The translations under genes and the position numbers were made by a program. Shown here one piece after another: positions 1 to 64,000 of a stretch of DNA of 64,000 nt. The stretch lies in assembly GCF_003417465.1 (NCBI RefSeq), contig NZ_QVMV01000028.1, positions 186,001 to 250,000 on the forward strand, written 5' to 3'. Below the pieces are notes generated by a model. The model saw only the letters and a program-made list of their open reading frames with translations, had not been told where the DNA came from and searched no databases. The stretch comes from Wenzhouxiangella sp. 15190 (GTDB lineage: Bacteria; Pseudomonadota; Gammaproteobacteria; Xanthomonadales; Wenzhouxiangellaceae). Each line of letters begins with the position of its first letter. Positions within the stretch are counted from its first letter, which is position 1.

Positions 1-368
1 ATGGACAGCGGCACGATAGCGACGTCCTGGGCCAGCAGGGCGCGCGAAGGCCGCGCTTCGGACTTGGCATGGTCGGGCGCTTCGCTCTTGTTGAGCATGT
101 TCATGGCGATGCCGAACAGGATCATCCCGCCGGCGATACGAAAGGCCGCCAGCGTGATGCCGAACAGCTGGAAGATCAGCGAGCCCATCAGCGCAAAGAC
201 GAAAAGCATCGCCGTCGAGGCGATCACCGCCCGGCGTGCAATCGCTTCCTGCTCCTCGTCGTCGCTGTCGGCCGTCAGTGACGCAAAGGCAAAGGCCGTG
301 GTCAGTGGATTGACGATCACGAACATGCCGACGATCGCGATCAGGAAATACTCGATGATGGATGCCAT
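1..368 (-). CDS. MarC-family integral membrane protein, N-terminal part (cut by window edge)
   Basis: The minus-strand frame opens with ATG at 366-368 and runs off the window start, giving about 122 residues. The protein begins MASIIEYFLIAIVGMFVIVN and continues with a PLTTAFAFASLT segment, which matches the NP-x-x-A-x-x-F opening of the MarC/YhgN family. A charged loop rich in Asp and Glu follows, then a second hydrophobic stretch and the RIAGGMILFGIAMNML helix typical of the family. MarC proteins are six-helix inner-membrane proteins of unknown transport function; the old link to multiple antibiotic resistance has not held up. The C-terminal half is outside the window. No neighbouring gene suggests a job. 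Confidence 0.8.
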   Translation of the reverse strand, partial: MASIIEYFLIAIVGMFVIVNPLTTAFAFASLTADSDDEEQEAIARRAVIASTAMLFVFALMGSLIFQLFGITLAAFRIAGGMILFGIAMNMLNKSEAPDHAKSEARPSRALLAQDVAIVPLS

Positions 369-512
369 AGATACCGAGCTGGAAAACGTTTCGGATTCCA
401 GTGAACGATAGCATGGAGGATGGAATCGCCTGCCGGAGAGGCCAGAAGTCAGAGGTCAGGGAGCAACGCGGTGTTCCTGGCACGCTACCGATAGGCGTCG
501 CTGCGATGGGTA

Positions 513-659
513 TTGGAACCGCAGATGAACGCGGATAAACGCAGATTCGCTCGCGCCCATACGTACGACCCTTCGCTTGGGCAGAGCCACGTGCGTCCCA
601 AGCGGATACAAGTTCTTCATTCATTATCTGCGTCCATCTGCGTTCATCTGCGGTTCCAA
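513..659. repeat. Intergenic inverted repeat, 34-bp arms
   Basis: The left arm (513-546) and the reverse complement of the right arm (626-659) agree at 31 of 34 positions around the words AACCGCAGATGAACGC. The arms are 79 bases apart. The element lies between the MarC gene and the decayed dehydrogenase fragment. Repeats with such serial GCAGAT/AACGC words recur between genes in many proteobacterial genomes. The role is unknown; a folded transcript end is possible. The rest of 369-668 shows no gene. Confidence 0.75.
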
Positions 660-668
660 ATCAATTGA

Positions 669-957
669 TTACTCCGCAAACAGCTTCCCAGGATTGTATG
701 CCATCGGGGTCGAACGCGGCCTTGAGGCGCATCAGTTCGATCTCGGCTTTCGAGCGGGTGTAGCGCAGGTCGTCGCGCTTGAGCAGGCCCACACCGTGTT
801 CGGCCGAGACGCTGCCCTCGAACTGTCGGACCAGCTCGAACACGCGGGGGCTGAGCTTTTTTCCGGCCGCGTGGAAGTCCTCGATCGACCAAGTCTCGGG
901 CCGCAACACGTTCATGTGCAGGTTGCCGTCGCCGATATGGCCGAACCATACGACTTT
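669..957 (-). pseudogene. Decayed 3' fragment of a D-2-hydroxyglutarate dehydrogenase-like gene
   Basis: On the minus strand this stretch encodes a near copy of the last ~95 residues of the intact FAD-linked oxidase at 5090-6448: VVWFGHIGDGNLHMNVLRPE, then SVSAEHGVGLLKRDDL, then AFDPDG. At the DNA level the two copies look close to 90 percent identical by eye. The homology starts abruptly near 957. Close to the 3' end about two bases are missing, so the frame runs into a nonsense tail; restoring them gives an ending of type NPGKLFAE with a stop at 669-671. The fragment has no start or FAD domain and cannot be functional. Its different ending shows it is not a recent exact duplicate. Confidence 0.85.
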
Positions 958-1106
958 GAATATCCACCTAAAACCTAGACTTGAATTCTTCAGCCTCAGA
1001 CAGTAGCCTCGGCGATCAGCGGCACGAAGTGTGTGCCGGGGAAGGGATATGTTGCCCGCCGGTAAACGCCGGCTAGGCGTTGTGCGAATTTCTGGGGAGA
1101 CAGAGC

Positions 1107-2222
1107 ATGAGCATATCTCAGCCCTTTCCTTTGATCATCCTGTTATTTTCATTTTTCTTCACCGCAGTCGTTCACGCCAGCTCTGTGCCGCAAGCCGCGC
1201 TGGAAGAACGTCGCGGAATCGCGGAGAGTAGAGCTTACCAAGCCTCCGAAGCTCTTGCGACGAGTCCGAGGATTGACCCGGCATCTCTCATTGAGGCTTT
1301 GGACGTTCCCGCCGAGCAAGTTATTGCTGCATGGACGAACGGATCTCAGGCCTCGGCTAGGGCGTTCGATGAACTGGGCGTTATTCAGCCACGCGAGGGA
1401 AACACATTCGTAGTGCTGAGCACTGGCATTGCCGGCACTCCAGAAGCTGCTCCAGGCGCTGACTTATCTGGGTCCGATGAAACCACGATAACCATTGAGC
1501 TCGAACCGCCGGCCAGCGCGACTCACGTGGCTTTTCGTTTTCGATTCATGACCGCCGAGTATCCCGCATTTTCTGAATCCGGTTACAACGACCAATTCAC
1601 TGCAACACTGTCCGATTCCGGTGGTTCCAGGGAAATTGTCGGCATCACTGCCCAAGACAACCGCGTATATCCGGTCTCTGCATCAACGGCCGAAGGATCC
1701 GGATTTGACCTGTTCGCAGCCGACCCCCGGCAGTTCAATACGGAATTCGGGAACGGTTTGCCCGCATCCGGCATGACTGATTGGATTACCGTACGTGAGG
1801 CTCTCCGGCACGATGGCCCCATCACGCTGGAATTTCGGGTTCGCGATCAAGGCGACGACTTGATGGATTCTGCAGTGATTCTCGATGACATCTCTGCGGA
1901 CGCGGCTTCCATACACATGGCGCCGCGGAGAAAAAGCATATCGCCAGCACAAACCGATCCAGGTGACGTTCTCGTCAACTGTGTTTCGCCCCCGGCGCCC
2001 GTGCCGGTCGACGGAGCAGTTGCCGATGGAGCCACCCGTCTGTTGTTCACTGTGCAAACACCTGGCCCCGGACACGTCAAGTACTCGCTATCTGGCTCCA
2101 GCGCACCCGAGGATGGCGGGTTCATTGAGTCCTTTGACAGCGAGGACCGCCTGGATGAGATCGAGGTTAGCGTTGTCAATGGACTAGGCCAGACTCTTTT
2201 ACCTTGTCCCGGAAGATTTTAA
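1107..2222 (+). CDS. Secreted lipase-type protein, N-terminal half (ends at a frameshift)
   Basis: The ATG at 1107 follows a GGGGAGA ribosome site and begins a clear signal peptide (MSISQPFPLIILLFSFFFTA, cleavage after HAS). Residues ~95-275 resemble the choice-of-anchor L type of extracellular domain: a threonine-rich strand, then AFRFRFMTAEYPAF, SGYNDQF and a closing DSAVILDDI. The frame stops at 2220-2222 just after PCPGRF. Reading on in the next frame from about 2197 gives FYLVPEDFNRGGDEGSSERL and leads directly into the hydrolase at 2263, so the two frames look like one gene of about 1000 codons with one extra T in the TTTT run at 2197-2200. Base composition is AT-richer than in the flanking genes. 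The molecular role of this half is unknown. Confidence 0.65.
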   Translation: MSISQPFPLIILLFSFFFTAVVHASSVPQAALEERRGIAESRAYQASEALATSPRIDPASLIEALDVPAEQVIAAWTNGSQASARAFDELGVIQPREGNTFVVLSTGIAGTPEAAPGADLSGSDETTITIELEPPASATHVAFRFRFMTAEYPAFSESGYNDQFTATLSDSGGSREIVGITAQDNRVYPVSASTAEGSGFDLFAADPRQFNTEFGNGLPASGMTDWITVREALRHDGPITLEFRVRDQGDDLMDSAVILDDISADAASIHMAPRRKSISPAQTDPGDVLVNCVSPPAPVPVDGAVADGATRLLFTVQTPGPGHVKYSLSGSSAPEDGGFIESFDSEDRLDEIEVSVVNGLGQTLLPCPGRF

Positions 2223-2262
2223 CCGCGGCGGAGACGAAGGATCGTCCGAGCGGCTCGTAACC

Positions 2263-4113
2263 GTGCGCGCTGAATACATTCCCGATGGAGCTTACCCGGC
2301 GTTTGAGACCTTTTTGCGGCCAAAGCTAAAGAGACCGGGTGTGGTTTTCGCACATGGACTATGGTCTAACCCCGGAGATGCCTGGAGTGAAACCCCGCTG
2401 CTCGCGCACCCGTTTGTGCTGGAGAGTGGCGCGATAACATTTCGCCGTGCCAATTACATTGGAACAAATGCAGCTCATTTCGAAACCAATCGCCTGATGT
2501 TTGACACTTGGCTCGCCCAGGTCTGTACCGACCTGAGGGGTGAGGGTCTGGCCATGCGGCAGGCCGACGTGATCGGCCACAGTATGGGCGGCATCCTCGG
2601 TCGGGTATACGAGGCCACCCGACCCACTTTGATCAATCGGCTGATCACCCTGAACACACCGCACTTTGGCTCTCCCTGGGCCAATGCGCTCCTGGCGCTC
2701 CGAGACAATCCTGATTTGCTTGTACGATTTATCACAAGGAGGGTTTTCGACTCATTGGGCAAACCTATTTCCGACGGCGCAATCGACGATCTCGCGGTTG
2801 GCAGCAACGCAATCAATTCCCTCCTTGCAACATCGATACCTTCTCACGCGATGGTGGGAGTTGGTGGCAAGTTCATTACTGATCCGATTGTCGATGGCTC
2901 CATAGCCGGACCGACCGGTCCCCTGCTCTGGTTTTTCGGCCTGCGTCCGTCGGATTTATTCGACACCCCGGAACATGATCTGGTTGTTGGACGCGACAGC
3001 CAAATTGGCGGCATCCCACCCGGCGCAACCAGCATATTCGAAGGGTTTCCGGACAGCCTGCACTGGAACGCCACCAAGAGTGAAAGCTATTCCGACCGGA
3101 TATTGACGACAAGTGGCGTCAGCCTGCTCAACGCACAAACCGACGGATTGTTGTACGGGCACTTTCCTTCGCCGTCCGCCATGCAGACAGCATCGCCAAA
3201 TCCACATTCAGGCATTTCCACAACGGATGACGAGCCCGAATTACCCTTGATCAAATTTCTCACCCCAGCGGACGGAGCTGAATTTGTTGCCGGTGAAAGC
3301 TTCACTGTAACGGTCTATGAACCCGCTGATTTTGAGAGCCAACGCGTGCTGTTGGTCACCGAAGTACACTCTCAGGGAATGGACACAGCCCCTTTCTCCG
3401 CTGAATTCACGATTCCACTCGAGTTCGTCGGCGAGCTGGAAATGACCGCATTCGCAACCGACGATCTCGGCGGCTTCGCCGCTTCGGAAGCCATTACCTC
3501 ATTGGTCGAAGCTCCTGCCGAATTGATGGAAATCGAAATCACCACGCCGGACCCAACGATCTTCCCGTTCGAAAACCAGCGCCGGATTTCAGTTTCCGGC
3601 ATATATGCCGATGACATAAACCGAGATATCAGCGACTCCTCAACCGGAACCGTATACGCATCCTCCAACCCTTCCGTAGCGACGATATCAGAGGATGGAC
3701 AGATCACGCCGATCGAAGAAGGGTTCACCACGGTGATCGCGCAAAACGGTCCGTTTCAGGACAGCATTTCAGTACGCGTTCTGGAGCGTGATCCACCATT
3801 ACCGGAGATAGTCGATGTGGACGCCAACCCCGAGGAACTGTGGCCGCCGACCAACCGCATGGTTCCCGTGGACCTGACAGTCACCGCCAATGGAAGTCCG
3901 GTCAATGGCTGTGCCGTAGCTGATGTTTCCGCTAATGAAGGGAACCCTGCCTCAGATATTGCGATCACCGGTGATTTGACGCTTGAGTTGCGGGCCAGCC
4001 GGCTGGGAACCGAGAAAGGGCGCAGATACACGATCGAAGTCGGCTGTTCAAGTGGAAATGTAACGAGCGCGGGAACTGCCAAGGTTGTGGTTCCGCACGA
4101 TCAACGTCCTTGA
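2263..4113 (+). CDS. Extracellular lipase/esterase (alpha/beta hydrolase) with Ig-like tail
   Basis: The frame contains an oxyanion-type FAHGLWSNPG segment (residues ~29-38) and the nucleophile elbow GHSMGG (105-110, Ser107), so the first ~300 residues are a lipase-type hydrolase acting on an unknown ester. Residues ~325-420 are Ig-like, ~430-510 are BIG2-like, and the last ~100 residues are the common secreted-protein tail with LWPPTNRMVPVDLTV and a final VVPHDQ. The GTG at 2263 is only the first usable start; it has no good ribosome site and no signal peptide. The same frame is open upstream to about 2197 and continues the sense of the preceding protein. The true gene probably starts at 1107, and this part is expressed only if the frameshift is an error or is bypassed. 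Confidence 0.75.
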   Translation: MRAEYIPDGAYPAFETFLRPKLKRPGVVFAHGLWSNPGDAWSETPLLAHPFVLESGAITFRRANYIGTNAAHFETNRLMFDTWLAQVCTDLRGEGLAMRQADVIGHSMGGILGRVYEATRPTLINRLITLNTPHFGSPWANALLALRDNPDLLVRFITRRVFDSLGKPISDGAIDDLAVGSNAINSLLATSIPSHAMVGVGGKFITDPIVDGSIAGPTGPLLWFFGLRPSDLFDTPEHDLVVGRDSQIGGIPPGATSIFEGFPDSLHWNATKSESYSDRILTTSGVSLLNAQTDGLLYGHFPSPSAMQTASPNPHSGISTTDDEPELPLIKFLTPADGAEFVAGESFTVTVYEPADFESQRVLLVTEVHSQGMDTAPFSAEFTIPLEFVGELEMTAFATDDLGGFAASEAITSLVEAPAELMEIEITTPDPTIFPFENQRRISVSGIYADDINRDISDSSTGTVYASSNPSVATISEDGQITPIEEGFTTVIAQNGPFQDSISVRVLERDPPLPEIVDVDANPEELWPPTNRMVPVDLTVTANGSPVNGCAVADVSANEGNPASDIAITGDLTLELRASRLGTEKGRRYTIEVGCSSGNVTSAGTAKVVVPHDQRP

Positions 4114-4137
4114 CGTATTTACCAGGAGCACGAGCGA

Positions 4138-4869
4138 ATGTTCGGCATATCCCGTTCCGAGCCTAGACAGCAAGCTCGTGCTCGCCATTGTTGCATTTCC
4201 TCTTCCAGTTTCACTCGAGTGTTGGCCTTGATGGCCGCGGTGTGGTTAACATCGTTCATCATCGGTTGTGGTCTGGCAGGCGACCCGGATGAGCGAGTAT
4301 TTTTCGGCAAAGAGCCACAACCTTTAGAGTATGAGTACCTACATCTTGCAACAGAACTTTGGTCCGAGAAGCCTTGTTATTTAATATCAAACGAGAGCAT
4401 TACGGTCGGCGTAATCGCCTCATCGGGCAGACAAGCATCCTATCTCCGTTCAACCTGTTTCAGGTATGTCGCTGCTATCCTTGAACGTCCTGATCTGTGT
4501 GAACATGTGGTTTCGGTGAGCACATTATTTGATTCCGGCCATGACCTGAACCAGGAGTCGTGCGAACAGCTAGCAAGACGTGGAGATCGTGGCTATGCCG
4601 GTGGTAGTGTTGAACACCAGGCAATGTTCGAACTGGCCGGCTTCACCGAAACAGACATCAAAGACCTGCTCCGCAAACACGACATCCCCCCGAGTGGAAC
4701 CTATTGCCTGCTGTACTCGCGGGAATTTTTTGCCGCCATTGAAAACCTGCCGAACTTCGCCGGCGAAGATGACCTGGAGAAAATGAAAGCTGTCGAATGG
4801 CGGCCGCATCAGCTATTGACCTTGCAGGGTTTCCCGTGCACGGGAAAGTTTCTGCATGAATACATGTAG
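4138..4869 (+). CDS. Putative lipoprotein of unknown function
   Basis: The 243-residue protein starts 24 bases after the lipase and has an AGGAG site upstream, so the two are likely cotranscribed. A basic N-terminus is followed by a hydrophobic segment ending in SFIIGCGLAG, a plausible lipobox with Cys44; the long pre-sequence suggests the true start may be an internal GTG nearer the hydrophobic segment. The rest is soluble and contains several cysteines (CYL, TCFRYV, LCEHV, SCEQLA) and a helical stretch with TETDIKDLLRKH. I do not recognise the family. It could be a partner or inhibitor of the lipase, but nothing in the sequence proves this. Its DNA is among the most AT-rich in the window, which fits acquisition with the island. 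Confidence 0.6.
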   Translation: MFGISRSEPRQQARARHCCISSSSFTRVLALMAAVWLTSFIIGCGLAGDPDERVFFGKEPQPLEYEYLHLATELWSEKPCYLISNESITVGVIASSGRQASYLRSTCFRYVAAILERPDLCEHVVSVSTLFDSGHDLNQESCEQLARRGDRGYAGGSVEHQAMFELAGFTETDIKDLLRKHDIPPSGTYCLLYSREFFAAIENLPNFAGEDDLEKMKAVEWRPHQLLTLQGFPCTGKFLHEYM

Positions 4870-4896
4870 TCAATGCGGCGCGGCAGCTTGAACTTC

Positions 4897-5089
4897 AAAA
4901 GCTTTAACCACAAAGACGCAATGAGCGCAAAGACAATCAAAAACAAAGAAACCACAGAATACACTGAAGATCACAGAAAGAGAAAATTGTTCCTCAATTC
5001 ATTCCGTGTATTCGGTGATTTCCGTGGTTTATCGTTTCTTCTCTTATCGTAATCGCTTCGCGTTCTTTGCGTCTTCGCGGTTGTTGCTT
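4897..5089. repeat. Nested intergenic inverted repeat (ACCACAGAATACAC type)
   Basis: This AT-rich spacer lies between convergent genes. The words AAACCACAGAATACACTGAA (about 4949-4968) are mirrored near 5004-5030 by CCGTGTATTCGGTGATTTCC. An outer pair with AAAGACGCAATGAGCGCAAA is mirrored by TTCTTTGCGTCTTCGCGG near 5062-5081. The same word class occurs again at 41464-41583. No gene is visible. It may serve as a bidirectional transcript end; its proximity to the duplicated dehydrogenase end also makes it a possible recombination site. Confidence 0.65.
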
Positions 5090-6448
5090 TTAGAAGACTT
5101 TCCCGGGATTCAGAATGTCGTCCGGATCGAAGGCATGCTTGATCTGGCGCATCAGATCGATTTCGGCCTTCGAGCGGGTGTAGTGTAGGTCGTCGCGCTT
5201 GAGCAGGCCCACACCGTGTTCGGCCGACACGCTACCCTCGAACTTCCGGACCAACTCGAACACGCGCGGGCTGAGTTTCTTTCCGGCGGCGTGGAAATCC
5301 TCGATAGACCAAGTCTCGGGCCGCAACACGTTCATATGCAGGTTGCCGTCGCCGATGTGGCCGAACCACACCACCTCGAACTCGGGATAGTGCTCGGCAA
5401 CCAGCCGGTCCAGTGATTCCAGGAATTTCGGCACGCGCGAGACGCGCACGGATAAGTCGTTCTTGTAGGGTGTGCGCGGGCTGATCGCTTCGCTGATCGC
5501 CTCGCGCCAGCGCCAGAGTTCCTCGGCCTGGGTGAGCGACTGGCTGATGGTGCCGTCGGCCACGTGACCGGCTTCGGCCAGGCTTTCGAACAGGGCCAGC
5601 GCTTTTTCCTGGCTCGCCTGCCCGGGATCGTCGAATTCCACCACCGCGTAGTACGGGCACTCGCCGTCGAGCGGGAAGGTTTCTCCGGTCGCGGCCATGA
5701 CATGGTCGATCGAGCGCCGGTCGAAGAACTCGAAGGCCGACAGCGTCAGACCGGCACGCAGTTCGGCAAAAACCGGCATGATCGACGACCGGCCGGTAAA
5801 ACCGACCAGCAGCACCGACTGCTCCGGCGGGGGCTTGGTCAGCGCCATGGTGGCCTCGGTGATGAGGCCGAGCACGCCTTCGGAGCCGATCATCAGGTGG
5901 CGCAGGTCGAGGCCGGTGTTGTTCTTGACCAGGCCGCGATTGAGCTCCAGCACCTCGCCGGTGCCGGTGACCACGGTCAGGCCCTGCACCCAGTCGCGCG
6001 TCATGCCGTAGCGAAGCACCCGGATGCCGCCGGCGTTGGTGGCGATGGAGCCGCCGAGCTGACTGGAATCGGCCGCCGCCCAGTCGACCGGATAGTAAAA
6101 GCCGGCATCGGCGGCGCGGCGCTGCAGCTCTCCCACCGGCAGGCCGGCCTGAGCGCGCAGACTGGGCTCGGTCGGGTCGAGCTCAAGAACCTCGCGCATC
6201 TTCTCCAGCGAGACGACAACTTCGCCGTCGCTGGCCACGGCACCGCCGGACAGACCGGTGCGGCCGCCGCTGGGCACCAGCTTCAGCCCGTCGCGGCGGG
6301 CCAGGCGAACCAGCTCAACGACTTCATCTGTGCTTCGCGGGAACACCACCGCCTCGGGCCGGGCGGGCCAGAAACGCGTCCAGTCCCCGCCATAGTGCGT
6401 CAGGGATTCGGCATCGGTCAGCGATTCAATCGGGTCAAAGCGGCTCAT
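5090..6448 (-). CDS. FAD-linked oxidase, D-2-hydroxyglutarate dehydrogenase type
   Basis: The 452-residue protein has the FAD-binding PCMH fold with PSGGRTGLSGGAVA (residues ~60-75) and the FAD-oxidase C-terminal domain with HIGDGNLHMN and SAEHGVGLLKRD. Length and motifs fit the GlcD/D-lactate/D-2-hydroxyglutarate dehydrogenase group. The gene is divergent from serA with about 50 bases between them. In Pseudomonas stutzeri a D2HGDH beside serA reoxidises the D-2-hydroxyglutarate that SerA makes when it regenerates NAD, and this arrangement makes the same role likely here. The ATG at 6448 is preferred; a TTG at 6478 would add ten residues. Electrons probably pass to an electron-transfer flavoprotein and the quinone pool. 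The last ~95 codons are duplicated at 669-957. Confidence 0.8.
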   Translation of the reverse strand: MSRFDPIESLTDAESLTHYGGDWTRFWPARPEAVVFPRSTDEVVELVRLARRDGLKLVPSGGRTGLSGGAVASDGEVVVSLEKMREVLELDPTEPSLRAQAGLPVGELQRRAADAGFYYPVDWAAADSSQLGGSIATNAGGIRVLRYGMTRDWVQGLTVVTGTGEVLELNRGLVKNNTGLDLRHLMIGSEGVLGLITEATMALTKPPPEQSVLLVGFTGRSSIMPVFAELRAGLTLSAFEFFDRRSIDHVMAATGETFPLDGECPYYAVVEFDDPGQASQEKALALFESLAEAGHVADGTISQSLTQAEELWRWREAISEAISPRTPYKNDLSVRVSRVPKFLESLDRLVAEHYPEFEVVWFGHIGDGNLHMNVLRPETWSIEDFHAAGKKLSPRVFELVRKFEGSVSAEHGVGLLKRDDLHYTRSKAEIDLMRQIKHAFDPDDILNPGKVF

Positions 6449-6498
6449 GACGGTTATTATCACCCCTTCAGCCTGCAAACACGCAATCGATCATACGC

Positions 6499-7731
6499 AT
6501 GGCCGCCAAACACTCTCTGCCCAAGGACAAGATCAACTTCCTGCTGCTCGAAGGCATTCACGACCGTGCCGTCGACAGTATCCGTAATTCCGGTTACGGC
6601 AACCTGCGGGTCGAATCATCCGCGCTCGAGCCCGACGCGCTCAAGGAGGCGCTCGCCGGCGTCCACTTTCTCGGTATTCGCTCGCGCAGCCACATCACCG
6701 AGGACGTGCTCGACGCGGCCGACAAACTCACCGCCATCGGCTGTTTCTGCATCGGCACCGACCAGGTCGATGTCGACGCTGCCCGCCGGCGCGGCATTCC
6801 AGTATTCAACGCGCCGTATGCCAACACCCGCTCGGTGGCCGAGCTGGTGCTGGCCGAGGTCATTCTGCTGATGCGCGGCATCCCGGAGAAAAACATGGCT
6901 GCTCATCGCGGACAGTGGCTCAAGACCGCCAGCGGCTCGCACGAGGTGCGCGGCAAGACCCTGGGAATCGTCGGCTTCGGACATATCGGCTCGCAGCTCG
7001 GCATCCTGGCCGAAGGCATGGGCATGAACGTCATTTTTTACGACATCGTCGACAAGCTGCCGCTGGGCAATGCGCGGGCGAGCTCGGGGCTGACCGAGGT
7101 CCTCGAGCAGGCCGATATCGTCAGCCTGCACGTTCCCGATACCGAGCAGACGCGTGGCATGATCGGCAAGCGCGAACTGGCGGCCATGCAGTCCGGCAGC
7201 CGGCTGATCAATGCCTCACGCGGCAAGGTGGTCGACCTCCCGGCCCTGGCCGAGGCTCTCAAAACGCATCATCTCGCCGGTGCAGCCATCGACGTCTTTC
7301 CGTCCGAGCCCTCCGGGCCGGACGAAGAATTCGTCAGCGAACTCCGCGGCATGGACAACGTGCTGTTGACGCCGCATATCGGCGGCTCCACACGCGAAGC
7401 CCAGGAGAACATCGCCCTCGATGTGGCCGGCAAGCTGGTGCGTTATTCCGACAACGGATCGACCATGGGCGCGGTCAACTTCCCGGAAGTCGCCCTGCCC
7501 GACCACGCCACCGCCCGCCGCATCCTGCACATCCACCGCAACGAGCCGGGCGTGCTGCAGGCGATCAACAGTGTATTTTCCGAAGCCGGCGTGAATATCG
7601 TCGCCCAATACCTGCAAACCCTGCCGGACGTCGGTTACGTAGTGATGGACGCCGAGACCGAGGACGCCACACGCATCATCCGCGGTCTGGAGGCCATTCC
7701 GGCGACCATCCGCACCCGTTTCCTCTACTGA
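6499..7731 (+). CDS. serA: D-3-phosphoglycerate dehydrogenase
   Basis: SerA catalyses the first committed step of serine synthesis, oxidising 3-phosphoglycerate to 3-phosphohydroxypyruvate with NAD in the cytosol. The protein has 410 residues, the same length as E. coli SerA. It shows the substrate domain with the IRSRSHIT and GTDQVD segments, the nucleotide site GIVGFGHIGSQLG (~156-168), INASRGKVVD, the catalytic TPHIGGST segment (~290), and a C-terminal ACT domain starting near HIHRNEPGVLQAIN. The ACT domain in the short SerA class mediates serine feedback inhibition. It is divergent from the D2HGDH gene, which would remove its by-product. Confidence 0.95.
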   Translation: MAAKHSLPKDKINFLLLEGIHDRAVDSIRNSGYGNLRVESSALEPDALKEALAGVHFLGIRSRSHITEDVLDAADKLTAIGCFCIGTDQVDVDAARRRGIPVFNAPYANTRSVAELVLAEVILLMRGIPEKNMAAHRGQWLKTASGSHEVRGKTLGIVGFGHIGSQLGILAEGMGMNVIFYDIVDKLPLGNARASSGLTEVLEQADIVSLHVPDTEQTRGMIGKRELAAMQSGSRLINASRGKVVDLPALAEALKTHHLAGAAIDVFPSEPSGPDEEFVSELRGMDNVLLTPHIGGSTREAQENIALDVAGKLVRYSDNGSTMGAVNFPEVALPDHATARRILHIHRNEPGVLQAINSVFSEAGVNIVAQYLQTLPDVGYVVMDAETEDATRIIRGLEAIPATIRTRFLY

Positions 7732-7753
7732 CCCCGAATCAAGGAGATTGCGC

Positions 7754-8032
7754 ATGAGCGACCTGGATATTCAACTCGACCGCGAGACCGGCCGCTTCGA
7801 GGCTGTCGTCGAAGGCCATTCCTGCGTGCTCGACTTCAGCATCGACGGCGATGTGGTGAGCATGAACCATGTCGGCGTGCCCGAGGCGGTCGGCGGACGC
7901 GGCATCGCCGGGCAACTGACAAAGTATGCACTCGACTGGGCCGACGACCAGAACTTCAGGGTTCGCGCCCGCTGCCCATACGTGGCTGCCTGGATCGAAC
8001 GCCATCCGGAATATCAGGAACTGCTAACGTAA
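7754..8032 (+). CDS. GNAT-like N-acetyltransferase, YjdJ type
   Basis: The 92-residue protein begins 22 bases after serA; an AAGGAG site at 7741-7746 fits the ATG at 7754. Its core reads VSMNHVGVPEAVGGRGIAGQ, which matches the short GNAT class whose acetyl-CoA loop is a G-G-R-G-I-A/G motif, followed by ARCPYVAAWIERHPEY, the conserved ending of that family. Such small proteins may acetylate small molecules or only bind CoA; no substrate is known. Position suggests cotranscription with serA. Confidence 0.8.
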   Translation: MSDLDIQLDRETGRFEAVVEGHSCVLDFSIDGDVVSMNHVGVPEAVGGRGIAGQLTKYALDWADDQNFRVRARCPYVAAWIERHPEYQELLT

Positions 8033-8091
8033 GGTCCAGATTTTTTTGCGGTTTTCCTTGTGCCAGAAACCACCGAGACCCTAGAATGGAA

Positions 8092-8105
8092 TTGATGCAC
8101 ATCAA
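8092..8105 (+). promoter_or_regulatory. FNR/DNR-type box upstream of norC
   Basis: TTGATGCACATCAA is a perfect match to TTGAT-N4-ATCAA, bound by FNR, ANR, DNR and NnrR regulators. nor operons are commonly controlled by NO- or oxygen-sensing members of this family. The box centre is about 42 bases before the norC start codon, so a class II start site would leave almost no leader although a strong AGGAGGG site lies at 8130-8136. The actual start point is therefore unclear. Confidence 0.8.
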
Positions 8106-8140
8106 GCATCACATTCATTCATTGGCTTCAGGAGGGTCCA

Positions 8141-8596
8141 ATGATCGAGGGTCTCAGCCGTAACGCCGCGCGCAACATCTTTCTGGGCGGCTCCATCATT
8201 TTCTTCATCATTTTTGTTGGCCTGACGGCCCACAGTCACTACTACATCGTCACCGAATCCACCGATCACGAAGGGCTGACCGAGTCGGTCAAGCTCGGAA
8301 AGCACGTGTGGGAGAAGGAGTCGTGCATCAACTGCCACAGTCTGCTCGGCGAAGGCGCGTATTTCGCGCCCGAGCTCGGCAACGTATGGCTGCGCTACGG
8401 CGGTGCGGACAACCCGGAAGCCGCGCGCCAGGGGATCAAGTCCTGGATTCGCCTACAGCCGCTGGGCGCTCCGGGCCGCCGTCAGATGCCCTCCTACGAT
8501 CACCTGAGTGAAGAGGAACTGGACGCCCTGGTCGATTTCTTCCGCTGGACCAGCGAGATCGACACGCAAGACTGGCCACCGACGATTTCGGGATAA
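8141..8596 (+). CDS. norC: Nitric oxide reductase subunit C
   Basis: NorC is the membrane-anchored monoheme cytochrome c that feeds electrons to NorB for reduction of NO to N2O. The 151-residue protein has one N-terminal membrane helix (~12-30), the heme site CINCH (62-66) followed by the diagnostic SLLGEGAYFAPELGN, and a likely axial Met in RRQMPSY. The C-terminal DTQDWPP segment is also typical. The start is set by an AGGAGGG site. It is the first gene of norCBQD and lies behind an FNR-type box. Confidence 0.95.
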   Translation: MIEGLSRNAARNIFLGGSIIFFIIFVGLTAHSHYYIVTESTDHEGLTESVKLGKHVWEKESCINCHSLLGEGAYFAPELGNVWLRYGGADNPEAARQGIKSWIRLQPLGAPGRRQMPSYDHLSEEELDALVDFFRWTSEIDTQDWPPTISG

Positions 8597-8609
8597 GAGG
8601 GAGAGCCGA

Positions 8610-9965
8610 ATGAAATATCAGACCCAGAAAGTCGCCTATCCGTTTTTCATCGCCGCGCTGGCCCTGTTCGCCGCACAGGTACTGTTCGGACTGCTGGCCG
8701 GAGCGGTGTATGTGTGGCCGGAGTTCATGGCCGAGGCCATGCCCTTCCACATCATGCGCATGAGCCACACCAACCTCCTCGTCGTATGGCTGCTGATCGG
8801 CTTCTTCGGCGCCACCTACTACCTGCTGCCCGAGGAAGCTGAATCCGAACTCCACAGCCCGATGATCGCCTATATCCAACTGGGCATCTTCGTCTTCGCA
8901 GGCGCCGCGGCCCTGGTCGGCTACCAGTTCGGCATCCACGAAGGCCGTGAATTTCTGGAACAACCGACGTGGGTCAAGATCCTGCTGACCATCTCGTTCC
9001 TGATGTTCCTCTACAACGGTTCCCGTACGCTGCTGGCGGGCCGCCGAACGGCCATTTCCATGATCCTCATGGCCGGCCTGTGGCTGGCCGCCATCTTCTG
9101 GCTGTTCTCCTTCTACAACCCGGCCAACCTGTCGCTGGACAAGATGTACTGGTGGTATGTCATCCACCTCTGGGTGGAGGGTGTCTGGGGCCTGATCATG
9201 GCCTCGCTGCTGGCCTACCTGCTGGTCAAGATGTCCGGCGTCGACCGCGAGATCATCGAGAAGTGGCTGTACGTAATCGTCGGCCTGGTGCTGTTCGCCG
9301 GCCTGCTCGGCACCGGTCACCACTACTACTGGATCGGCACGCCCGCCTACTGGCAGCCGCTGGGCAACATCTTCGGCGCGCTCGAGGTGTTGCCACTGTT
9401 CTCGATGGTGATCTTCACCTTCTATATGTTCTGGCAGGGCAGCCGCAATCATCCCAACAAGGCGGCGATTCTCTGGACTCTCGGTTGTGCGGTCATGGCC
9501 TTCTTCGGCGCCGGCGTGTGGGGGCTGATGCACAACATGTCCTGGGTCAACTACTACAGCCACGGCACGCAGGTCACCGCCGCCCACGGCCACCTCGCCT
9601 TCTACGGCGCCTACGTGATGCTCAACCTGGCGGTCATCACCTACGCCATGCCACAGCTCCGCGGCAAGCTGCCCTACAACCAGATCCGCAACATGTGGAG
9701 CTTCTGGCTGATGACCGGCGGCATGGCCTTCATGACCTTCACCCTGACCTTCGCCGGCGTCGTCCAGACCCACCTGCAGCGCGTCATGGGCGAGAACTAC
9801 ATGACAACGCAGGACCAGATCTGGGTGTTCTACGCCATGCGCTTTGGTGCCGGCATCATCGTGGTCATCGGTGCGCTGATCTTCCTGTGGGCCACCCTCG
9901 GCAAGCCGCGCGAGCAAACACCCGGCGGTGCGTCGCACATGGCCGTCGGCAGCGCGGATGAGTGA
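8610..9965 (+). CDS. norB: Nitric oxide reductase subunit B
   Basis: NorB is the catalytic subunit of the cytochrome c-dependent NO reductase, a heme-copper oxidase relative with heme b, heme b3 and non-heme iron. The 451-residue protein carries HIMRMSHTNLLVVW, the HLWVEGVWG segment with the iron-ligand His and Glu, the HHYYWIG pair, and HGTQVTAAHGHLAFYGAY with heme ligands. About twelve membrane helices are expected. The ATG at 8610 follows AGAGGGAGA and lies 14 bases after norC. The norQ start overlaps its stop. Confidence 0.95.
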   Translation: MKYQTQKVAYPFFIAALALFAAQVLFGLLAGAVYVWPEFMAEAMPFHIMRMSHTNLLVVWLLIGFFGATYYLLPEEAESELHSPMIAYIQLGIFVFAGAAALVGYQFGIHEGREFLEQPTWVKILLTISFLMFLYNGSRTLLAGRRTAISMILMAGLWLAAIFWLFSFYNPANLSLDKMYWWYVIHLWVEGVWGLIMASLLAYLLVKMSGVDREIIEKWLYVIVGLVLFAGLLGTGHHYYWIGTPAYWQPLGNIFGALEVLPLFSMVIFTFYMFWQGSRNHPNKAAILWTLGCAVMAFFGAGVWGLMHNMSWVNYYSHGTQVTAAHGHLAFYGAYVMLNLAVITYAMPQLRGKLPYNQIRNMWSFWLMTGGMAFMTFTLTFAGVVQTHLQRVMGENYMTTQDQIWVFYAMRFGAGIIVVIGALIFLWATLGKPREQTPGGASHMAVGSADE

Positions 9966-10764
9966 AGCCGAACGGCGTACCGACCCCTCGCCGGAACTGC
10001 CCTGGTACCGCGAGACCGCCGGCGAGTGTCATTTTTTCGAGGCGGCCTGGAAGCAGGGGCTCCCACTGCTGCTCAAGGGCCCGACCGGCTGCGGCAAGAC
10101 CCGCTTTGTCGCGCACATGGCCGCCCGACTGGGGCGGCCGCTGTTTACCGTTGCCTGCCACGACGACCTCACGGCCGCGGACCTGACCGGTCGCTACCTG
10201 CTCTCCGGCGGGGAGACGAAGTGGGTGGACGGCCCGCTCACCCGGGCCGTACGCGAAGGCGGCATCTGTTACCTCGACGAAGTGGTCGAGGCGCGCAAGG
10301 ACGTCACGGTCGTCATGCACCCGCTCACCGACGACCGCCGCATCCTGCCGCTGGAGCGTACCGGTGAAGTCCTCGAAGCACCGCCGGAATTCATGCTGGT
10401 CGTCTCCTACAATCCCGGCTACCAGCACGTTCTGAAATCGCTCAAGCCGAGCACGCGCCAGCGCTTCGCCGCGCTGAGCTTCGATTTCCCGCCGCCGGAG
10501 GTGGAAACGGACATCGTGGCCGCCGAGAGCGGCCTGTCGAAGGATCTGTGCGCCGGCCTGATCAACCTTGCCCGCCGCATTCGCGAACTCAAGGGCAAGG
10601 ATCTCGAGGAAGGCGTCTCGACCCGCCTGCTGGTCTACTGCGCCAGCCTGGTTGCCGGCGGCATGGCCATGGAAACCGCCGCCCGGGCCACGCTGATCCA
10701 GCCGCTGAGCGACGACGAGGACGTCATCGCCGCGCTCGAGGAACTGCTCTCGCACACGTTCTAA
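9958..10764 (+). CDS. norQ: NorQ, MoxR-type AAA+ activator of NO reductase
   Basis: NorQ works with NorD to insert the non-heme iron into NorB. The 268-residue protein has a Walker A GPTGCGKT (41-48), a DLTGRYLLSGGETKWVDGPL segment with the MoxR-type insert, and a Walker B ICYLDEVVEA. The ATG at 9958 overlaps the norB stop by eight bases, which implies translational coupling. Length and order match the norCBQD pattern. Confidence 0.93.
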   Translation: MSEAERRTDPSPELPWYRETAGECHFFEAAWKQGLPLLLKGPTGCGKTRFVAHMAARLGRPLFTVACHDDLTAADLTGRYLLSGGETKWVDGPLTRAVREGGICYLDEVVEARKDVTVVMHPLTDDRRILPLERTGEVLEAPPEFMLVVSYNPGYQHVLKSLKPSTRQRFAALSFDFPPPEVETDIVAAESGLSKDLCAGLINLARRIRELKGKDLEEGVSTRLLVYCASLVAGGMAMETAARATLIQPLSDDEDVIAALEELLSHTF

Positions 10765-10800
10765 GAAACCTCTGATCACATGCACGGAGTGTGAGTCCCG

Positions 10801-12735
10801 ATGCCCGAATGGCTCGAATTCGAGGAACTCGCCGGCCGCTGGTGGCATCGCTGGGCCTCATCGGCAACCAGCTATCCGACCCATGCCGAGGCCGCTGTCG
10901 AGTTCGAAACCCTGCGCGATGCCCTGGCGGTCTACTTCCGTGCGCTCGGGGGTCCGACCGGTATCACCCTGACCACATCGCGCGCGACCGGCCAGGACCA
11001 CCGGCTGAGCTGGCGCCAGCGCCTGGGGCTCGACCAGGAGCCGATGGAGTTGGCCCGACTCGATGCTGAGCACCTGATCCTGCCGCAACGCAACGCCCTG
11101 TTCCCCGACCCCGAACGCAACCGCCTGCTGTATTTCTGGCAGACCGCCTTTCTGGCCTTCAGTCGCCTGCCACCGGCGACACCCGATCCGCTTCAGCGCG
11201 ATCTGCTCTACCTGGCGGCCTCGGCCGAGGCGCTCCAGGCGCTGCTACGCGAGTTCCCCGGCTGGCGTGCGCGCTACGCCGAGCTGGCCGCGGGGCTGAT
11301 CCGCCTGCGGCCTTCGCGCCGCCTGCCGCCGGCCGAAGATGCCGTCGAACAGGTCATTCTCCGCCTGCTGGGCAAAAGCGTCGAACTCGACCAGCGTGCA
11401 ACCGACCTGTACAGGGCCGTGACCGACAACCCCGGAATCATCCGCGATTTTCGCGCCCCGTCCGGCTATCGGCCACCACTGCCGGTGCCGCTATGGCCCG
11501 CGGCCACCGCCGGTGCCGGAACCGACAGCGGGGCCGAACGAGACGACGACGAAGAAGAGGCCGGCGGCGACGCAACGGAAGTCGGCGAACAGATGTTCCA
11601 CGCCCACCGGCGCCGCCTCGACCAGACAGAGCGCGACGACCCACTGATGCTCAATCCCTTCGAGAAGATCATTTCCTGGGCGGAGATGGTCAACGTCAAT
11701 CGCTCGGTCGAAGATGACGACGAGGACGAAGCCCGCCAGGCCGCCGAAGGGCTCGACCAACTGACCCTGTCCAAACACCGAAAGAAAGCGGCCACGCGTC
11801 TGAAGATGGGGCTGGAGGTCGCCTCCGCGGCTGTTCCCGAAACTGCACTGCAGTCCGATGTCACATGGCCGGAATGGCACTACGGCCGCCGGCGCTATCT
11901 ACCCGATTTCTGTGCCGTACAGGTTCTCGAGCCCGGACTGGCCGGCGAAGACTGGTCGCCGGATACCGGCACGCGGGCCCGCATCAGGCAGGTGCGGCGG
12001 CAGTTCGAGGCGCTCAGGCCGCGGCGCGAACTGCTGCGCGCCCAGCTCGATGGCGACGAGTTCGACACCGACGCCCTGGTACGCATGGTCACCGAGCGCG
12101 CCGCCGGCCATTCCGGCTCGGAGCGCATCTACTCGGCCTGGCGCGATACCTCGCGCGACCTGGCCGTCGCCACCCTGGTGGACGTGTCGCTGTCGACGGA
12201 CTCCTGGCTCGACGACCGCCGCGTCATCGACATCGAAAAGGAAGCCCTGCTGGTGCTGGCCAACGGCATCGACGCCTGCGGCGACGAGCAGGCCGTCTAC
12301 AGCTTCACATCCCACCGGCGCAAACGCGTGGAGATCACGCCGCTCAAGCGCTTCGACGAGCCCATGGATCACGGCATCGAACGCCGCATCGCCGCGCTCG
12401 AGCCCGGTCGCTACACGCGCATGGGCACGGCCATCCGGCACGTGGCCGCGGAGCTGGCCGAGAGATCCAACCGCCACCGCCTGCTGCTGGTGCTGACCGA
12501 CGGCAAGCCCAATGACACCGACCACTACGAAGGCCGCTACGCCATCGAGGACACGCGCATGGCTGTGCGCGAGGCCCGCCTCCATGGATTGGTGGTTTTC
12601 GGCGTCACCATCGACGCGCGCGCGCGTCAGTACTTCCCGCTGATCTTCGGACGCAGCGGCTACGCCATCGTGCCCCGAGCCGCCGCGCTGGCCACCGCCC
12701 TGCCCGCGATCTACCGCCAGCTGGTCCAGCGTTGA
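10801..12735 (+). CDS. norD: NorD, VWA-domain partner of NorQ
   Basis: The 644-residue protein is the expected fourth gene of norCBQD. Its C-terminal third is a von Willebrand A domain with an intact MIDAS: DVSLS (near residue 461), a threonine in the RYTRMGTAIRH segment and TDGKPND. The middle has an acidic linker rich in Asp and Glu (about residues 240-260 and 300-312). NorD binds NorQ and brings the ATPase to NorB for iron insertion. It begins 36 bases after norQ. It ends seven bases from the stop of the convergent MoxR-type gene. Confidence 0.93.
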   Translation: MPEWLEFEELAGRWWHRWASSATSYPTHAEAAVEFETLRDALAVYFRALGGPTGITLTTSRATGQDHRLSWRQRLGLDQEPMELARLDAEHLILPQRNALFPDPERNRLLYFWQTAFLAFSRLPPATPDPLQRDLLYLAASAEALQALLREFPGWRARYAELAAGLIRLRPSRRLPPAEDAVEQVILRLLGKSVELDQRATDLYRAVTDNPGIIRDFRAPSGYRPPLPVPLWPAATAGAGTDSGAERDDDEEEAGGDATEVGEQMFHAHRRRLDQTERDDPLMLNPFEKIISWAEMVNVNRSVEDDDEDEARQAAEGLDQLTLSKHRKKAATRLKMGLEVASAAVPETALQSDVTWPEWHYGRRRYLPDFCAVQVLEPGLAGEDWSPDTGTRARIRQVRRQFEALRPRRELLRAQLDGDEFDTDALVRMVTERAAGHSGSERIYSAWRDTSRDLAVATLVDVSLSTDSWLDDRRVIDIEKEALLVLANGIDACGDEQAVYSFTSHRRKRVEITPLKRFDEPMDHGIERRIAALEPGRYTRMGTAIRHVAAELAERSNRHRLLLVLTDGKPNDTDHYEGRYAIEDTRMAVREARLHGLVVFGVTIDARARQYFPLIFGRSGYAIVPRAAALATALPAIYRQLVQR

Positions 12736-12742
12736 TGGAATA

Positions 12743-13831
12743 TCAGATCAGGTCGCGCTGGGCGTAAACCGCTTTCCAGACCTCGCCGCGCTTCTGGGCG
12801 ATTTCCGTGTCGAAGTAGTGGCGTAACCGGCGGCGATCGTCGGCCTGGTCTTTCAACGCCGAACCGATGATGAAATGGACCAGATTGTCGATAACCACTT
12901 CACCGTCGGTGTAGTAACGGGCATGGATGCACAGTGCATGGCCGACACTGACGGCCTCGGCCGTCGACATCGTTGCACCGGCGAGTCGGTCGGTCGAGCG
13001 CCCGCTCAGGGACTGGCCGTTGCGCAGTTCATGGAAAATAGTGACGAGAGCCATGATCACGGATGGATCGATCCGCACATCGATGCCGGCATACTCGTTC
13101 AGCCGGCCCACCTCGCGCGACACGACCTCGATTTCGTCTTCGACATCACGGATCGAGGGAACCGTCTCGAAATTCATGCGCCGCTTTAGCGCGGCACTCA
13201 TCCGGTTGACCCCCTCGTCGATGCTGTTGGACGTGGCGATCACGTTGAAGCCGGCGCGCGAGTAGAGAACGCCGGACCGGCCACTGAGTTCCGGCACCGT
13301 GATCAGGCGGTCGGACAGGATCGACAGCAACGCATCCTGCAGCGGCTGGGGGCAGCGGGCCACTTCCTCGAAGCGCACGATCTTGCCGTCACGCATGCCG
13401 CGATAGATCGGGCTGGGCACCAGCGCCTCCGGTCTGGGGCCGCCCTGGGCAAGCAGCGAATCGTTCCAGCTGTAGAGCAGCTGGTCGACTTCGCTGAGTG
13501 CCCCGCCCTGCAGGGTCAGAGAGGAGTCGCCGGAAATGGCCGCAGCGAGCAGCTCGGACAACCAGGACTTGGCGGTCCCCGGCTCGCCGACCAGCAGACA
13601 ACCGCGGTCGGTACACAGCGCGATCACCACGCGCGTGATCACGCCCGGTTCAATCACGATCTTGCGACTGATTTTCAACTCGTCATCGCCGAGCACGAAC
13701 TTCTCCACCGCCAATGGCGAGAGCTTCCATCCCGGCGGCACGGGATGCTTGTCCCATTGAGCCAGACGTTTGAGCTCATCGGCAAAGGCCATTTCGGCCG
13801 GTGGTCGTTGCAGCTGGGGCTTTCGGCTCAC
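12743..13831 (-). CDS. MoxR-family AAA+ ATPase
   Basis: The 362-residue protein has a Walker A GEPGTAKS (~79-86), Walker B-type VRFEEVARC and sensor NVIATSNS followed by DEGVNRMSAALKRRMNFE. These place it in the MoxR/AAA_5 group, whose members usually activate a target together with a VWA protein. The GTG at 13831 is fixed by an AGGAGG site eight bases upstream, inside the end of the preceding gene, and its first four bases (GTGA) overlap that stop codon. No VWA gene belongs to this operon; the nearest is the convergent norD. In actinobacteria a similar ATPase sits with DUF5682 and VWA genes, which are absent here. The target is unknown. Confidence 0.85.
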   Translation of the reverse strand: MSRKPQLQRPPAEMAFADELKRLAQWDKHPVPPGWKLSPLAVEKFVLGDDELKISRKIVIEPGVITRVVIALCTDRGCLLVGEPGTAKSWLSELLAAAISGDSSLTLQGGALSEVDQLLYSWNDSLLAQGGPRPEALVPSPIYRGMRDGKIVRFEEVARCPQPLQDALLSILSDRLITVPELSGRSGVLYSRAGFNVIATSNSIDEGVNRMSAALKRRMNFETVPSIRDVEDEIEVVSREVGRLNEYAGIDVRIDPSVIMALVTIFHELRNGQSLSGRSTDRLAGATMSTAEAVSVGHALCIHARYYTDGEVVIDNLVHFIIGSALKDQADDRRRLRHYFDTEIAQKRGEVWKAVYAQRDLI

Positions 13832-16089
13832 GGCTGTTTCCTCCTGCCACCGCGCTGCTCGGGCGCCATGCGATCCTGAGGCAGGATACGGGGCAGCTCC
13901 TCGAGCGGAACCGTGCCGTTGATGACGTGGTCGAGCGCGCTGTCGCGCATGGTGATCAGGCCGGCGTCGAGCGCCTGCCAGCGCAACTCCCCGGCCGGCG
14001 GCTGCAGGGAAATCACCCGCCGAATATCGTCGCTGACCTGCAGGTACTCGACCACGGCAATCCGGCCACGCGTCCCCAGGCCGTTGCAATGCTTGCAGCC
14101 GCGACCCCGAAAGCAACGGAAGTTGACCGGCACACGCTCCGGAAACAACTCCCGGAGAATTCGTTCGTCAGGTTCGGCCGGTTCCCGGCAGTGCTCGCAG
14201 ATGCGCTTGGCCAGGCGCTGGGCGATGATTGCCAGAAGCTCCCCGGCGATCGAGTTGGGCAATACCTGCAGATCATAGAGGCGCTGCAGCGCGTCGACTG
14301 CGTCGTTGCTGTGCAGGGTCGACAGCACCAGGTGCCCGGTCTGAGAAGCTCGCATGGCCTCCAGCGCCGTCGCCCCATCCCGGATTTCGCCCACCATGAT
14401 CGCATCGGGGTCCTGGCGGACGAAGGAACGCATGGCGTCGGCGAAGCTGAAGCCGATATCGGGACGCGCCCGCGTCTGCTGGATATTGTCGATGGAGTAC
14501 TCGATCGGGTCCTCGGCGGTGATTACCTTTCGGCGACCGTCGTCGGCCAGTTCCTGCAACGCGGCGTACAGCGTTGTCGACTTGCCCGATCCGGTCGGGC
14601 CCACCACCAGGACCAGACCGGCCGGATTGTCGAGCAGCCGCTGGTAGAAACCGGCGACGCGTTCGGACATGCCCAGCTCGCGCAAGCCCAGCACCCGGCC
14701 GGTCTGCGACAACAGCCGGATGACTGCATGCTCGCCGTGCAGTGAAGGCTGGATCTGAATGCGCAAATCGTAGTTGGTCGTACCCACCCGCATATGCGAT
14801 CGCCCGCCCTGCGGCAGACGGCGCTCGGCAATGTTGATTTCGGCGCGTACCTTGATGACGTTGATAAGGCCGGCATGGTCACGTGAAGTAAGCTGATAAT
14901 GGGTCAGATCGTGCAACTCACCGTCGACGCGAATGCGAATCCGGATCCGGTCACCATAGCGCTCGACATGAATGTCGGAAGCCTTGGCGCTGACCGCATC
15001 GAGCAGGATGGACTCGTACAGAGAAACCAGGTAGTGACTGAGCTCGCGATCGGAACTGTCGAGCAGGTCTTCGGAATGAGCCGGCTCCTTTTTCTGCTCG
15101 GTCCAGCGCAGCATTTCACTGCCGCGCGAGGACAGATCGATCACCTGCCACAACCGCCGAAAGTCGGTGGGCGTAACCAGCAGCTTCACCACCGACTTGA
15201 AGGCCTGCACCCGCGCCACATCCTCGGTCGGGACATCGGGGTTGTCAGTAGCCACGTAAAGAATGCCGCCGCGTGAGCGGATCGGCACCAGGCGCTGGTT
15301 ATCCAGGAAAGTCTTGGAAAATCGTCGAAACAGGGCGAGATCGAGATCCTTGAGCAGATCGTCGGCGCTGGTCAGTTGCAGACCGTAGCGGTCAGCGAGG
15401 CTGCGATAGAGATCCATGTCCACAATGTCGTTGCGACGCTGTAGCACCGAAATCACCGGCTCGCGACGCCGACGTGCTTCCACCCGTGCGTCGGCGAGTT
15501 GCTTTTCGTCGACATATCCCAGGTCGATCATGATCTCGCCGGCATCGTGGGCAAGGTTGACCGGCCCGAGTTCACGCCGCTTGAAGCCGCCATCCATGCG
15601 GGCCCGTGCCACGACCAACGGCACGAGGGGATCGTTACCCTCGAGCGTGACCAGATGACCACCCTCGGCAAGTTGCTCGGCCAGACCTTCCCATTTGACG
15701 ATCCGGGCACTGCACAGGACCAGATCGAAAGGCGCCAGATCGGGCGCACCCAGTTCGCCCTCGCCGAGAATCAAGCGCACATTCTCGATTCCCGCCCGCG
15801 CCAGGTTGGCGGTGGCGATATCAGCCACCTCGGAGCTTCGCTCGATCACCACGACATCGTCGGCCAAGCGCGCGAGCCCGGCAGCCAGATAGCCGGCGCC
15901 GATGCCGACCAGCAGAACACGTCGGCGCACACCAAGAGGCTCTATCAGCTCCAGGATACGCTCGACCGCCTCGCGTGTCGGAATGCTGCGGCCGGAAACA
16001 ATTCCTTCCAGATCACCCGAAGTCAGGAACCCCGAACGCGGCACCGAATCGAGCAGGTGCCTGATGCGTTCCGAAGGCGACGTAGTCAC
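13828..16089 (-). CDS. GspE/PilB-type secretion ATPase with N-terminal isoaspartate-methyltransferase-like domain
   Basis: This 753-residue protein has three parts. Residues ~1-165 resemble protein-L-isoaspartate O-methyltransferase: GRSIPTREAVERILELIEPL, a SAM-type loop LLVGIGAGYLAAGLARL (~58-74), ENVRLILGEG and APFDLVLCSARI. Residues ~180-300 look like a GspE/MshE N-domain (IMIDLGYVDEKQLADARVEA). The rest is a complete type II secretion/type IV pilus ATPase with Walker A GPTGSGKSTT (~492-501), GEIRDGATALEAMRASQTGH, the HSNDAVDALQRL segment and a four-cysteine zinc site (CEHC ~630, CKHC ~661). The GTG start has GGAGG seven bases upstream. No pilin, GspF or secretin gene is nearby. It is coupled to the MoxR ATPase downstream. 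Whether the methyltransferase part is active is unknown. Confidence 0.85.
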   Translation of the reverse strand: MTTSPSERIRHLLDSVPRSGFLTSGDLEGIVSGRSIPTREAVERILELIEPLGVRRRVLLVGIGAGYLAAGLARLADDVVVIERSSEVADIATANLARAGIENVRLILGEGELGAPDLAPFDLVLCSARIVKWEGLAEQLAEGGHLVTLEGNDPLVPLVVARARMDGGFKRRELGPVNLAHDAGEIMIDLGYVDEKQLADARVEARRRREPVISVLQRRNDIVDMDLYRSLADRYGLQLTSADDLLKDLDLALFRRFSKTFLDNQRLVPIRSRGGILYVATDNPDVPTEDVARVQAFKSVVKLLVTPTDFRRLWQVIDLSSRGSEMLRWTEQKKEPAHSEDLLDSSDRELSHYLVSLYESILLDAVSAKASDIHVERYGDRIRIRIRVDGELHDLTHYQLTSRDHAGLINVIKVRAEINIAERRLPQGGRSHMRVGTTNYDLRIQIQPSLHGEHAVIRLLSQTGRVLGLRELGMSERVAGFYQRLLDNPAGLVLVVGPTGSGKSTTLYAALQELADDGRRKVITAEDPIEYSIDNIQQTRARPDIGFSFADAMRSFVRQDPDAIMVGEIRDGATALEAMRASQTGHLVLSTLHSNDAVDALQRLYDLQVLPNSIAGELLAIIAQRLAKRICEHCREPAEPDERILRELFPERVPVNFRCFRGRGCKHCNGLGTRGRIAVVEYLQVSDDIRRVISLQPPAGELRWQALDAGLITMRDSALDHVINGTVPLEELPRILPQDRMAPEQRGGRRKQP

Positions 16090-16148
16090 GCAGTAGCCTC
16101 CAATGCCAGCAGGAAATCGACGAAACTCAATCGCGGCAATCCAAGCAT
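16086..16148 (-). CDS. Possible 20-residue leader ORF overlapping the GspE-fusion start
   Basis: An ATG at 16146-16148 opens a 20-codon frame (MLGLPRLSFVDFLLALEATA) whose stop codon overlaps the GTG start of the next gene in a GTGA arrangement. The overlap is the same type used between the next two genes. It could be a leader peptide for translational coupling or the remnant of a longer gene; the frame stays open about 45 codons further upstream. No strong ribosome site is visible. Confidence 0.3.
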   Translation of the reverse strand: MLGLPRLSFVDFLLALEATA

Positions 16149-16323
16149 GTTCGACCTGTCCCCTTGATTAGAGACGCTGCATGAAAGATAGCAGAATAAT
16201 TCAATCTGAACGGAACGATGTTTCAACCCCGAAGTCGTACGTGGGAGGTTACCAGTCGCCTGGTCAACTGGAAAACCATTCATTTGCCTTTATTTCGCAG
16301 GAAAGAACTGCTACATTCCCGAC

Positions 16324-16731
16324 ATGGACTGGTCCGCCGCTTCTCTGCTCCGATACATACTCGCCATCGCATTGGTGGCGGGAGGCCTGTCGGCCTGGAG
16401 CATTCATGCGAATCCAATCGTCATGGATCAGTCGACTCAGGCGGTATCCAGTGCCGGCGACCAACAAGGTTCGGATTGTCACCCGGATAATACGGAACCG
16501 GCTTCGGATTCGACGTCCGAGGCGCACGGCGGCGATTGCTGCGATGAAGACAAACAGGAAGGTGACTGCACTGACGAAAAGTGCAGCTGCGTCTGCCCTG
16601 CCTTGACACTCGTCGTTCCGATCGGATCCGCGCCCGCCGCCCCGGCGGTCGCACAAGCCCACGCTGCCGCCCTTGCCGCACCCGCCCCTCAGAAAGTCAT
16701 CACGACCCTGCTTCGCCCACCCCGGGCCTGA
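16324..16731 (+). CDS. CopL-like cysteine-rich metal-responsive protein
   Basis: The 135-residue protein has an N-terminal membrane segment (~8-28), then a hydrophilic stretch with His, Asp and Cys (SDCHPDN, GGDCCDEDKQEGDC, KCSCVC at about residues 50-90), a hydrophobic alanine-rich stretch and a basic end. This architecture resembles CopL of Xanthomonas, a short Cys-rich protein at the head of copper operons that is needed for copper-induced expression. It precedes the efflux genes by 114 bases, so a regulatory or sensing role in the same cassette is plausible. Its mode of action is not known. Confidence 0.6.
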   Translation: MDWSAASLLRYILAIALVAGGLSAWSIHANPIVMDQSTQAVSSAGDQQGSDCHPDNTEPASDSTSEAHGGDCCDEDKQEGDCTDEKCSCVCPALTLVVPIGSAPAAPAVAQAHAAALAAPAPQKVITTLLRPPRA

Positions 16732-16845
16732 TCCCCACAAGTTTTCTCCCTGCGCGGACGCCGTCATGCCGCAATGAATCAGCGTGTCCCGGCGGTTAGC
16801 GCTTACGACTCAAGTTTTTCCTGAACCAATCGAGAGAGGTCCACC

Positions 16846-18141
16846 ATGTCCAATGGCACCCTCCTGTCTGCATACCGGTCCATTCGCCTGGCGCGATTGC
16901 TGCCTTGCCTGTTCATTCTGCTGGTGTTCTCGACGGCAACACCCGCGGCCGAATCAAGCGATGAATCACCGCTGACGCTGGAACGGGCCGTGTCACTGGC
17001 GACATCGGCTGCCGACCCCGCCGTTCAGCAATTCGTGGCCCGCGGCGAGGCACTCGAGAGCGACGCCGTGGCCGATGCCCAGCTGCCGGACCCAATGGTC
17101 TCGGCCCAGGTCGTCAACGTGCCGACCGACACCTTCCGGCTGGACCAGGAAGGCATGACCCAGGCCTTGCGACTTGGGCTGCGCCAGGAAATCCCGCCTG
17201 GCCGAACGCTGGACATTCGCAGTCGCCAGCGCAGTACGGAAGCCGGGGCCGAGCGCGCGCAAACCGATCTCGCGTTGCGTCGGATCGCGCTGGAGACCCG
17301 TCAGGCGTGGTTTGAACTTGCCTGGCAGGACCAGGCTGTCGCGGTACTCCGTAACAGCCGGAATCGAATTGAACAACAGATCGAATCCCTGCAGTCCCGG
17401 TTTGCCGCCGGCGGACTGCATTCACAGGCTTTGTTGCGCACTGAACTGGAACTATCCCTGCTCGACGACCGGATTGCCGAACACCGTCGCATGGCCGACC
17501 GTGCGCGGGCGGCACTCTCCCGCTACATCGGTAGCGACGCCTATCGCCCCCTGCCCGAGCAGTTGCCGGATTTCGAAGCAACGTCGACCGATCTCGACGA
17601 ACTGCAGGATCAATTGGTTTCCCATCCTGCCGTCGAAGCCAAGCAAGCCCGGATTGAAGCCGCCGAACTCGGTATCGAACTGGCTGAACAGGCCTACAAG
17701 CCCAGACTGGCCATCGAGGCCGGCTACGGCCTTCGATCCGAGCGTCCCGACCTGGCCAGCATCGGGGTGACATTGTCGCTGCCGTTGTTTGCCGAGAATC
17801 GGCAGGACAAGCGACACACGGCGGCGGTTCAACGCAGCAGTGCTGCCCAATTCGACCGCGATGCGCTGCTGCTGGACCTCAAGCGCCAGCTCGAACAGGC
17901 AGTCGCCGACTGGCAGCGCTACCGGCAACGACTCGACCTTTACGAAAAGGTTGTGGCCGAGCGTGCCAGGGACACGGTCGAGGCTTCGGTCACCACCTAT
18001 GCAAACGGGCAAACGGACTTTGCCGAACTCATTCGCAGCCAGCTTGCCGATCTGGAAGCGCAGATCAAGCGGGCCGAACTGCAAGCCCGGGCCGGAGCAG
18101 CCTGGGCACAGATCCTCTATCTGGCGGGAGAAACATCGTGA
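16846..18141 (+). CDS. TolC-family outer-membrane efflux protein (CusC/CzcC type)
   Basis: The 431-residue protein has a signal peptide ending near TPAAAES and two outer-membrane-efflux repeats with long helices, for example RQAWFELAWQDQAVAVLRNS and ADWQRYRQRLDLYEKVVAER. Length and position fit the CzcC/CusC class, which forms the outer-membrane channel of a tripartite metal pump. The ATG has an AGAGAGG site upstream. The gene overlaps cusB by four bases (GTGA). No lipobox is visible, unlike E. coli CusC. Confidence 0.88.
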   Translation: MSNGTLLSAYRSIRLARLLPCLFILLVFSTATPAAESSDESPLTLERAVSLATSAADPAVQQFVARGEALESDAVADAQLPDPMVSAQVVNVPTDTFRLDQEGMTQALRLGLRQEIPPGRTLDIRSRQRSTEAGAERAQTDLALRRIALETRQAWFELAWQDQAVAVLRNSRNRIEQQIESLQSRFAAGGLHSQALLRTELELSLLDDRIAEHRRMADRARAALSRYIGSDAYRPLPEQLPDFEATSTDLDELQDQLVSHPAVEAKQARIEAAELGIELAEQAYKPRLAIEAGYGLRSERPDLASIGVTLSLPLFAENRQDKRHTAAVQRSSAAQFDRDALLLDLKRQLEQAVADWQRYRQRLDLYEKVVAERARDTVEASVTTYANGQTDFAELIRSQLADLEAQIKRAELQARAGAAWAQILYLAGETS

Positions 18142-19562
18142 ACAAGTTGCAAGTCATCGTCATTGCACTGGCGGCTGCCGCCGTCGGCTTTCTGGCGGCC
18201 TGGTGGGGTCTGAGCGGCTCCGATTCGGGCAGCCAGGAGGGCTCGGGTGAATCCGGGCGGGAAATCCTCTACTGGGAGGCGCCGATGGACCCGAACTACC
18301 GGCGCGATGAGCCCGGCAAGTCACCCATGGGCATGGACCTCGTCCCGGTCTACGCCGACGAAGCGGGCTCGGGGGGCGACCAGGGCCAGCCTTCCATCCG
18401 GATCAATCCGACCGTCATCAACAACATCGGCGTCAAGCTCGCCACCGTCGAACGCCGGACCCTGGCGCGCGACATCGACGCCGTGGGCCTGGTCACGCCC
18501 GACGGCGGTCACATTGCCCACGTTCATGTCCGTACAGAGGGCTGGATCGAGGTGCTGCATGTCGAAACGGAAGGTGAACGGGTATCGGCCGGAGAGCCCC
18601 TGTTCGAGATCTATTCCCCGGCCCTGGTGAGCGCGCAGGAAGAGTACCTGCAGGCAGTGAGAATGGGCAACCAATCGCTCGTTACGGCTTCAAAATCCCG
18701 GCTGGCGTCACTGGGCATGCGTGAAGAGCAAGTCCGTGCCCTGCAACAGCGCGGGTCGCCGAACCGACTCTTCACGGTTCACGCCCCCCAGGACGGCCAC
18801 CTGCTCGAACTCAATATCCGCCAGGGCATGTTCGTGCAACCGGGCACGACCATCATGAGCGTCGCCGACCTGTCCCGGATCTGGGTGGAAGTCGATATTT
18901 TCGAGGGACAGGTCAACCGGGTCGAACCGGGTCAGCAGGCCGTCATGCAGCTTCCCTGGGCCGAATCCGGCAATGAATGGCGGGGTGAAGTCGACTACGT
19001 CTATCCGAGCATTCGACAGGAGACACGTACCGGGCGCGTGCGCCTGACGTTCGACAATCCCGACCTGACGCTCAAGCCCAACATGTACGCCCGCGTCTCG
19101 ATCGCGGCCGACCCGCATCCCGACACCCTCGTCGTGCCCACCCAGTCCATCATCCGCACCGGCCAGGGTGAACGCGTCATCCTGGCGCTGGGAGAAGGCC
19201 GCTTCCGGCCTGCGGAAGTCGTCACGGGCCTGGAATCCGACGGCGTCACGGAGATCACGGACGGCCTCGCCGAAGGCGAACGGATCGTCGTCTCCAGTCA
19301 ATTCCTGATCGACTCGGAGGCCAGTGCCGACGCCAGCCTGTTGAGAATGGTCGACGGCGAGGATGCTTCGGATTCTGAAATGGATCACGAGATGGATCAT
19401 GGCACGGACCAGGAGATGGACCACAGCGCCGAATCAGGATCCGCCGAAGCCATGGATCACGAAGGTCACCAGAACGATGCCGACATGGACCACACGGAGA
19501 TGGATCATTCCGGACACGATAGCCACGACGAGGACGATGGTGAATCCGGAGGTCGGCCATGA
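18138..19562 (+). CDS. cusB: RND efflux periplasmic adaptor, CusB type
   Basis: The 474-residue adaptor joins the inner-membrane pump to the TolC channel and delivers metal. After a signal anchor it has the heavy-metal-binding segment YWEAPMDPNY...PGKSPMGMDLVPVY (~50-80), which marks the copper/silver CusB group. A barrel-sandwich lipoyl-like core (HVHVRTEGWIEVLHVETEG) and beta-barrel domains follow. The last ~60 residues are an unusual tail of MDHEMDH-type repeats with HSGHDSHDE, rich in Met, His and Asp, which could bind Cu or Ag. It starts with GTG and overlaps both neighbours by four bases. Confidence 0.9.
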   Translation: MNKLQVIVIALAAAAVGFLAAWWGLSGSDSGSQEGSGESGREILYWEAPMDPNYRRDEPGKSPMGMDLVPVYADEAGSGGDQGQPSIRINPTVINNIGVKLATVERRTLARDIDAVGLVTPDGGHIAHVHVRTEGWIEVLHVETEGERVSAGEPLFEIYSPALVSAQEEYLQAVRMGNQSLVTASKSRLASLGMREEQVRALQQRGSPNRLFTVHAPQDGHLLELNIRQGMFVQPGTTIMSVADLSRIWVEVDIFEGQVNRVEPGQQAVMQLPWAESGNEWRGEVDYVYPSIRQETRTGRVRLTFDNPDLTLKPNMYARVSIAADPHPDTLVVPTQSIIRTGQGERVILALGEGRFRPAEVVTGLESDGVTEITDGLAEGERIVVSSQFLIDSEASADASLLRMVDGEDASDSEMDHEMDHGTDQEMDHSAESGSAEAMDHEGHQNDADMDHTEMDHSGHDSHDEDDGESGGRP

Positions 19563-22500
19563 TCGGTGCCATCATCCGCTGGTCCATCCGGAACCGCTTT
19601 CTGGTTCTGATGCTGTCGGCATTGCTGGCTGCCTGGGGCACCATCGCGATGCTCAAGACGCCGCTGGACGCCATCCCGGACCTGTCGGACGTGCAGGTCA
19701 TCGTCAAGACGACCTATCCCGGGCAGGCGCCACAGGTGGTCGAAGACCAGGTGACCTATCCGCTGACGACCGCCATGTTGTCGGTGCCCGGCGCCACGAC
19801 CGTCCGCGGCTACTCTTTCTTCAACGATTCCTTCGTCTACGTCATCTTCGAGGACGGTACCGACCTGTACTGGGCGCGTTCGCGCGTACTCGAATACTTG
19901 AGCCAGGTCGCGCCCACCCTGCCCCAGGAGGCCCGCCCTGCGCTGGGCCCGGATGCCACCGGCGTGGGCTGGGTCTATCAGTACGCCCTGATCGATCGAA
20001 CCGGCCAGCACGATCTGGCCGAGCTGCGCTCGATCCAGGACTGGTTTCTAAAGTATGAGCTGCAGACCGTCGAGGGGGTTTCGGAAGTCGCCTCCATCGG
20101 CGGGATGGTCCGCCAGTACCAGGTCGTGGTCGACCCGGACAAGCTGCGCGCCCATGACATTCCCCTGACGCGGGTCCGCGAAGCCATCCAGAGCGGCAAT
20201 ATGGAAACCGGCGGCCGGGTCATCGAAATGGCCGAAGCCGAGTACATGGTCCGCGCCACCGGCTACGTCGACTCGCTCGAAGATATCGAAGCCATTCCCG
20301 TGCGTACCACCGACGATGGCGTACCCATACGCATCGGGGACATTGCGAAAGTACAGTTCGGACCGGAATTGCGCCGTGGCGTCGGCGAGCTCAACGGCGA
20401 AGGGGAAGCCGTCGGGGGCGTGATCGTCATGCGATTCGGCGAAAACGCCATGGCCACCATCGAGCGGGTGAAGGAAAAGCTGGAAACGCTCAAGGAGGGA
20501 CTGCCCGAGGGCGTCGAAGTCGTCGAAACCTATGACCGGTCCTCACTGATCAACCGGGCGGTCGACACGCTACGAGAGAAGCTGATCGAGGAATTCATCG
20601 TCGTCGCGCTGGTGTGCCTGATCTTCCTGTTTCATTTCCGCTCTTCCCTGGTGATCGTGCTGAGCCTGCCGCTGGGCATTCTCTCGGCATTCATCATCAT
20701 GCAGATCCAGGGCATCAACGCCAACATCATGTCGTTGGGCGGTATCGCCATCGCCATCGGTGCCATGGTGGACGCTGCCATCGTGATGATCGAGAACTAT
20801 CACAAACACCTCGAGCACGCCGAAGGCAAACTCGAGGGCGAAGCGCGCTGGAACGCGCTGGCCGATGCAGCCGTGGAAGTCGGTCCGGCACTGTTCTTCT
20901 CTTTGCTGATCATCGCACTGAGCTTCGTGCCCATCTTCGCCCTGGAGGCCCAGGAAGGCCGCATGTTCAAACCGCTCGCCTTCACCAAGACCTATGCCAT
21001 GGCGGCCGCCGCGGGACTGGCAATCACCCTGGTGCCCGTGCTGATGGGATACTTGATCCGCGGGCACATAACACCGGAACACAAGAATCCCATCAATCGC
21101 TTCCTGACCTGGGTCTACCGGCCGATCCTTGCAGCCGCCCTGCGCTTCCCGATTTCGACCGTGGCATTGACCCTGATCATCCTCGCCAGTGCCTGGATAC
21201 CCTACAGTCGCATCGGTAGCGAGTTCATGCCGGAACTGAATGAAGGCGACCTGCTCTACATGCCGAGCGCCTATCCGGCCGCCTCGGCCGGCAAGATGGC
21301 GGAAATCCTGGGCCAGACCAATCGTCTGATCATGACGGTGCCGGAGGTCGAAACCGCCTACGCCAAGGCCGGCCGTGCCGACACGGCCACCGACCCCGCA
21401 CCACTGACCATGATCGAGACCACCATCCGGCTCAAGCCGCGATCTGAATGGCGGGACGGTATGACCATGGACAAGCTCAAGGCCGAACTCGACGAACTGG
21501 TCCAGGTACCCAGCCTGACCAATACCTGGATCATGCCGATCAAGAATCGCATCGACATGCTGGCAACCGGCATCAAGACACCCGTCGGGGTCAAGGTATC
21601 CGGTGCCGACCTGGAAGTCATCAACCAGATCGGCGAGGACATCGAGGACGTCATTGAAGAAGTGCCGGGTACCGCCTCGGTCTATGCCGACCGCGTGACC
21701 GGTGGTCGCTATGTCACAGTCGATGTCCAGCGCGAGGAAGCCGCCCGCTTCGGACTCAACATTCGCGACGTGCACGAAATCGTGCGCTCGGCCGTCGGTG
21801 GCATGAGCGTCGGTGAAAGCGTGGACGGACTGGAGCGCTACCCGATCAACCTGCGCTATCCGCGCCACGTTCGCGATTCGCTCGAGGATCTGGACAATCT
21901 CACCATCGTCACGCCCAAGGGCGCGCAGATTCCGCTTTCCGCCGTGGCGAATATTGCCGTCGAGACCGGCCCTGGGGTGATCCGGACCGAAAACGCCCGT
22001 CTAAACGGCTGGATCTACATCGACGTCAACGACAAGGACCTGGGCGGCTATGTCCAGCGCGCCAAGCGGGCCGTCGCCGAGCAGGTCGAACTGCCGGCCG
22101 GCTATTCGCTGGGCTGGTCCGGGCAATACGAGTTCATGCAACGTGCCGCAGACAAGCTCAAGCTGGTGGTGCCGGCCGCGATCGGCATCATCGTCCTGCT
22201 GTTGTTCATGAACTTCCGCAATCCGATCTCGGTCCTGATCATCCTGGGAACATTGCCATTGTCACTGGTCGGCAGTTACTGGCTGCTCTACCTGCTGGGC
22301 TATAACCAGTCCGTGGCGGTCGGCGCCGGCATGATTGCCCTGGCCGGCGTGGCCGTGGAGATCGGTGTGCTCATGCTCGTTTATCTGGACCAGGCGCTGG
22401 CCCGCCACCGCAGCGAAGCCGCAGAAGCGGGACACGCCCTGTCACGGACCGACGTGATGCAGGCCGTCACCGACGGCGCGCTGCTCAGGGTTCGTCCCAT

Positions 22501-22711
22501 CATGATGACCGTGTCGGTGATCATCGCGGGCCTGCTGCCGATCATGCTCGGCCATGGCACGGGCTCGGAGATCATGCGCCGCATCGCCGCCCCGATGGTC
22601 GGCGGCATGATCAGCGTCACGATCCTCACACTGCTGGTGGTCCCGACCATTTACTACCTCTGGAAATCCTTCGGACTGAAGTCCACCGGCAACAGGGAGG
22701 CACGATCATGA
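19559..22711 (+). CDS. cusA: Heavy-metal efflux RND pump, CusA type
   Basis: CusA-type pumps are trimeric inner-membrane proton/metal antiporters. The 1050-residue protein has the classic order: an N-terminal helix with TPLDAIPDLSDVQVIVKT, the GGIAIAIGAMVDAAIVMIEN segment with the proton-relay Asp, and a second half with GMIALAGVAVEIGVLMLVYL. Methionines at 618 (TMIETT) and 667 (NRIDMLATG) lie in segments where CusA carries its binding-cleft methionines, which favours Cu/Ag over Zn/Co. Start and stop overlap the neighbouring genes, so the cassette is one transcription unit. Confidence 0.92.
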   Translation: MIGAIIRWSIRNRFLVLMLSALLAAWGTIAMLKTPLDAIPDLSDVQVIVKTTYPGQAPQVVEDQVTYPLTTAMLSVPGATTVRGYSFFNDSFVYVIFEDGTDLYWARSRVLEYLSQVAPTLPQEARPALGPDATGVGWVYQYALIDRTGQHDLAELRSIQDWFLKYELQTVEGVSEVASIGGMVRQYQVVVDPDKLRAHDIPLTRVREAIQSGNMETGGRVIEMAEAEYMVRATGYVDSLEDIEAIPVRTTDDGVPIRIGDIAKVQFGPELRRGVGELNGEGEAVGGVIVMRFGENAMATIERVKEKLETLKEGLPEGVEVVETYDRSSLINRAVDTLREKLIEEFIVVALVCLIFLFHFRSSLVIVLSLPLGILSAFIIMQIQGINANIMSLGGIAIAIGAMVDAAIVMIENYHKHLEHAEGKLEGEARWNALADAAVEVGPALFFSLLIIALSFVPIFALEAQEGRMFKPLAFTKTYAMAAAAGLAITLVPVLMGYLIRGHITPEHKNPINRFLTWVYRPILAAALRFPISTVALTLIILASAWIPYSRIGSEFMPELNEGDLLYMPSAYPAASAGKMAEILGQTNRLIMTVPEVETAYAKAGRADTATDPAPLTMIETTIRLKPRSEWRDGMTMDKLKAELDELVQVPSLTNTWIMPIKNRIDMLATGIKTPVGVKVSGADLEVINQIGEDIEDVIEEVPGTASVYADRVTGGRYVTVDVQREEAARFGLNIRDVHEIVRSAVGGMSVGESVDGLERYPINLRYPRHVRDSLEDLDNLTIVTPKGAQIPLSAVANIAVETGPGVIRTENARLNGWIYIDVNDKDLGGYVQRAKRAVAEQVELPAGYSLGWSGQYEFMQRAADKLKLVVPAAIGIIVLLLFMNFRNPISVLIILGTLPLSLVGSYWLLYLLGYNQSVAVGAGMIALAGVAVEIGVLMLVYLDQALARHRSEAAEAGHALSRTDVMQAVTDGALLRVRPIMMTVSVIIAGLLPIMLGHGTGSEIMRRIAAPMVGGMISVTILTLLVVPTIYYLWKSFGLKSTGNREARS

Positions 22712-23391
22712 GAATCATCCTGTCATTCATTATTTCCGCCCTTGTTCTGTTCGTGGTCGGATGCGTGGCTTTCTGGGCCATCGCGCTCAATGGACGCGTC
22801 GACGTGTCGGCCGACGGCGAGCACTGGGCCCTGACCGAGCGCACGCTGACAACGATTCGCGAAAACGCCGTCGCGCGATCGGCAAGCACGGTCGAGGATG
22901 CCACGCCGAGCCTTGAGGATGCGGAAGAACTGCACGCGACGGTTATTGCCTACGAGGACATGTGTGCGACCTGTCACGCAGCGCCGGGACAACCTCCCAG
23001 CCTGATCGCGCAAGGGCTCAATCCCGCGCCGCCGGACCTGGCAGAAGTCGCACGTGCGCGATCCTCCGAGGAGATCTTCTGGGTCATCCGCCACGGCATC
23101 CGCATGACCGGTATGCCGGCCTGGGGCGAAACCCACGCCGACGAGGACCTCTGGCCCCTGGTCGCATTGATCAAGCGCTTTCCGCAGTTCGAGCCTGGCG
23201 AGTATGCCGGCCTGCTCGAGGCTGCGCGCAATGCGGGTGCCCGGCATTCCCACGGCGGGCACGATCATGGCGACAGCGACATGCCCATGGAGTCGGAAGC
23301 CGAGCATGACGAACAAGATGACCATTCCCACCCGCAAGACCACCACCAAACGGACGAGTCGTCCGAAGGAGAACACGATCATGACCACTAA
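22708..23391 (+). CDS. Membrane-anchored cytochrome c with His-rich tail
   Basis: The 227-residue protein has an N-terminal membrane helix (~5-27), one heme site CATCH (86-90) and a likely axial Met in RMTGMPAWGE (~131-134). After the heme domain comes a tail of about 45 residues rich in His, Asp and Glu (HSHGGHDHGDSDMPMESE and similar). The gene overlaps cusA by four bases. A cytochrome in a copper-efflux operon could oxidise Cu(I) or take part in metal sensing, but this is inference. Its stop overlaps the next start by 11 bases. Confidence 0.85.
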   Translation: MRIILSFIISALVLFVVGCVAFWAIALNGRVDVSADGEHWALTERTLTTIRENAVARSASTVEDATPSLEDAEELHATVIAYEDMCATCHAAPGQPPSLIAQGLNPAPPDLAEVARARSSEEIFWVIRHGIRMTGMPAWGETHADEDLWPLVALIKRFPQFEPGEYAGLLEAARNAGARHSHGGHDHGDSDMPMESEAEHDEQDDHSHPQDHHQTDESSEGEHDHDH

Positions 23392-23875
23392 ACTCACCAC
23401 AGCCATCATCCTCGCAAGCGCGCTGCTCCTGACCGCCGGGTGCCAGGCACAGTCGGATGATCAGGATTCAGAGCAGGTCCTGAAATCCACCCAGCACGAG
23501 ATGACGGTCTACCACGACCCCCAGTGCGGCTGCTGCGGAAAATGGGTCGAGCACATGCAGGCCAACGGTTTCGACGTCGAGGAAGTTCCGACAACCGATA
23601 TGGGTCGCGTCAAACGCGAACATGGGGTGCCGCGCGAACTGCCTTCCTGCCATACCGCGGTGGTCGGCGACTATGTCATCGAAGGCCACGTGCCGGCCGA
23701 GGACGTGCTGCGCCTGCTGGCCGAACAGCCCAACGCGCGCGGTCTGAGTGTACCCGGCATGCCCCTCGGTTCACCGGGAATGGAAGTCGACCATCGGCGG
23801 ATGGCCTATGACGTCGTGCTGTTCAAGGGAGACGGCGAAACCGAAGTGTTCAATCACTACGAAGCCATCGAGTAG
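23381..23875 (+). CDS. DUF411 metal-binding lipoprotein
   Basis: The 164-residue protein starts at ATG 23381 behind GAAGGAGAAC. A lipobox LLTAGC places it in the cell envelope. The DUF411 domain shows YHDPQCGCCGKWVEHM, then VPRELPSCHTAVVGDYVIEGHVPAEDVLRLL, with three clustered cysteines and a further Cys-His pair for metal binding. DUF411 genes are frequent in copper-resistance cassettes. The exact role, carrier or chaperone, is not proven. Confidence 0.88.
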   Translation: MTTKLTTAIILASALLLTAGCQAQSDDQDSEQVLKSTQHEMTVYHDPQCGCCGKWVEHMQANGFDVEEVPTTDMGRVKREHGVPRELPSCHTAVVGDYVIEGHVPAEDVLRLLAEQPNARGLSVPGMPLGSPGMEVDHRRMAYDVVLFKGDGETEVFNHYEAIE

Positions 23876-23885
23876 GAGTGGACCC

Positions 23886-24206
23886 ATGAGCACGCGGAAG
23901 GTCGAAGCCATCGTGCGCTTCAGCGCGCTGGAAGGCGTTGAAGACGCGCTCAAGGAGGCCGGCATCAACGGTCTTACCGTCAGCCCGGTTCGTGGATTCG
24001 GGGAATACCGCAATTTCTTCCGCGACGACTGGACCCACCGATTCGCCCGTATCGAGGTATTCACCACGCGCGCCGAGGAGATTGCCGACCTGATCCTGGA
24101 AGCCGCTCATACGGGCGCGGCGGGCGACGGGCTGGTCGCCATCGAACCGGTTGATCGGGTCGTGCGGATTCGCGACCGAAAGACCATCGAGAACGGTGAA
24201 GGCTGA
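23886..24206 (+). CDS. PII-like protein of metal-efflux cassettes
   Basis: The 106-residue protein reads RKVEAIVRFSALEGVEDALK, then GINGLTVSPVRGFGEYRNFF, and ends with TGAAGDGLVAIEPVDRVVRI, which matches the beta-alpha-beta PII fold with its C-terminal GDG motif. The T-loop is short and lacks the tyrosine uridylylated in GlnB. A PII subgroup found beside CusA/CzcA-type pumps (PII-NG) is described in the literature and this gene fits that position. It may sense a nucleotide or metal and tune the pump. The ATG has an AGGAGTG site. Confidence 0.82.
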   Translation: MSTRKVEAIVRFSALEGVEDALKEAGINGLTVSPVRGFGEYRNFFRDDWTHRFARIEVFTTRAEEIADLILEAAHTGAAGDGLVAIEPVDRVVRIRDRKTIENGEG

Positions 24207-24220
24207 GAAGGAGAAAAATC

Positions 24221-25156
24221 ATGTCGAATCACGACGCTCACGGACACGCGGGGCACATGCCCGCGAGCGGCCGCGGCATGGTGATTTCCGCCTGGCTAAC
24301 CGGTGTTTATTTCGTTGTTGAAATGGCCATCGGACTGTGGACCGGATCGGTCGCAGTCATCTCGGACGCCTTCCACACTTTTTCGGCCGTCGGCGGTGTA
24401 CTGGTTGCAATCGTCGCGGCCCGACTGGCCCGACGTCCCGCGGACGAGGATCGCAGTTTCGGCTGGTACCGGGCCGAACTGATCGGCGCACTGGTCAATG
24501 GCGGCTTTCTGCTGGGTATGGCCCTGATCGTGATCGTGATGGGCGGCATGCGCCTGGCAGAGCCCATCGAGCTGCCACCGGCGCCCATGCTTTGGGCGGC
24601 TGCGGGCGGCCTGGTCACTGAAATCATATCCCTCGCGCTCATCTGGAAGCAAAGCCGAAGCGATCTCAACGTCAAGGGTGCGCTCTGGCACATCATCCAG
24701 ACCTTTGTCGGCAGCCTGCTGATCATCGTGACCGCCCTGGTCATCCATTTCACCGGCTTTCTGCTGATCGATCCGATCCTCGGCATGGCTTTTGGTTTCG
24801 TACTGCTCTGGGCCAGCTGGGGTGTTCTGAGAGATTCGATGCACCTTTTGATGGAAGGTACCCCTGCCGATGTCGACCTGGCCGACATCACACGCGCGCT
24901 CGAAGAACTCCAGGACGTCAAGGACGTCCATCATGTGCACGCCTGGGCGCTGACCAGCGGTCGCCATGTGTTTTCCGCGCACTTGCGGGTCCGCGATGAC
25001 GGCGATGCATCAGCAGTGCTCAAAACGGCCTACGAAATGCTCAAGTCGAACTATGGCTTTTTCTTCGCCACACTCCAGATCGAACAGGAATGCCTGGACG
25101 AATCGGGAGCCGAGGACATCGACATCACTGGAAACAACAACCCAAACCCTCCATAA
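24221..25156 (+). CDS. Cation diffusion facilitator family protein with altered metal site
   Basis: The 311-residue protein starts with a His-rich head (HDAHGHAGHM) and has six expected membrane helices plus a C-terminal cytosolic domain with DVHHVHAWALTSGRHVFSAH. It resembles ZitB/CzcD, which export Zn, Co or Cd. In those proteins helix 2 carries H-x-x-x-D and helix 5 carries H-x-x-x-D as the transport site. Here helix 2 reads HTFSA (H52, A56) and helix 5 reads HIIQT (H157, T161), so both aspartates are missing. It may carry another metal such as Cu(I), or act as a sensor. It is the last gene of the cassette. Confidence 0.85.
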   Translation: MSNHDAHGHAGHMPASGRGMVISAWLTGVYFVVEMAIGLWTGSVAVISDAFHTFSAVGGVLVAIVAARLARRPADEDRSFGWYRAELIGALVNGGFLLGMALIVIVMGGMRLAEPIELPPAPMLWAAAGGLVTEIISLALIWKQSRSDLNVKGALWHIIQTFVGSLLIIVTALVIHFTGFLLIDPILGMAFGFVLLWASWGVLRDSMHLLMEGTPADVDLADITRALEELQDVKDVHHVHAWALTSGRHVFSAHLRVRDDGDASAVLKTAYEMLKSNYGFFFATLQIEQECLDESGAEDIDITGNNNPNPP

Positions 25157-25167
25157 CTCCCGACCTC

Positions 25168-25192
25168 CATCACGACTACCTTCCTCGTGATG
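25168..25192 (+). terminator. Weak hairpin after the metal cassette
   Basis: CATCACGA at 25168-25175 pairs with TCGTGATG at 25185-25192 across a nine-base loop. It lies 12 bases after the CDF stop. There is no T-run, so it may be a stabilising 3' end rather than a true intrinsic terminator. Confidence 0.4.
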
Positions 25193-25328
25193 GCACCGAC
25201 TATTCTGGCCAAGGCTGGCTGAATCCGGCATTGAGGCACTTGCCTCCGCGGCCTTTCCACATCTTGTCCGATTCCGCTCGAAGCCGGAAACGTTTTCACC
25301 GTCCGAGGAAACGGGCCAGACAGCAACG

Positions 25329-25369
25329 TTGATTTCGGTCAACTACGACCCCCGGCAGCCCCGTATGAT
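25329..25369 (+). promoter_or_regulatory. FNR/DNR-like class II promoter before the first Mrp cluster
   Basis: TTGATTTCGGTCAA (25329-25342) matches nine of the ten conserved positions of TTGAT-N4-ATCAA; GTCAA-type half sites also occur in DNR/NnrR boxes. A TATGAT -10 element lies at 25364-25369, about 31 bases from the box centre, which is the spacing of an FNR-type class II promoter. Transcription would begin near 25376, about 90 bases before the MrpE start. The rest of 25157-25465 shows no gene. Confidence 0.6.
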
Positions 25370-25465
25370 GGGAATTCATTTGTTCGCCCTGTTCAGGGTG
25401 GTCGCGGCAGAGCGTACACGAGCCGGCGCGGGCAGAAGTGCATGATCATGCCGGGGAGGCAGGCC

Positions 25466-25951
25466 ATGAGAGTCGTGCAGGTTGCGGCGGTCATTTTCGT
25501 TTTCTGGCTGGTGCTGGCCGTACCTCTGGCGCCGGTCGATCTGGTCTGGGGCGCCCTGGTATCCATACTGGTCGGATTCTGGGCGGCGGAACTCCTCTGG
25601 GCCGACGGCGCGCCGGCACTCAGCCTGCGCCGCTTGGCCGGGCTGGTGATCTACACCCTTGAACTGATCCGTTCGATCGTACCAGCCGCGCTCCAGGTGG
25701 CCCGCGTCATCCTCCAGCCGACCATGCCCATCGATCCGGTCGTCATCAAGCACCGGATGCGGCTGAACCATGAATTTACCCGGGTCGCCCTGGCCAACTC
25801 GATCACTCTCACTCCGGGCACCCATTGCGTCGACAGCGAAAACGGCGTGCTGACAATCCACTGCCTGGACGAGCACTTCGCCAATCCGGTTCGCGACGGC
25901 CGGCTCGAAGACCGGATCACCCGGGTGCTCCAGCGGGAGACGATGTCATGA
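25466..25951 (+). CDS. mrpE: Mrp-type antiporter subunit E
   Basis: The 161-residue protein has two to three N-terminal helices (VVQVAAVIFVFWLVLAVPLA) and the soluble MrpE C-terminus with ANSITLTPGTHCVDSENGVL, the diagnostic N-S-I-T-L-x-P-G-T motif. MrpE is needed for the assembled multisubunit cation/proton antiporter. The ATG at 25466 is preferred because GGGGAGG lies at 25453-25459. It overlaps mrpF by four bases (ATGA). Confidence 0.9.
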   Translation: MRVVQVAAVIFVFWLVLAVPLAPVDLVWGALVSILVGFWAAELLWADGAPALSLRRLAGLVIYTLELIRSIVPAALQVARVILQPTMPIDPVVIKHRMRLNHEFTRVALANSITLTPGTHCVDSENGVLTIHCLDEHFANPVRDGRLEDRITRVLQRETMS

Positions 25952-26229
25952 CCACTCTCTTATGGGGCACCATCCTGTTTCTGCTGGTCAACGCGTTTGT
26001 CTGCCTGTGGCGCGCACTGGCCGGCCCCACCCTGCCCGACCGCATCCTGGCAGCCAACGTCATCGGTACCAAGACCCTTGTGGTGTTGGTGCTGCTCGGC
26101 CTCGCCCTCGATCAGGGCCTATGGCTGGATGTCGCGCTGGTCTACGGGCTCTTGAGCTTCACAGTCACCCTGGTGTTCAGCCGGTTTCTCGAGACTGGCC
26201 GGATACGCGGGGTGTGGGAATCGAAATGA
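25948..26229 (+). CDS. mrpF: Mrp-type antiporter subunit F
   Basis: The 93-residue, three-helix protein contains RALAGPTLPDRILAANVIGT and DVALVYGLLSFTVTLVFSRF, the two conserved blocks of MrpF/MnhF. It overlaps mrpE and mrpG by four bases each. MrpF is a small membrane subunit of the Mrp complex. The final RIRGVWESK is longer than in some homologues but otherwise unremarkable. Confidence 0.92.
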   Translation: MTTLLWGTILFLLVNAFVCLWRALAGPTLPDRILAANVIGTKTLVVLVLLGLALDQGLWLDVALVYGLLSFTVTLVFSRFLETGRIRGVWESK

Positions 26230-26552
26230 TGGCGGCGATTCAAGCGACCCTGGCCGGCCTTCTCATCGTGGCGGGCGCGGCGTTTTTCTTCATCGGCACC
26301 ATTGGATTGCTACGCCTGCCCGATTTCTACACCCGGGTGCATGCGGTGACCAAGTGCGATGCACTGGGTGCCGGACTGGTGCTTCTCGGTTTGGCAATCC
26401 TGGCTGGCTTCGACGGTAGCGGCATTCGCATCATCGCCCTGATCGCGCTGGTGCTGCTGTCGAGCCCCACCGCCGGCCATGCACTGGCACGCGCCGCGTG
26501 GCGGGCCGGTCTTGAACCCTGGTACAGGAAATCCGGTCATGTCGGTCAGTGA
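26226..26552 (+). CDS. mrpG: Mrp-type antiporter subunit G
   Basis: The 108-residue protein has three helices and the MrpG core GTIGLLRLPDFYTRVHAVTKCDALGAGLVLLG plus LLSSPTAGHALARAA. These are the LPD-x-x-x-R-x-H-A and S-P-x-x-x-H signatures of MnhG. The start overlaps the mrpF stop; a second in-frame ATG follows at once (26229), so the first residue is uncertain. Confidence 0.92.
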   Translation: MMAAIQATLAGLLIVAGAAFFFIGTIGLLRLPDFYTRVHAVTKCDALGAGLVLLGLAILAGFDGSGIRIIALIALVLLSSPTAGHALARAAWRAGLEPWYRKSGHVGQ

Positions 26553-26787
26553 TCTTTTCGATCTACTCATTCTCGCCCTGCTGATCACCTGCGTGCTCGG
26601 CATAGCCCGGGTCCGTGACCTGGCCACGGCAGTCACCCTCTTTGCCATCTACAGTTTCGTGCTGTGCCTGCTGTGGGCCCATCGCGGCGCACCGGACGTG
26701 GCCATGACTGAGGCGGCGGTCGGCGCCGGCATCACCGCCGTGCTGTTCTTCACGGCGATCGCGAAAATCGGGCGGCGCGAAAAATGA
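26539..26787 (+). CDS. DUF4040/MbhD-like Mrp subunit
   Basis: The 82-residue, three-helix protein matches the region found at the C-terminus of large MrpA proteins and as free MbhD in hydrogenase-type clusters: RVRDLATAVTLFAIYSFVLC and HRGAPDVAMTEAAVGAGITA. The A-P-D-V-A-x-T-E block is diagnostic. The ATG at 26539 overlaps mrpG by 14 bases. In the second cluster (62298-63269) the equivalent part is fused to MrpB. Confidence 0.88.
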   Translation: MSVSDLFDLLILALLITCVLGIARVRDLATAVTLFAIYSFVLCLLWAHRGAPDVAMTEAAVGAGITAVLFFTAIAKIGRREK

Positions 26788-27506
26788 GGAAATTCCTTGC
26801 CCTGGTCCTTATCGCAGCCCTCGGCGCAGTCCTGATCGCCGCCGTCGTTAACCTGCCGGAACCGGGCACTACCGATTCGCCGGTTCATACTCATGTCAGC
26901 GCCGGCTACATCAAGGGCGGACACGAAGCCGGCGGCGCCGATAACCTGGTGACAGCCGTCCTGCTCAACTACCGCGCAATCGACACCTTCGGCGAAGTGA
27001 CGGTGATCTTCACCGCGCTGATCGCCGTCCTGGCAGCCACTTCGCTGGCGGGTCCGACCGAACGCTCCGGCACCCAAAATATCGATCTTAAGACTACCCG
27101 GGTACCGGTCAGTCCGGTGGTTTCGTTCGTCGTCAGACTGATGGCCCCCTTCATCGCGACCTTCGCGCTGTTCGTGATGCTCAAGGGCCACGAGTTGCCC
27201 GGCGGCGGCTTCCAGGGCGGCGTGGTCCTCGGCGCGATGTTGATCCTGCTGGCCTTGTTCAGCGGCCGGACCGACAAGACCGACGACGAAGAGTTACCGC
27301 CCGGTTTGCGCAACTGGATCCGTGCCGCCGGTCCGTTGGTATTCGGTGCGCTGGGGCTCACCGGGCTGGTATTTTCCGGATGGCTGTTCTCGCTTCCCGA
27401 CCACCCATTCTGGCGCGAGATGGTGATGATCGGCCTGGAACTCGGTATCGGGATCGGCGGCGCGGCGGTTCTGGTCGGATTGTTCCGGGCGCTCAGGGAG
27501 GGGTGA
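26784..27506 (+). CDS. mrpB: Mrp-type subunit B with MbhE-like N-terminus
   Basis: The 240-residue protein has an MbhE-like first part with NLVTAVLLNYRAIDTFGE (~55-72), the conserved V-T-x-V-L-x-x-Y-R-x-x-D-T block, and an MnhB domain from ~110 with PFIATFALFVMLKGHELPGG and FQGGVVLGAMLILL. It combines pieces that are the MrpA tail and MrpB in the classic Bacillus complex. The start overlaps the previous stop by four bases. Confidence 0.88.
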   Translation: MRKFLALVLIAALGAVLIAAVVNLPEPGTTDSPVHTHVSAGYIKGGHEAGGADNLVTAVLLNYRAIDTFGEVTVIFTALIAVLAATSLAGPTERSGTQNIDLKTTRVPVSPVVSFVVRLMAPFIATFALFVMLKGHELPGGGFQGGVVLGAMLILLALFSGRTDKTDDEELPPGLRNWIRAAGPLVFGALGLTGLVFSGWLFSLPDHPFWREMVMIGLELGIGIGGAAVLVGLFRALREG

Positions 27507-27507
27507 A

Positions 27508-27858
27508 ATGAATGTACTTCTGACCCATGTCGATTACATCGCCGCCGTAGCCATATTCCTGGTCGGGCTCTACATTCTTCTGGTCAAGCAGAACCTGCTA
27601 AAGAAGATCCTCGGCCTCAACATCATGGAAACGGCCGTATTCGCGTTCATTGTCACTGCCGGCATGACCGACAACGGCGTGCCGCCCCTGCTGGGCCCGG
27701 ACGCGGTCGGCCCTTTCGCCAGCCCGCTGCCGCATGCGCTGGTACTGACCGGAATCGTCGTGGCCGTCAGCATCACCGCACTCGCACTCGCGCTAATCGT
27801 CCGGGTCAAGCGCGAATGCGGGAGCGTGGAACTGAACGAACTGGGCAAAGTCGAGTAA
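27508..27858 (+). CDS. mrpC: Mrp-type subunit C (NuoK-like)
   Basis: The 116-residue, three-helix protein has GLYILLVKQNLLKKILGLNI near the N-terminus and PLPHALVLTGIVVAVSITAL, the NuoK/MrpC signature. It has homology to the complex I subunit NuoK. Its stop codon is followed directly by the next ATG. Confidence 0.92.
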   Translation: MNVLLTHVDYIAAVAIFLVGLYILLVKQNLLKKILGLNIMETAVFAFIVTAGMTDNGVPPLLGPDAVGPFASPLPHALVLTGIVVAVSITALALALIVRVKRECGSVELNELGKVE

Positions 27859-29343
27859 ATGAGCGCCGCGGCCCACGGCCTGGCGCTGGTGGTGCTGGTT
27901 CCCATCGTGGGCGGCGCCCTGATTCCGGCCCTGTTCCGGCGCTTTCCGACTGCGGCATGGGGGTTCGCGCTGGCTTCGAGTGCGCTCACCCTGGCCATCA
28001 GCATTTCACTGATCCGGCGACTGCTCGCTGAAGGCCCGTTCTCATACGCGGCGGGTGGCTGGCCGCCCCCCTACGGCGTGGCATTGCATTTCGACCGCTT
28101 CGGCGCCGCCATCGCCGTTTTCAGCATGATCACCCTGCTCGTTCTGATCTTCTCCCGACGCTACATTCCGGCGGTTGTGCCGATTGCCCGCATTCCGCTC
28201 TACTACGCGCTGGTGATGATCAACCTGGGCGGCATGAACGGTTTTCTGGTCACCGGGGATCTGTTCAATTTGTTCGTGTTCATGGAAGTGTTTTCGGTAT
28301 CAGCCTACGCCCTGGTGGCCATGGCGCGCGGGCCCCAGGCCGGCCTGGCCGCTATCAAGTACCTGCTGCTGGGTGCAGTATCGTCGCTACTGGTGCTGTT
28401 CGCCATCGGCCTGATCTTCGCCCAGACCGGCACGCTCAACATGGCCGACGCTGCCGGCCGTCTGGACGCCGCGGCGTCGATCGTGCCCACCGCCCTGGCA
28501 CTGGGAGCGCTGACTATCGGCTTCATGGTCAAGGCGGCACTGTTCCCGCTGCATGTGTGGCTCCCGGATGCCCACGCCAGCGCGCCCGCTCCGGTCAGCG
28601 CACTACTCTCCGCGGTGGTCGTGAAGGCAGGCGTAATCGGCATTATCCGCACCCTGCAGACCTTCAGCGATCACGGGTCGCTCCAATTGATGCCACTCCA
28701 ATCTCTCCTGATATGGCTAGGCGCCATCGCGGTGCTTTGGGGTGCAGTCGCAGCCCTCGTCCAGAGCGACCTCAAGCGTTTGCTGGCCTATTCGACCGTC
28801 ACCAACATCGGTTATATCTTCATCGGTCTCGGCATCGGCTCGGCCACTGCCGCCAGTGGCGCCGCGGTGCATATAATCAACCATGCCGTGATCAAGGCCG
28901 CCCTCTTTCTGGCCGCCGGCGCCCTCATCCACCAGAGCGGGCTCCGTCATATCGACGACCTGCGCGGTCTGGGCGAGCGCATGCCGCTCTCGGCCCTGGC
29001 GCTCGGTGTCGCGCTGCTGGCAGTGGCCGGCGTACCGCCGACGGCCGGCTTCGTGGGCAAGTGGCAGATTGGCCTCGGCGCGCTGGAGACCGGGCGTCCG
29101 TTACTCATGGGGGTCGTCATCGTCGGTGGTCTGCTTGTACTGACCTACGGCGTGCGTATCATCAACACCCTGTTCTTCCGGCCGCCGCTGCATGTCCGCG
29201 TGGTCACCTCCCGGGAAGCTCCGCCCTCCATGCTGGCAGCGATACTGCTCCTGGCCGCCAGCAGCTTCCTGCTCGGTCTGGCCGGCAAACCGATGCTCGA
29301 TTTCGTCGCCCCGGCGATCCTGCCCCTGACCGACACCGGCTGA
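27859..29343 (+). CDS. mrpD: Mrp-type antiporter subunit D, first of four
   Basis: The 494-residue membrane protein belongs to the NuoL/M/N-MrpA/D family. It has the key helix with a membrane Glu (FNLFVFMEVFSVSAYALVAM), MVKAALFPLHVWLPDAHASA with the conserved Lys, VVVKAGVIGIIR with a second Lys, and a KRLLAYSTVTNIGYI segment. These carry the proton path in complex I-like subunits. About fourteen helices are expected. It is the closest of the four to canonical MrpD because of the MEV motif and its place after MrpC. Confidence 0.88.
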   Translation: MSAAAHGLALVVLVPIVGGALIPALFRRFPTAAWGFALASSALTLAISISLIRRLLAEGPFSYAAGGWPPPYGVALHFDRFGAAIAVFSMITLLVLIFSRRYIPAVVPIARIPLYYALVMINLGGMNGFLVTGDLFNLFVFMEVFSVSAYALVAMARGPQAGLAAIKYLLLGAVSSLLVLFAIGLIFAQTGTLNMADAAGRLDAAASIVPTALALGALTIGFMVKAALFPLHVWLPDAHASAPAPVSALLSAVVVKAGVIGIIRTLQTFSDHGSLQLMPLQSLLIWLGAIAVLWGAVAALVQSDLKRLLAYSTVTNIGYIFIGLGIGSATAASGAAVHIINHAVIKAALFLAAGALIHQSGLRHIDDLRGLGERMPLSALALGVALLAVAGVPPTAGFVGKWQIGLGALETGRPLLMGVVIVGGLLVLTYGVRIINTLFFRPPLHVRVVTSREAPPSMLAAILLLAASSFLLGLAGKPMLDFVAPAILPLTDTG

Positions 29344-29346
29344 GCC

Positions 29347-30840
29347 ATGCCGATCGAACTGCATGATCTTCGCCCCGTTCTCGCGCCCCTCATCTCGGCA
29401 CTGTGCGCCGGCGGCGTGTTCGTCATGGGGACGAGCGGGCGCTGGCGCGCCATCTGGAGCCTGGCGGCAGCCGGACTCAAGTTCGTCATCGTATGGTCCA
29501 TGCTGCCGGGCACTCTGGCGGGTTCGGTCTACATCTTCCGGGTCGGTGAAATCCTACCCGGGCTGTCAATCGCCTTCCGGGTCGATGCATTCGGCCTCTT
29601 TTATGCCCTGGTCACTGCCACGCTGTGGGTGCTGACCACGGTCTACGCGCTCGCCTACATGAAAGGCAGCCATGCGCTCAAGCGCTTTTTCGGCTTCTTC
29701 GCGCTGTGCATCTCGACCACCGTGGCAATCGCCTTCGCCGAAAACCTCTTCACCCTGTTTCTTTTCTACGAACTGCTTACCGTCTGCACCTATCCCCTGG
29801 TCATTCACGACCAGGATGCCGAAGCGCGCCGGGCCGGCCGCAAGTACCTTGCCTATACCCTTTGCGGCGGCGCCGTGATTCTGGCCGGCATGCTGCTGGT
29901 CTTCCATTCCGCCGGCACACTCAGCCTGGCCGAAGGCGGCATCCTCGGCGATGTCGACGACCATCGTGTGTTGCTCCTGATCTTCCTCACCCTGGTCGGG
30001 GGGTTCGGCGTCAAGGCGGCGATCATGCCGTTGCATGCCTGGTTGCCCGCCGCCATGGTGGCGCCGACGCCGGTCAGTGCATTGCTGCATGCTGTCGCCG
30101 TGGTCAAGGCCGGGGCATTCGGCGTGGTGCGGGTCCTCTATGACGTGTTCGGCGTGAATCTGCTCAAGAGCCTGGGATTCGCCACCTGGCTGGGCTACCT
30201 GGCCGGCTTCACGATCATTGCCGGCTCCATCATGGCCCTGCGCCAGAACCGGCTCAAGGCCAGGCTGGCGTGGTCGACCATCAGCCAGCTGTCCTACATC
30301 CTTCTGGCCGCTTCCCTGCTGACCCCGGCTGCGGCACTGGCGGCCATCATCCACCTGGCCAACCAGGCCTTCACCAAGATCACCATGTTCTTCGTCGCCG
30401 GCGCCATCGAGCACAACACCGGCAAAACACACATCGACCAACTCGACGGAATCGGCTACCGCATGCCGTGGACCATGGCCGCGTTCACCATCGCCGGACT
30501 GAGCTTCATGGGCGTGCCCCTGCTGGCCGGCTTCATTACCAAATGGTATCTCTCGCTGGGTGCCCTTGCGGCCGACAGCGGCGGATTCGTCGCGCTGATG
30601 GCACTCAGCGGTCTACTCAATGCCGCCTACTGGCTGCCGATTATCTATCGCGCCTACTTCCGTGAAACCGGCATTCCGCAACTGCGTGAGGAAACACCCT
30701 GGATGCTGCTGGCACCGATCGGAATCTGCGCCGGTTACGTCATTCTGCTCGGAACAGGCGCGCAGGCCCCGCTGATGCCATTTTCACTGGCCGAATCGGC
30801 TGTGCGCCTCGCCTTCGGCTTGGAAGGAGGCATCCCATGA
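29347..30840 (+). CDS. Second MrpA/D-like proton-conducting subunit
   Basis: The 497-residue protein has the same family motifs: LFTLFLFYELLTVCTYPLVI with membrane Glu, GVKAAIMPLHAWLPAAMVAP with Lys, and AVAVVKAGAFGVVRV with a second Lys. KARLAWSTISQLSYILL follows. It lies three bases after the first D subunit and overlaps the third. Whether it moves protons, sodium or both cannot be told from sequence. Confidence 0.87.
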   Translation: MPIELHDLRPVLAPLISALCAGGVFVMGTSGRWRAIWSLAAAGLKFVIVWSMLPGTLAGSVYIFRVGEILPGLSIAFRVDAFGLFYALVTATLWVLTTVYALAYMKGSHALKRFFGFFALCISTTVAIAFAENLFTLFLFYELLTVCTYPLVIHDQDAEARRAGRKYLAYTLCGGAVILAGMLLVFHSAGTLSLAEGGILGDVDDHRVLLLIFLTLVGGFGVKAAIMPLHAWLPAAMVAPTPVSALLHAVAVVKAGAFGVVRVLYDVFGVNLLKSLGFATWLGYLAGFTIIAGSIMALRQNRLKARLAWSTISQLSYILLAASLLTPAAALAAIIHLANQAFTKITMFFVAGAIEHNTGKTHIDQLDGIGYRMPWTMAAFTIAGLSFMGVPLLAGFITKWYLSLGALAADSGGFVALMALSGLLNAAYWLPIIYRAYFRETGIPQLREETPWMLLAPIGICAGYVILLGTGAQAPLMPFSLAESAVRLAFGLEGGIP

Positions 30841-32327
30841 CCCTGACCTCGCTGCTGCCACTGATCGCGTTGGCACTGCCGATTATCGGTGGTCTGGCGG
30901 CCCTGGGAGCCGGTCGACGCAACCGGCGTCTGGGCATTGCCGTGGTTGCCGGGACGGCCGTTACGACATTCCTGATCACCGCGCTCCTGGCGCTGGCGGC
31001 AAAAGACGGCCTCCTCAGAGAAATGACGCTGGTCCAGATCGCACCGCCGGTGTGGATCGTTTTCCGGATCGACCCGCTCGGCACCCTGTTCGCGGCCACC
31101 GTCTCGGGACTTTTCCTCCTCGCCCTGATCTACGCCTTCGGCTATCTGCCGGATGACCGCAGGCAGTGGCGGTTTCATGCCTTCGCCATGGCCTGCCAGG
31201 GCTGCATGATCGGGGTAGCCTTCGCCGGCAACCTGGTCACGCTGCTCGTCTTCTATGAGCTGTTCTCGCTCCTCAGCTATCCCCTGATCACGCACGATCG
31301 GACACGGGTGGCCGTCGCTGCCGGCCTGAAGTACCTGGTCTACATCATCACCGGTGGCGCCTTTGTATGGGCCGGCATCATTCTGGTCTTTCACCTCGGC
31401 GGCGAGATCCGGTTCCTTCCGGGCGGCCTGGCGGATATCAACGGTTCGCCCGGCCTCGTGCTCGCCACTTTCGCCTGCCTGGTCACAGGCTTCGGCGTCA
31501 AGGCGGCGCTGATGCCGCTGCACGGCTGGGTGCCGGATGCACATCCGGCCGCCCCGGCCCCGTTCTCGGCCGTGCTTTCCGGGGTGATGGTGGCCACCGG
31601 CGTCTTCGGCATCCTGCGGGTGATGTTTGAAATCTTCGGCGTGTCGCGCCTGATTGAGATGGGGGTACTGCCGTGGCTGGGTGGAATCGCCGGCGCAAGC
31701 GTTCTTCTGGCCGCGGCACGAGCCGTCGGCGAGGACGATCTCAAACGCCGACTGGCCTGGTCGACCATCAGCCAGATGGCCTATGTGCTCATGGCCGTTT
31801 CGACAATCGGCGGCCAGGCGGTGACCGGCGCGTTCGTCCACATTACCCATCATGCCTTTCTCAAGGGCGGGCTGTTCTTCTGCGCCGGGCTGGTCGCGAC
31901 CGTCACCGGTGCAACCCGGATCAGCCAGCTCCGGGGGCTGGCACAACGCATGCCGGTAACCTCCCTGGCGCTGACCGTTCTGGCCCTCGGCCTGGTGGGT
32001 ATTCCACCCCTGTCGGGATTCATCAGCAAGTGGCTGCTCGGCCTGGGACTGGCCGACGCCGGCGCCATGGTCCGGCTGGGTGTAATGCTTGCCGGCGCCC
32101 TGCTCGCGGCCGTCTACCTGTGGCCGATCATCTACCGGATCTGGCTGCCCACCGATGATCCGCGGTTCGCCCATAGCCACAGCCGCGAAGCTTCCGGGTG
32201 GATGCTGGGCATACTGATCGCAACCGGAATGCTGGCCGTAATCCTGGGAACGGCGGCCACCCTGCCGGGCTTCCCCCTCGACCTGGCGAAGAACGCTGCA
32301 CAGTGGCTCGTGGAGCCGCCGCCATGA
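30837..32327 (+). CDS. Third MrpA/D-like proton-conducting subunit
   Basis: The 496-residue protein shows VTLLVFYELFSLLSYPLITH, GVKAALMPLHGWVPDAHPAA and KRRLAWSTISQMAYVLM. The segment after the PVSALL position reads GVMVATGVFGILRV, so the second helix-8 lysine seen in the two preceding subunits is a threonine here, as in NuoL. The four-base overlaps on both sides indicate one operon. Confidence 0.87.
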   Translation: MTLTSLLPLIALALPIIGGLAALGAGRRNRRLGIAVVAGTAVTTFLITALLALAAKDGLLREMTLVQIAPPVWIVFRIDPLGTLFAATVSGLFLLALIYAFGYLPDDRRQWRFHAFAMACQGCMIGVAFAGNLVTLLVFYELFSLLSYPLITHDRTRVAVAAGLKYLVYIITGGAFVWAGIILVFHLGGEIRFLPGGLADINGSPGLVLATFACLVTGFGVKAALMPLHGWVPDAHPAAPAPFSAVLSGVMVATGVFGILRVMFEIFGVSRLIEMGVLPWLGGIAGASVLLAAARAVGEDDLKRRLAWSTISQMAYVLMAVSTIGGQAVTGAFVHITHHAFLKGGLFFCAGLVATVTGATRISQLRGLAQRMPVTSLALTVLALGLVGIPPLSGFISKWLLGLGLADAGAMVRLGVMLAGALLAAVYLWPIIYRIWLPTDDPRFAHSHSREASGWMLGILIATGMLAVILGTAATLPGFPLDLAKNAAQWLVEPPP

Positions 32328-34774
32328 TGTTTTCCACCGAACTCCTTCTGCCCCTGGTGGTTCTGCTGCCACTGGTCGCGGCACTGACGCTGGCCTGCGT
32401 CCGCATCGGGAAACGCCGTCTGGCGATGGTAGCGGTCACTACTTCCGGGCTGACCCTGGCAGGCGTGATCGTGCTGGTTCCGGATGTGCTGGCGTCCGGG
32501 CGCCTGACCTGGTCGCTGCCGGCCCTGACCGGACGATTCGAACTGACCGCCGATGCCATCAGCCTGCTGTTTGCCCTGAGCGGCGCCTTCGTATGGTTCT
32601 GCGCCACTGTCTACGCGACCGCTTACCTGTCCGACGACACTGGCCGGAAACGCTTCCAGGCGACCAGCCTGTTCGTGCTCTCGGCCAATCTCGGCGTCGT
32701 GCTCGCCGGCAACCTGCCGACCCTGTATGTCTGCTTCGAATTGCTCGGGCTCGCCGCCCTGCTCCTGGTCATTCATGATGGCAGCGAGAAAGCGCGCAAG
32801 GCCGGCATCAAGTACTTCTGGATGACCCTGATCGGAGGGTTCTTTCTGCTGGCCGGGATCCTGCTGGTCCGCGCCATGGCCGGCTCCGATAGCATCGAAC
32901 CGCTCCCGCCCGGCGCCGGATCGCCCGTGATGCTGTGGACGGCCTTCGTCCTGCTCCTGATCGGGTTCGGAGTCAAGGCTGGCATGGTGCCGTTGCACAC
33001 CTGGCTTCCCGACGCACATCCCGCGGCACCGGCCCCGGCCAGCGCACTTTTATCCGGCGTCATGATCAAGACAGGCGCCTACGGCATATTCCGCATGGTG
33101 CATGTCATCTTCCGCCCCGAAGGTGGTGTGGAATCGGCGCTCTCGGCCTGGGCGCTGAATGCCCGATTGGGCCTCATCGTGCTATGGCTGGGTATCGCCA
33201 CAATGCTTGTCGGGGTGATTCTCGCGCTCGGCCAGCATCATGCCAAACGCATGCTGGCCTGGCACAGCGTCAGCCAGATGGGATTCGTCCTGACCGGAAT
33301 CGGCGCCGGTGTCTGGCTGGGAAGCGAGGGCGCCATGGGCACCGCCGGCGGCCTGCTGCATGTAGTCAACCACGCGCTGTTCAAGGCCAGCCTGTTTCTC
33401 GGCGCCGGGGTCGTGGCGCTCCATGCCGGCACCGCCGACATGTACCGGCTGGGCGGGCTGTGGCGGAGGATGCCGGTAACCTTCACCTGCATGCTCGTGG
33501 CCGCGGCCGGCATCACCGGCATTCCCCTGTTCAACGGCTTCGTCAGCAAGTGCCTGATTCACCATGCCCTGGTGGAGGGAGCCGCCCGGGAAGGCGGTGA
33601 TTGGCTCGTGGTCGCAGAGTGGATTTTCCTGGCCACCTGTGCCGGCACGGTGGCTTCCTTCGTCAAACTGATCGGGCTGGTCTTCGTCCGTGCATCCCGA
33701 CAGCCCCCGCCCCAACCCGTGCGTGACGCCACCGGTCCGATGTCGACGGCCATGATCCTGCTCACCATCCCGATCATTGTCATCGGACTGCAGCCCGGCA
33801 TCGTCCTCGAGGGGCTGATCGTTCCGGGACTGAAGACGCTTGCCATTCCGGCCGAGCCGGTCGGACATTACCTCGACACCTACTACCTCGGCCCATCGGA
33901 CCTGCGCTCATTCGGCACCGTGCTGGTCGGTGGCATCGCGCTGTTTGCCGTCGGCACCCGACTGGGGCTGTTCAAACTGGCCGCGCCGGCCTGGTTCGGG
34001 GTCGACATCTGGTATCGCCGGGCCGCCGTGACTTTCGTGATCCTCTGCCGTCATGGGGGAAAACGTGCCGCCGGCCTCCGGGTCACACGCCCCCAACCGA
34101 AACGAATCAAACGCACGCGCTCCCTGCCCGGACAAATGCTGACCGTTCTTGACGAGCGCCTTTCGGCGATTGATGGAACACGTGCCAGGCGCAATACTCT
34201 TTACGCCCGACTCGACGAACTGCGCGACAGTATCGTTCGCGCCGCTGTCGACGAATCCCGCCTGCGTACGCGGGGGCAGAGAAAAGCCGAATCGGTGCGC
34301 GCCGACCGTCACCTTAACGCCACCCGGATGATGGCCGGCCTGATCGCTACCCGCCTGCTCGAACGGACCATGGCGCTCACCGCCGATGACAATGCTGACC
34401 GGTCGGTATCCACGGCAATCGAGAAAATCGGGACAGAACGCGACGACTTCGCCCGCATGGCTGCCGACGCCGCCGAAACCTGGCTCGAAGGCGGAGATCC
34501 CGGAAAGTTGCTTGAAGCCGGCAGGGTGGACCCGGAGCGGGATGCCGGACCCCGCCCGTCCACTGCCGCCAATCGGGATTGGTGGACCGAACTGTGCGAG
34601 TTCATCTTCCGCCCCGCTGTGCGCCACTGGCCAGCAACCGAGCGCTCGGATGACGCTTCATTGACAAGAGCGATACGTGCCCTGCTCGAACGCACCACGC
34701 GCGATCCGAGTTTGGGACTGGGCCTGGCCTTCCTTCTCCTGCTGGCCCTGAGTGCAAGCTCCATTTTGATCTGA
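32324..34774 (+). CDS. Fourth MrpA/D-like subunit with ~240-residue C-terminal extension
   Basis: The 816-residue protein starts at the ATG overlapping the preceding stop. Residues ~1-570 form an antiporter-like domain with LPTLYVCFELLGLAALLLVI, GVKAGMVPLHTWLPDAHPAA and GVMIKTGAYGIFRMVH. The rest is not part of that fold: a basic stretch with RPQPKRIKRTRSLPGQ, then long charged helices (RNTLYARLDELRDSIVRAAV; ATRLLERTMAL; FARMAADAAETWLEGGD), and one final membrane helix (GLGLAFLLLLALSASSILI). Canonical MrpA carries its MrpB-like region here instead. The extension may be a lateral-helix-like or regulatory part; I do not recognise it. Confidence 0.85.
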   Translation: MMFSTELLLPLVVLLPLVAALTLACVRIGKRRLAMVAVTTSGLTLAGVIVLVPDVLASGRLTWSLPALTGRFELTADAISLLFALSGAFVWFCATVYATAYLSDDTGRKRFQATSLFVLSANLGVVLAGNLPTLYVCFELLGLAALLLVIHDGSEKARKAGIKYFWMTLIGGFFLLAGILLVRAMAGSDSIEPLPPGAGSPVMLWTAFVLLLIGFGVKAGMVPLHTWLPDAHPAAPAPASALLSGVMIKTGAYGIFRMVHVIFRPEGGVESALSAWALNARLGLIVLWLGIATMLVGVILALGQHHAKRMLAWHSVSQMGFVLTGIGAGVWLGSEGAMGTAGGLLHVVNHALFKASLFLGAGVVALHAGTADMYRLGGLWRRMPVTFTCMLVAAAGITGIPLFNGFVSKCLIHHALVEGAAREGGDWLVVAEWIFLATCAGTVASFVKLIGLVFVRASRQPPPQPVRDATGPMSTAMILLTIPIIVIGLQPGIVLEGLIVPGLKTLAIPAEPVGHYLDTYYLGPSDLRSFGTVLVGGIALFAVGTRLGLFKLAAPAWFGVDIWYRRAAVTFVILCRHGGKRAAGLRVTRPQPKRIKRTRSLPGQMLTVLDERLSAIDGTRARRNTLYARLDELRDSIVRAAVDESRLRTRGQRKAESVRADRHLNATRMMAGLIATRLLERTMALTADDNADRSVSTAIEKIGTERDDFARMAADAAETWLEGGDPGKLLEAGRVDPERDAGPRPSTAANRDWWTELCEFIFRPAVRHWPATERSDDASLTRAIRALLERTTRDPSLGLGLAFLLLLALSASSILI

Positions 34775-35042
34775 CCGGATTTCAATTTGATGCAGTTGCT
34801 CCGCTTACAACGATCGAGTATCAAGCCCTGGAGCTCATGGCTGTTGATCTTTTCAGAAATGCCCGATCAGTACGTGATTTACGGTGGTGCTTCATTCCTG
34901 CTTTCCGGCTCCTGGCTGACTCGGGGAATAGGCAAAGGGGAGGAACATGCACCCGCTCACGCCTGTCAAAATAAATGACGATCGAAATTGCAGACGCATG
35001 GCCTGTATTCCATCCACAACCAAGCCCGAAGGAGATCGAATC

Positions 35043-35483
35043 ATGAGAAACCTGATCATTATCACGACAATATCGCTTTTCCTGGCCCAACCCGTCGCTC
35101 TGGCTGGTGACGAAGACCAACCGAAAGACGACGAAGGCATGCAAGAAATGAGCATGCAGGACAAGATGAACAAGGGCATGATGAGCGGCGACGGCATGCA
35201 AAAACGCATGAAGAAAATGCGCGAAACCATGCAGCAAATCCACAACACGGAAGATCCGGATGAGCGCCGGAAGCTCATGCAGGAACACATGCGCCAGATG
35301 CACGAGGCCATGGGCCAAATGCAGGGCATGAGTCAGCACCGCAAGGAGATGCATCAGAAGATGAAGGAGATGGATGGCGAGCGCTGCCAGAAAATGATGA
35401 AAATGCACTCAAAGATGCACCAGGGCATGATGCAACAAATGGAAGCCCACATGAAAGCGCACGAAAACCACAAGGAAAACTAA
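35043..35483 (+). CDS. Met-rich periplasmic protein, possible copper binder
   Basis: The 146-residue protein has a signal peptide ending at PVALAG and a mature part packed with methionine, lysine, glutamine and histidine: many M-x-x-M pairs such as MQEMSMQDKM and MMKMHSKMHQGMMQQMEAHM, with one Cys. Helical charged repeats suggest a coiled coil. Methionine-rich periplasmic proteins often bind Cu(I) or Ag(I), which would fit the cassette at 16324-25156, but this is inference. The ATG at 35043 follows AAGGAGA and gives the signal peptide. An in-frame ATG at 34947 with GGGGAGG upstream would add 32 residues before it. The spacer 34775-34946 shows nothing. Confidence 0.7.
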   Translation: MRNLIIITTISLFLAQPVALAGDEDQPKDDEGMQEMSMQDKMNKGMMSGDGMQKRMKKMRETMQQIHNTEDPDERRKLMQEHMRQMHEAMGQMQGMSQHRKEMHQKMKEMDGERCQKMMKMHSKMHQGMMQQMEAHMKAHENHKEN

Positions 35484-35494
35484 GCACTTTGCGC

Positions 35495-35533
35495 AGTCCT
35501 GCGCATTCCGATGTTACCGGAATGTGCAGGACT
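35495..35533 (+). terminator. 16-bp hairpin after the Met-rich gene
   Basis: AGTCCTGCGCATTCCG (35495-35510) pairs with CGGAATGTGCAGGACT (35518-35533) with one G-U type mismatch and a seven-base loop. It starts 12 bases after the stop codon. The T-run is missing, so it may be a 3'-end stabiliser or a factor-dependent terminator. Confidence 0.6.
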
Positions 35534-35668
35534 CCTGCATGCCATCGACACAACCATTCCCTCCAGCCGGCTTCTGTCCAACCAACCGGCACCTGCCACC
35601 CCGGCAAATTTCGATCTCTCGAGTCCCTTGCTCGCCTGACCCGTCCGATTCGGCGATAATCTGCAGGC

Positions 35669-37132
35669 ATGGAGAAATCAAAGCCTGCCCGCTCCTGGAC
35701 CTTGAAGCGAACGCTCACACTTGCGATTGCAGCACTCGTCCTCGGCTATCTGGCCACGGCTGTCTGGCACCTCCACAAACCGTTGCCGAAAGGCGTGAAT
35801 ATGGCCGCCCCCTGGCGCCCTGCCACCTCGGTTCGCTTTCATGCCGATTCGACCTGGCTGGATGCCGAGGGTCAGCAACACAACGAGCGAGAGATTTTCG
35901 ATGCGGCCTTCGCCATGATCGAGCGGGCCGAAACGCTCGTGATCAGCGACTTCTTCCTGCTCAACCAGTTCGCCGGCCGGGCCGGTGACGGATACCGCCC
36001 GCTGTCGACACAACTGGTCAATGCCCTGGTCACCGAACGCCAAACGCACGATTCGCTGCGTGCGGTGCTGATCACCGACCCTTTCAACGACCTCTACGAC
36101 GGCGTCGACCAGCCGCTGTTCGCCGAACTCGAGCGGGCGGGCGTCGAGGTCATCGAGACGGACCTGAAGCGACTGCGCGATCCCAATCCGATCTGGTCGG
36201 CAGCGTGGCGCATCTGCTGCCAGTGGTTCGGCAACGGTCATCGCGGCGGCTGGCTGCCCAATCCGGTCGGTGAGGGGAAAGTCACGCTCAGAACCTACCT
36301 GACCATGCTCAATTTCAAGGCCAATCATCGCAAGACCCTGGTTGTCGACAGCGAGAACGGAGCGGAGGGCCTGGTCACCTCAGCCAACCCGCACGACGCC
36401 AGCAGCCGGCACGACAACATTGCCGTCACCTTCGACGGGCCAGCAGTGGGCGACCTGCTCGAGACCGAACGTGCCGTCGTACGCTTCTCGACCGGGCGCG
36501 AACCCGACTGGCCGACGCTGGCCTTCGAGACCTCCAGGCCCGCCATGGCCGAAGTGCGCGTCCTGACCGAAGCGGCCATTCGCGAGGCTGCGCTTGCCAT
36601 GATCGATTCGGCAGAAGCTGGGGATTCGCTGGACTTGCTGATGTTCTATCTTTCTCACCGTGAAATCATCGAGTCACTGATCGAGGCCCATGAACGGGGC
36701 GCGACCCTACGCGTTCTGCTCGACCCCAACGAGGACGCCTTCGGACGCAAAAAGAACGGCGTACCCAACCGGCAGGTTGCCTGGGAACTGCACGAGGCCG
36801 GCATTCCCATACGCTGGTGCAATACCCGGGGCGAACAGTGCCACGGCAAGATGCTGATCTTGCGTCCGGGCAGCGGACCCGATCGGGTGCTTGCCGGTTC
36901 GGCCAATTTCACGCGGCGAAACCTCGATAACTACAATCTGGAAACCAATATCGAATTGCGCATGGACACCGATGTGGAAGCCATGCAAGCCATCATCGTG
37001 TTCTTCGAGGAGCGCTGGTCGAATCAGCCCGATCGTATCCACAGCCTGCCCTATGAGCGTTACGCCGACCACTCCCACATGCGTTACTGGCAATATAGGA
37101 TCATGGAAGCGACGGGGCTATCGACGTTCTGA
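35669..37132 (+). CDS. Phospholipase D-like / cardiolipin-synthase-like protein
   Basis: The 487-residue protein has an N-terminal membrane helix (~15-34) and two PLD half sites. The first is FKANHRKTLVVDSENGAEGL with a full H-x-K-x4-D, followed by VTSANPHD. The second is QCHGKMLILRP followed by LAGSANFTRRN, where the Asp of H-x-K-x4-D is Arg. This family includes cardiolipin synthases and phosphatidyltransferases in the inner membrane. The lipid substrate is unknown. It is followed 16 bases later by the YhhN gene. Confidence 0.82.
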   Translation: MEKSKPARSWTLKRTLTLAIAALVLGYLATAVWHLHKPLPKGVNMAAPWRPATSVRFHADSTWLDAEGQQHNEREIFDAAFAMIERAETLVISDFFLLNQFAGRAGDGYRPLSTQLVNALVTERQTHDSLRAVLITDPFNDLYDGVDQPLFAELERAGVEVIETDLKRLRDPNPIWSAAWRICCQWFGNGHRGGWLPNPVGEGKVTLRTYLTMLNFKANHRKTLVVDSENGAEGLVTSANPHDASSRHDNIAVTFDGPAVGDLLETERAVVRFSTGREPDWPTLAFETSRPAMAEVRVLTEAAIREAALAMIDSAEAGDSLDLLMFYLSHREIIESLIEAHERGATLRVLLDPNEDAFGRKKNGVPNRQVAWELHEAGIPIRWCNTRGEQCHGKMLILRPGSGPDRVLAGSANFTRRNLDNYNLETNIELRMDTDVEAMQAIIVFFEERWSNQPDRIHSLPYERYADHSHMRYWQYRIMEATGLSTF

Positions 37133-37148
37133 GGGAGATCGAGAGCAA

Positions 37149-37817
37149 ATGCAATCCGTAGAACAAGACTTGAAATGGGTCACCCATGCAAGACTCGCAT
37201 TCGCGATCATTGCCGCGACCTACTGGCTTACGTTATGGCTGCCCCCTCTGCCCGGAAGCTGGATACTGAAATTTACACCGATGCTGATCGCCGCTGCCGC
37301 GCTGGCGATATTGCTAAAGCCGGCCGCGGCCGTTCCGATGGCCATCGGATTCGTCGCTGCAGCCGGTGGAGACATCTTCCTGGCATTTGATCGCAACCAC
37401 TACTTCACCTCCGGCCTGGCTTGCTTCCTGGTCACCCAAATCGCCTACTCGATGGCGTTCGTCCGGCATCGCAGGACATTCATGCAGCGGTGGCCATGGT
37501 GGCTACCGGTGATCGCCTTCGGCCTGACCGTGCTCGCCTTGATGTGGCCGTCCCTGGGAAACGACCGCATACCGGTCGCTGTCTATGTCGCTGCATTGGT
37601 CTTCATGGCCGTATCAGCCACAACCGTGGAGAAGCGGCCCGGTCGATTGTTCGCTGGCGCGGCCCTGTTCGTGGTGTCGGATGCACTGATCGGAATCACC
37701 CGTTTCGTGGCCGATTTCTCCTACTCGGTGCAGATCATCATTGCCATCTACGCACTCGCGCAATACCTCATATTCACGGGTGCGATCGAGGCCATGCCGA
37801 AACGTCTAGAGCGCTGA
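37149..37817 (+). CDS. YhhN-family (TMEM86/lysoplasmalogenase-like) membrane protein
   Basis: The 222-residue protein has about eight short hydrophobic segments and the family blocks KFTPMLIAAAALAILLKPAA, GFVAAAGGDIFLAF and VVSDALIGITRFV with the paired acidic residues conserved in YhhN/TMEM86. Eukaryotic members hydrolyse lysoplasmalogen; bacterial activity is mostly untested. It lies right after the PLD-like gene, which hints at shared lipid turnover. Confidence 0.85.
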   Translation: MQSVEQDLKWVTHARLAFAIIAATYWLTLWLPPLPGSWILKFTPMLIAAAALAILLKPAAAVPMAIGFVAAAGGDIFLAFDRNHYFTSGLACFLVTQIAYSMAFVRHRRTFMQRWPWWLPVIAFGLTVLALMWPSLGNDRIPVAVYVAALVFMAVSATTVEKRPGRLFAGAALFVVSDALIGITRFVADFSYSVQIIIAIYALAQYLIFTGAIEAMPKRLER

Positions 37818-37836
37818 GGCGCTATCCTCTGGACCC

Positions 37837-39306
37837 GTGAACGTCGTCCCCAACCACATGAAGTTCCTGCGGCCGCGCATCGGCCTGATCGCCGGGCTTG
37901 CAGCTTTCGTGGCGATACTGCTGCTGCCGGCGCCGGATGGTATGCCCGACACCGCCTGGCAGGTTGCAGCTGTCGCCGCACTGATGGTGGTGTGGTGGAT
38001 CAGCGAGGCACTGCCCATTGCCGCCACCGCCCTGTTGCCGATCGTTCTGTTTCCGGTGCTCGGCGTAACCGATATCGCCGGGGCGACGACGCCTTTCGCC
38101 AATCCCCTGATCTACCTTTTCCTCGGCGGCTTCATCATTGCCCTGGGGATGGAGCGATCGGGCCTGCACAGGCGCATCGCGATCAACATCATCCGCGGCG
38201 TCGGCACGAAGCCGACGGCGATCATTGCCGGCTTCATGCTGGCCGCGGCCTTCCTGAGCATGTGGGTGTCGAATACGGCCACGGCCATGATGATGCTGCC
38301 CATCGCGCTTTCGGTCACTGACCTGGCCGACATCGACAAGGATCGGGACCATCGCTCCGCATTCGCCCTGGTATTGCTGCTCGCACTGGCTTACGCCTGC
38401 AATATCGGTGGCCTCGGCACCCTGATCGGTACACCGCCCAATGCCCTGCTGGCCGCCTGGCTGCTCGACAACCACGGCGTCGAGATCGGCTTTTCCCAGT
38501 GGATGCTGGTCGGCCTGCCCCTGGTGATCGTCGCCCTTCCCCTCGTCTTCCTGCTGCTGACCCGCGTGCTTTTTCCGTTGCGCGTCTACCAGTTTCCGGG
38601 GGGCGATGAATTGATCCGCAACGAACTGGCCCGATCCGGGCGCACGGACCGCGCCGAGAAGCAGGTCGCTGTCATCTTCGTGCTCACTGCCGGACTGTGG
38701 ATTGGTCGCCCGCTTCTCGAGACTTTTCTTCCCGGCCTGTCGGATACCGGCATCGCCATCTTCGGCGCCCTGCTACTGTTCATCGTGCCGATCGACTGGC
38801 GCGAGTGGCGTTTCGTGCTCTCCTGGCGGGACACCGCTCGCCTGCCCTGGGAAGTGTTGATTCTGTTCGGCGGGGGCTTGAGCCTGGCGGCCGGCATCAG
38901 CGATTCGGGCCTGGCCGAATGGATCGGACAAGTCTTCCAGCAGCTGGATGGCCTGTCCGTTGTGGTGCTGATCGGGCTAGTCGTCGGCGCGGTCATCCTC
39001 CTGACGGAAGTGACCAGCAACACGGCCACTGCCGCGGCTTTCCTGCCGATCCTCGGCTCCGTCGCCGTAGGCATGGGACTCGACCCGATCGTACTCGCCG
39101 CACCCGCGGCGGTCGCCGCCAGCTGTGCATTCATGCTGCCGGTCGCCACGCCACCGAATGCCATCGTCTACGGCAGCGGTCTGGTGACGATCCCGCAAAT
39201 GGCGCGCGCCGGCCTGGTCATCAATCTGGTGATGGTCATTGTGGTCACAGGGCTGATGTACGCGTTGCTGGGCCGGGTATTCGCCGCCGACCTCATTCCG
39301 GGTTGA
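37837..39306 (+). CDS. SLC13/DASS-family anion:sodium symporter
   Basis: The 489-residue protein has about eleven helices and two SLC13 signature blocks: MWVSNTATAMMMLPIALSV and LTEVTSNTATAAAFLPI, each holding the S-N-T motif for sodium and carboxylate binding, plus LGTLIGTPPNALLAAWLL and LPVATPPNAIVYGSG. Members import dicarboxylates, citrate or sulfate. The exact substrate is unknown. The GTG at 37837 and an ATG at 37858 are both possible starts and neither has a good ribosome site. Confidence 0.88.
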   Translation: MNVVPNHMKFLRPRIGLIAGLAAFVAILLLPAPDGMPDTAWQVAAVAALMVVWWISEALPIAATALLPIVLFPVLGVTDIAGATTPFANPLIYLFLGGFIIALGMERSGLHRRIAINIIRGVGTKPTAIIAGFMLAAAFLSMWVSNTATAMMMLPIALSVTDLADIDKDRDHRSAFALVLLLALAYACNIGGLGTLIGTPPNALLAAWLLDNHGVEIGFSQWMLVGLPLVIVALPLVFLLLTRVLFPLRVYQFPGGDELIRNELARSGRTDRAEKQVAVIFVLTAGLWIGRPLLETFLPGLSDTGIAIFGALLLFIVPIDWREWRFVLSWRDTARLPWEVLILFGGGLSLAAGISDSGLAEWIGQVFQQLDGLSVVVLIGLVVGAVILLTEVTSNTATAAAFLPILGSVAVGMGLDPIVLAAPAAVAASCAFMLPVATPPNAIVYGSGLVTIPQMARAGLVINLVMVIVVTGLMYALLGRVFAADLIPG

Positions 39307-39395
39307 ACCCGAGCGCCGGGCCGTTGTCTTTCACTCTTTGAACTGCCGCTGGAGCCGGCAGCATCGTTTTACAATCCACCAACCGGGGAAACCGC

Positions 39396-41453
39396 ATGAG
39401 AAAACTGAATCAGTGCCTGACGGCCGCCGCCCTGCTGGGCCTGGTCGGCGCGCACGCAAACGCCGACGACCGGGGCACCACCTCGCCCGAGGCCACACTG
39501 GGCGACTGGGGTATCGCCACGGCCAATATCAGCGAATCGGTCGAACCCGGCGACGACTTCTTCACCTGGGTCAACGCCGGCTGGCTGGAATCGACGGAAA
39601 TTCCGAAGGGCTTCTCGCGCTGGGGCGCCTTCAACGAACTGCGCATCCTCTCCGAGGAACGCGTCGAGGACATCATCAGCGACCTGGGCGACAACGACCC
39701 GCAGCCGGGCAGCCCGTCACAGCAGGTTGGTGATCTCTACGCCAGCTACATGAACACCGATCGCATCGAAGCGCTGGGCCTGGCGCCGATCCGCGAAACC
39801 CTGGACAAGCTGCTGGCCATCGATTCGCACGAGGCCGCCGCCCGCTGGATGGGACGACAGGGCACGGATTCCATCGTGGCGTCTTTCGTCACCCTGGACC
39901 AGGGCAACCCCAATCGCTACCTGGCCTATCTCTACCAGGGCGGCCTGGGCCTGCCCGACCGCGACTACTACACGCGCGAGGATGATCCCTTCCCGGGTCA
40001 TCGCCAGGCCTACCGCGATTATATCGCCGCCACCTTCAAGCGCGCCGGCATCGACCAGGCCCAGGAGCGGGCCGACGCCGTGCTGGCGCTGGAAATGAAG
40101 CTGGCGGAGAACCACTGGACCCGGGTCGAGGCCCGCGATCGCCAGGCCAACTACAATCTCATGAGCCCGGCCGAACTGGCCGAGAACGCACCGGAATTCC
40201 CCTGGCAGGCCTTCCTGGCCGAACGCAATCTCGACGGCATCGAGGAGGCGGTCGTGGCCACCAACACGGCCATTTACGCCAACAGCGAAGTATTCGCCGC
40301 CACCCCGGCTGAAGACTGGGCGTCCTGGCACGCTTTCCACTGGATCAACAACCACGCACCGTTGCTGTCGAGCGAGTACCAGCAGGCCCACTTCGATCTG
40401 TTCGAACAGCGCCTCGATGGCGTCGATGAACAGCGCGAGCGCGAAAAACGCGGCATCAACTTCGTCAGCTCTCGCCTGGGCGAACTGGTCGGCCGGGTCT
40501 ACGTCGAGCGCCACTTCCCGCCGGATTACCGCGAACAGATGATGGAACTGGTCGAGTACCTGCGCCGGGCTTTCGCCGAGCGCCTGGACACCCTGGCCTG
40601 GATGGACGATGAAACACGCAAGGAGGCTCACCGCAAGCTCGAGGCCTTCCTGCCCAAGATCGGCTATCCGGAAAAGTGGCGCGACTACTCCGACGTGGCC
40701 ATTAACGCAGACGAGCTGATCGGCAACAGCCATCGGATCAGCGAATGGTCCTGGAACGATCAACTCGCCAAGCTCGACGAGCCGGTACGTGAATGGGAGT
40801 GGGGCATGACGCCGCAGACGGTCAACGCCTACTATCACCCCACCCGCAACGAAATCGTCTTTCCGGCCGCCATCCTGCAGCCGCCGTTCTTTGATCCCAA
40901 CGCCGATCCGGCCGTCAACTTCGGCGCCGTCGGCGGCGTCATCGGCCATGAAATGGGCCACGGTTTCGACGACCAGGGCTCACGCTCAGATGCCGACGGC
41001 GTGCTACGCAACTGGTGGACCGACACCGCTCGCGAGCAGTTCGAGCAGCGCACCGGCAAGCTCGTCGAGCAATACAACGGCTTCGAACCGATCGAAGGCA
41101 TGAACATCAACGGTGAACTGACCCTGGGCGAAAACATCGGCGACCTCGGCGGCCTGTCGATCGCCCACCACGCCTACAGGATGTATCTCGATGATCACGC
41201 CGACGGCGAGACGCCGGTACTCGACGGCTTCACCGGCAACCAGCGATTCTTCATGGCCTGGGCGCAGGTCTGGCGCAACCTGTGGGCCAGCGAGGAATCC
41301 CTCCGCAACCGGCTGATCAATGATTCACACAGCCCGGCCGAGTACCGCGTCAACGGCATCGTTCGCAATCTCGACGCCTGGTACAAAGCTTTCGGGGTCG
41401 ATTCGGACGCCGAACTCTATCTGGCGCCGGAAGACCGCATCAGCATCTGGTAA
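39396..41453 (+). CDS. M13-family zinc metallopeptidase (PepO/neprilysin type)
   Basis: The 685-residue secreted protein has a signal peptide ending at ANADDRG. The M13 N-terminal domain has VEPGDDFFTWVNAGWLES. The catalytic domain has NAYYHPTRNEIVFPAAILQP, the zinc site HEMGH (518-522), GENIGDLGGLSIAHHAYR with the third ligand Glu, and the C-terminal YLAPEDRISIW. It probably cleaves oligopeptides in the periplasm. GGGGAAACC before the ATG sets the start. Confidence 0.93.
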   Translation: MRKLNQCLTAAALLGLVGAHANADDRGTTSPEATLGDWGIATANISESVEPGDDFFTWVNAGWLESTEIPKGFSRWGAFNELRILSEERVEDIISDLGDNDPQPGSPSQQVGDLYASYMNTDRIEALGLAPIRETLDKLLAIDSHEAAARWMGRQGTDSIVASFVTLDQGNPNRYLAYLYQGGLGLPDRDYYTREDDPFPGHRQAYRDYIAATFKRAGIDQAQERADAVLALEMKLAENHWTRVEARDRQANYNLMSPAELAENAPEFPWQAFLAERNLDGIEEAVVATNTAIYANSEVFAATPAEDWASWHAFHWINNHAPLLSSEYQQAHFDLFEQRLDGVDEQREREKRGINFVSSRLGELVGRVYVERHFPPDYREQMMELVEYLRRAFAERLDTLAWMDDETRKEAHRKLEAFLPKIGYPEKWRDYSDVAINADELIGNSHRISEWSWNDQLAKLDEPVREWEWGMTPQTVNAYYHPTRNEIVFPAAILQPPFFDPNADPAVNFGAVGGVIGHEMGHGFDDQGSRSDADGVLRNWWTDTAREQFEQRTGKLVEQYNGFEPIEGMNINGELTLGENIGDLGGLSIAHHAYRMYLDDHADGETPVLDGFTGNQRFFMAWAQVWRNLWASEESLRNRLINDSHSPAEYRVNGIVRNLDAWYKAFGVDSDAELYLAPEDRISIW

Positions 41454-41463
41454 TCAAGACCTT

Positions 41464-41583
41464 TCAACCACGGAATACACGGATGTACACGGAAAGACTA
41501 ACGAGAACGCCCAGCACCCCCCAATAGGCGGATTTGCTGCTAACCGATCGTTGTTCCGTGAACTCCGTGTTTTCCGTGGCTTC
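41464..41583. repeat. Intergenic inverted repeat (ACCACGGAATACACGG type)
   Basis: Words ACCACGGAATACACGGA at about 41467-41483 are mirrored by TTCCGTGAACTCCGTG and TTTTCCGTGGCTTCC at 41554-41585. It belongs to the same class as the repeat at 4897-5089 and again sits between convergent genes. No gene is visible in the spacer. Confidence 0.65.
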
Positions 41584-41599
41584 CGGGTTTTGCAGTGCT

Positions 41600-43030
41600 T
41601 CAGTCGACTGCGAGATTCCTGGCCGTTTCCTCGATCAGGGCCCAGGCTGCTTCGATGTGAAAGCGCTCGACGCGCGTCTGGCCCGGAACGATACGCAGCG
41701 CGTAGCGGCCATCCAGGCGGGTATGCGTCAGATACAATTTGCCGCTGTCCTGGATGTTGGCCAACAAGCGCTGGTTGGCTTTCTCGATCACAGCCTCGTC
41801 CGCACCTCCCGGCGGCAGCCAGCGAAAGCATACGCAGTTGAGCGGCGCCGGAGCCAGGCGCTCGAAGCCTGGATGGGTGTCGATGGTCTCGGCCAGCCAC
41901 TGGCCGTATTCGATATGCCGGCGCAGCATGGCCTGCAGACCATCGAGGCCGAACGAGCGCATCACGAACCAGAGCTTGAGCGCACGGAAGCGCCGGCCGA
42001 GCTGGATGCCCCAATCGCGATAATTGCGCACCTGATCATCTGCGCGGGTCCTGAGGTATTCCGGCTGGATCTCGAAAGTTCGCACCAGGGCGTCGACATC
42101 ACGCACGTAGTAAGCCGTGCAATCGAAATTCGTGGCCATCCACTTGTGCGGATTGACAACGAAGGAATCGACGTTCCCGGCCGAGCCCAGCATCCATCGA
42201 AATTCGGGCAGCAGCAATGCCGTACCGGCATAGGCCGCATCCACGTGAAACCAGGTGCCGTGTTCGGCACAGATCACGCCGATGGCGTCGATCGGATCGA
42301 TCGCGGTGGAACTGGTCGTGCCCAGGGCAGCAATCACACACAGTGGAACCACTCCTTCAGCAAGATCGGACTCGATCCGTTCGGCCAATACTTCCGGGCG
42401 CATGGCGAAATCGGTATCGACCGGAATCTTTCTGAGTGCCGCTGAACCGAAACCGGCGATCTTGACGTCCTTCTCGACCGACGAGTGTGCCTCGGTCGAA
42501 CAGTAGATGGCAAAGCGCCGCTCATCCAGGTCGGCAAAGCCGTGCTCGTTGACGAGAAATCCGGTCGCCCGCTCGCGGGCGCTTAACAACGCGCATAGAG
42601 TCGCCGTCGAGGCCGTATCCTGGATCACGCCCTCGAAGTCCGCCGGCAGCCCAAGCCAGTCACGTAGCCATTCCATGACTCGGCCTTCCAGCTCGGCGGC
42701 AGCCGGGGAAGTCTCCCAGCTCATGCACTGCGCACCCAGGGTGGCGGTCAACATCTCCGCCAGCACGGAAGGGTAGGAACTGTTGGCCGGAAAATAGCCC
42801 ATGAACATGGGATGCTGCCAATGCGTCATCCCGGGCAGGACGAGCTCGCGGAAGTCCGCGAGGATGGCAGCCATGTCTTCGCCCGCTTGCGGACCCTTGG
42901 TCGGAAGCTGTTCGGCGATCTCTCCCGGTGCGACACGCGCCTTGACGGGATGCTCCTCGATGGTGTCGATGTAGTCGGCCATCCAGTCGACCAGCGCATG
43001 GGCATGACGACGAAACTCGTTGCTGTCCAT
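41600..43030 (-). CDS. PLP-dependent amino-acid decarboxylase (aromatic L-amino acid type)
   Basis: The 476-residue protein is of group II decarboxylase type: HPMFMGYFPANSSYPSVLAE, TWFHVDAAYAGTALLLPEFR and the PLP lysine in NPHKWMATNFDCTAYYVRD (Lys near 295). Length and motifs match aromatic-L-amino-acid/tyrosine decarboxylases of Pseudomonadota. The product would be tyramine, tryptamine, phenethylamine or a related amine; the substrate cannot be assigned. The next gene upstream on the strand is an ion channel with no clear link. Confidence 0.88.
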   Translation of the reverse strand: MDSNEFRRHAHALVDWMADYIDTIEEHPVKARVAPGEIAEQLPTKGPQAGEDMAAILADFRELVLPGMTHWQHPMFMGYFPANSSYPSVLAEMLTATLGAQCMSWETSPAAAELEGRVMEWLRDWLGLPADFEGVIQDTASTATLCALLSARERATGFLVNEHGFADLDERRFAIYCSTEAHSSVEKDVKIAGFGSAALRKIPVDTDFAMRPEVLAERIESDLAEGVVPLCVIAALGTTSSTAIDPIDAIGVICAEHGTWFHVDAAYAGTALLLPEFRWMLGSAGNVDSFVVNPHKWMATNFDCTAYYVRDVDALVRTFEIQPEYLRTRADDQVRNYRDWGIQLGRRFRALKLWFVMRSFGLDGLQAMLRRHIEYGQWLAETIDTHPGFERLAPAPLNCVCFRWLPPGGADEAVIEKANQRLLANIQDSGKLYLTHTRLDGRYALRIVPGQTRVERFHIEAAWALIEETARNLAVD

Positions 43031-43067
43031 TGATTCCTGAGTCCGTGGTTCTCTGAATATAAACCGG

Positions 43068-44762
43068 CTACGGTGAGGCCGCCGTTCGCCACCACCAGGG
43101 TCGACTCGCCAGGCGTGGGTGACCGGACTGCAGGTAGCGGACCACGTCGGGATCGACCGCTACCGCCCAGATCAGTTCTGCCGAGTGCGGAGTGCCGCAA
43201 AACAAAATGCGGTCACCCATGGCCAGAGGCTCGTCCTCATCCGGCAATAGGAGCACATGGTCTTCGCGCCCGATCATCAGAACCAGGGCATCCAGCTTTT
43301 CATTTCGGTCTCGAGGATCGAGCGTCAGCATCCCGACCGTAAATTCTCCACCGGATTCGATAATTTCAGCCAACGGTGGCGTACGCTTTTCACTGACTCT
43401 GCTACTCCAGTATTGCACGCGTTCTTCACCGATCCGATCATGAATCCGCTTCAGGCAGTCGCGACTCCAGCCTTCGTCACGCCCGAGCATGGCCTCGAAG
43501 AAAGCCGGCACCATCGGGGCTTCCAGTACCGGGCGTATCGCCGAGGCGACGATACCGCTGACCGAACACGTCAGATGCGTTCCGGCTTCCTCGAACAATT
43601 GGCGATTGTGAAGATGGTTCTCACGTGCAATCACCAGCAATTCGGGATTGAGCATCAATGCCGTCATGATCGTCGACAGGTTTTCGGCGTCGTTGGCATG
43701 GGTGGTGATCAATCCGGTCACCTCGCCAATGCCGGCCTGCTCCAGTGTATCGCCCTCCGAACTGGGCCCGAAAATGCTGCCGCGGGGCCAGCCGGCTTGA
43801 TCACCGTCTTCGGCAATGATGCGTGTAGCCACCCCTTCCCGCTCAAGCTGCTCGGCCAGCAAGCGGCCAAAATCGTCCTGGCCGCAGATCAGCCAGATGC
43901 CGTCCAGACGGGCATCCGATTCCCACTTCTGCCGTGCGCCGGCCTCCGACAGCCGCTCATAGAGCTGATAGGCCTGCGGGCGCGTAACCGCCAGCGTGGC
44001 CCGTTGCGCGAACTCCTCCGCCGGTCGGATAACGAATCCGGTCTCGAAAGAAATCATGTTCCGGCTCGTGGCGGCCGAGTCGGCCCGAGCGGCGACCGAT
44101 ACTTTTTGATTGAGCAGGCGACCGGCCAGCGCGATCTTGAGGTTGGTTTCGTCGCTATCGGTCAGGGCCAGTAGCCCGGCACACCAGCGGTTCTGCAGGC
44201 CAGCCTTGATCAGGCTCTCAGGCACGGAAGCATCGAGCCTGAAGCCCGGCACCTGCACGTTGTAGTCTTGCAACTGGAGATCGCGAATGGCGTCTGCCGA
44301 ACGGTCAACCACCACTACACGACGACTGCTTTTGACCAGATTGTCGACAAGCATGCTGCCGGCGCCGCCATAACCGCAAATGAGGTAGAACGGAGCGCGA
44401 ATGCCGCGAATGGTCCGCTGCAGTTGGCGCCGTCCCAGGGCTTCATGAAAAGCATCGTCACGGACGAGGCCCACAAGGCTGCCGATGGCGAACAGCCAGG
44501 CGAAAACCGTCATGTAGATGCAGAGCAGCGCCCACATGCGCTGGCCATCGCTGAACTCGGCCGGAATTTCACCGAATCCGATGGTGCTCCCGGTATAGCT
44601 GACGACGTAGAAAGCGTGAAGGAAATTCATGGTCCACGGCTCGCCGCTGTCGTCGTAGCCGGGAATGAGGGTGAAACCGAGCGTAGCGACGGCATAGGCA
44701 CCGATCAGAACGACCAGCGGAACCCGCATGCGCTGGAACAGGAGTGACAGCGGTGTATTCAT
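43068..44762 (-). CDS. Two-pass ion channel with tandem TrkA-N (RCK) domains
   Basis: The 564-residue protein has two membrane helices around a pore loop SYTGSTIGFGEIP, a GFG variant of the potassium filter T-x-G-Y-G-D, then two Rossmann RCK domains (ICGYGGAGSMLVDNLVKSSR; LICGQDDFGRLLAEQLEREG) and a TrkA-C-like end. It is likely a ligand-gated K+ channel of the inner membrane. The ATG at 44762 is preferred with GGAG nine bases upstream. It follows the DUF6394 gene by 15 bases and is probably cotranscribed with it. Confidence 0.87.
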   Translation of the reverse strand: MNTPLSLLFQRMRVPLVVLIGAYAVATLGFTLIPGYDDSGEPWTMNFLHAFYVVSYTGSTIGFGEIPAEFSDGQRMWALLCIYMTVFAWLFAIGSLVGLVRDDAFHEALGRRQLQRTIRGIRAPFYLICGYGGAGSMLVDNLVKSSRRVVVVDRSADAIRDLQLQDYNVQVPGFRLDASVPESLIKAGLQNRWCAGLLALTDSDETNLKIALAGRLLNQKVSVAARADSAATSRNMISFETGFVIRPAEEFAQRATLAVTRPQAYQLYERLSEAGARQKWESDARLDGIWLICGQDDFGRLLAEQLEREGVATRIIAEDGDQAGWPRGSIFGPSSEGDTLEQAGIGEVTGLITTHANDAENLSTIMTALMLNPELLVIARENHLHNRQLFEEAGTHLTCSVSGIVASAIRPVLEAPMVPAFFEAMLGRDEGWSRDCLKRIHDRIGEERVQYWSSRVSEKRTPPLAEIIESGGEFTVGMLTLDPRDRNEKLDALVLMIGREDHVLLLPDEDEPLAMGDRILFCGTPHSAELIWAVAVDPDVVRYLQSGHPRLASRPWWWRTAASP

Positions 44763-44777
44763 CACCGGCGCTCCGAT

Positions 44778-45161
44778 TCAGCGGCGGAAGCGGTTGGTTT
44801 CGATTAACACCACCACCGTGGACACTATGTTGGCCAACAATGCGCCACCGGAAAGCGAAACCACCGAGGCCATCACAGCCGGCGTAAGCCCGGCATCAGT
44901 GACGTGGACGGCCACACCCCAGACCAGAGCGGCAGCGAGAAGCTGCAAGTCGGCCACAAGGCTGGAGGCCAGCAGCACTGCACCGATATGCGTACGTTCA
45001 CCCATTTTCATCACCGTGGCGATCAGGCTGACGGCAATGGCGGCGAACAATTCGTAGGCGTTGTGATGGTCGGGATTGTCCATCTCGCCGATAAAGAAGC
45101 CGAAGTTGAGCGTCAGTGCCAGCAGGATGAAAAATGCGAATACGACTTTCTCAGGATTCAT
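44778..45161 (-). CDS. DUF6394-type small membrane protein
   Basis: The 127-residue protein has about four hydrophobic segments. It begins MNPEKVVFAFFILLALTLNF and continues with FFIGEMDNPDHHNAYELFAA, GERTHIGAVLLASSLVADLQ and a final anchored helix. I recall this as the DUF6394 family, often placed with a TrkA-N ion channel. The function is unknown; the pairing suggests an accessory subunit. The ATG at 45161 has GGGGAT upstream. Confidence 0.75.
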   Translation of the reverse strand: MNPEKVVFAFFILLALTLNFGFFIGEMDNPDHHNAYELFAAIAVSLIATVMKMGERTHIGAVLLASSLVADLQLLAAALVWGVAVHVTDAGLTPAVMASVVSLSGGALLANIVSTVVVLIETNRFRR

Positions 45162-45239
45162 GGGCGATCCCCAACCAATCAGCGAGTACAGTCTGCACGT
45201 TAGCCGACCCAACCCGGACGGTCAATTCATAGGGAGCCT

Positions 45240-46937
45240 CTAATCCTTGCCGCTCCGCCAGATCGACACCAGCAACCAGACACCGCCGAGCGCAGCCCCG
45301 ACGAATCCCAGCAAGCCCAGAAGTGGCAGCCCGAAGGCCTGCTGGCCCGCCTGCACGTTCATCACGATGGCCGAACCGATGATCAGTGCCGCCGTCACGA
45401 TGCCCAGCGTCAGGCGGCTGGCCGCCTGATCAAGCTGGTTGCTGACCTCCTTGAGCGAACGGATGTCAACGTGCACCTCGATGCGGCCCTTGCTTGCATT
45501 GCGCAACAAGCGACTGAGATCGGCCGGCAGGTCCCCGAGCAGGCGCAGCGTCTGCATCGCGCTCTTGCGCATGCGCCGCGCCAGGTTGGCGGGCGAGTAG
45601 TGGCGCTGCAGCACTTCCTCGATGATGGGAGCGGCTTCACCGGCCATGTCGAACTCCGGCTCCAGGCGCCGGCCCATGCCTTCGAGTGTGAGAAAGGCCT
45701 TGAACATAAGCACCAGGTCAGGCGGCAGGATCAAATGGTGCTGGCGCAGCACCCCCGTGATATCACCGATCATCGCCGACAGGTCCAGCTGCTGTAGTGG
45801 AACGCCGTGGTAGTGCTCGATGAATTCCTCCACGTCCTCGCCGAGCCTCGCCTCGGAGACCTTGTCATCCTCGCTCCACGCCAGCAGGATGCCAGCCGCA
45901 CCTTCCGCATCGCGTGAAACCAGGCCGTGCAGCAGTTCGGCGACCTCGTGGCGGCGTTGCTCCGAAAGGCGCCCGACCATGCCGAAATCGAGCAGGCCGA
46001 TATGGTTGTCCGGCAGGTACAGGATATTGCCGGGATGCGGATCGGCATGGAAGAACCCTTCTTCGAGGATCATCAGCAGAATCGCCCGCGTGCCGCGCAC
46101 GGCGATCTCGTGACGGTCGAGACCAGCCTCGTCGACCGCTTCGAGATCCCGGCCGGGTATGCCTTCCAGGCAGTCCTGTACATTCAGCCGCTCGCCGCTC
46201 CATTCCCAGAAAACATTGGGAACGACGATGCCGGAATCCGGCTCGAGCGTGTCCGCGATGCGCTCGGCGTTGCGGCACTCGGCCACGAAATCCAGTTCCA
46301 GGCGCAGGGAACGTGCGAACTGCCGCAGCAACAGACGCGGACGGTAATGCCTCAGTTCGTTCGTCTCCGACTCGAGAATCTCCGCCAGCCGCCTGAGCAG
46401 TCGCAGATCCGCCTCGATCACCGACTTGATGCCGGGCCGCCGAACTTTCAGGACAACGGGCGTGCCGTCCTCGAGCCAGGCACGATGCACCTGGGCGAGC
46501 GAAGCCGCCGCCAACGGCTCACGCTCGATATTCTTGAAGACTTCCTCGGGTGGCGCGCCGAGATCCTCGATGAGCTGGGCCTCGATCTTCTCCCATTCGA
46601 CTGCCGGTGCATGATCCTGGAGCTTGCCGAATTCGTTCAGCCATTCCGGTGCGAACAGGTCGACTCGAGTGGCCAGCACCTGGCCGAGCTTGACGAAAGT
46701 GGGCCCGAGTTCCTCCAGCACGCGACGGACCCGCTCGGGCGGGCTCAGGCGCGCCAGCTCCTCGCCTTCCTTCCAATGCAGCACCTTGCCGGCACGTCTC
46801 AGCGCGCCGGCCATGCCGACGCGCTGCACGATGTCGCCGAAACCGTAGCGAATCAGGACGGATGCAATATCCTGCATCCGTCCGATGTCACGTGCTGCGC
46901 TCAATGCCTGCCAGAGCATGTTGTCCACTCGATTCAA
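45240..46937 (-). CDS. UbiB/ABC1-family atypical kinase
   Basis: The protein of up to 565 residues has the family marks: LGPTFVKLGQVLATRVDLF with the KxGQ motif, EPLAAASLAQVHRAWLEDG with the alanine-rich loop replacing the P-loop glycines, FFHADPHPGNILYLPDNHIG and LLDFGMVGRLS, and two C-terminal membrane helices. UbiB-type proteins act as ATPases that help ubiquinone synthesis or lipid handling. It is not next to ubiE/ubiJ, so it may be an additional ABC1 protein. The start is uncertain: TTG 46937, GTG 46928 or ATG 46919. Confidence 0.88.
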   Translation of the reverse strand: MNRVDNMLWQALSAARDIGRMQDIASVLIRYGFGDIVQRVGMAGALRRAGKVLHWKEGEELARLSPPERVRRVLEELGPTFVKLGQVLATRVDLFAPEWLNEFGKLQDHAPAVEWEKIEAQLIEDLGAPPEEVFKNIEREPLAAASLAQVHRAWLEDGTPVVLKVRRPGIKSVIEADLRLLRRLAEILESETNELRHYRPRLLLRQFARSLRLELDFVAECRNAERIADTLEPDSGIVVPNVFWEWSGERLNVQDCLEGIPGRDLEAVDEAGLDRHEIAVRGTRAILLMILEEGFFHADPHPGNILYLPDNHIGLLDFGMVGRLSEQRRHEVAELLHGLVSRDAEGAAGILLAWSEDDKVSEARLGEDVEEFIEHYHGVPLQQLDLSAMIGDITGVLRQHHLILPPDLVLMFKAFLTLEGMGRRLEPEFDMAGEAAPIIEEVLQRHYSPANLARRMRKSAMQTLRLLGDLPADLSRLLRNASKGRIEVHVDIRSLKEVSNQLDQAASRLTLGIVTAALIIGSAIVMNVQAGQQAFGLPLLGLLGFVGAALGGVWLLVSIWRSGKD

Positions 46938-47014
46938 GTAGGCACTCAGAATAGCGCATCAAAACGATACTCGTCTTGCTGACTCGGATTCCCTGTCCGA
47001 GTAGAATCAGACGC

Positions 47015-47647
47015 ATGAATTTGCTCGCCCGACTTGTGCTGATCGCCGTTTCGGCATATGTCCTCTCCGGATGTGCGACGACGCCACCCCAGAAGCAGAA
47101 CAACCTGTGCGAGATCTTCGAGCAGGAACCGGGCTGGTACGATCATGCCTACAAAAGCGAGCGCCGCTGGGGGGTGCCGATCGCCGTGCAGATGGCCATT
47201 GTCCAGCGCGAGTCGTCATTCAGGGCGCGGGTAAAACCGGCACGCACGAAACTACTGGGCTTCATTCCCTGGCGACGACCCTCCTCGGCATCCGGCTATG
47301 CCCAGGCCCAGGATCCGGCCTGGCAGGAATATCTCGAAATGACGGGCCGCTCGTCCTGGTTCACCAGTCGTGCCGACATGGCCGATGCGCTTGATTTCAT
47401 CGGGTGGTACAACTACACCAGCCACCGGCAGCTCGGCATCCGCCGAAACGACGCGTACAAGCTCTATCTCGCCTATCACGAGGGCCGAACCGGCTACGAA
47501 CGCGGCAGCTGGCGCGACAAGCCCAAGGTTCGGAAAACCGCCCGCGAAGTCGCCGAACGCTCCGAGCGTTATGCCCGGCAACTGCCCGCGTGCGAAGAGA
47601 AGTTCCGCTGTTCGGCCTGGTGGAAGGTCTGGCCCTTCTGCCGCTGA
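47015..47647 (+). CDS. SLT-domain lipoprotein (lytic transglycosylase-like)
   Basis: The 210-residue protein has a signal peptide with lipobox VLSGC (Cys20). The lysozyme-like domain has AVQMAIVQRESSFRARVKPA, with the Glu in RESSF as the likely catalytic acid, ASGYAQAQD and LAYHEGRTGYERGSW. This combination is found in a conserved gammaproteobacterial lipoprotein family related to MltE/Slt. It should act on peptidoglycan from the outer-membrane side. Confidence 0.83.
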   Translation: MNLLARLVLIAVSAYVLSGCATTPPQKQNNLCEIFEQEPGWYDHAYKSERRWGVPIAVQMAIVQRESSFRARVKPARTKLLGFIPWRRPSSASGYAQAQDPAWQEYLEMTGRSSWFTSRADMADALDFIGWYNYTSHRQLGIRRNDAYKLYLAYHEGRTGYERGSWRDKPKVRKTAREVAERSERYARQLPACEEKFRCSAWWKVWPFCR

Positions 47648-47683
47648 GCGTCCAGGTGCACGCAGACGGCGGAATGACCACTT

Positions 47684-48721
47684 TTAATCGCTGATACAAG
47701 CGGATACGAGCGATTCAAAAGCCTGCCCACCCCGCACTGGATCAGCGACCGCCAACCCGAGGCGGTTGCTTTCGGCCGCCAGCAGTCGATACGCCGCGTC
47801 CTCGCTCAGTGCTGACGTATTCATCGCCACACCGGCACAGCGAATGGCCGGATTGGTGTATCGCCCCAGACGCACGGTCAGGTCGATAATCTCCTCGATC
47901 GTCGGGGTCGGAAAGTCGGGATAACCAACCAGATGCTTGCGGCCGGGCTCGTGGCAGATCACGAACACATCGGGCTGACTGCCATGCAGCAACCCCATGG
48001 ATACCGCGGCAAAGGCCGGGTGGACCAGCGTGCCCTGCCCTTCGATCACGTCCCAGTGTTCGTCGGGTGCATCCGGGCTGAGCGTTTCCGCCGCACCGGA
48101 GATGAAATCCGAAACGACCGCGTCCACGGGAATGCCACTGCCGGCAATCATGATGCCGGTCTGCCCCGTCGCACGAAAATCGACCAACATGCCACGACGC
48201 GACATGGCCTGCGCAAGGGAAAGCGCGGTGTATTTTTTTCCAATGGCGCAATCGGTACCGACGGTCAACAATCGCTTGCCACCGCGCCGGGTGCCGGTGC
48301 CGGACGGAATACCCTCCGGCGGCCGGCGCAATTCGATCAACCGTCGGCCGTGATCTTGCGCGGCGGAGTGCAGTTTCGGAACGGATGACAGCTTCGTGTG
48401 CAGGCCATTGACAATATCCAGCCCGGCGTCGAGCGCATCGAACAGGGCCGGATACCAGCTTGCCGGTATGATCCCGCCCGGACTGGCCACACCGATCAGA
48501 AGGGATCTTGCTCCCTGCGAGGCGGCCTGGGCCGGCGTCATCGGCTGCAGACCCGTACTCACCTTTCCGCCAGGCAGTACATACTCCCCGGTACATGAAT
48601 CCGGCGCCCAGTCACGCAGCGCGAATGCCGTCTTGGCAAATCCCGTTTCGGTCACATCGCCCAGAAACAGCAGATAGGGTGTGGGCAGCGCATTCGGGGC
48701 GGCTGGCTTGGTGTCGATCAT
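47684..48721 (-). CDS. dgcN: DUF1611/DgcN-family protein
   Basis: The 345-residue protein shows the family P-loop GTDCAIGKKYTALSLAQAMS (~154-173), then DFRATGQTGIMIAGSGIPVD and HWDVIEGQGTLVHPAFAAVS. DgcN N-acetylates D-amino acids such as D-glutamate in marine bacteria and works with the epimerase DgcA. No dgcA is adjacent here, so the substrate could differ. The ATG at 48721 overlaps the stop of a small upstream frame. Confidence 0.8.
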   Translation of the reverse strand: MIDTKPAAPNALPTPYLLFLGDVTETGFAKTAFALRDWAPDSCTGEYVLPGGKVSTGLQPMTPAQAASQGARSLLIGVASPGGIIPASWYPALFDALDAGLDIVNGLHTKLSSVPKLHSAAQDHGRRLIELRRPPEGIPSGTGTRRGGKRLLTVGTDCAIGKKYTALSLAQAMSRRGMLVDFRATGQTGIMIAGSGIPVDAVVSDFISGAAETLSPDAPDEHWDVIEGQGTLVHPAFAAVSMGLLHGSQPDVFVICHEPGRKHLVGYPDFPTPTIEEIIDLTVRLGRYTNPAIRCAGVAMNTSALSEDAAYRLLAAESNRLGLAVADPVRGGQAFESLVSACISD

Positions 48722-48804
48722 GCCGATCTTCTCCTGACGATACGAAACAGCCCCACGGTCATGAGCGGCAAGGCGAACATTGCGATTACAGATACCCCAT
48801 CCAT
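48718..48804 (-). CDS. Possible 28-residue membrane peptide coupled to dgcN
   Basis: An ATG at 48802-48804 begins MDGVSVIAMFALPLMTVGLF followed by RIVRRRSA, a single hydrophobic helix with a basic end. Its TGA overlaps the dgcN ATG (GCATGA), which is the pattern of translational coupling. It resembles no family I know. It may be a real small protein or an accident of composition. Confidence 0.35.
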   Translation of the reverse strand: MDGVSVIAMFALPLMTVGLFRIVRRRSA

Positions 48805-49094
48805 GAATACAGCAAGATTGTAGCCAACCTAGATTGTCCCCGCGAACATGGCGTTACCCGCTGCCGATCAGCACCGACTGCAGGAAAATACCGGGCAACA
48901 AGAGGCGACCGAAGGGGCCTTTCGTCATGCGCCGATCTGCGGTCCGGATGCAGGCTTGAAGCCCTGAAACCAGGTCGGATCCATGGCGCCAGTCCCGTCA
49001 ACGAATCAATGTCGCCCCACCCCACACGGCACGACCGGACAACGCCGACTCTGATACATTGACCGAGTCTCGGATTGTTCTCGTGAGGGGATTC
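48805..49094. other. Spacer without recognised gene
   Basis: Between the small minus frame and the ferric-reductase-like gene I see no coding signal, repeat or clear operator. The two divergent promoters must lie here. No FNR-type box was found. Confidence 0.5.
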
Positions 49095-50405
49095 ATGTCA
49101 GCTGGAACCGCGCACCGCCTCGTCTGGCTGGTCGCCCTGCTACCGTCGCTTTTGTTCCTGGCGACGCTTGCCCCCGGGGATCTCTCATCGATGGGGTCGG
49201 CCCTCAATACCATCGGCCGACTGGCGGGCGTGGCGGGCCTGGCGATGCTGTTGATGGCGGCGATACTGAGCGCGCGCATCCCGGGTGTCGATCGGCCATT
49301 CGGCGGACTCACGCGCCTTTGGCGCACTCATCACTTCCTCGGGGCAGGGTCGCTCATTCTGCTGCTGGCTCATCCCCTCCTGCTGGCTTTCTCGGCGGGC
49401 ACTACCAGCCTGTACGCCGCCAGAACAATGCTCTTCCCGCCCCTGTCCGACCTGGCCAGCTGGAGCGGCTGGGCAGCACTGATTCTGATGATGCTCTTTC
49501 TTGCCCCTAGCTTCTCGTTCTTCGGCCACCCCCGTTTCGAACGCTGGAAGAAGCTTCATCGCCTGGCCGGGCCGGCCGTGGCGCTGGCACTGATCCACGG
49601 CTTCTGGCTCTCGCGCGGCCTTCCCCAATGGCTCAACATCACGGTCTGGTCGGTATTCGCGATGGTGGCCCTCGGCGCCGTGACGTGGCGCTTCGTGTTT
49701 TCGCGCCGAATCGGGCGACGGGGCTGCCGGGTCAGCAAAGTCGAGCGGGTGGCCAATAACGTCGTCGAACTGACACTGAGCCCCGAACACGGCAAGTTCG
49801 CACACGAGGCGGGCAATTTCGTCTACCTAGCCCCATACGACCCCGGTCTCGAAGCCGGGTATGGCGAGGAGCATCCCTATACGCTTTCCTCGTCGCCCCT
49901 GGAGCCCGCATTGCGCATCGCGATCAAGGACCTGGGAGACGCCAGCCGGGCGATCCAGTCGATCCGGGAAGGTGCGCATGCAACGATCGAGGGTCCGTAC
50001 GGCCGCTTTTTTCCCAATCCGCGCGCCGTGACGGATCCGGAATTGTGGGTCGCTGGCGGCATCGGGATCACCCCGTTCCTGGCCCGCATGCGTCTTCTGA
50101 AGCAACTTGGGAAGCCTGCCGATGCATGCCTGATTTTCTGTGTCCAGGACGAGGCGCGTGAATTGTACGGGCAGGAGTTGCGCTCCCTGGCATCCAGCCT
50201 GTCGGGATTCAGGCTGAATTTCCATCACTTCTACCGCGAGGGCCCCATCACGCGCGAATACATCGAAAAAGTCTGTCCGGACATGGCACAGCGGTTGCTG
50301 CATGTGTGCGGTCCGCGACCGCTCAAGGACCTCGTCGTCCAGCATGCCCGAGCGGCCGGGATACCGGTCTCGAGTATTCACTCCGAAGAGTTCGAACTGC
50401 TATGA
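49095..50405 (+). CDS. Ferric-reductase-like membrane flavo-oxidoreductase
   Basis: The 436-residue protein has about six helices with paired heme-ligand histidines (RTHHFLGAGSLILLLAHPLL; KKLHRLAGPAVALALIHGFW) and a FNR/NOX-type C-terminus with an FAD segment GEEHPYTLSSSP, EGPYGRFFPN, the NAD(P) site VAGGIGITPFLARM and the final CGPRPLKDLV. This is the ferric reductase/NOX architecture, moving electrons from NAD(P)H across the membrane to heme b. The acceptor is unknown. The ATG at 49095 has GAGGGG upstream. It overlaps the cytochrome b5 gene by four bases. Confidence 0.85.
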   Translation: MSAGTAHRLVWLVALLPSLLFLATLAPGDLSSMGSALNTIGRLAGVAGLAMLLMAAILSARIPGVDRPFGGLTRLWRTHHFLGAGSLILLLAHPLLLAFSAGTTSLYAARTMLFPPLSDLASWSGWAALILMMLFLAPSFSFFGHPRFERWKKLHRLAGPAVALALIHGFWLSRGLPQWLNITVWSVFAMVALGAVTWRFVFSRRIGRRGCRVSKVERVANNVVELTLSPEHGKFAHEAGNFVYLAPYDPGLEAGYGEEHPYTLSSSPLEPALRIAIKDLGDASRAIQSIREGAHATIEGPYGRFFPNPRAVTDPELWVAGGIGITPFLARMRLLKQLGKPADACLIFCVQDEARELYGQELRSLASSLSGFRLNFHHFYREGPITREYIEKVCPDMAQRLLHVCGPRPLKDLVVQHARAAGIPVSSIHSEEFELL

Positions 50406-50779
50406 GCCTGAAAAAACCGGTCTATACCGCCTTCGTGGCATTCTGGGCATGCGTGTTCACGATCGTGCTGCTCGATTCACTGTCCGGTACCGATTCCGGA
50501 CACCCGCCCCCGCAGGCACACTCCCCAGACACCTACACCCTCGCTGAAGTGGCGCGCCACGACACACTCGATGATTGCTGGATGGCGATCGAGGGCAAGG
50601 TCTATGACTTCACCGATTACATCGAGCGCCATCCGACCGAACCTTCAGTCCTCGAACCCTGGTGCGGCAGCGAAGCCACCGAGGGCATGAAGACCAAGGG
50701 TTATGGCAGAAATCACTCTCAGCGTGCCTGGCGCGCCATGGAGGACTATCTGATCGGGGAGCTTTCCGAAGAAGAATGA
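50402..50779 (+). CDS. Membrane-anchored cytochrome b5-like protein
   Basis: The 125-residue protein has an N-terminal helix (~8-26) and a heme-binding b5 fold: TYTLAEVARHDTLDDCWMAI, EGKVYDFTDYIERHPTE with ligand His77, and GRNHSQRAWRAMEDYLIGEL with likely second ligand His105. It is translationally coupled to the ferric-reductase-like gene, so it is probably its electron acceptor on the outer face of the membrane. Cys59 and Cys88 could form a disulfide. Confidence 0.87.
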   Translation: MSLKKPVYTAFVAFWACVFTIVLLDSLSGTDSGHPPPQAHSPDTYTLAEVARHDTLDDCWMAIEGKVYDFTDYIERHPTEPSVLEPWCGSEATEGMKTKGYGRNHSQRAWRAMEDYLIGELSEEE

Positions 50780-50786
50780 AATGCAA

Positions 50787-50818
50787 ACCGCCCGGCCGCA
50801 AAAGAGCGACCGGGCGGT
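50787..50818. terminator. Hairpin between convergent transcripts
   Basis: ACCGCCCGG (50787-50795) pairs with CCGGGCGGT (50810-50818) across a 14-base loop containing AAAAGAG. It lies eight bases after the b5 stop and is followed by TCTGTTC. It may end transcription from both sides. Confidence 0.6.
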
Positions 50819-50906
50819 CTGTTCACCATTGGGCCCGTGGCGTAATGCGGGCTTGGATGACGGTCGACGGCGGACTGGCCGCCGATTCCAGGGAGTCCTT
50901 ACGGCC

Positions 50907-51539
50907 TCAATCGAAGCGCTTGGGACCCTCGCTGGCATAGTATTCCGCCAGCGCCTTCATATCCTCGTCACTGAGATCCGCCATTTCGGGCGCCATCTTT
51001 TCCGGCTGCCAGCGCTCTTCATCACGGTAGTACTTGAACTGATGCATCAGGTAGTGCTTCCACTGGCCGGCCAGAATTCCGGCATCGTCAAGTGCCAGAG
51101 CCCCGGCATCGGTATGGCAACGATCACATTTGGCCTCGTGAATGGAAGCGCCCTGGCTCACCAGTTCCTCGTCGACTTCCTGTTCGGCCGGAGAGAAAGG
51201 CTGGGACGCATAGTGGCCGGCGGCCTCGATCTGCTCATCCTCCGACATTGCGTCGGCCAGCGCACAGTGGTTTTCGGCGCCATCCTCGGCCTCTTCCTCG
51301 AAGTAGGAATCAGCACACGGCCTGGCTTCGGCCGCAAAAATCGCAAGCTGGTTCTCCAGAAAATAATCCGAGGCCCCGGCAATGATCGGAACCGTGCTGT
51401 CATCGCTGATGCCATCCTTGCCATGACAGGAAGTACAGGATTCCACTGAATCCGGCGCTTCGGCCATGGTTACGCCTGCTCCGGCGAGGAAAACCGTAGC
51501 GAGGGCGAACTTCACTGAATGACTGAACATGCTTCTCAT
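50907..51539 (-). CDS. Diheme cytochrome c, c4 type
   Basis: The 210-residue protein has a signal peptide ending at TMAEA and two heme sites, CTSCH (35-39) and CDRCH (138-142). Candidate axial methionines lie in DAMSED and PEKMAPEMADLS. The size and two-domain layout match cytochrome c4. Two further cysteines (RPCADS, NHCALA) could form a disulfide. GGAGGAGG sets the start at 51539. It is the last gene of the conduit operon and could be a soluble periplasmic electron carrier for it. Confidence 0.87.
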   Translation of the reverse strand: MRSMFSHSVKFALATVFLAGAGVTMAEAPDSVESCTSCHGKDGISDDSTVPIIAGASDYFLENQLAIFAAEARPCADSYFEEEAEDGAENHCALADAMSEDEQIEAAGHYASQPFSPAEQEVDEELVSQGASIHEAKCDRCHTDAGALALDDAGILAGQWKHYLMHQFKYYRDEERWQPEKMAPEMADLSDEDMKALAEYYASEGPKRFD

Positions 51540-51603
51540 GAGACCTCCTCCAAATTTTGGGTCACACGCCATATCGGAGTGTGTAAGACTTATTTTACCA
51601 CTG

Positions 51604-51619
51604 AAAGCCGTGGGGCTTT
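51604..51619 (-). terminator. Small hairpin after the MtrB-like gene
   Basis: AAAGCC and GGCTTT (51604-51609 and 51614-51619) pair around a four-base loop two bases beyond the MtrB-like stop. No T-run follows on the minus strand, so transcription may continue into the diheme gene. Confidence 0.35.
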
Positions 51620-51621
51620 AC

Positions 51622-53769
51622 TCAATCAGCCGAAAACCGGTAGCGCAGCATCACGTTGAAAACATGCACTGTGCCGTCCAGCGGTCGCTGCCCCAGACTC
51701 AACAGGGTCGGCACCGTATCCGGCGCAACGTCATCGCGGAAGAAATCGTCTTCAGTGAGTTTGCCGACAAGATAGCCGAAACGCAGGTTAAGGCGTTCTC
51801 CGAGCTCACGCTCTGCAGAAGCTTCCAGTGTCATGCGGCTGGTTTCCAGCGTCGGAAACGGGGGTGCCGAACCGCGCTTTTGGACCTCGATATCTCCATC
51901 GGCCGATGCGTAGGTGAAATCCAGCCTGCCTTCCACCCACTTGCCCGGGAGATCGCCGAAATTCAAGCCAATGCCGGCCGTGCGGAAGTCGTCACTCTGC
52001 CGGGCTTCCCAGGGGGCGTCTTCGATGTTGTCGGCCCCGAGAATAGTCGCGTCCAGCGACTCGAAGGCCACGAACGCATGCGCGGTGATGTCACTGGAAA
52101 AGGTGGCTGAAACGTCCAGGCCATAGCTTCTGGCCCGTCCGTCACTGAGACCGATTTCGGTATCGGAAAATTCCTCGTCGGCAAACTCGGCGAACAGGCT
52201 GGCAGCCACGTTCTCGCGCAGGGCATAGTCAGCGACGAAGCGCAGTGCATCCCGGTCCTTTTCCGCGAAATGGAAGCGTCGCAGGCTGGGATTGACCTGC
52301 GGGCCGAGACGAGCCGGATCGAGATCGTTGTTGCGCTCCTCACGACTGGCTTTCACATTCACGTTCAGGCGGGACACGGGCGTCGCCCGTATCTTGAAGG
52401 AATAGAGATTGGTATCCGTGTTCTCGACCTCCTGCAGACTACGCTCCATTCCCTTGTGTGTCGCCGAGGCTGTTACCTTCAAGTCCGAGGCCACGCGATA
52501 GTCGAGCGTTGCATTCATGCTGGTCCGTTCGTAACTGTACGGCTCGTAGGCACGTTCGTCCATCACGAACGTGTCCGAAACGACCTGGACGAATGAATCG
52601 ACAGGGGTCTTGTTGTCGCGCTCATCGTAGCGGAACTGCAGCTTGGCCCGGAGCCGGTCGGTCAGGTTGCTCGTGGCCCGCAAGTTCGCTATCTGCGTAT
52701 CCACACGCCCGTCGAGATCGCTTCGGGGCAAACTCGGGTTTGCCAGGCTCGTATTGAGTGTCGGCGCCAGGAACTGCTCGTCCTGCTCGCTTCGGCCGAC
52801 AGCCACGTGCCCGGAAAGCATCAACCACTTCGAATAACGCCAGGACCCGGAAAGCATGAACTGGTGAAACTGGTTCTCGGGTGGCTGCGCCAGTTCGCCC
52901 AGATCGGCCCCATTGATTCCGGCAAAGGGATTCTGCCAACGCACCGACCGGTTGTCATTGTCGAAACGCGAGAGGTGATAGGCCGCTTCCAGCTGCCAGC
53001 GGTCCCTGACATAGCCGACCGCCGCCTCAACCCGGGTGGTTTCGTAATCGACGGGTGATGCCAGTTCGGCGGCCCGAAAGATAAAGCTCCCACCCCGAAT
53101 CAGGTTGCCTTCCTTGCGGGTCTGCTGCACATCCACGCGATACCGCCACGGGCTCTTGCGGTTCACTTCCAAAGCCAGCCCGAGCGTTTTCCGCTTGTGC
53201 CGGATATCGACGCCGTGCAGGCTGCCGGCGAGTGCCGTCATTTCATCCGTCGTGCCGCCGCGGACCCAGTCGGCGGGCAACGTCTGATTCGCCGTGCCTG
53301 CCCCCTCGAATATCGTCCGGGTATCACTCGTATCGAGATAGGGCGTTTCGTCGTAATCGAGACTCACACTGTAGCTGCCCTGCCGTCCGCCCTCGACCGA
53401 CAGCGTGCGGCTATCGAGGCCGAGCCGTTCTCCATATAAATCCAGGTAGCGAGCATCCTCCGTGCGATAGCGTAAATCGACGCCGGCCGCTCCATAGACA
53501 CCCTCCTGTTCCAGGCCACGATAGTTGCCGAAATCGAACAGGTCATCGGAGACATAGCCGGCTCCCAGCAGCACGGAACCGCTCAGGCCATAAACGAACG
53601 GACAATCCTCACAAATCCACTCACTGGTATCGGGTCCAGTCGACTCCGACTCCTCTTCTTCCTGCGACGTAGCCCGGTCCTGGCCCGAAACCGACATACC
53701 CATCAGAAGGAAACCGATGAAGGCGACGGCCCTGACTTGAAACCTCCGATGGCGTTGACTGGCTGTCAT
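51622..53769 (-). CDS. MtrB/PioB-family outer-membrane beta-barrel
   Basis: The 715-residue protein has a signal peptide ending near VSGQD and the CEDC pair at residues 53-56, the C-x-x-C motif seen near the N-terminus of MtrB. The rest alternates strands with many aromatic ends, for example SYSVSLDYDETPYLDTSDTR and RLNLRFGYLVGKL, and ends VMLRYRFSAD. MtrB-type barrels sheath an MtrA-type decaheme cytochrome so that electrons cross the outer membrane. It lies 20 bases after the decaheme gene and GGAGAG precedes its start. Confidence 0.88.
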   Translation of the reverse strand: MTASQRHRRFQVRAVAFIGFLLMGMSVSGQDRATSQEEEESESTGPDTSEWICEDCPFVYGLSGSVLLGAGYVSDDLFDFGNYRGLEQEGVYGAAGVDLRYRTEDARYLDLYGERLGLDSRTLSVEGGRQGSYSVSLDYDETPYLDTSDTRTIFEGAGTANQTLPADWVRGGTTDEMTALAGSLHGVDIRHKRKTLGLALEVNRKSPWRYRVDVQQTRKEGNLIRGGSFIFRAAELASPVDYETTRVEAAVGYVRDRWQLEAAYHLSRFDNDNRSVRWQNPFAGINGADLGELAQPPENQFHQFMLSGSWRYSKWLMLSGHVAVGRSEQDEQFLAPTLNTSLANPSLPRSDLDGRVDTQIANLRATSNLTDRLRAKLQFRYDERDNKTPVDSFVQVVSDTFVMDERAYEPYSYERTSMNATLDYRVASDLKVTASATHKGMERSLQEVENTDTNLYSFKIRATPVSRLNVNVKASREERNNDLDPARLGPQVNPSLRRFHFAEKDRDALRFVADYALRENVAASLFAEFADEEFSDTEIGLSDGRARSYGLDVSATFSSDITAHAFVAFESLDATILGADNIEDAPWEARQSDDFRTAGIGLNFGDLPGKWVEGRLDFTYASADGDIEVQKRGSAPPFPTLETSRMTLEASAERELGERLNLRFGYLVGKLTEDDFFRDDVAPDTVPTLLSLGQRPLDGTVHVFNVMLRYRFSAD

Positions 53770-53789
53770 GACTGCTCTCCACGCTCCGG

Positions 53790-54764
53790 TTAACGGTTCA
53801 GGATGGCTCCTGAAGGATGATTCGATCCGTGCACCTGTGAATGGCAGCTCAGGCAGCTGCCCGACATCAGGAAGTTGGACGGCTGGCCGGACGGAAGGTC
53901 ATCGCCCGTTCGCCCGATGCTGGGGTGACCCATTCGCGAGTGGCACTGCTGACAGAGCAGCGGTGCACGCCGCGTCAGCAGATCCGGATTGTTCGAGCCA
54001 TGCGGCTGATGGCAGGTCGTGCAGTCCTCGGTAACCGGGGCATGCTCCCACAGAAACGGTCCGCGCATTTCCGCGTGACACTGGAAGCAATTCTGGTTGA
54101 TCGTCGGGCTGTCCAGCATGGCTTCGTTGAGGCCCCCGTGAGGTTCGTGACAGTCGGTGCAAGCCATTTCGCCAAAGCGAATCGGATGCCCGTATGCACG
54201 GTGGACTTCGGCACGCTGTTCGACATGGCAGTCCATGCATACCTGGGGCTGGCTCGATGTCACGGTTACCGGATCGCGTCGCGTGTGAACGCTGTGGCAA
54301 TCGGTGCAAGCCAGTTTCTGCGATTCGTGTACGCCTCCGTCCCAATCGTGTTGCTGTTCGCGGTGGCATCCAAGGCAGGTCTCGTTCTCGCGCGCTTGCG
54401 ACCACGGAGAATTGGGCCCGAAAGCGGGCATCGGTGGCCGTTCCTGGCCAAAGCGCACACGGCCGGCATGGTCGCCGCCGGGGCCGTGGCACGCCTCGCA
54501 CTGGTTGCCTCCGAACGGTGTCCGCTCATCGGCCTCGACGCCGTGCGGCCCTTCGAAGATGGCCATCAAATGAGCGCTTTCCTCGTCCCCGTGGCAGCTC
54601 AGGCAGGAGTCCGCACCATCGCTGGTATAGGCGGGAAGAGGTTCTGCATCATCCTCCCCCTCCTCGGCCGCTCCAACCGGACCGAACATCGCCAGGCCGA
54701 CGACACCCGCCAGCAAGATGACGCCGGCAAAGGCAAACTCAAAAAATCTCCGGCAATTAGCCAA
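53790..54764 (-). CDS. DmsE/MtrA-type decaheme cytochrome c
   Basis: The 324-residue periplasmic protein has a signal peptide ending at GAAEE and ten C-x-x-C-H sites: CLSCH, CEACH, CLGCH, CTDCH, CMDCH, CTDCH, CFQCH, CTTCH, CQQCH and CLSCH. Length and heme count match MtrA/DmsE, the electron wire inside the MtrB barrel. The start is the TTG at 54762-54764 with AGGAG seven bases upstream; the longer frame from 54845 would include the hairpin at 54808-54838 and has no signal peptide at its start. Confidence 0.9.
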   Translation of the reverse strand: MANCRRFFEFAFAGVILLAGVVGLAMFGPVGAAEEGEDDAEPLPAYTSDGADSCLSCHGDEESAHLMAIFEGPHGVEADERTPFGGNQCEACHGPGGDHAGRVRFGQERPPMPAFGPNSPWSQARENETCLGCHREQQHDWDGGVHESQKLACTDCHSVHTRRDPVTVTSSQPQVCMDCHVEQRAEVHRAYGHPIRFGEMACTDCHEPHGGLNEAMLDSPTINQNCFQCHAEMRGPFLWEHAPVTEDCTTCHQPHGSNNPDLLTRRAPLLCQQCHSRMGHPSIGRTGDDLPSGQPSNFLMSGSCLSCHSQVHGSNHPSGAILNR

Positions 54765-54807
54765 TCCCTGTCTCCTGAATATCGACGGTTTGCCCGCTCT
54801 TGAACAT

Positions 54808-54838
54808 CCGACCTGCCGGCTCGAGGCCGGCAGGTCGG
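54808..54838 (-). terminator. Perfect 13-bp hairpin between the OmcA-like and decaheme genes
   Basis: CCGACCTGCCGGC (54808-54820) pairs perfectly with GCCGGCAGGTCGG (54826-54838) with loop TCGAG. It lies 18 bases beyond the OmcA-like stop. Without a T-run it is more likely a processing or partial-termination site that sets the ratio of the two cytochromes. Confidence 0.65.
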
Positions 54839-54855
54839 CAGTCACGCTCTATCCG

Positions 54856-57318
54856 TTAGTCGTCCAGACCGTGTGCTTCTTCCACCGAAACGAACCCGTC
54901 AGCGCCGTGGCAGAAGCTGCAGTTCTCCGGGCCGGCCATGTCGATTTTTGCCTGCGTATCCGGATCGGAGAACGGATCGGGGTTCAGCAGGAACGCATTG
55001 CCGAAGGAGAACCCGCTGTCACTGCGCACGGACATGTGGGTCGTCGCCACTTCGGAGTCATGGCAAGACGAGCACACCGCTGCCGCCGCACTAGCGTTAT
55101 TGTCGATGGTCGGGTCGGACGCGGCCGCATCATCCGGCGCATATCCCGTGGCACCGAAGCGGCTTCCCGCGATGACCGTGGCATTGGAACTCAGCGTCGT
55201 CGCCAGCACGTTGTCGCCGAGCGGAAGGTTGTAGGTATCTTCCATGTGGCAGGCCTGGCATTCGGCCGGCGAGCGCGGATAGCCGACATGGCCGTAGTCG
55301 TGCGGTGTACCACCAAAACCGTACGCGACATACGGCATCTCGCGCGCCGCGCTACCGTGAATGGCATGAATCATGTACTTGAAGTCGACGGTGTTGTCTT
55401 CGAGAAAATCTGCAGCTTCAAGGTTCTCGCCATTGACCATTCCGTCGGGATCGATCGGTCGCCTGAACAGATCGGTCGCGTTCGGGTTGTGGCAGGCCAC
55501 GCAGGCTTGCGGATTGTCGGTGCGGTTGCCGCCGTGGAAAGCCAGCCCGTCGTTTTCACCGTGACAGTCCTGGCACTTGGCCATATCGACGACCATGCGC
55601 CGGGGCATCGCTTCGGCATCGTTGATCGCAAATGCCTTCGTGGCCGAGGTCACCGGAATGTTGTCGTCATAGGCACCATCGTGGTCGAAGTCACCGGCCG
55701 GATGACCCTCAAGGACCACCGTGCCGGAACCCAGACCGTCAGTAGTGATGGGAATACTCACTGGCGAAGCAATCGCCGACGTGTCGACCGTGTAGGTGCC
55801 GTCACCGTTGTCGGTCACACCCATTGGCAGCGTACCGCTACCATCGGACAGGGGGACACTGGCCGGTTGGGCAACCGGCCGACCGGTCACGCTCGTACCC
55901 TGGCCGTCGGCGACATTGGTGTAGTCGGCATTCGGCCAGGCGATATCCATGTTGACACTGGTGGCACTGCCGGTGAACTCGGGATCGCTGGCGATATCGT
56001 ACGGTGCATCGTCGTTGGTCGGATCGGTAATCGAGAATGTCACCACCGGTGATTGACCTTCGGCCGTGTTGGAGATGTCCAGAATGTTGTAGGCGATCCG
56101 CCGGGCGGCCGCCTGGGAATCGATCACGTGATAGGCGAGATTGCCCTGCAGGAATCCGGTCTCGGAATGGCATGCGACACAGGTGTCGTTCGGCTGGGCC
56201 AGACCGATGTGGTTGCGGTTGGCATTGGTCAAGCCGCTTTCATCAAACGCCAGATCATCGTGGCAGGAAGCGCAGACTTCGGCGGTCGCCCGATTGTCGA
56301 CCCAGTCGGCCTGCGGCGTTTCGGGATTGTCGGGATCATGGCAGCTCGCGCAGTTACGCACATCCTGCGGAAACGCCACATGGCTGAAGTCCTGCGGCGG
56401 CGAACCGAAATTCTCGCAGCCGTAACCACAGAACTCATAGGGCTGGGTGAGATTCTCGCCGAAGTGAATCTTGTGAATCATCACCGAGAATTCCATGTTA
56501 CTGCCGGTGCCACCGTCGAACGAATCCGGCTGGTGACAGGAAACGCACTGGTCGACGTGCTGCCGAGGCCCGCCGTGAAAGGCGAACTCCTCGCTGCCGT
56601 GACAGGATGCGCAGTCTTCCTGCGTGATGAGCTTGCGCTGCTCGATGCCGCTTGTATCGCCGGTCGATGGCTGAATGTCAAAAGTGGTATCGCTGCCCGC
56701 CACCTCTTCACCGAAGACCTCGGCGTCGCGAATTTCCATACCCACTCGATGCGTCAGCGTGGGTTCAAACACCACCTCGGATATGCTCTCGAGATCCTGG
56801 TCGAAGGTGAACCGATAGTCACCATCGCCCAGATCTTCGAGCATGCCGTTCGAATAGGTGCTCCCCTGCACGGCTTCCACACCTTCATCATCGGCACGCA
56901 CATAAGTCGACCAGTTCCGGGTCTCTCCGTTGCTGCCGGGGATCAGTTTGTTGACGGTAAAGCTGAAACTGACGTTTTCACCCTGCTCCAGCCCGTCAAT
57001 GCCCAGGCCGAATTCGTCGACAACCCGGAAGTCGATGACCGGCTCTCCATCCAGACTCGCGCCCGTAATGACCGGAAAGAGGTGCTCCGGCGCCGGTCTT
57101 GTCTTCACTTCATGCGATTCGAGCTCGCTGTTTCCAATACTGTTCCCATTACCGAATCTCTCGGCAATTTCGGGCGGCATCGATTCAAAGAACCTGCTTA
57201 GATCTTCATCACTCTTGTCAGCAGCGAAGGAGGCGGGCACAAGAAGAGCCCCCAGCATCAACCCCGCAAGAATCACGCCGCAACGTCGTGCGGTTCTCAA
57301 ATTCGGATAGTCGTGCAT
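54856..57318 (-). CDS. OmcA/MtrC-family decaheme cytochrome c
   Basis: The 820-residue protein carries ten C-x-x-C-H sites in two groups of five: CASCH, CVSCH, CASCH, CASCH, CVACH, then CQDCH, CVACH, CQACH, CSSCH, CSFCH. The groups are separated by beta-rich domains with NGDGTYTV-type strands, which is the MtrC/OmcA layout. HKIHFGEN and HAIHGSA are the conserved extra histidine segments. The signal peptide ends LLVPASFAADK and has no lipobox cysteine, unlike Shewanella MtrC and OmcA. GGAAGGAGAG fixes the start at 57318. It should be the terminal, cell-surface reductase for minerals or other external acceptors. Confidence 0.9.
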   Translation of the reverse strand: MHDYPNLRTARRCGVILAGLMLGALLVPASFAADKSDEDLSRFFESMPPEIAERFGNGNSIGNSELESHEVKTRPAPEHLFPVITGASLDGEPVIDFRVVDEFGLGIDGLEQGENVSFSFTVNKLIPGSNGETRNWSTYVRADDEGVEAVQGSTYSNGMLEDLGDGDYRFTFDQDLESISEVVFEPTLTHRVGMEIRDAEVFGEEVAGSDTTFDIQPSTGDTSGIEQRKLITQEDCASCHGSEEFAFHGGPRQHVDQCVSCHQPDSFDGGTGSNMEFSVMIHKIHFGENLTQPYEFCGYGCENFGSPPQDFSHVAFPQDVRNCASCHDPDNPETPQADWVDNRATAEVCASCHDDLAFDESGLTNANRNHIGLAQPNDTCVACHSETGFLQGNLAYHVIDSQAAARRIAYNILDISNTAEGQSPVVTFSITDPTNDDAPYDIASDPEFTGSATSVNMDIAWPNADYTNVADGQGTSVTGRPVAQPASVPLSDGSGTLPMGVTDNGDGTYTVDTSAIASPVSIPITTDGLGSGTVVLEGHPAGDFDHDGAYDDNIPVTSATKAFAINDAEAMPRRMVVDMAKCQDCHGENDGLAFHGGNRTDNPQACVACHNPNATDLFRRPIDPDGMVNGENLEAADFLEDNTVDFKYMIHAIHGSAAREMPYVAYGFGGTPHDYGHVGYPRSPAECQACHMEDTYNLPLGDNVLATTLSSNATVIAGSRFGATGYAPDDAAASDPTIDNNASAAAAVCSSCHDSEVATTHMSVRSDSGFSFGNAFLLNPDPFSDPDTQAKIDMAGPENCSFCHGADGFVSVEEAHGLDD

Positions 57319-57360
57319 CTTCGCTCTCCTTCCTTCCATTAAAGTTGTTTCAACCACCGA

Positions 57361-57966
57361 TCACATATCCTCGGGCAGCTCGTGGGCAACGCCCTTGTGG
57401 CAATTGATGCAGGTCCTGCCCGTTGCTTCCCGGTATTCGGCCGAATGTCGGCGCTGGGCCTGGCGATCCTGCAGGTCTTCCGACATCGCCTCGTAGCTGT
57501 GGCAGCTGCGGCATTCACGCGAATCGCTTTCTTCCAGACGCGCCCACACCCGTTCGGCCATCTCGAGCTTGTGTGCGTCGAACTTTTCCTGGGTATCGAT
57601 CTTGCCCATCAGGTGTCCGGGCACCTCGACCAGACCGGCGCGGATCTTGGTCGCCATCTTGGGGAAGAAGGCCTTGGGAATGTGGCAGTCCTTGCACTTG
57701 GCGCGCACGCCACTGCGATTGGAGAAATGGTGGGATTCGGTGTAGTCGGGGTAGACGAACGATTCCATTTCGTGGCAGGCAGTACTACAGAATTCGTTGG
57801 TGCTGGTATACGCGATGACGGAATTGAAACCCGACCAGGCGATTATGCCGATGATGATCCCGCCGATCAGAAGTGTGCCGAAGGCGTAACGGCTGCTCGG
57901 GCTACTGAACGCCCGCCATGTACGTCGAAATATCCCCGGGCGGTCGTTATTCTCGTTGTCTGGCAT
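57361..57966 (-). CDS. NapC/NirT/CymA-like tetraheme quinol dehydrogenase
   Basis: The 201-residue protein has one membrane helix (~28-47) and four heme sites: CSTACH (60-65, a C-x3-C-H variant), CKDCH (91-95), CRSCH (152-156) and CINCH (186-190). The sequence TNEFCSTACHEME and the end KGVAHELPEDM match the NapC/NirT/CymA family, which oxidises quinol at the inner membrane and passes electrons to periplasmic cytochromes. As first gene of the operon it would feed the MtrA-like wire. AGGAG lies before the ATG. Confidence 0.9.
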   Translation of the reverse strand: MPDNENNDRPGIFRRTWRAFSSPSSRYAFGTLLIGGIIIGIIAWSGFNSVIAYTSTNEFCSTACHEMESFVYPDYTESHHFSNRSGVRAKCKDCHIPKAFFPKMATKIRAGLVEVPGHLMGKIDTQEKFDAHKLEMAERVWARLEESDSRECRSCHSYEAMSEDLQDRQAQRRHSAEYREATGRTCINCHKGVAHELPEDM

Positions 57967-58090
57967 GTAGGTCTCCTGGTCCCTGGTGCCCCGCTGGCCG
58001 GCATCTGTCGATCCAGTGGACCGATCGCAGGCTCAATCAAGGTGATTTCCGCTCTGGATCACAGCCTGCCAAGTCTGCAGGTGATGCATG

Positions 58091-58104
58091 TTGATATAGA
58101 TCAA
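58091..58104 (-). promoter_or_regulatory. FNR/ANR-type box upstream of the cytochrome conduit operon
   Basis: TTGATATAGATCAA is a perfect TTGAT-N4-ATCAA palindrome. Its centre is about 131 bases before the start of the NapC/CymA-like gene, on the side of that operon's promoter. No strong -10 element is visible at class II spacing. The rest of 57967-58254 shows no gene. Confidence 0.75.
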
Positions 58105-58254
58105 AATATCTCGATTTAGGCATGGCCGTATCCCTGCTTCTCGGACCAGTTACACAGCCAGCGTCCGATTCCCCTACCGGACTGCGGGTGCCTGGCCCCT
58201 GTGCCACTTTACACACAAGGATTATTCGTGGCAAGGCGTTGAGGAGCCGGCCCC

Positions 58255-59184
58255 TCAGGCGGCGATGATCAGTCCGAGAGAGATCGCCAGACCGCCGGCC
58301 AGTGCCGCAGCGATGGTGTTCTGGACGGCCGCCTTGAGCTGCGCGCTGTCGTGCCCGGCCCACAGCGAACGCAGCGCCAGCAGCGAGAACACACCGGCCG
58401 GCAGAGCGATCAGGACAAGCGCCGGCATCGCCGACAAACCGACCATGGCCATCAGACTGGTCCAGGCCAGCACGACCACGGCAAGGTAGAGCACACGGCC
58501 CTTCTCCGGACCGAGCCGAACGATCCAGTTGCGCTTGCCGGAGCGCTCATCCGCCAAACGGTCGGGAAACTGCGCCGCGATCAGAACCGCCGAGATCAAC
58601 AGGGCATATGGCAGACCGGCCGCAACCGCTGTCCAGGCCGCCTCACCGGTCATGACCATGTAGCTGCCCAACGGGACCAGGATGCCGAAAGCTGCCCCCA
58701 CGGTCAGTTCACCCAGACCGCGCGCGCTCAGCCGCAACGGTGGCGCCGAATAAGCCCAGGCGAGAAACATTCCGCCGGCACCGAGCCAGAGCAGGCCGGC
58801 ACCAGCCGCCCGCAGGAGCCACAATCCGCAAAGCGCCCCCAGGGCGAGCAGCACAAGGGCAAGAACTCGCTGTTGAGGCAGGCTCAGGAGACCACGCTGA
58901 AGCACGCGGCTGCCGCCACTGAACGGCGAGATATGGTCGCGGTTGATACTGTCGCTGCCCAGATCGTGACAATCGTTGAAGGCATTGGCGCCGGCGTGGA
59001 TGGCCATGACACCGATAATCGTCAATGTTCCGGCGACCGGATCGTAGGAGGCGCCATCGTAAACGGCCGTGCCCTGTCCGATCAGGGCTGGCACCACACT
59101 GGCCAGAACGAACTGTGGCCGGGTCGCCAGCCATGCCCCCTGCAACCGTTCCCGGCCCATCACGTCGGTTCCTCCGTTCGCCAT
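58255..59184 (-). CDS. menA: UbiA-superfamily prenyltransferase, MenA-like
   Basis: The 309-residue membrane protein has about eight helices and the two Asp-rich sites of UbiA enzymes: NAFNDCHDLGSDS (first N-D-x-x-D) and DRLADERSGKRN. The segment ISPFSGGSRVLQRGLLS and the length, 309 against 308 in E. coli MenA, favour 1,4-dihydroxy-2-naphthoate polyprenyltransferase, which makes demethylmenaquinone. Other prenyltransferase roles are possible. It begins four bases beyond the arcA stop, so the two are cotranscribed. Confidence 0.68.
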   Translation of the reverse strand: MANGGTDVMGRERLQGAWLATRPQFVLASVVPALIGQGTAVYDGASYDPVAGTLTIIGVMAIHAGANAFNDCHDLGSDSINRDHISPFSGGSRVLQRGLLSLPQQRVLALVLLALGALCGLWLLRAAGAGLLWLGAGGMFLAWAYSAPPLRLSARGLGELTVGAAFGILVPLGSYMVMTGEAAWTAVAAGLPYALLISAVLIAAQFPDRLADERSGKRNWIVRLGPEKGRVLYLAVVVLAWTSLMAMVGLSAMPALVLIALPAGVFSLLALRSLWAGHDSAQLKAAVQNTIAAALAGGLAISLGLIIAA

Positions 59185-59187
59185 CCG

Positions 59188-60432
59188 TTACAGATCCTGC
59201 CGGCACACCGGCATCGTCATGCAACGGCAGCCGCCGCCGCCGCGCGAGAGTTCGGCGCCACCGATGGTCACGACCACGCGATCGTCGGCTTCGATGCGAC
59301 GTCCGCCCTCGATCAGTTCGGGGGCATCGATCACGCTGAAACCGGCCCGGTCGAGCGCCTCGAGGGTATAGCGATTATGCCGGTAACCCAGGATCTGGCC
59401 CGGGCCGAAGGCGAAGAAGTTGGCGCCGCTCGCCCACTGCTCGCGCTCCTGATGGAATTCCTGCTCGCCACCGCAATTGATCGGCGCCAGATCGATGCCC
59501 AGGGCCGACAACGCGCCAAGCACGTCGCGATACTCGGTAATCGTCGCGTCCGGGCCGCCGTTGAACGCACAGTGAAAGGCACGCGAGCGGCTGGGCCCGG
59601 TAATCAGCGGCGGAAAGACCACGCACTTGTCGTGGTCGACCATGGTGAAGATCATGTCGAGATGGATCGTCGCCCGCGTCTTGGGAATCTCGACGACGAT
59701 GAAATTGCTGATCGGCCCCTGCGAGGCGATCGATCGCATCAGCTGATCGATGCCGGCCAGGGAGGTTCGCTCGCTGCAGCCGATGACGGCGAGATCCTTG
59801 CGGATCACCAGCAGGTCGCCGCCCTCGATCGTGACTTCCGAGTTGCGGTTTTCGGTGCCGTCGAAATAGAACCCGGAGGAATGAAAGTCCGGGTGATACT
59901 TGAAAACGGCCTTGAGCAGCAGCGCCTCGGCGGTGCGCGCACGAAAAGCCATGGAGCCGATGATGATGCGATCATTGACGCACATCGTCGCGTCACGCGT
60001 GAAAAAGGTATTGGGCAGCGGCGGAATGGCCCAGCGCGACGGACTGAGGTACTTTTCGAGACTGATCGGCTTCTTGGGGGTGCCCTCGACAAGCTGCCGG
60101 GCCAGGGCCTCGGCCGGCAGCGCCAGCAGTTCGTCGCGCACCTCGGGGGAGTCGAACAGATCGCACATGGCCTGCACCAGGGCCTCGCACACCCGGCCGT
60201 CCTCGAGCACCTCCACCAGCAGGTCGTGCAACTCGATCGTGTGGCACACCTTTTCAAGCACACCCTTGAGTTGCCGGTGCTCGCCGGTAGCCAGCTCGAG
60301 ATTGAGAATATCGTCGTAGAGCACTTCGGCCGCCGTCTGCGGCGTCATGTTCTCGATTTCCTGGCCCGGCGAGTGGACAACCACGCTCTTGAGCGGACCG
60401 ATCTCGGAATTGACGTTGATATCAATGGACAT
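59188..60432 (-). CDS. arcA: Arginine deiminase
   Basis: ArcA hydrolyses arginine to citrulline and ammonia, feeding anaerobic ATP synthesis through ArcB and ArcC. The 414-residue protein has FTRDATMCVNDRIIIGSMAF, EGGDLLVIRKD, ATIHLDMIFTMVD with active-site His and Asp, and GGGGCRCMTMP with the catalytic Cys at 404. Length matches bacterial ADI. arcB and arcC are not in the window. Ammonia release could also counter acid. No FNR box was found upstream, and no strong ribosome site precedes the ATG. Confidence 0.93.
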   Translation of the reverse strand: MSIDINVNSEIGPLKSVVVHSPGQEIENMTPQTAAEVLYDDILNLELATGEHRQLKGVLEKVCHTIELHDLLVEVLEDGRVCEALVQAMCDLFDSPEVRDELLALPAEALARQLVEGTPKKPISLEKYLSPSRWAIPPLPNTFFTRDATMCVNDRIIIGSMAFRARTAEALLLKAVFKYHPDFHSSGFYFDGTENRNSEVTIEGGDLLVIRKDLAVIGCSERTSLAGIDQLMRSIASQGPISNFIVVEIPKTRATIHLDMIFTMVDHDKCVVFPPLITGPSRSRAFHCAFNGGPDATITEYRDVLGALSALGIDLAPINCGGEQEFHQEREQWASGANFFAFGPGQILGYRHNRYTLEALDRAGFSVIDAPELIEGGRRIEADDRVVVTIGGAELSRGGGGCRCMTMPVCRQDL

Positions 60433-60638
60433 GAACTGGCCGGTATTTCGAAAGAGGCCCGATTATACGCAACCGATCCATGGCTCAAGTGGGAATCCCT
60501 GGTCCTCGAAGCGAATGTCGACGGATACTTCGAGTGTTTGCCAATGCGGACAATCGCCTGATGACGCCACAGCACGCTCGCGCTATGCTGAGAGAAATGA
60601 AGTTTACGGTTGGAGCGGGACTCTGACAGGGAGGGAGC

Positions 60639-61172
60639 ATGCCGGGCTATCACCAACGACTCATCAAATTTCTTGGCGACATCGTCGAACGCACGCCGAT
60701 CATCCGGTTGTCCGTATTGCTGGTCGGACTGTGGCTGCTGTCGAGCATCGCCCTGTGGTGGGTCGAACACGATGTCTCCGGGACCCCCGTCACGGACATC
60801 GGCGCGGCCCTGTACTGGTCGGTCGCGGCATTCTCCACCGCCGGTATCGCAAACTCTCCCGTCACCAATCCCGGTCGCCTGATCGGGGGCACGTGGATCG
60901 TGGTCGGCTCGGTCATTTATTTCGGCGCCATCATTGCCGCCGTGACCGGCTATTTCATGCGCCCGGTTCAGCGCCCTGTACGCAATCTCATCGACACCAT
61001 CGAGGACAACCTGGAACATATCGAGGATCTGTCTTTGGAGGAACTGGAACTGCTTCGGGAAACCGCCGACGGGCTGATCGAGCACATGGAAAAAATCAAG
61101 GCTCGCAGCAATAAGGTGCGCGAGTCGCGACAAGGGACCCAGCGGAATGACGACGGACCGCATCAATCCTGA
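60639..61172 (+). CDS. Two-helix ion-channel-like protein with altered pore loop
   Basis: The 177-residue protein has two membrane helices around a pore loop (WSVAAFSTAGIANSP) in the layout of an ion-transport-2 channel, followed by a charged helical tail with DTIEDNLEHIEDLSLEELEL that may form a coiled coil. The potassium filter T-V-G-Y-G-D is T-A-G-I-A-N here, so both conserved filter aromatics and the acidic residue are lost. A CAGGGAGGG site precedes the ATG. It lies 81 bases before the second Mrp cluster and may belong to it. Confidence 0.7.
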   Translation: MPGYHQRLIKFLGDIVERTPIIRLSVLLVGLWLLSSIALWWVEHDVSGTPVTDIGAALYWSVAAFSTAGIANSPVTNPGRLIGGTWIVVGSVIYFGAIIAAVTGYFMRPVQRPVRNLIDTIEDNLEHIEDLSLEELELLRETADGLIEHMEKIKARSNKVRESRQGTQRNDDGPHQS

Positions 61173-61253
61173 CAGCACCGACATGGACCGGCCACGAGTT
61201 TTCACCCGCCCGGGAATCGGTCTGGCGCAGCCGACGGCAAGGGCGACCGCATC

Positions 61254-61757
61254 GTGACCACAAGGGCGCGGCGAATCCGGGACACGCTCCGCTATGGCTG
61301 GCATCTCGCGCTCGTCCTGGCCCTGCTCTGGATCGGCCTGACCGGTGGGCGTGACTGGCTCTTCGGGGCCGCCGTAGTCGCCCTGGCCGTATTCGTCAGC
61401 CGCAGCCTGGCCCCCATGGAACGGCCGCACTTTTCCCTGAGCGGCCTGCTGCGCTTCCTCGGTCACTTCCTCTTCGCATCCTTGCAAGGGGGCATCGATA
61501 TCGCCCGCCGGGCCTTCGATCCCCGGCTCCCGCTCGAGATCACCAACTGGAAACATCATTTCCGGATACCGCCGGGCCAGCCGCGGACCGTCTTGGTCGC
61601 CACCATCAGCCTGCTGCCGGGGACCCTGTCGCGGGGGCTCGGCAGCGACTGGGTGCTGGTCAATTCGATCGCCGGCGACCGCCGGCACGAAGTCGAGAAA
61701 CTCGAACGGCTCACCGCGGCCATGTTCAGGATCGATCTGGAGGAAGACCATGAATAG
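61254..61757 (+). CDS. mrpE: Mrp-type antiporter subunit E, second cluster
   Basis: The 167-residue protein has the MrpE layout: N-terminal helices (LALVLALLWIGLTGGRDWLF), FASLQGGIDIARRAFDPRLP and the ATISLLPGTLSRGLGSDWVL block, a variant of N-S-I-T-L-x-P-G-T. It starts with GTG and overlaps the F subunit by eight bases. It is only distantly similar to the MrpE at 25466. Confidence 0.85.
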   Translation: MTTRARRIRDTLRYGWHLALVLALLWIGLTGGRDWLFGAAVVALAVFVSRSLAPMERPHFSLSGLLRFLGHFLFASLQGGIDIARRAFDPRLPLEITNWKHHFRIPPGQPRTVLVATISLLPGTLSRGLGSDWVLVNSIAGDRRHEVEKLERLTAAMFRIDLEEDHE

Positions 61758-62013
61758 CTTCCTAATGAGCGCCGGGCTGTTTCTGCTCATCAACCTCGCC
61801 GTCGGCCTGCTGCGACTCTATCGGGGTCCCGGTCCGGCTGATCGCATTCAGGCGCTGTTGCTGTTCGGTACCACGACCGTGGCGGTTCTCTTGTTGCTCG
61901 CCTACGCCGAAGCCCTGCCAGCCCTGGTCCACGTGGCCCTGGTCTTCGTCATGCTGGCCGCCATCGCCAGTATCGCATTCGTGCAACTCCCCCACAGGAC
62001 GGGAAAGGACTAG
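61750..62013 (+). CDS. mrpF: Mrp-type antiporter subunit F, second cluster
   Basis: The 87-residue, three-helix protein has RLYRGPGPADRIQALLLFGT, the G-P-x-x-x-D-R block of MrpF, and HVALVFVMLAAIASIAFVQL. It overlaps the preceding E subunit and is followed six bases later by G. Confidence 0.87.
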   Translation: MNSFLMSAGLFLLINLAVGLLRLYRGPGPADRIQALLLFGTTTVAVLLLLAYAEALPALVHVALVFVMLAAIASIAFVQLPHRTGKD

Positions 62014-62019
62014 ATACCG

Positions 62020-62301
62020 ATGAGCACCTGGCTGGCCATTGCGCTGATCCTGATCGGATGCAGCTTCTTCCTCGCGGGCACCGTCGGTCTGCTGCGCTTT
62101 CCCGACACCCACTCGCGCCTGCACGCACTGACCAAGGCCGACAACCTCGGGCTGGGGTTCATCTGCGCCGGCCTGGCTGTGCATGACGGCAGCCTGACCG
62201 GGACCATCCACCTGCTGTTCGTGTGGGCCCTGGCGATGATGGCCGCGACGGTGTCGGCCTTCCTGATTGCGCGCTGGGCCGACGAGGAGCCCGAGCATTG
62301 A
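62020..62301 (+). CDS. mrpG: Mrp-type antiporter subunit G, second cluster
   Basis: The 93-residue protein has GTVGLLRFPDTHSRLHALTKADNLGLGF, the F-P-D-x-x-x-R-x-H-A signature of MrpG. The C-terminus is shorter than in the first cluster's G. The stop overlaps the next TTG start (TTGA). Confidence 0.9.
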   Translation: MSTWLAIALILIGCSFFLAGTVGLLRFPDTHSRLHALTKADNLGLGFICAGLAVHDGSLTGTIHLLFVWALAMMAATVSAFLIARWADEEPEH

Positions 62302-63269
62302 GCCTGCTGTCACTGATCTTCGATGCCCTGCTGGGCCTGGGCCTGCTCTGGCTGGCCTGGCGTGCGGTGTCCTCACCGGGACTGTTTGCCAGCGTGGTTC
62401 TTTTCATGGTTTTTGGCTTCGTCATGGCGATCACATGGGCGCGGCTCGGCGCCCCGGATCTGGCACTGGCCGAGGCGGCCATCAGCGCCGGGCTGACCGG
62501 CGCGTTATTGCTCAGTGCCTGCAAGGCGGCATTGACCGACACCGGCAACGACAATGAGCTTCCCGACGAACCCTCCACGGTCCGCCGCCGCTGGCCGGCC
62601 GCGCTGATCTGTACCGGGCTCGGCGCCGTGCTGAGCATCGTCATGATCCAGGTCGCCGCCAACCGCGCCGCCGTGCCCCCCGCGCTGGCCGAAGCGGTTA
62701 CCACCCATCCGCTCGACAACCCCATTACCGTCATGCTGCTCGACTTGCGCGGCTACGACACGCTGCTCGAGGTGACCGTGCTGCTGACCGCGTTCCTGGG
62801 CGTGAGGATCCTGCTGGAGCAAACCGAACTGCCCCGGCTGCACGCACCGAGAGCGACCACGCCGCTGATGGTCGATCCCCTGCTTGCCATGGCCACACCG
62901 GTGCTGCTGATGACGGCCCTGTACCTGTTCTGGACGGGCATGGAAGCGCCGGGCGGCGCCTTCCAGGCCGGTGCCCTCCTGGGTGCACTGGGCGTCATGT
63001 ACACGCTGACCGGGCGTTTCGAACCGCTGGATCGAACGCCCGTGCTCCTGAGGCTCGGGCTGATCCTGGGCCCGGGCATGTTCGCGATCTTCGCCTGCCT
63101 GGCGCTCACCTGGAGCGAGTGGCCGCTGGCCTATCCCGCCGGGGCCACCGGCGCCGCGGCGGTGGCGATCGAATTCACCCTGATGATTTCGATCGCCGTG
63201 ACCCTGACACTCCTGTTTTCGGCCACGCCCGGACTGCATGCCCGACACATGGGGGTTCGGCATCCATGA
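62298..63269 (+). CDS. mrpB: Fused MbhD-MbhE-MrpB subunit, second cluster
   Basis: The 323-residue protein starts with TTG. Residues ~1-75 correspond to the separate MbhD-like gene of the first cluster (ARLGAPDLALAEAAISAGLT), residues ~140-180 to the MbhE block (NPITVMLLDLRGYDTLLEVT), and ~200-315 to MnhB (YLFWTGMEAPGGAFQAGALL). This merges what is two genes at 26539-27506. Confidence 0.87.
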   Translation: MSLLSLIFDALLGLGLLWLAWRAVSSPGLFASVVLFMVFGFVMAITWARLGAPDLALAEAAISAGLTGALLLSACKAALTDTGNDNELPDEPSTVRRRWPAALICTGLGAVLSIVMIQVAANRAAVPPALAEAVTTHPLDNPITVMLLDLRGYDTLLEVTVLLTAFLGVRILLEQTELPRLHAPRATTPLMVDPLLAMATPVLLMTALYLFWTGMEAPGGAFQAGALLGALGVMYTLTGRFEPLDRTPVLLRLGLILGPGMFAIFACLALTWSEWPLAYPAGATGAAAVAIEFTLMISIAVTLTLLFSATPGLHARHMGVRHP

Positions 63270-63598
63270 GCGGGATCCTTGCGTTTTCGCTCACAGCCGG
63301 CTTGCTGTTCGCCTTGGGCCTGTACGGCATGCTCACGCGCACCGGACTGATTCACCGCCTGCTCGGCGCCAACATCATGGCCGCGGCCGTCTTTCTGTTC
63401 CTGGTCGTGCTGTCCACGCGCGCCACCGAGGCAGGCGCCGACCCGGTTCCCGAGGTCATGGTACTGACCGGCATCGTCATCTCGATCAGCCTGACAGCGT
63501 TCGGGCTTGTCCTGATTCGCTATCTGCGCGCCATGACCGGTCAGGCGACGCTGCCGCGTTCAGGACGCGAAGGAGACGGCCATTCGGGCGATGACTGA
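63266..63598 (+). CDS. mrpC: Mrp-type subunit C (NuoK-like), second cluster
   Basis: The 110-residue, three-helix protein has LGLYGMLTRTGLIHRLLGAN and PVPEVMVLTGIVISISLTAF, the MrpC/NuoK core. It overlaps both neighbours, by four bases before and eight after. Its acidic and histidine-bearing end (GREGDGHSGDD) is not conserved in the first cluster. Confidence 0.9.
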   Translation: MSGILAFSLTAGLLFALGLYGMLTRTGLIHRLLGANIMAAAVFLFLVVLSTRATEAGADPVPEVMVLTGIVISISLTAFGLVLIRYLRAMTGQATLPRSGREGDGHSGDD

Positions 63599-64000
63599 GC
63601 CAACCCCCATGCTCATGGCCGCTGTCACGGCGTTGCTGTTCGGTCCCTTGCTGACCGGGCTTGTGGTCTATCTGTTGCCTTCGCGCAGGCTGCGGGATAT
63701 CGGGCCCGTCGTGCTGGCCATCGGGTTGCTGGGCCCGCTGTGGCATCTCGGCACGGAAGTGGTCGGCGCCGGACCGCTCGTCCTGGCGCTGGGCGGGCAT
63801 TTCGCCCCGCTGGGCATCGAGCTGCATGTCGACGGCCTGGCCCTGGCCATGCTCTGGCTGACCGGCATCGTGGCGCTCGCGGTCAACGTGTATGTATCGG
63901 CTTCGCTGCCGGTGGACGCGCACTTTCCGGCGACCGGCTTCCGGGCGCTGTGGCTGATTCTGTGGAGCGGACTCAATGCCCTGTTTATGGCTGCGGACCT
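63591..64000 (+). CDS. MrpD-like proton-conducting subunit, second cluster (cut by window end)
   Basis: The ATG at 63591 overlaps mrpC and opens 136 codons that run off the window. The part seen has several hydrophobic helices (MLMAAVTALLFGPLLTGLVV) and HVDGLALAMLWLTGIVALAV, the usual start of a NuoL/M/MrpD-family subunit. The catalytic middle is outside the window. Confidence 0.8.
   Translation, partial: MTEPTPMLMAAVTALLFGPLLTGLVVYLLPSRRLRDIGPVVLAIGLLGPLWHLGTEVVGAGPLVLALGGHFAPLGIELHVDGLALAMLWLTGIVALAVNVYVSASLPVDAHFPATGFRALWLILWSGLNALFMAAD

Follow-up and report, generated by a model that had tools for sequence, protein, structure and literature searches.

The substrate motif of isoaspartate repair enzymes is GQTISxP, with its serine. 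A relative of these enzymes, PCMTD1, is thought to recognise clients within a CUL5 ubiquitin ligase without repairing them, and among pilus motors PilT and PilU share the platform of another motor. MoxR proteins are widespread and chaperone-like, with exact roles that are unclear; they fall into seven subfamilies, including YehL, and are as a rule found together with a VWA protein (PMC3893208).

The locus compared here with these systems lies in a window (the whole stretch of DNA analysed) of 64,000 nucleotides from Wenzhouxiangella sp. 15190. Its features, with residues numbered in the fusion protein, are:

13828..16089, minus strand: PCMT-MshEN-T2SSE fusion gene, 753 aa, a single open frame with its domains assigned by Pfam, 31 copies known
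16097..16101, minus strand: GGAGG, resembling a ribosome-binding site, 7 bases upstream of the fusion's GTG, read from the sequence
15556..16089, minus strand: PCMT-fold domain, residues 1-178, with SAM loop G62-x-G64-x-G66-Y67 and E83; GRSIP replaces GQTIS
15370..15555, minus strand: helical segment, residues 179-240, aligned with the PilB N-terminal region, helices in the model
15145..15366, minus strand: MshEN domain (PF05157), residues 242-315, Pfam 31.8 bits against a cut-off of 23.1
13894..15033, minus strand: T2SSE motor, residues 353-732, Pfam 357.9 bits against a cut-off of 24.9, catalytic motifs intact
14086..14199, minus strand: putative zinc-site cysteines C631, C634, C665 and C668, invariant in 31/31
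13846..13872, minus strand: family-specific C-terminal tail RMAPExRGG, residues 740-748, kept in 31/31
12743..13831, minus strand: YehL-type (by sequence) MoxR AAA+ ATPase, 362 aa, with a 4-base overlap (GTGA) between its GTG and the fusion's TGA

We confirmed that the fusion is genuine and lies in one frame. Read from the window sequence, its ORF runs from a GTG start without an internal stop, and the GGAGG before that start would suit ribosome binding. Pfam places PCMT (PF01135) at residues 7-148 of the whole protein (6.4e-18, 65.7 bits against a cut-off of 20.3), and a scan of the first 170 residues by themselves raises the score to 69.4 bits; six divergent members, scanned individually, each exceed the PCMT, MshEN and T2SSE cut-offs. 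An assembly artefact or chance frame is ruled out by stop-free frames of 740-761 residues spanning all domains in 31 distinct genomes, the total in which we found the fusion (the matches in L122 and L141-L143 extend beyond the gene's own stop, with no internal stop crossed). The tail lies C-terminal of the Pfam motor match in every copy, and MAPExRGG occurs 92 times in the fetched loci, each time in a copy of the fusion.

The sequence-only reading of this DNA had proposed an isoaspartate-methyltransferase fold for the N-terminal head, and both profile and structure bear this out. The nearest solved structure by sequence is PIMT 1jg1 (E 9.7e-16). Residues 1-180 were modelled with pLDDT 85.6 (weak at 27-33), and VIA-align gave PIMT 2yxe as the top match of this model (Z 20.9, rmsd 3.0, 177 residues aligned); PIMT/PCMT entries fill ranks 1-12, and the best-placed entry from another family is TrmR, at Z 15.7. 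In line with that reading, the head also lies outside the GspE and PilB models, matches to which begin at residue 185 at the earliest; the phmmer alignment of the fusion to PilB 5zfr starts at residue 183.

Binding of SAM by the head is plausible, the loop GxGxGY being present in 31/31 copies. Residue 83 is E or D in all and residue 110 is D or E in 30/31; no variation is seen at R18, G33, P37, G62, G64, G66, Y67, E150 or G175. Motif I has lost its acidic residue throughout, residue 60 being L, V, H or Q. The position of GQTISxP reads G-[RH]-[SGT]-[ILMF]-P in every head, and isoaspartate repair therefore seems unlikely, as the TIS serine has become proline in 31/31. Three PIMTs encoded by the same genome (L010-L012) retain GQTISQP; their YxDxxLPI stretch is without counterpart in the fusion heads, which are shorter than the PIMTs ahead of the isoaspartate motif and around it.

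These changes bear on the idea that the head is an active carboxyl methyltransferase acting on isoaspartyl residues in components of pili or secretion machines, which it would repair or modify. It would account for the retained PCMT fold and SAM loop and for the purifying selection described below, but the lost serine and shortened substrate segment speak against it, residues 1-170 fall under the curated PIMT cut-offs (NF001453, 79.8 against 188; TIGR00080, 62.9 against 159.05), and the genome already holds three separate PIMT genes above the NF001453 cut-off. We consider it improbable, and the tie to protein repair that the sequence-only reading had entertained is, on the same residues and cut-offs, not supported.

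The head is under purifying selection, though it evolves faster than the motor: dN/dS is 0.05-0.33 in all 15 pairs, out of 16, that give a finite value, with dS near saturation in several pairs. It is the least conserved part of the protein (across 19 members its identity is 22-75%, that of the motor 66-96%), and the heads of L152-L154 are strongly drifted or degenerate. Such divergence and degeneracy would be expected if the head were a passive leftover that is kept to help folding or oligomerisation, binds no SAM and has no partner. That explanation is the least probable of those weighed here, because GxGxGY and the acidic residue 83 are kept in 31/31, head dN/dS is well below 1, and the heads of 19 members fall on one side of a branch and have been retained across distant families.

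The remainder of the protein is, as had been read from the sequence, a complete GspE/PilB-type motor with MshEN, T2SSE and the zinc-site cysteines. Its nearest solved structures are PilB 5zfr (2.7e-93) and GspE 4ksr (3.1e-92), and in 31/31 copies the residues examined in the Walker A and B motifs and the Asp and His boxes are invariant, as are the four cysteines. With the NCBIfam gspE and pilB models alike the protein scores 414.3 bits, short of both cut-offs (630.25 and 675.65). The motor core evolves more slowly than the four ordinary assembly ATPases of the genome: in the comparison with G035 its dN is 0.026, theirs 0.039-0.083. The c-di-GMP motif of MshEN, RLG...Q, looks by eye to be poorly kept at residues 180-204. 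The full-length model has a mean pLDDT of 59, with approximately the first 320 residues confident and values below 50 over 484-753; as the motor half is poor, the model supports no claim on how head and motor are arranged.

A gene absent from the sequence-only account emerged from the census of the 31 copies: a MoxR AAA+ ATPase gene lies directly downstream of the fusion, on the same strand, in 31/31 loci. The distance from the fusion stop to the start of the matched MoxR stretch is -16 to +56 bases in the other loci, of which L104, L109 and L152 end within the MoxR gene. The partner carries an AAA_5 domain (PF07728). Over 355 residues it shares 51.5% identity with E. coli YehL, compared to 23.9% over 109 residues (E 0.11) with the NorQ-like protein of the window; being closest to YehL among the MoxRs compared (YehL and NorQ-like), it can be classed from its sequence as YehL-type. 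Among neighbouring ORFs of at least 90 residues, defined by length without a gene finder, the next commonest neighbour of the operon occurs in 9/31 loci, and the operon has no conserved neighbour of any kind, platform and pilin genes included. A NorD-like VWA gene adjoins the operon in 4/31 loci; a functional link to flanking efflux or nor genes was rejected, such neighbours being common to at most 9/31.

Fusion and MoxR form a two-gene operon, and the combination appears undescribed. The novelty that the sequence-only reading expected agrees with our literature search, in which no published description of the fusion was found and outside which most subscription journals lie. One candidate containing the terms 'MoxR ATPase' and 'GspE' (PMC9765406) was discarded, both terms standing only in its reference list.

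The YehL-type gene can be followed with and without the fusion. It is present in 21/43 genomes of the window's family, namely 19/19 with the fusion and 2/24 without it (G011 and G012). In G011 the MoxR gene is followed by a YehM homologue, a YehP homologue and, at the yehQ position, a third gene that does not match E. coli YehQ at 1e-6. In G012 the MoxR gene, close to those of the fusion loci (61%), lies near efflux genes with no fusion, YehM or YehP beside it, and the 17 kb around it hold no fusion remnant. In a sample of the class, 12/369 genomes have a MoxR match at 1e-70, ten of them without the fusion; near these ten, a yehM match was found in 9 and a yehP (VWA) match in 8 (L207 lacks a match to either, L204 stops short of yehP and L202 holds only part of it), and at 1e-6 the fusion, its motor and its head are all without a match in these ten. 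Conversely, the YehP of G011 as query had no match in any of the 12 fusion genomes tested (12 of 31) nor in G012, its sole positive being its own genome. A tree of the YehL-type proteins, including 19 of the 31 members, needs 2 changes for fusion linkage, which is compatible with one clade of fusion-linked MoxRs or with more than one. With YehM and YehP near most of the fusion-less YehL genes and the fusion beside the rest, the PCMT-motor fusion therefore occupies, in the fusion branch, the usual place of YehM and YehP.

Hosts of the fusion belong to the window's family (Wenzhouxiangella and kin), to one other gammaproteobacterial family and to the family of Alishewanella; the close relatives with names (L018-L025) comprise Alishewanella agri, a single Gammaproteobacteria MAG and six Wenzhouxiangella records. 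The full-length protein occurs in 19/43 genomes of the window's family. In a sample of the order (299 genomes, searched at E 1e-15 with the window protein's head as query) the fusion was seen in the same 19 only, and the remaining PCMT matches look like separate genes. Searches at E 1e-120, which like the order search may be escaped by diverged or broken copies, found it in 2/369 genomes of the class sample (the window's own and G642), in 1/3 of G642's family (G642 itself) and in 11/295 of Alishewanella's family, with 2-3 candidates scored per genome in the class and Alishewanella searches. Plasmid or phage carriage was rejected, since no record covering 80% of the protein was seen among the matches listed from 5000 plasmid records, nor among 39 matching phage records.

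In trees of the motor and head parts, which like the YehL-type tree use 19 of the 31 members picked to avoid near-copies and which carry long-branch warnings, the motors form one side of a branch with support 100/100 against 27 other ATPases, and the heads likewise against 15 other PCMTs; this fits a single fusion event. PCMT, T2SSE and MoxR distances correlate (r 0.83-0.92 over 171 pairs of the 19 chosen members), as expected for parts inherited together. An unfused PCMT beside a motor was sought around 15 distinct non-fusion PCMTs of the order sample (L092-L102 plus five regions with long frames, one being L095's gene), and none has a T2SSE or MoxR match nearby at 1e-5. Membership of a known defence system was likewise rejected: PADLOC matches to the fusion are partial (mad2 over residues 32-153 only, 52.3 bits; the P-loop to mad8, 23.6 bits, and mad3, 20.5 bits), and MoxR matches nothing.

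The genome of the window, 99.8% complete, encodes five gspE/pilB-like ATPases including the fusion; three more T2SSE matches above the cut-off are shorter, and one further match is below it. In this one genome we found four GspF/PilC (T2SSF) platforms, on contigs C15, C30, C35 and C54; under 2 kb away from every platform lies one of the four gspE/pilB-like ATPases other than the fusion. The genome-wide search for platform proteins found none on C26, the contig of the window and the fusion. The statement that no secretion genes are nearby thus holds as regards platforms, to which the profile search was confined, and the suggestion of looking for partners elsewhere in the genome yielded platforms, though none near the fusion motor. 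Overall, the sequence-only interpretation is partly supported.

The reading we find most likely, at a probability of roughly 0.4, is that the fusion is an orphan or accessory motor with a SAM-binding head, which works on a resident platform and depends for its maturation on a dedicated YehL-type MoxR. Under this reading the first gene would supply a complete GspE/PilB-type motor, hexameric by analogy, with an acquired PCMT-fold head at its N-terminus, and the second a YehL-type MoxR with the fusion motor, instead of YehM and YehP (VWA), as its neighbour. The motor may drive a resident pilus or type II secretion machine via the platform of that machine, although this use of another machine's platform is a guess. 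The head would bind SAM (or SAH) plus a protein, so that motor activity might respond to SAM, or the head might methylate a machine part at a non-isoaspartate site. The MoxR protein would assemble, activate or remodel the motor, perhaps gripping the RMAPExRGG tail; we infer both the physical complex of the two proteins and the role of the tail. Observations that count against this accessory-motor reading are the following: there is no conserved platform neighbour, the motif I acidic residue is lost, the L152-L154 copies have drifted, and G012 has a MoxR without the fusion or YehP.

The lack of a platform for the fusion motor, in so complete a genome holding four of them, would be natural if the pair were a protein-remodelling machine rather than a secretion motor, the head recognising clients without repair, on the pattern of PCMTD1, while motor and MoxR unfold or mature them. 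The sole invariant neighbour is a MoxR ATPase, the repair serine is lost while the fold is kept, and MoxR proteins are described as chaperone-like (PMC3893208). However, MshEN, the zinc-site cysteines and the assembly-ATPase motifs are kept, which a soluble remodeller should not need, and motors that borrow another motor's platform exist, as with PilT and PilU. We regard the remodelling machine as rather unlikely, and as the strongest competitor of the accessory motor.

We tentatively propose a new MoxR system, with somewhat less assurance than the accessory motor itself: a YehL-type MoxR with an obligate partner, a rotary motor of secretion type with a SAM-binding head, and no VWA protein, acting either as a SAM-gated pilus motor or as a motor rebuilt into a remodelling machine. 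If true, two ATP-driven machines would be tuned by the methyl donor SAM, and SAM might be linked to a pilus or secretion motor. One branch of YehL-type MoxRs is tied in 31/31 loci to a single other protein of recognisable parts, and the pair is a small testable system for the substrates of YehL-type MoxRs.

Compared to E. coli yehLMPQ, the locus shares a partner gene 51.5% identical to YehL and differs in having no adjoining YehM or YehP (VWA), the fusion being the only constant neighbour of MoxR. With GspE and PilB the fusion shares the MshEN and T2SSE domains, the Walker, Asp and His boxes and the four-cysteine site; it differs by the PCMT head, the conserved tail, the lack of an adjoining platform and the tie between the two equivalog models below both cut-offs. 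The head resembles PIMT/PCMT (PF01135) in its fold over 177 residues, its SAM loop, E83 and the closing LGPV strand, but lacks the TIS serine, has a shorter substrate segment, falls under the curated cut-offs and is joined to a motor. PCMT folds are also found as parts of larger machines, i.e. PCMTD1 in CRL5 (9oma, row 17 of the VIA-align comparison) and a PIMT-like chain of Paracoccus complex I (8qby); those are separate chains, whereas the head described here is continuous with its motor.

On its MoxR side the operon of the fusion and the MoxR gene is bordered by a nor cluster, and on its fusion side by an efflux cluster, both recognised by eye:

8141-12735, convergent with the MoxR gene: nor cluster (norC, norB, norQ, norD)
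16846-22711, divergent from the fusion: cusCBA-like efflux cluster

The nor cluster being convergent with the MoxR gene, two distinct MoxR-like ATPases are encoded near each other in the window. Comparison of neighbour ORFs showed a norD-like gene adjoining the operon in 4 of the 31 loci, and the first gene of the cusCBA-like cluster as its neighbour in nine. Similar efflux-like genes also adjoin the MoxR gene (L177) of G012, a window-family genome that has no fusion.

Two further neighbours are found mostly or entirely in the Alishewanella family. One cluster of neighbour genes has a member near the operon in 8/31 loci (L025, L107, L145-L147, L149-L151), seven of them from that family; the L025 copy, the only one scanned for domains, is:

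L025:7052-9925, near the operon: gene for a MASE3-PAS-GGDEF-EAL protein

Judging from these domains, a probable c-di-GMP turnover protein adjoins, in L025, a motor carrying an MshEN domain. The other neighbour, a small gene of 110-126 residues after the MoxR gene, occurs in seven of the 31 loci (L147-L151, L153, L154), all Alishewanella family.

The window's genome holds a further odd PCMT-like gene (L013), which has DQFMM at the position of GQTIS, the substrate motif of PIMT repair enzymes.

Follow-up and report, generated by a model that had tools for sequence, protein, structure and literature searches.

The window analysed here, a stretch of 64,000 nucleotides from Wenzhouxiangella sp. 15190 (contig NZ_QVMV01000028.1, positions 186,001 to 250,000), contains an operon that probably codes for an MtrCAB-type electron conduit induced under anaerobic conditions, for which we infer electron flow, its outward direction, the quinone and the acceptor. 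The operon probably belongs to the Group 3 gammaproteobacterial MtrCAB systems, a group that includes Wenzhouxiangella, Thioalkalivibrio and Marinobacter and had no validated case (Baker et al. 2022; PMC8805035).

Operon structure and regulation

The five minus-strand open reading frames that the initial annotation had described between positions 50907 and 57966 are all present (Table 1). Separated by gaps of 3, 10, 20 and 49 bp, they form a single operon with cymA first, followed by mtrC, mtrA and mtrB, and with the gene of a PdsA-like diheme cytochrome last. Domains were called with Pfam and NCBIfam models at their curated cut-offs. The adjacent mtrC, mtrA and mtrB each exceed the curated cut-off of the corresponding model (TIGR03507, TIGR03508 and TIGR03509, the last with 447 bits for mtrB against a cut-off of 240). 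The hairpin behind the diheme gene resembles an intrinsic terminator, with a tail of only moderate T-richness. No relative was found among viral contigs.

Exact matches to the FNR/ANR-type box found upstream of cymA are expected by composition only about 0.013 times per 90 kb, and boxes with zero to two mismatches likewise lie 5' of cymA in the genomes G012, G017, G014 and G024. Judged by these boxes, the operon is apparently regulated by oxygen and induced anaerobically. Matches to sigma-70 promoters occurred at chance level only.

Table 1. Features of the operon and its surroundings (positions within the window)
Feature	Position	Strand	Remarks
cymA	57361..57966	-	NapC/NirT-family membrane tetraheme quinol dehydrogenase, 201 aa; PF03264 218.7 bits (cut-off 24)
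mtrC	54856..57357	-	OmcA/MtrC-family decaheme, 833 aa; TIGR03507 456 bits (cut-off 209)
mtrA	53790..54845	-	periplasmic decaheme, DmsE/MtrA family, 351 aa; TIGR03508 292 bits (cut-off 192)
mtrB	51622..53769	-	outer-membrane barrel, 715 aa; PF11854 (MtrB/PioB) 464 bits (cut-off 23)
pdsA-like diheme cytochrome c, periplasmic	50907..51572	-	221 aa; best NCBIfam model PdsA
intrinsic-terminator-like hairpin	50784..50821	-	16 pairs, 12 GC; just 3' of diheme gene
FNR/ANR-type box, exact	58091..58104	-	TTGATCTATATCAA; consensus TTGAT-N4-ATCAA; 124 bp upstream of cymA start
MenA-like UbiA-superfamily prenyltransferase	58255..59184	-	309 aa; UbiA 105.9 bits
ferric-reductase-like membrane flavoprotein	49059..50405	+	converges on operon; also in G024
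cytochrome b5-domain protein, N-terminal membrane segment	50306..50779	+	paired with ferric-reductase-like gene; also in G024

Heme proteins and the attachment of MtrC

Strict counts of CXXCH agree with the 4+10+10+2 heme motifs counted initially for MtrC (10), MtrA (10) and the diheme (2). They give only three for CymA, and thus 3+10+10+2, since the first motif of its NapC/NirT domain is a CX3CH (CSTACH, residues 60-65) that precedes three CXXCH. This CX3CH is found in none of the other nine of the ten aligned CymAs, and the nearest relative has CTSCH at its position. It may mature poorly and leave CymA with three hemes, which counts against the conduit reading. The ten motifs of MtrA are far above the mean of 0.08 in shuffled sequences. 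Alignments display ten conserved proximal and ten conserved distal histidines in MtrC, and ten CXXCH with at least ten conserved distal histidines in MtrA, as expected for ten bis-His hemes in each decaheme.

An AF2 model of MtrC built from a 40-row alignment less one row reached a pLDDT of 77.6 and a pTM of 0.77; a first model from eight sequences (pLDDT 42) was discarded. The best 16 matches of the model in the PDB are all OmcA, MtrC, UndA or MtrF, the closest being OmcA (E=1.9e-30, TM 0.57-0.59 by query length), and the surface cytochrome is accordingly predicted to have the OmcA/MtrC fold. Its signal is of the Sec type, ending in ASFA with AD following, and has no lipobox. In our lipobox survey the motif is absent from all eight MtrCs of the genus and present in all 43 homologues outside it that could be judged, and we found no report of this loss in the literature searched. 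We therefore do not file the protein as a lipidated MtrC of the Shewanella type. In Shewanella, MtrC or MtrF deprived of its lipid site does not stay attached to the cell (PMC9732548, PMC6929479), a point against the conduit reading. As MtrC is no lipoprotein in this genus, it must be either docked to MtrAB or partly released, and a conserved N-terminal segment in the alignment (RFF..MPPE, about residues 55-64) suggests a putative docking element.

It is possible, though doubtful, that MtrC is secreted and acts as a cytochrome in solution or in the matrix, and not as a terminal reductase bound to the cell; the remainder of the conduit would fit this reading as well. Type II secretion with GspD is the export route for such cytochromes, and the genome has two GspD secretins above cut-off. 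Export would suit the Sec-type signal without lipobox, and Shewanella MtrF and OmcA without a lipobox are indeed exported into the medium (PMC6929479). Against this, mtrC shares its operon with mtrAB, its conserved segment suggests docking, and the genome yielded no further member of the OmcA/MtrC family. The missing lipobox, together with the CX3CH of CymA and the patchy occurrence of mtr in the genus (8 of 30 genomes), might also be taken as a sign of a decayed or non-functional conduit in which CymA is impaired and MtrC mislocalised. We consider this very unlikely, as the five frames are intact, the ligands are conserved and G024 retains the operon at 62-84% identity. The MtrC without lipobox is moreover common to seven diverged genomes, which indicates that this form has persisted.

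Quinone supply and neighbouring genes

In the genome, which is 99.8% complete, we found neither MenD nor MenB above cut-off (best MenB-like score 157 bits against 343), nor MqnA, while MenD was detected in Shewanella controls and in the congeners G013 and G025. The cell-made menaquinone that characterises a Shewanella-type CymA is thus not provided for. The claim of a complete conduit stands insofar as MtrCAB comes with its own CymA, the only NapC/NirT gene in a whole-genome search, and with a candidate for the periplasmic shuttle; a quinol supply in the style of Shewanella is weakened by the lack of a menaquinone pathway. Because no known de novo route to menaquinone is present, CymA would most likely operate on ubiquinol, or on a quinone formed by a MenA-like enzyme from a scavenged ring.

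A gene for such an enzyme lies next to cymA. The prenyltransferase scores up to 119 bits with NCBIfam MenA models, which is below cut-off, and matches MenA but not UbiA of E. coli. It is separated by 3 bp from an arginine deiminase-like gene upstream and by 288 bp from cymA; probably it is co-transcribed with the former and not with the latter, and it is no more than a candidate functional partner of the operon. MenA-like prenyltransferases occur near cymA or mtrCAB in four arrangements, i.e., in the window, in congener loci, in Halioglobus and in G152. A comparison of any UbiA-family gene with the presence of mtr across genomes was set aside, because the search was permissive and genes of this family abound. 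A menaquinone-less genome with a MenA-like gene beside cymA was not found reported in the literature searched. It would be a bold and quite improbable generalisation that menaquinone-less bacteria run MtrCAB on a dedicated quinone, for which the MenA-like enzyme would prenylate a naphthoquinone precursor that is scavenged, or else an unknown ring, with the terminal decaheme held by its N-terminal segment instead of a lipid.

Within the genus, mtr shows linkage to a [NiFe]-hydrogenase, which was likewise not found reported in the literature searched.

Relationship to known systems and electron route

In the trees, MtrA and MtrB share a clade with other MtrCAB sets; Shewanella MtrA/MtrD and DmsE/DmsF lie outside it. 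The diheme scores 132 bits with the PdsA model, below the cut-off of 330, and is filed as PdsA-like only. The model also gives many dihemes of the class 110-180 bits, some of them outside the mtr-linked set, and its score was therefore dropped as proof of identity. In the tree, the diheme belongs to a set of nine (support 99/97) that includes a Photobacterium protein and of which at least eight lie in an mtr or cymA locus; the Vibrionaceae diheme linked to mtr falls in its group.

The composition of the operon, which had been regarded as unusual, is in fact familiar. CymA, PdsA and MtrCAB constitute the pathway of Vibrio natriegens (as cited in PMC9315368), and pdsA is reported next to mtrCAB for Group 2 and for the majority of Group 3 Gammaproteobacteria (PMC8805035). 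The same five components occur in the Vibrio pathway (Group 2), which differs from the present one in that MtrC here has no lipid and the genome no menaquinone pathway. They also occur in Photobacterium sp. DA100, where pdsA-cymA is divergent from mtrCAB while all five genes form one operon here; identity to the Photobacterium proteins is 21% for MtrC, 31% for the diheme and 41% for CymA. Other gammaproteobacterial loci share the components in part. With Group 3 the operon has in common pdsA next to mtrCAB (most members), a CymA homologue (some clusters) and the order C-A-B (related members); the main text of Baker et al. makes no mention of lipidation, ubiquinone, UbiA or hydrogenase (PMC8805035). 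The decaheme-barrel-decaheme architecture, the fold and the axial ligands are those of Shewanella MtrCAB, MtrDEF and OmcA, from which the operon is distinguished by a single MtrC without OmcA paralogue, by cymA and the shuttle gene within the operon, by the missing lipid anchor and by a separate branch in both trees.

Parts homologous to MtrA and MtrB are likewise found in DmsEFAB, and a DMSO-, iodate- or tetrathionate-type extracellular respiration reusing such parts has to be considered. MtrA falls in the NCBIfam 'DmsE family' model, and MtrB carries the C-x-x-C pair pointed out in the initial annotation (CEDC, N-terminal residues 53-56). This pair does not discriminate between MtrB and DmsF, because DmsF proteins also have it. 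In contrast to DmsEFAB, the operon encodes a surface decaheme, MtrC, in place of molybdenum reductase subunits; no DmsA/DmsB-type reductase gene was found in or beside it, and the trees, proposed at the outset as a check, set both proteins outside the DmsE/DmsF clade and do not indicate a DMSO origin. This reading is refuted as far as sequence allows, and we hold it to be extremely unlikely. An inward conduit, in which MtrC draws electrons from Fe(II), Mn(II) or a second cell and hands them via MtrAB, the diheme and finally CymA to ubiquinone, from where they reach oxygen or nitric oxide, would agree with the lack of a menaquinone pathway, which makes ubiquinone a plausible acceptor, and with a NorB-like gene behind an exact FNR box in the window. 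Conduits of this kind can run inward, their direction being reversible (PMC8805035). However, the genes match those of the reducing pathway in Vibrio, MtoC/MtoD-type genes are absent from the operon and the FNR box implies that expression rises when oxygen is lacking, so that a mainly inward flow appears unlikely.

Under the preferred reading of an outward conduit, CymA would oxidise membrane quinol and the PdsA-like diheme would ferry the electrons over the periplasm to MtrA, which, within MtrB, would carry them across the outer membrane. The ten hemes of MtrC, itself held by docking to MtrAB, perhaps via the conserved N-terminal segment, or partly released, could then pass them to an extracellular acceptor such as a metal oxide, humics, a soluble chelate or another cell. 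Supply by ubiquinol would favour high-potential acceptors, e.g., Mn(IV) or chelated Fe(III), and without menaquinone genes outward transfer to low-potential iron oxides is unfavourable, which speaks against this reading. Extracellular electron transfer by the operon is suggested here by its genes.

With this operon, the large Group 3 branch of MtrCAB, which had no tested member, gains a near-complete genome. Given the link of mtr with hydrogenase in the genus, hydrogen may be one source of the electrons. If active, the operon would show that such a conduit can work without menaquinone of the cell's own making and without the lipid anchor that MtrC needs for attachment in Shewanella.

Gene content and affinities of the operon

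The five-gene minus-strand set proposed in the initial annotation is borne out by the open reading frames and by family scores, which decisively predict the identities of cymA, mtrC, mtrA and mtrB. For the fifth gene, which encodes a diheme cytochrome, the top NCBIfam model is PdsA, at 132 bits versus a cut-off of 330. In this order the genes are separated by gaps of 3, 10, 20 and 49 bp, and a terminator-like hairpin of 16 pairs lies 3' of the last one. Heme motifs lie about two orders of magnitude above shuffled expectation. The earlier count of 4+10+10+2 holds for MtrC, MtrA and the diheme protein and needs correcting for CymA, in which the first motif (residues 60-65) is CSTACH, of the CX3CH type; the CymA of the congener G024, 67% identical, has CTSCH at this site. 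CymA is the sole NapC/NirT gene product of the genome, and relatives have CXXCH at that position.

Positions of features (window coordinates unless prefixed)
Feature	Position	Remark
Operon cymA-mtrC-mtrA-mtrB-diheme	50907-57966	minus strand
First heme site of CymA	57772-57789	
Exact FNR-type box TTGAT-N4-ATCAA	58091-58104	124 bp upstream of cymA
Exact FNR box	8092-8105	5' of NorB-like gene
NorB-like heme-copper oxidase gene	8508-9965	followed by ORFs resembling NorQ and NorD
MenA-like UbiA prenyltransferase gene	58255-59184	adjoins cymA
Arginine deiminase-like gene	59188-60432	directly upstream of UbiA gene; below ArcA cut-off
Ferric-reductase-like flavoprotein gene	49059-50405	converges on operon
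Membrane cytochrome b5 gene	50306-50779	converges on operon
[NiFe]-hydrogenase large subunit gene	G000:C26:254504-256249 (L050:4501-6249)	same contig, outside window
Small tetraheme cytochrome genes of a congener	L015:7492-7815; L015:8050-8406	between cymA and mtrC

All ten CXXCH motifs and ten distal histidines of MtrC are conserved among 39 family members, as are at least ten distal histidines of MtrA among 31. A structure model of MtrC built from 39 sequences (pLDDT 77.6, pTM 0.77) has OmcA, MtrC, UndA or MtrF as 16 of its 16 best PDB matches. The flavoprotein and cytochrome b5 pair is kept in G024 and could be a second electron entry to the periplasm; in G024 the arginine deiminase-like gene adjoins cymA.

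The MtrA tree and the MtrB tree each unite the eight genus members in a single clade (100/100), placed with other non-Shewanella MtrCAB sets, although several outside rows are long-branched and their exact order is unsure. This clade is separate from Shewanella MtrA/MtrD and from DmsE/DmsF, the latter taken from Shewanella loci that also carry a DmsA-sized lipoprotein-type ORF. Placement in a DMSO-type clade, set beforehand as fatal to the conduit reading, was therefore not observed. The CxxC pair of MtrB carries no weight as evidence because DmsF has it too. The diheme protein belongs to a set of nine (99/97) that includes a protein of Photobacterium sp. DA100, and at least eight of the nine are located in mtr/cymA loci.

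The observation as a whole is sound, and the initial annotation interprets it mostly correctly, the system being of a type already described; the composition that it presented as new is already known. Baker et al. 2022 (PMC8805035) assign Wenzhouxiangella and others to MtrCAB Group 3. They report that among Gammaproteobacteria pdsA is found throughout Group 2 and in most of Group 3, that nearly every group has one or more members with a CymA homologue, and that validation was at that time lacking for Group 3 as a whole. The V. natriegens pathway, as cited in PMC9315368 from Conley et al. 2020, uses CymA, PdsA and MtrCAB.

Regulation, hydrogenase and quinone

Two exact FNR boxes lie in the window and a third in the hydrogenase locus; base composition predicts about 0.013 exact matches in 90 kb. 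Boxes with 0-2 mismatches occur upstream of cymA in G012, G017, G014 and G024, and Photobacterium has a one-mismatch box between mtrC and pdsA; at cymA, G013 has just a weak two-mismatch site and G025 none. These motifs suggest that the operon is likely induced anaerobically.

In G012, G017 and G014 the hydrogenase large subunit gene lies directly next to mtrC, and in G013 and G025 the two genes are no more than about 5.5 kb apart. In the genome studied here it is located about 10.5 kb past cymA, and its locus also includes genes for the small subunit, a maturation protease and an Isp2/DsrK-like protein, as well as hyp genes. Among 30 genus genomes, 8 have mtrC, 7 the hydrogenase and 6 both (Fisher p=3e-4, uncorrected for relatedness). 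The congener loci L015 and L016, which have the tetraheme pair, contain no PdsA-like gene, which suggests a swapped periplasmic shuttle. Paired GET3/ArsA-like (BagA/BagB-like) ATPase genes lie near cymA in the congener mtr loci L015-L019.

Neither MenD nor MenB above cut-off, nor MqnA, was found in the genome (99.8% complete). MenD is clear in G013, G025 and the Shewanella controls; several other mtr-bearing genomes, including Halioglobus, have no clear MenD, so outside Shewanella the menaquinone pathway is commonly missing. Genes for MenA-like UbiA proteins recur by cymA/mtrCAB in the window and in L015, L016, L017, L018, L019, L063 and L145, including genomes without that pathway, in four arrangements: adjoining cymA (window); in congener loci, directly 3' of mtrB (G012, G017, G014) or between hydrogenase and mtr genes (G013, G025); between cymA and mtrA (Halioglobus); and beside cymA, fused to a PPOX domain (G152). 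We regard this possible association as a lead only, because all these proteins score below MenA cut-offs and the gene was seen neither in five other mtr loci checked nor at the corresponding place in G024.

MtrC anchoring and the proposed electron route

No lipobox was found in any of the eight genus MtrCs (window, G024, G025, G013, two copies of G012, G014, G017). All have a Sec-type signal without cysteine at the cleavage site, which is visible even in the G012 copy that ends at a contig edge. Among outside-genus homologues the lipobox is present in 38 by pattern, 3 by eye and 2 further loci, two rows not being judgeable. As the genus is one clade, we interpret the absence as one loss rather than eight. 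In the alignment, a conserved segment RFF..MPPE replaces the usual glycine-rich linker.

Most likely, electrons would pass under oxygen limitation from quinol through CymA, the PdsA-like diheme protein, MtrA/MtrB and MtrC to an outside acceptor; we infer direction, acceptor, quinone and MtrC attachment. A conduit that runs inward is a live rival. So is secretion of MtrC. Shewanella MtrC detaches once its lipid site is replaced (PMC9732548), and lipobox-less Shewanella MtrF is secreted (PMC6929479). Two GspD secretins encoded in the genome score above cut-off, and Shewanella surface cytochromes are exported by this route (PMC6929479). The clean, genus-specific change in MtrC anchoring, together with the quinone question, makes this system more than routine.
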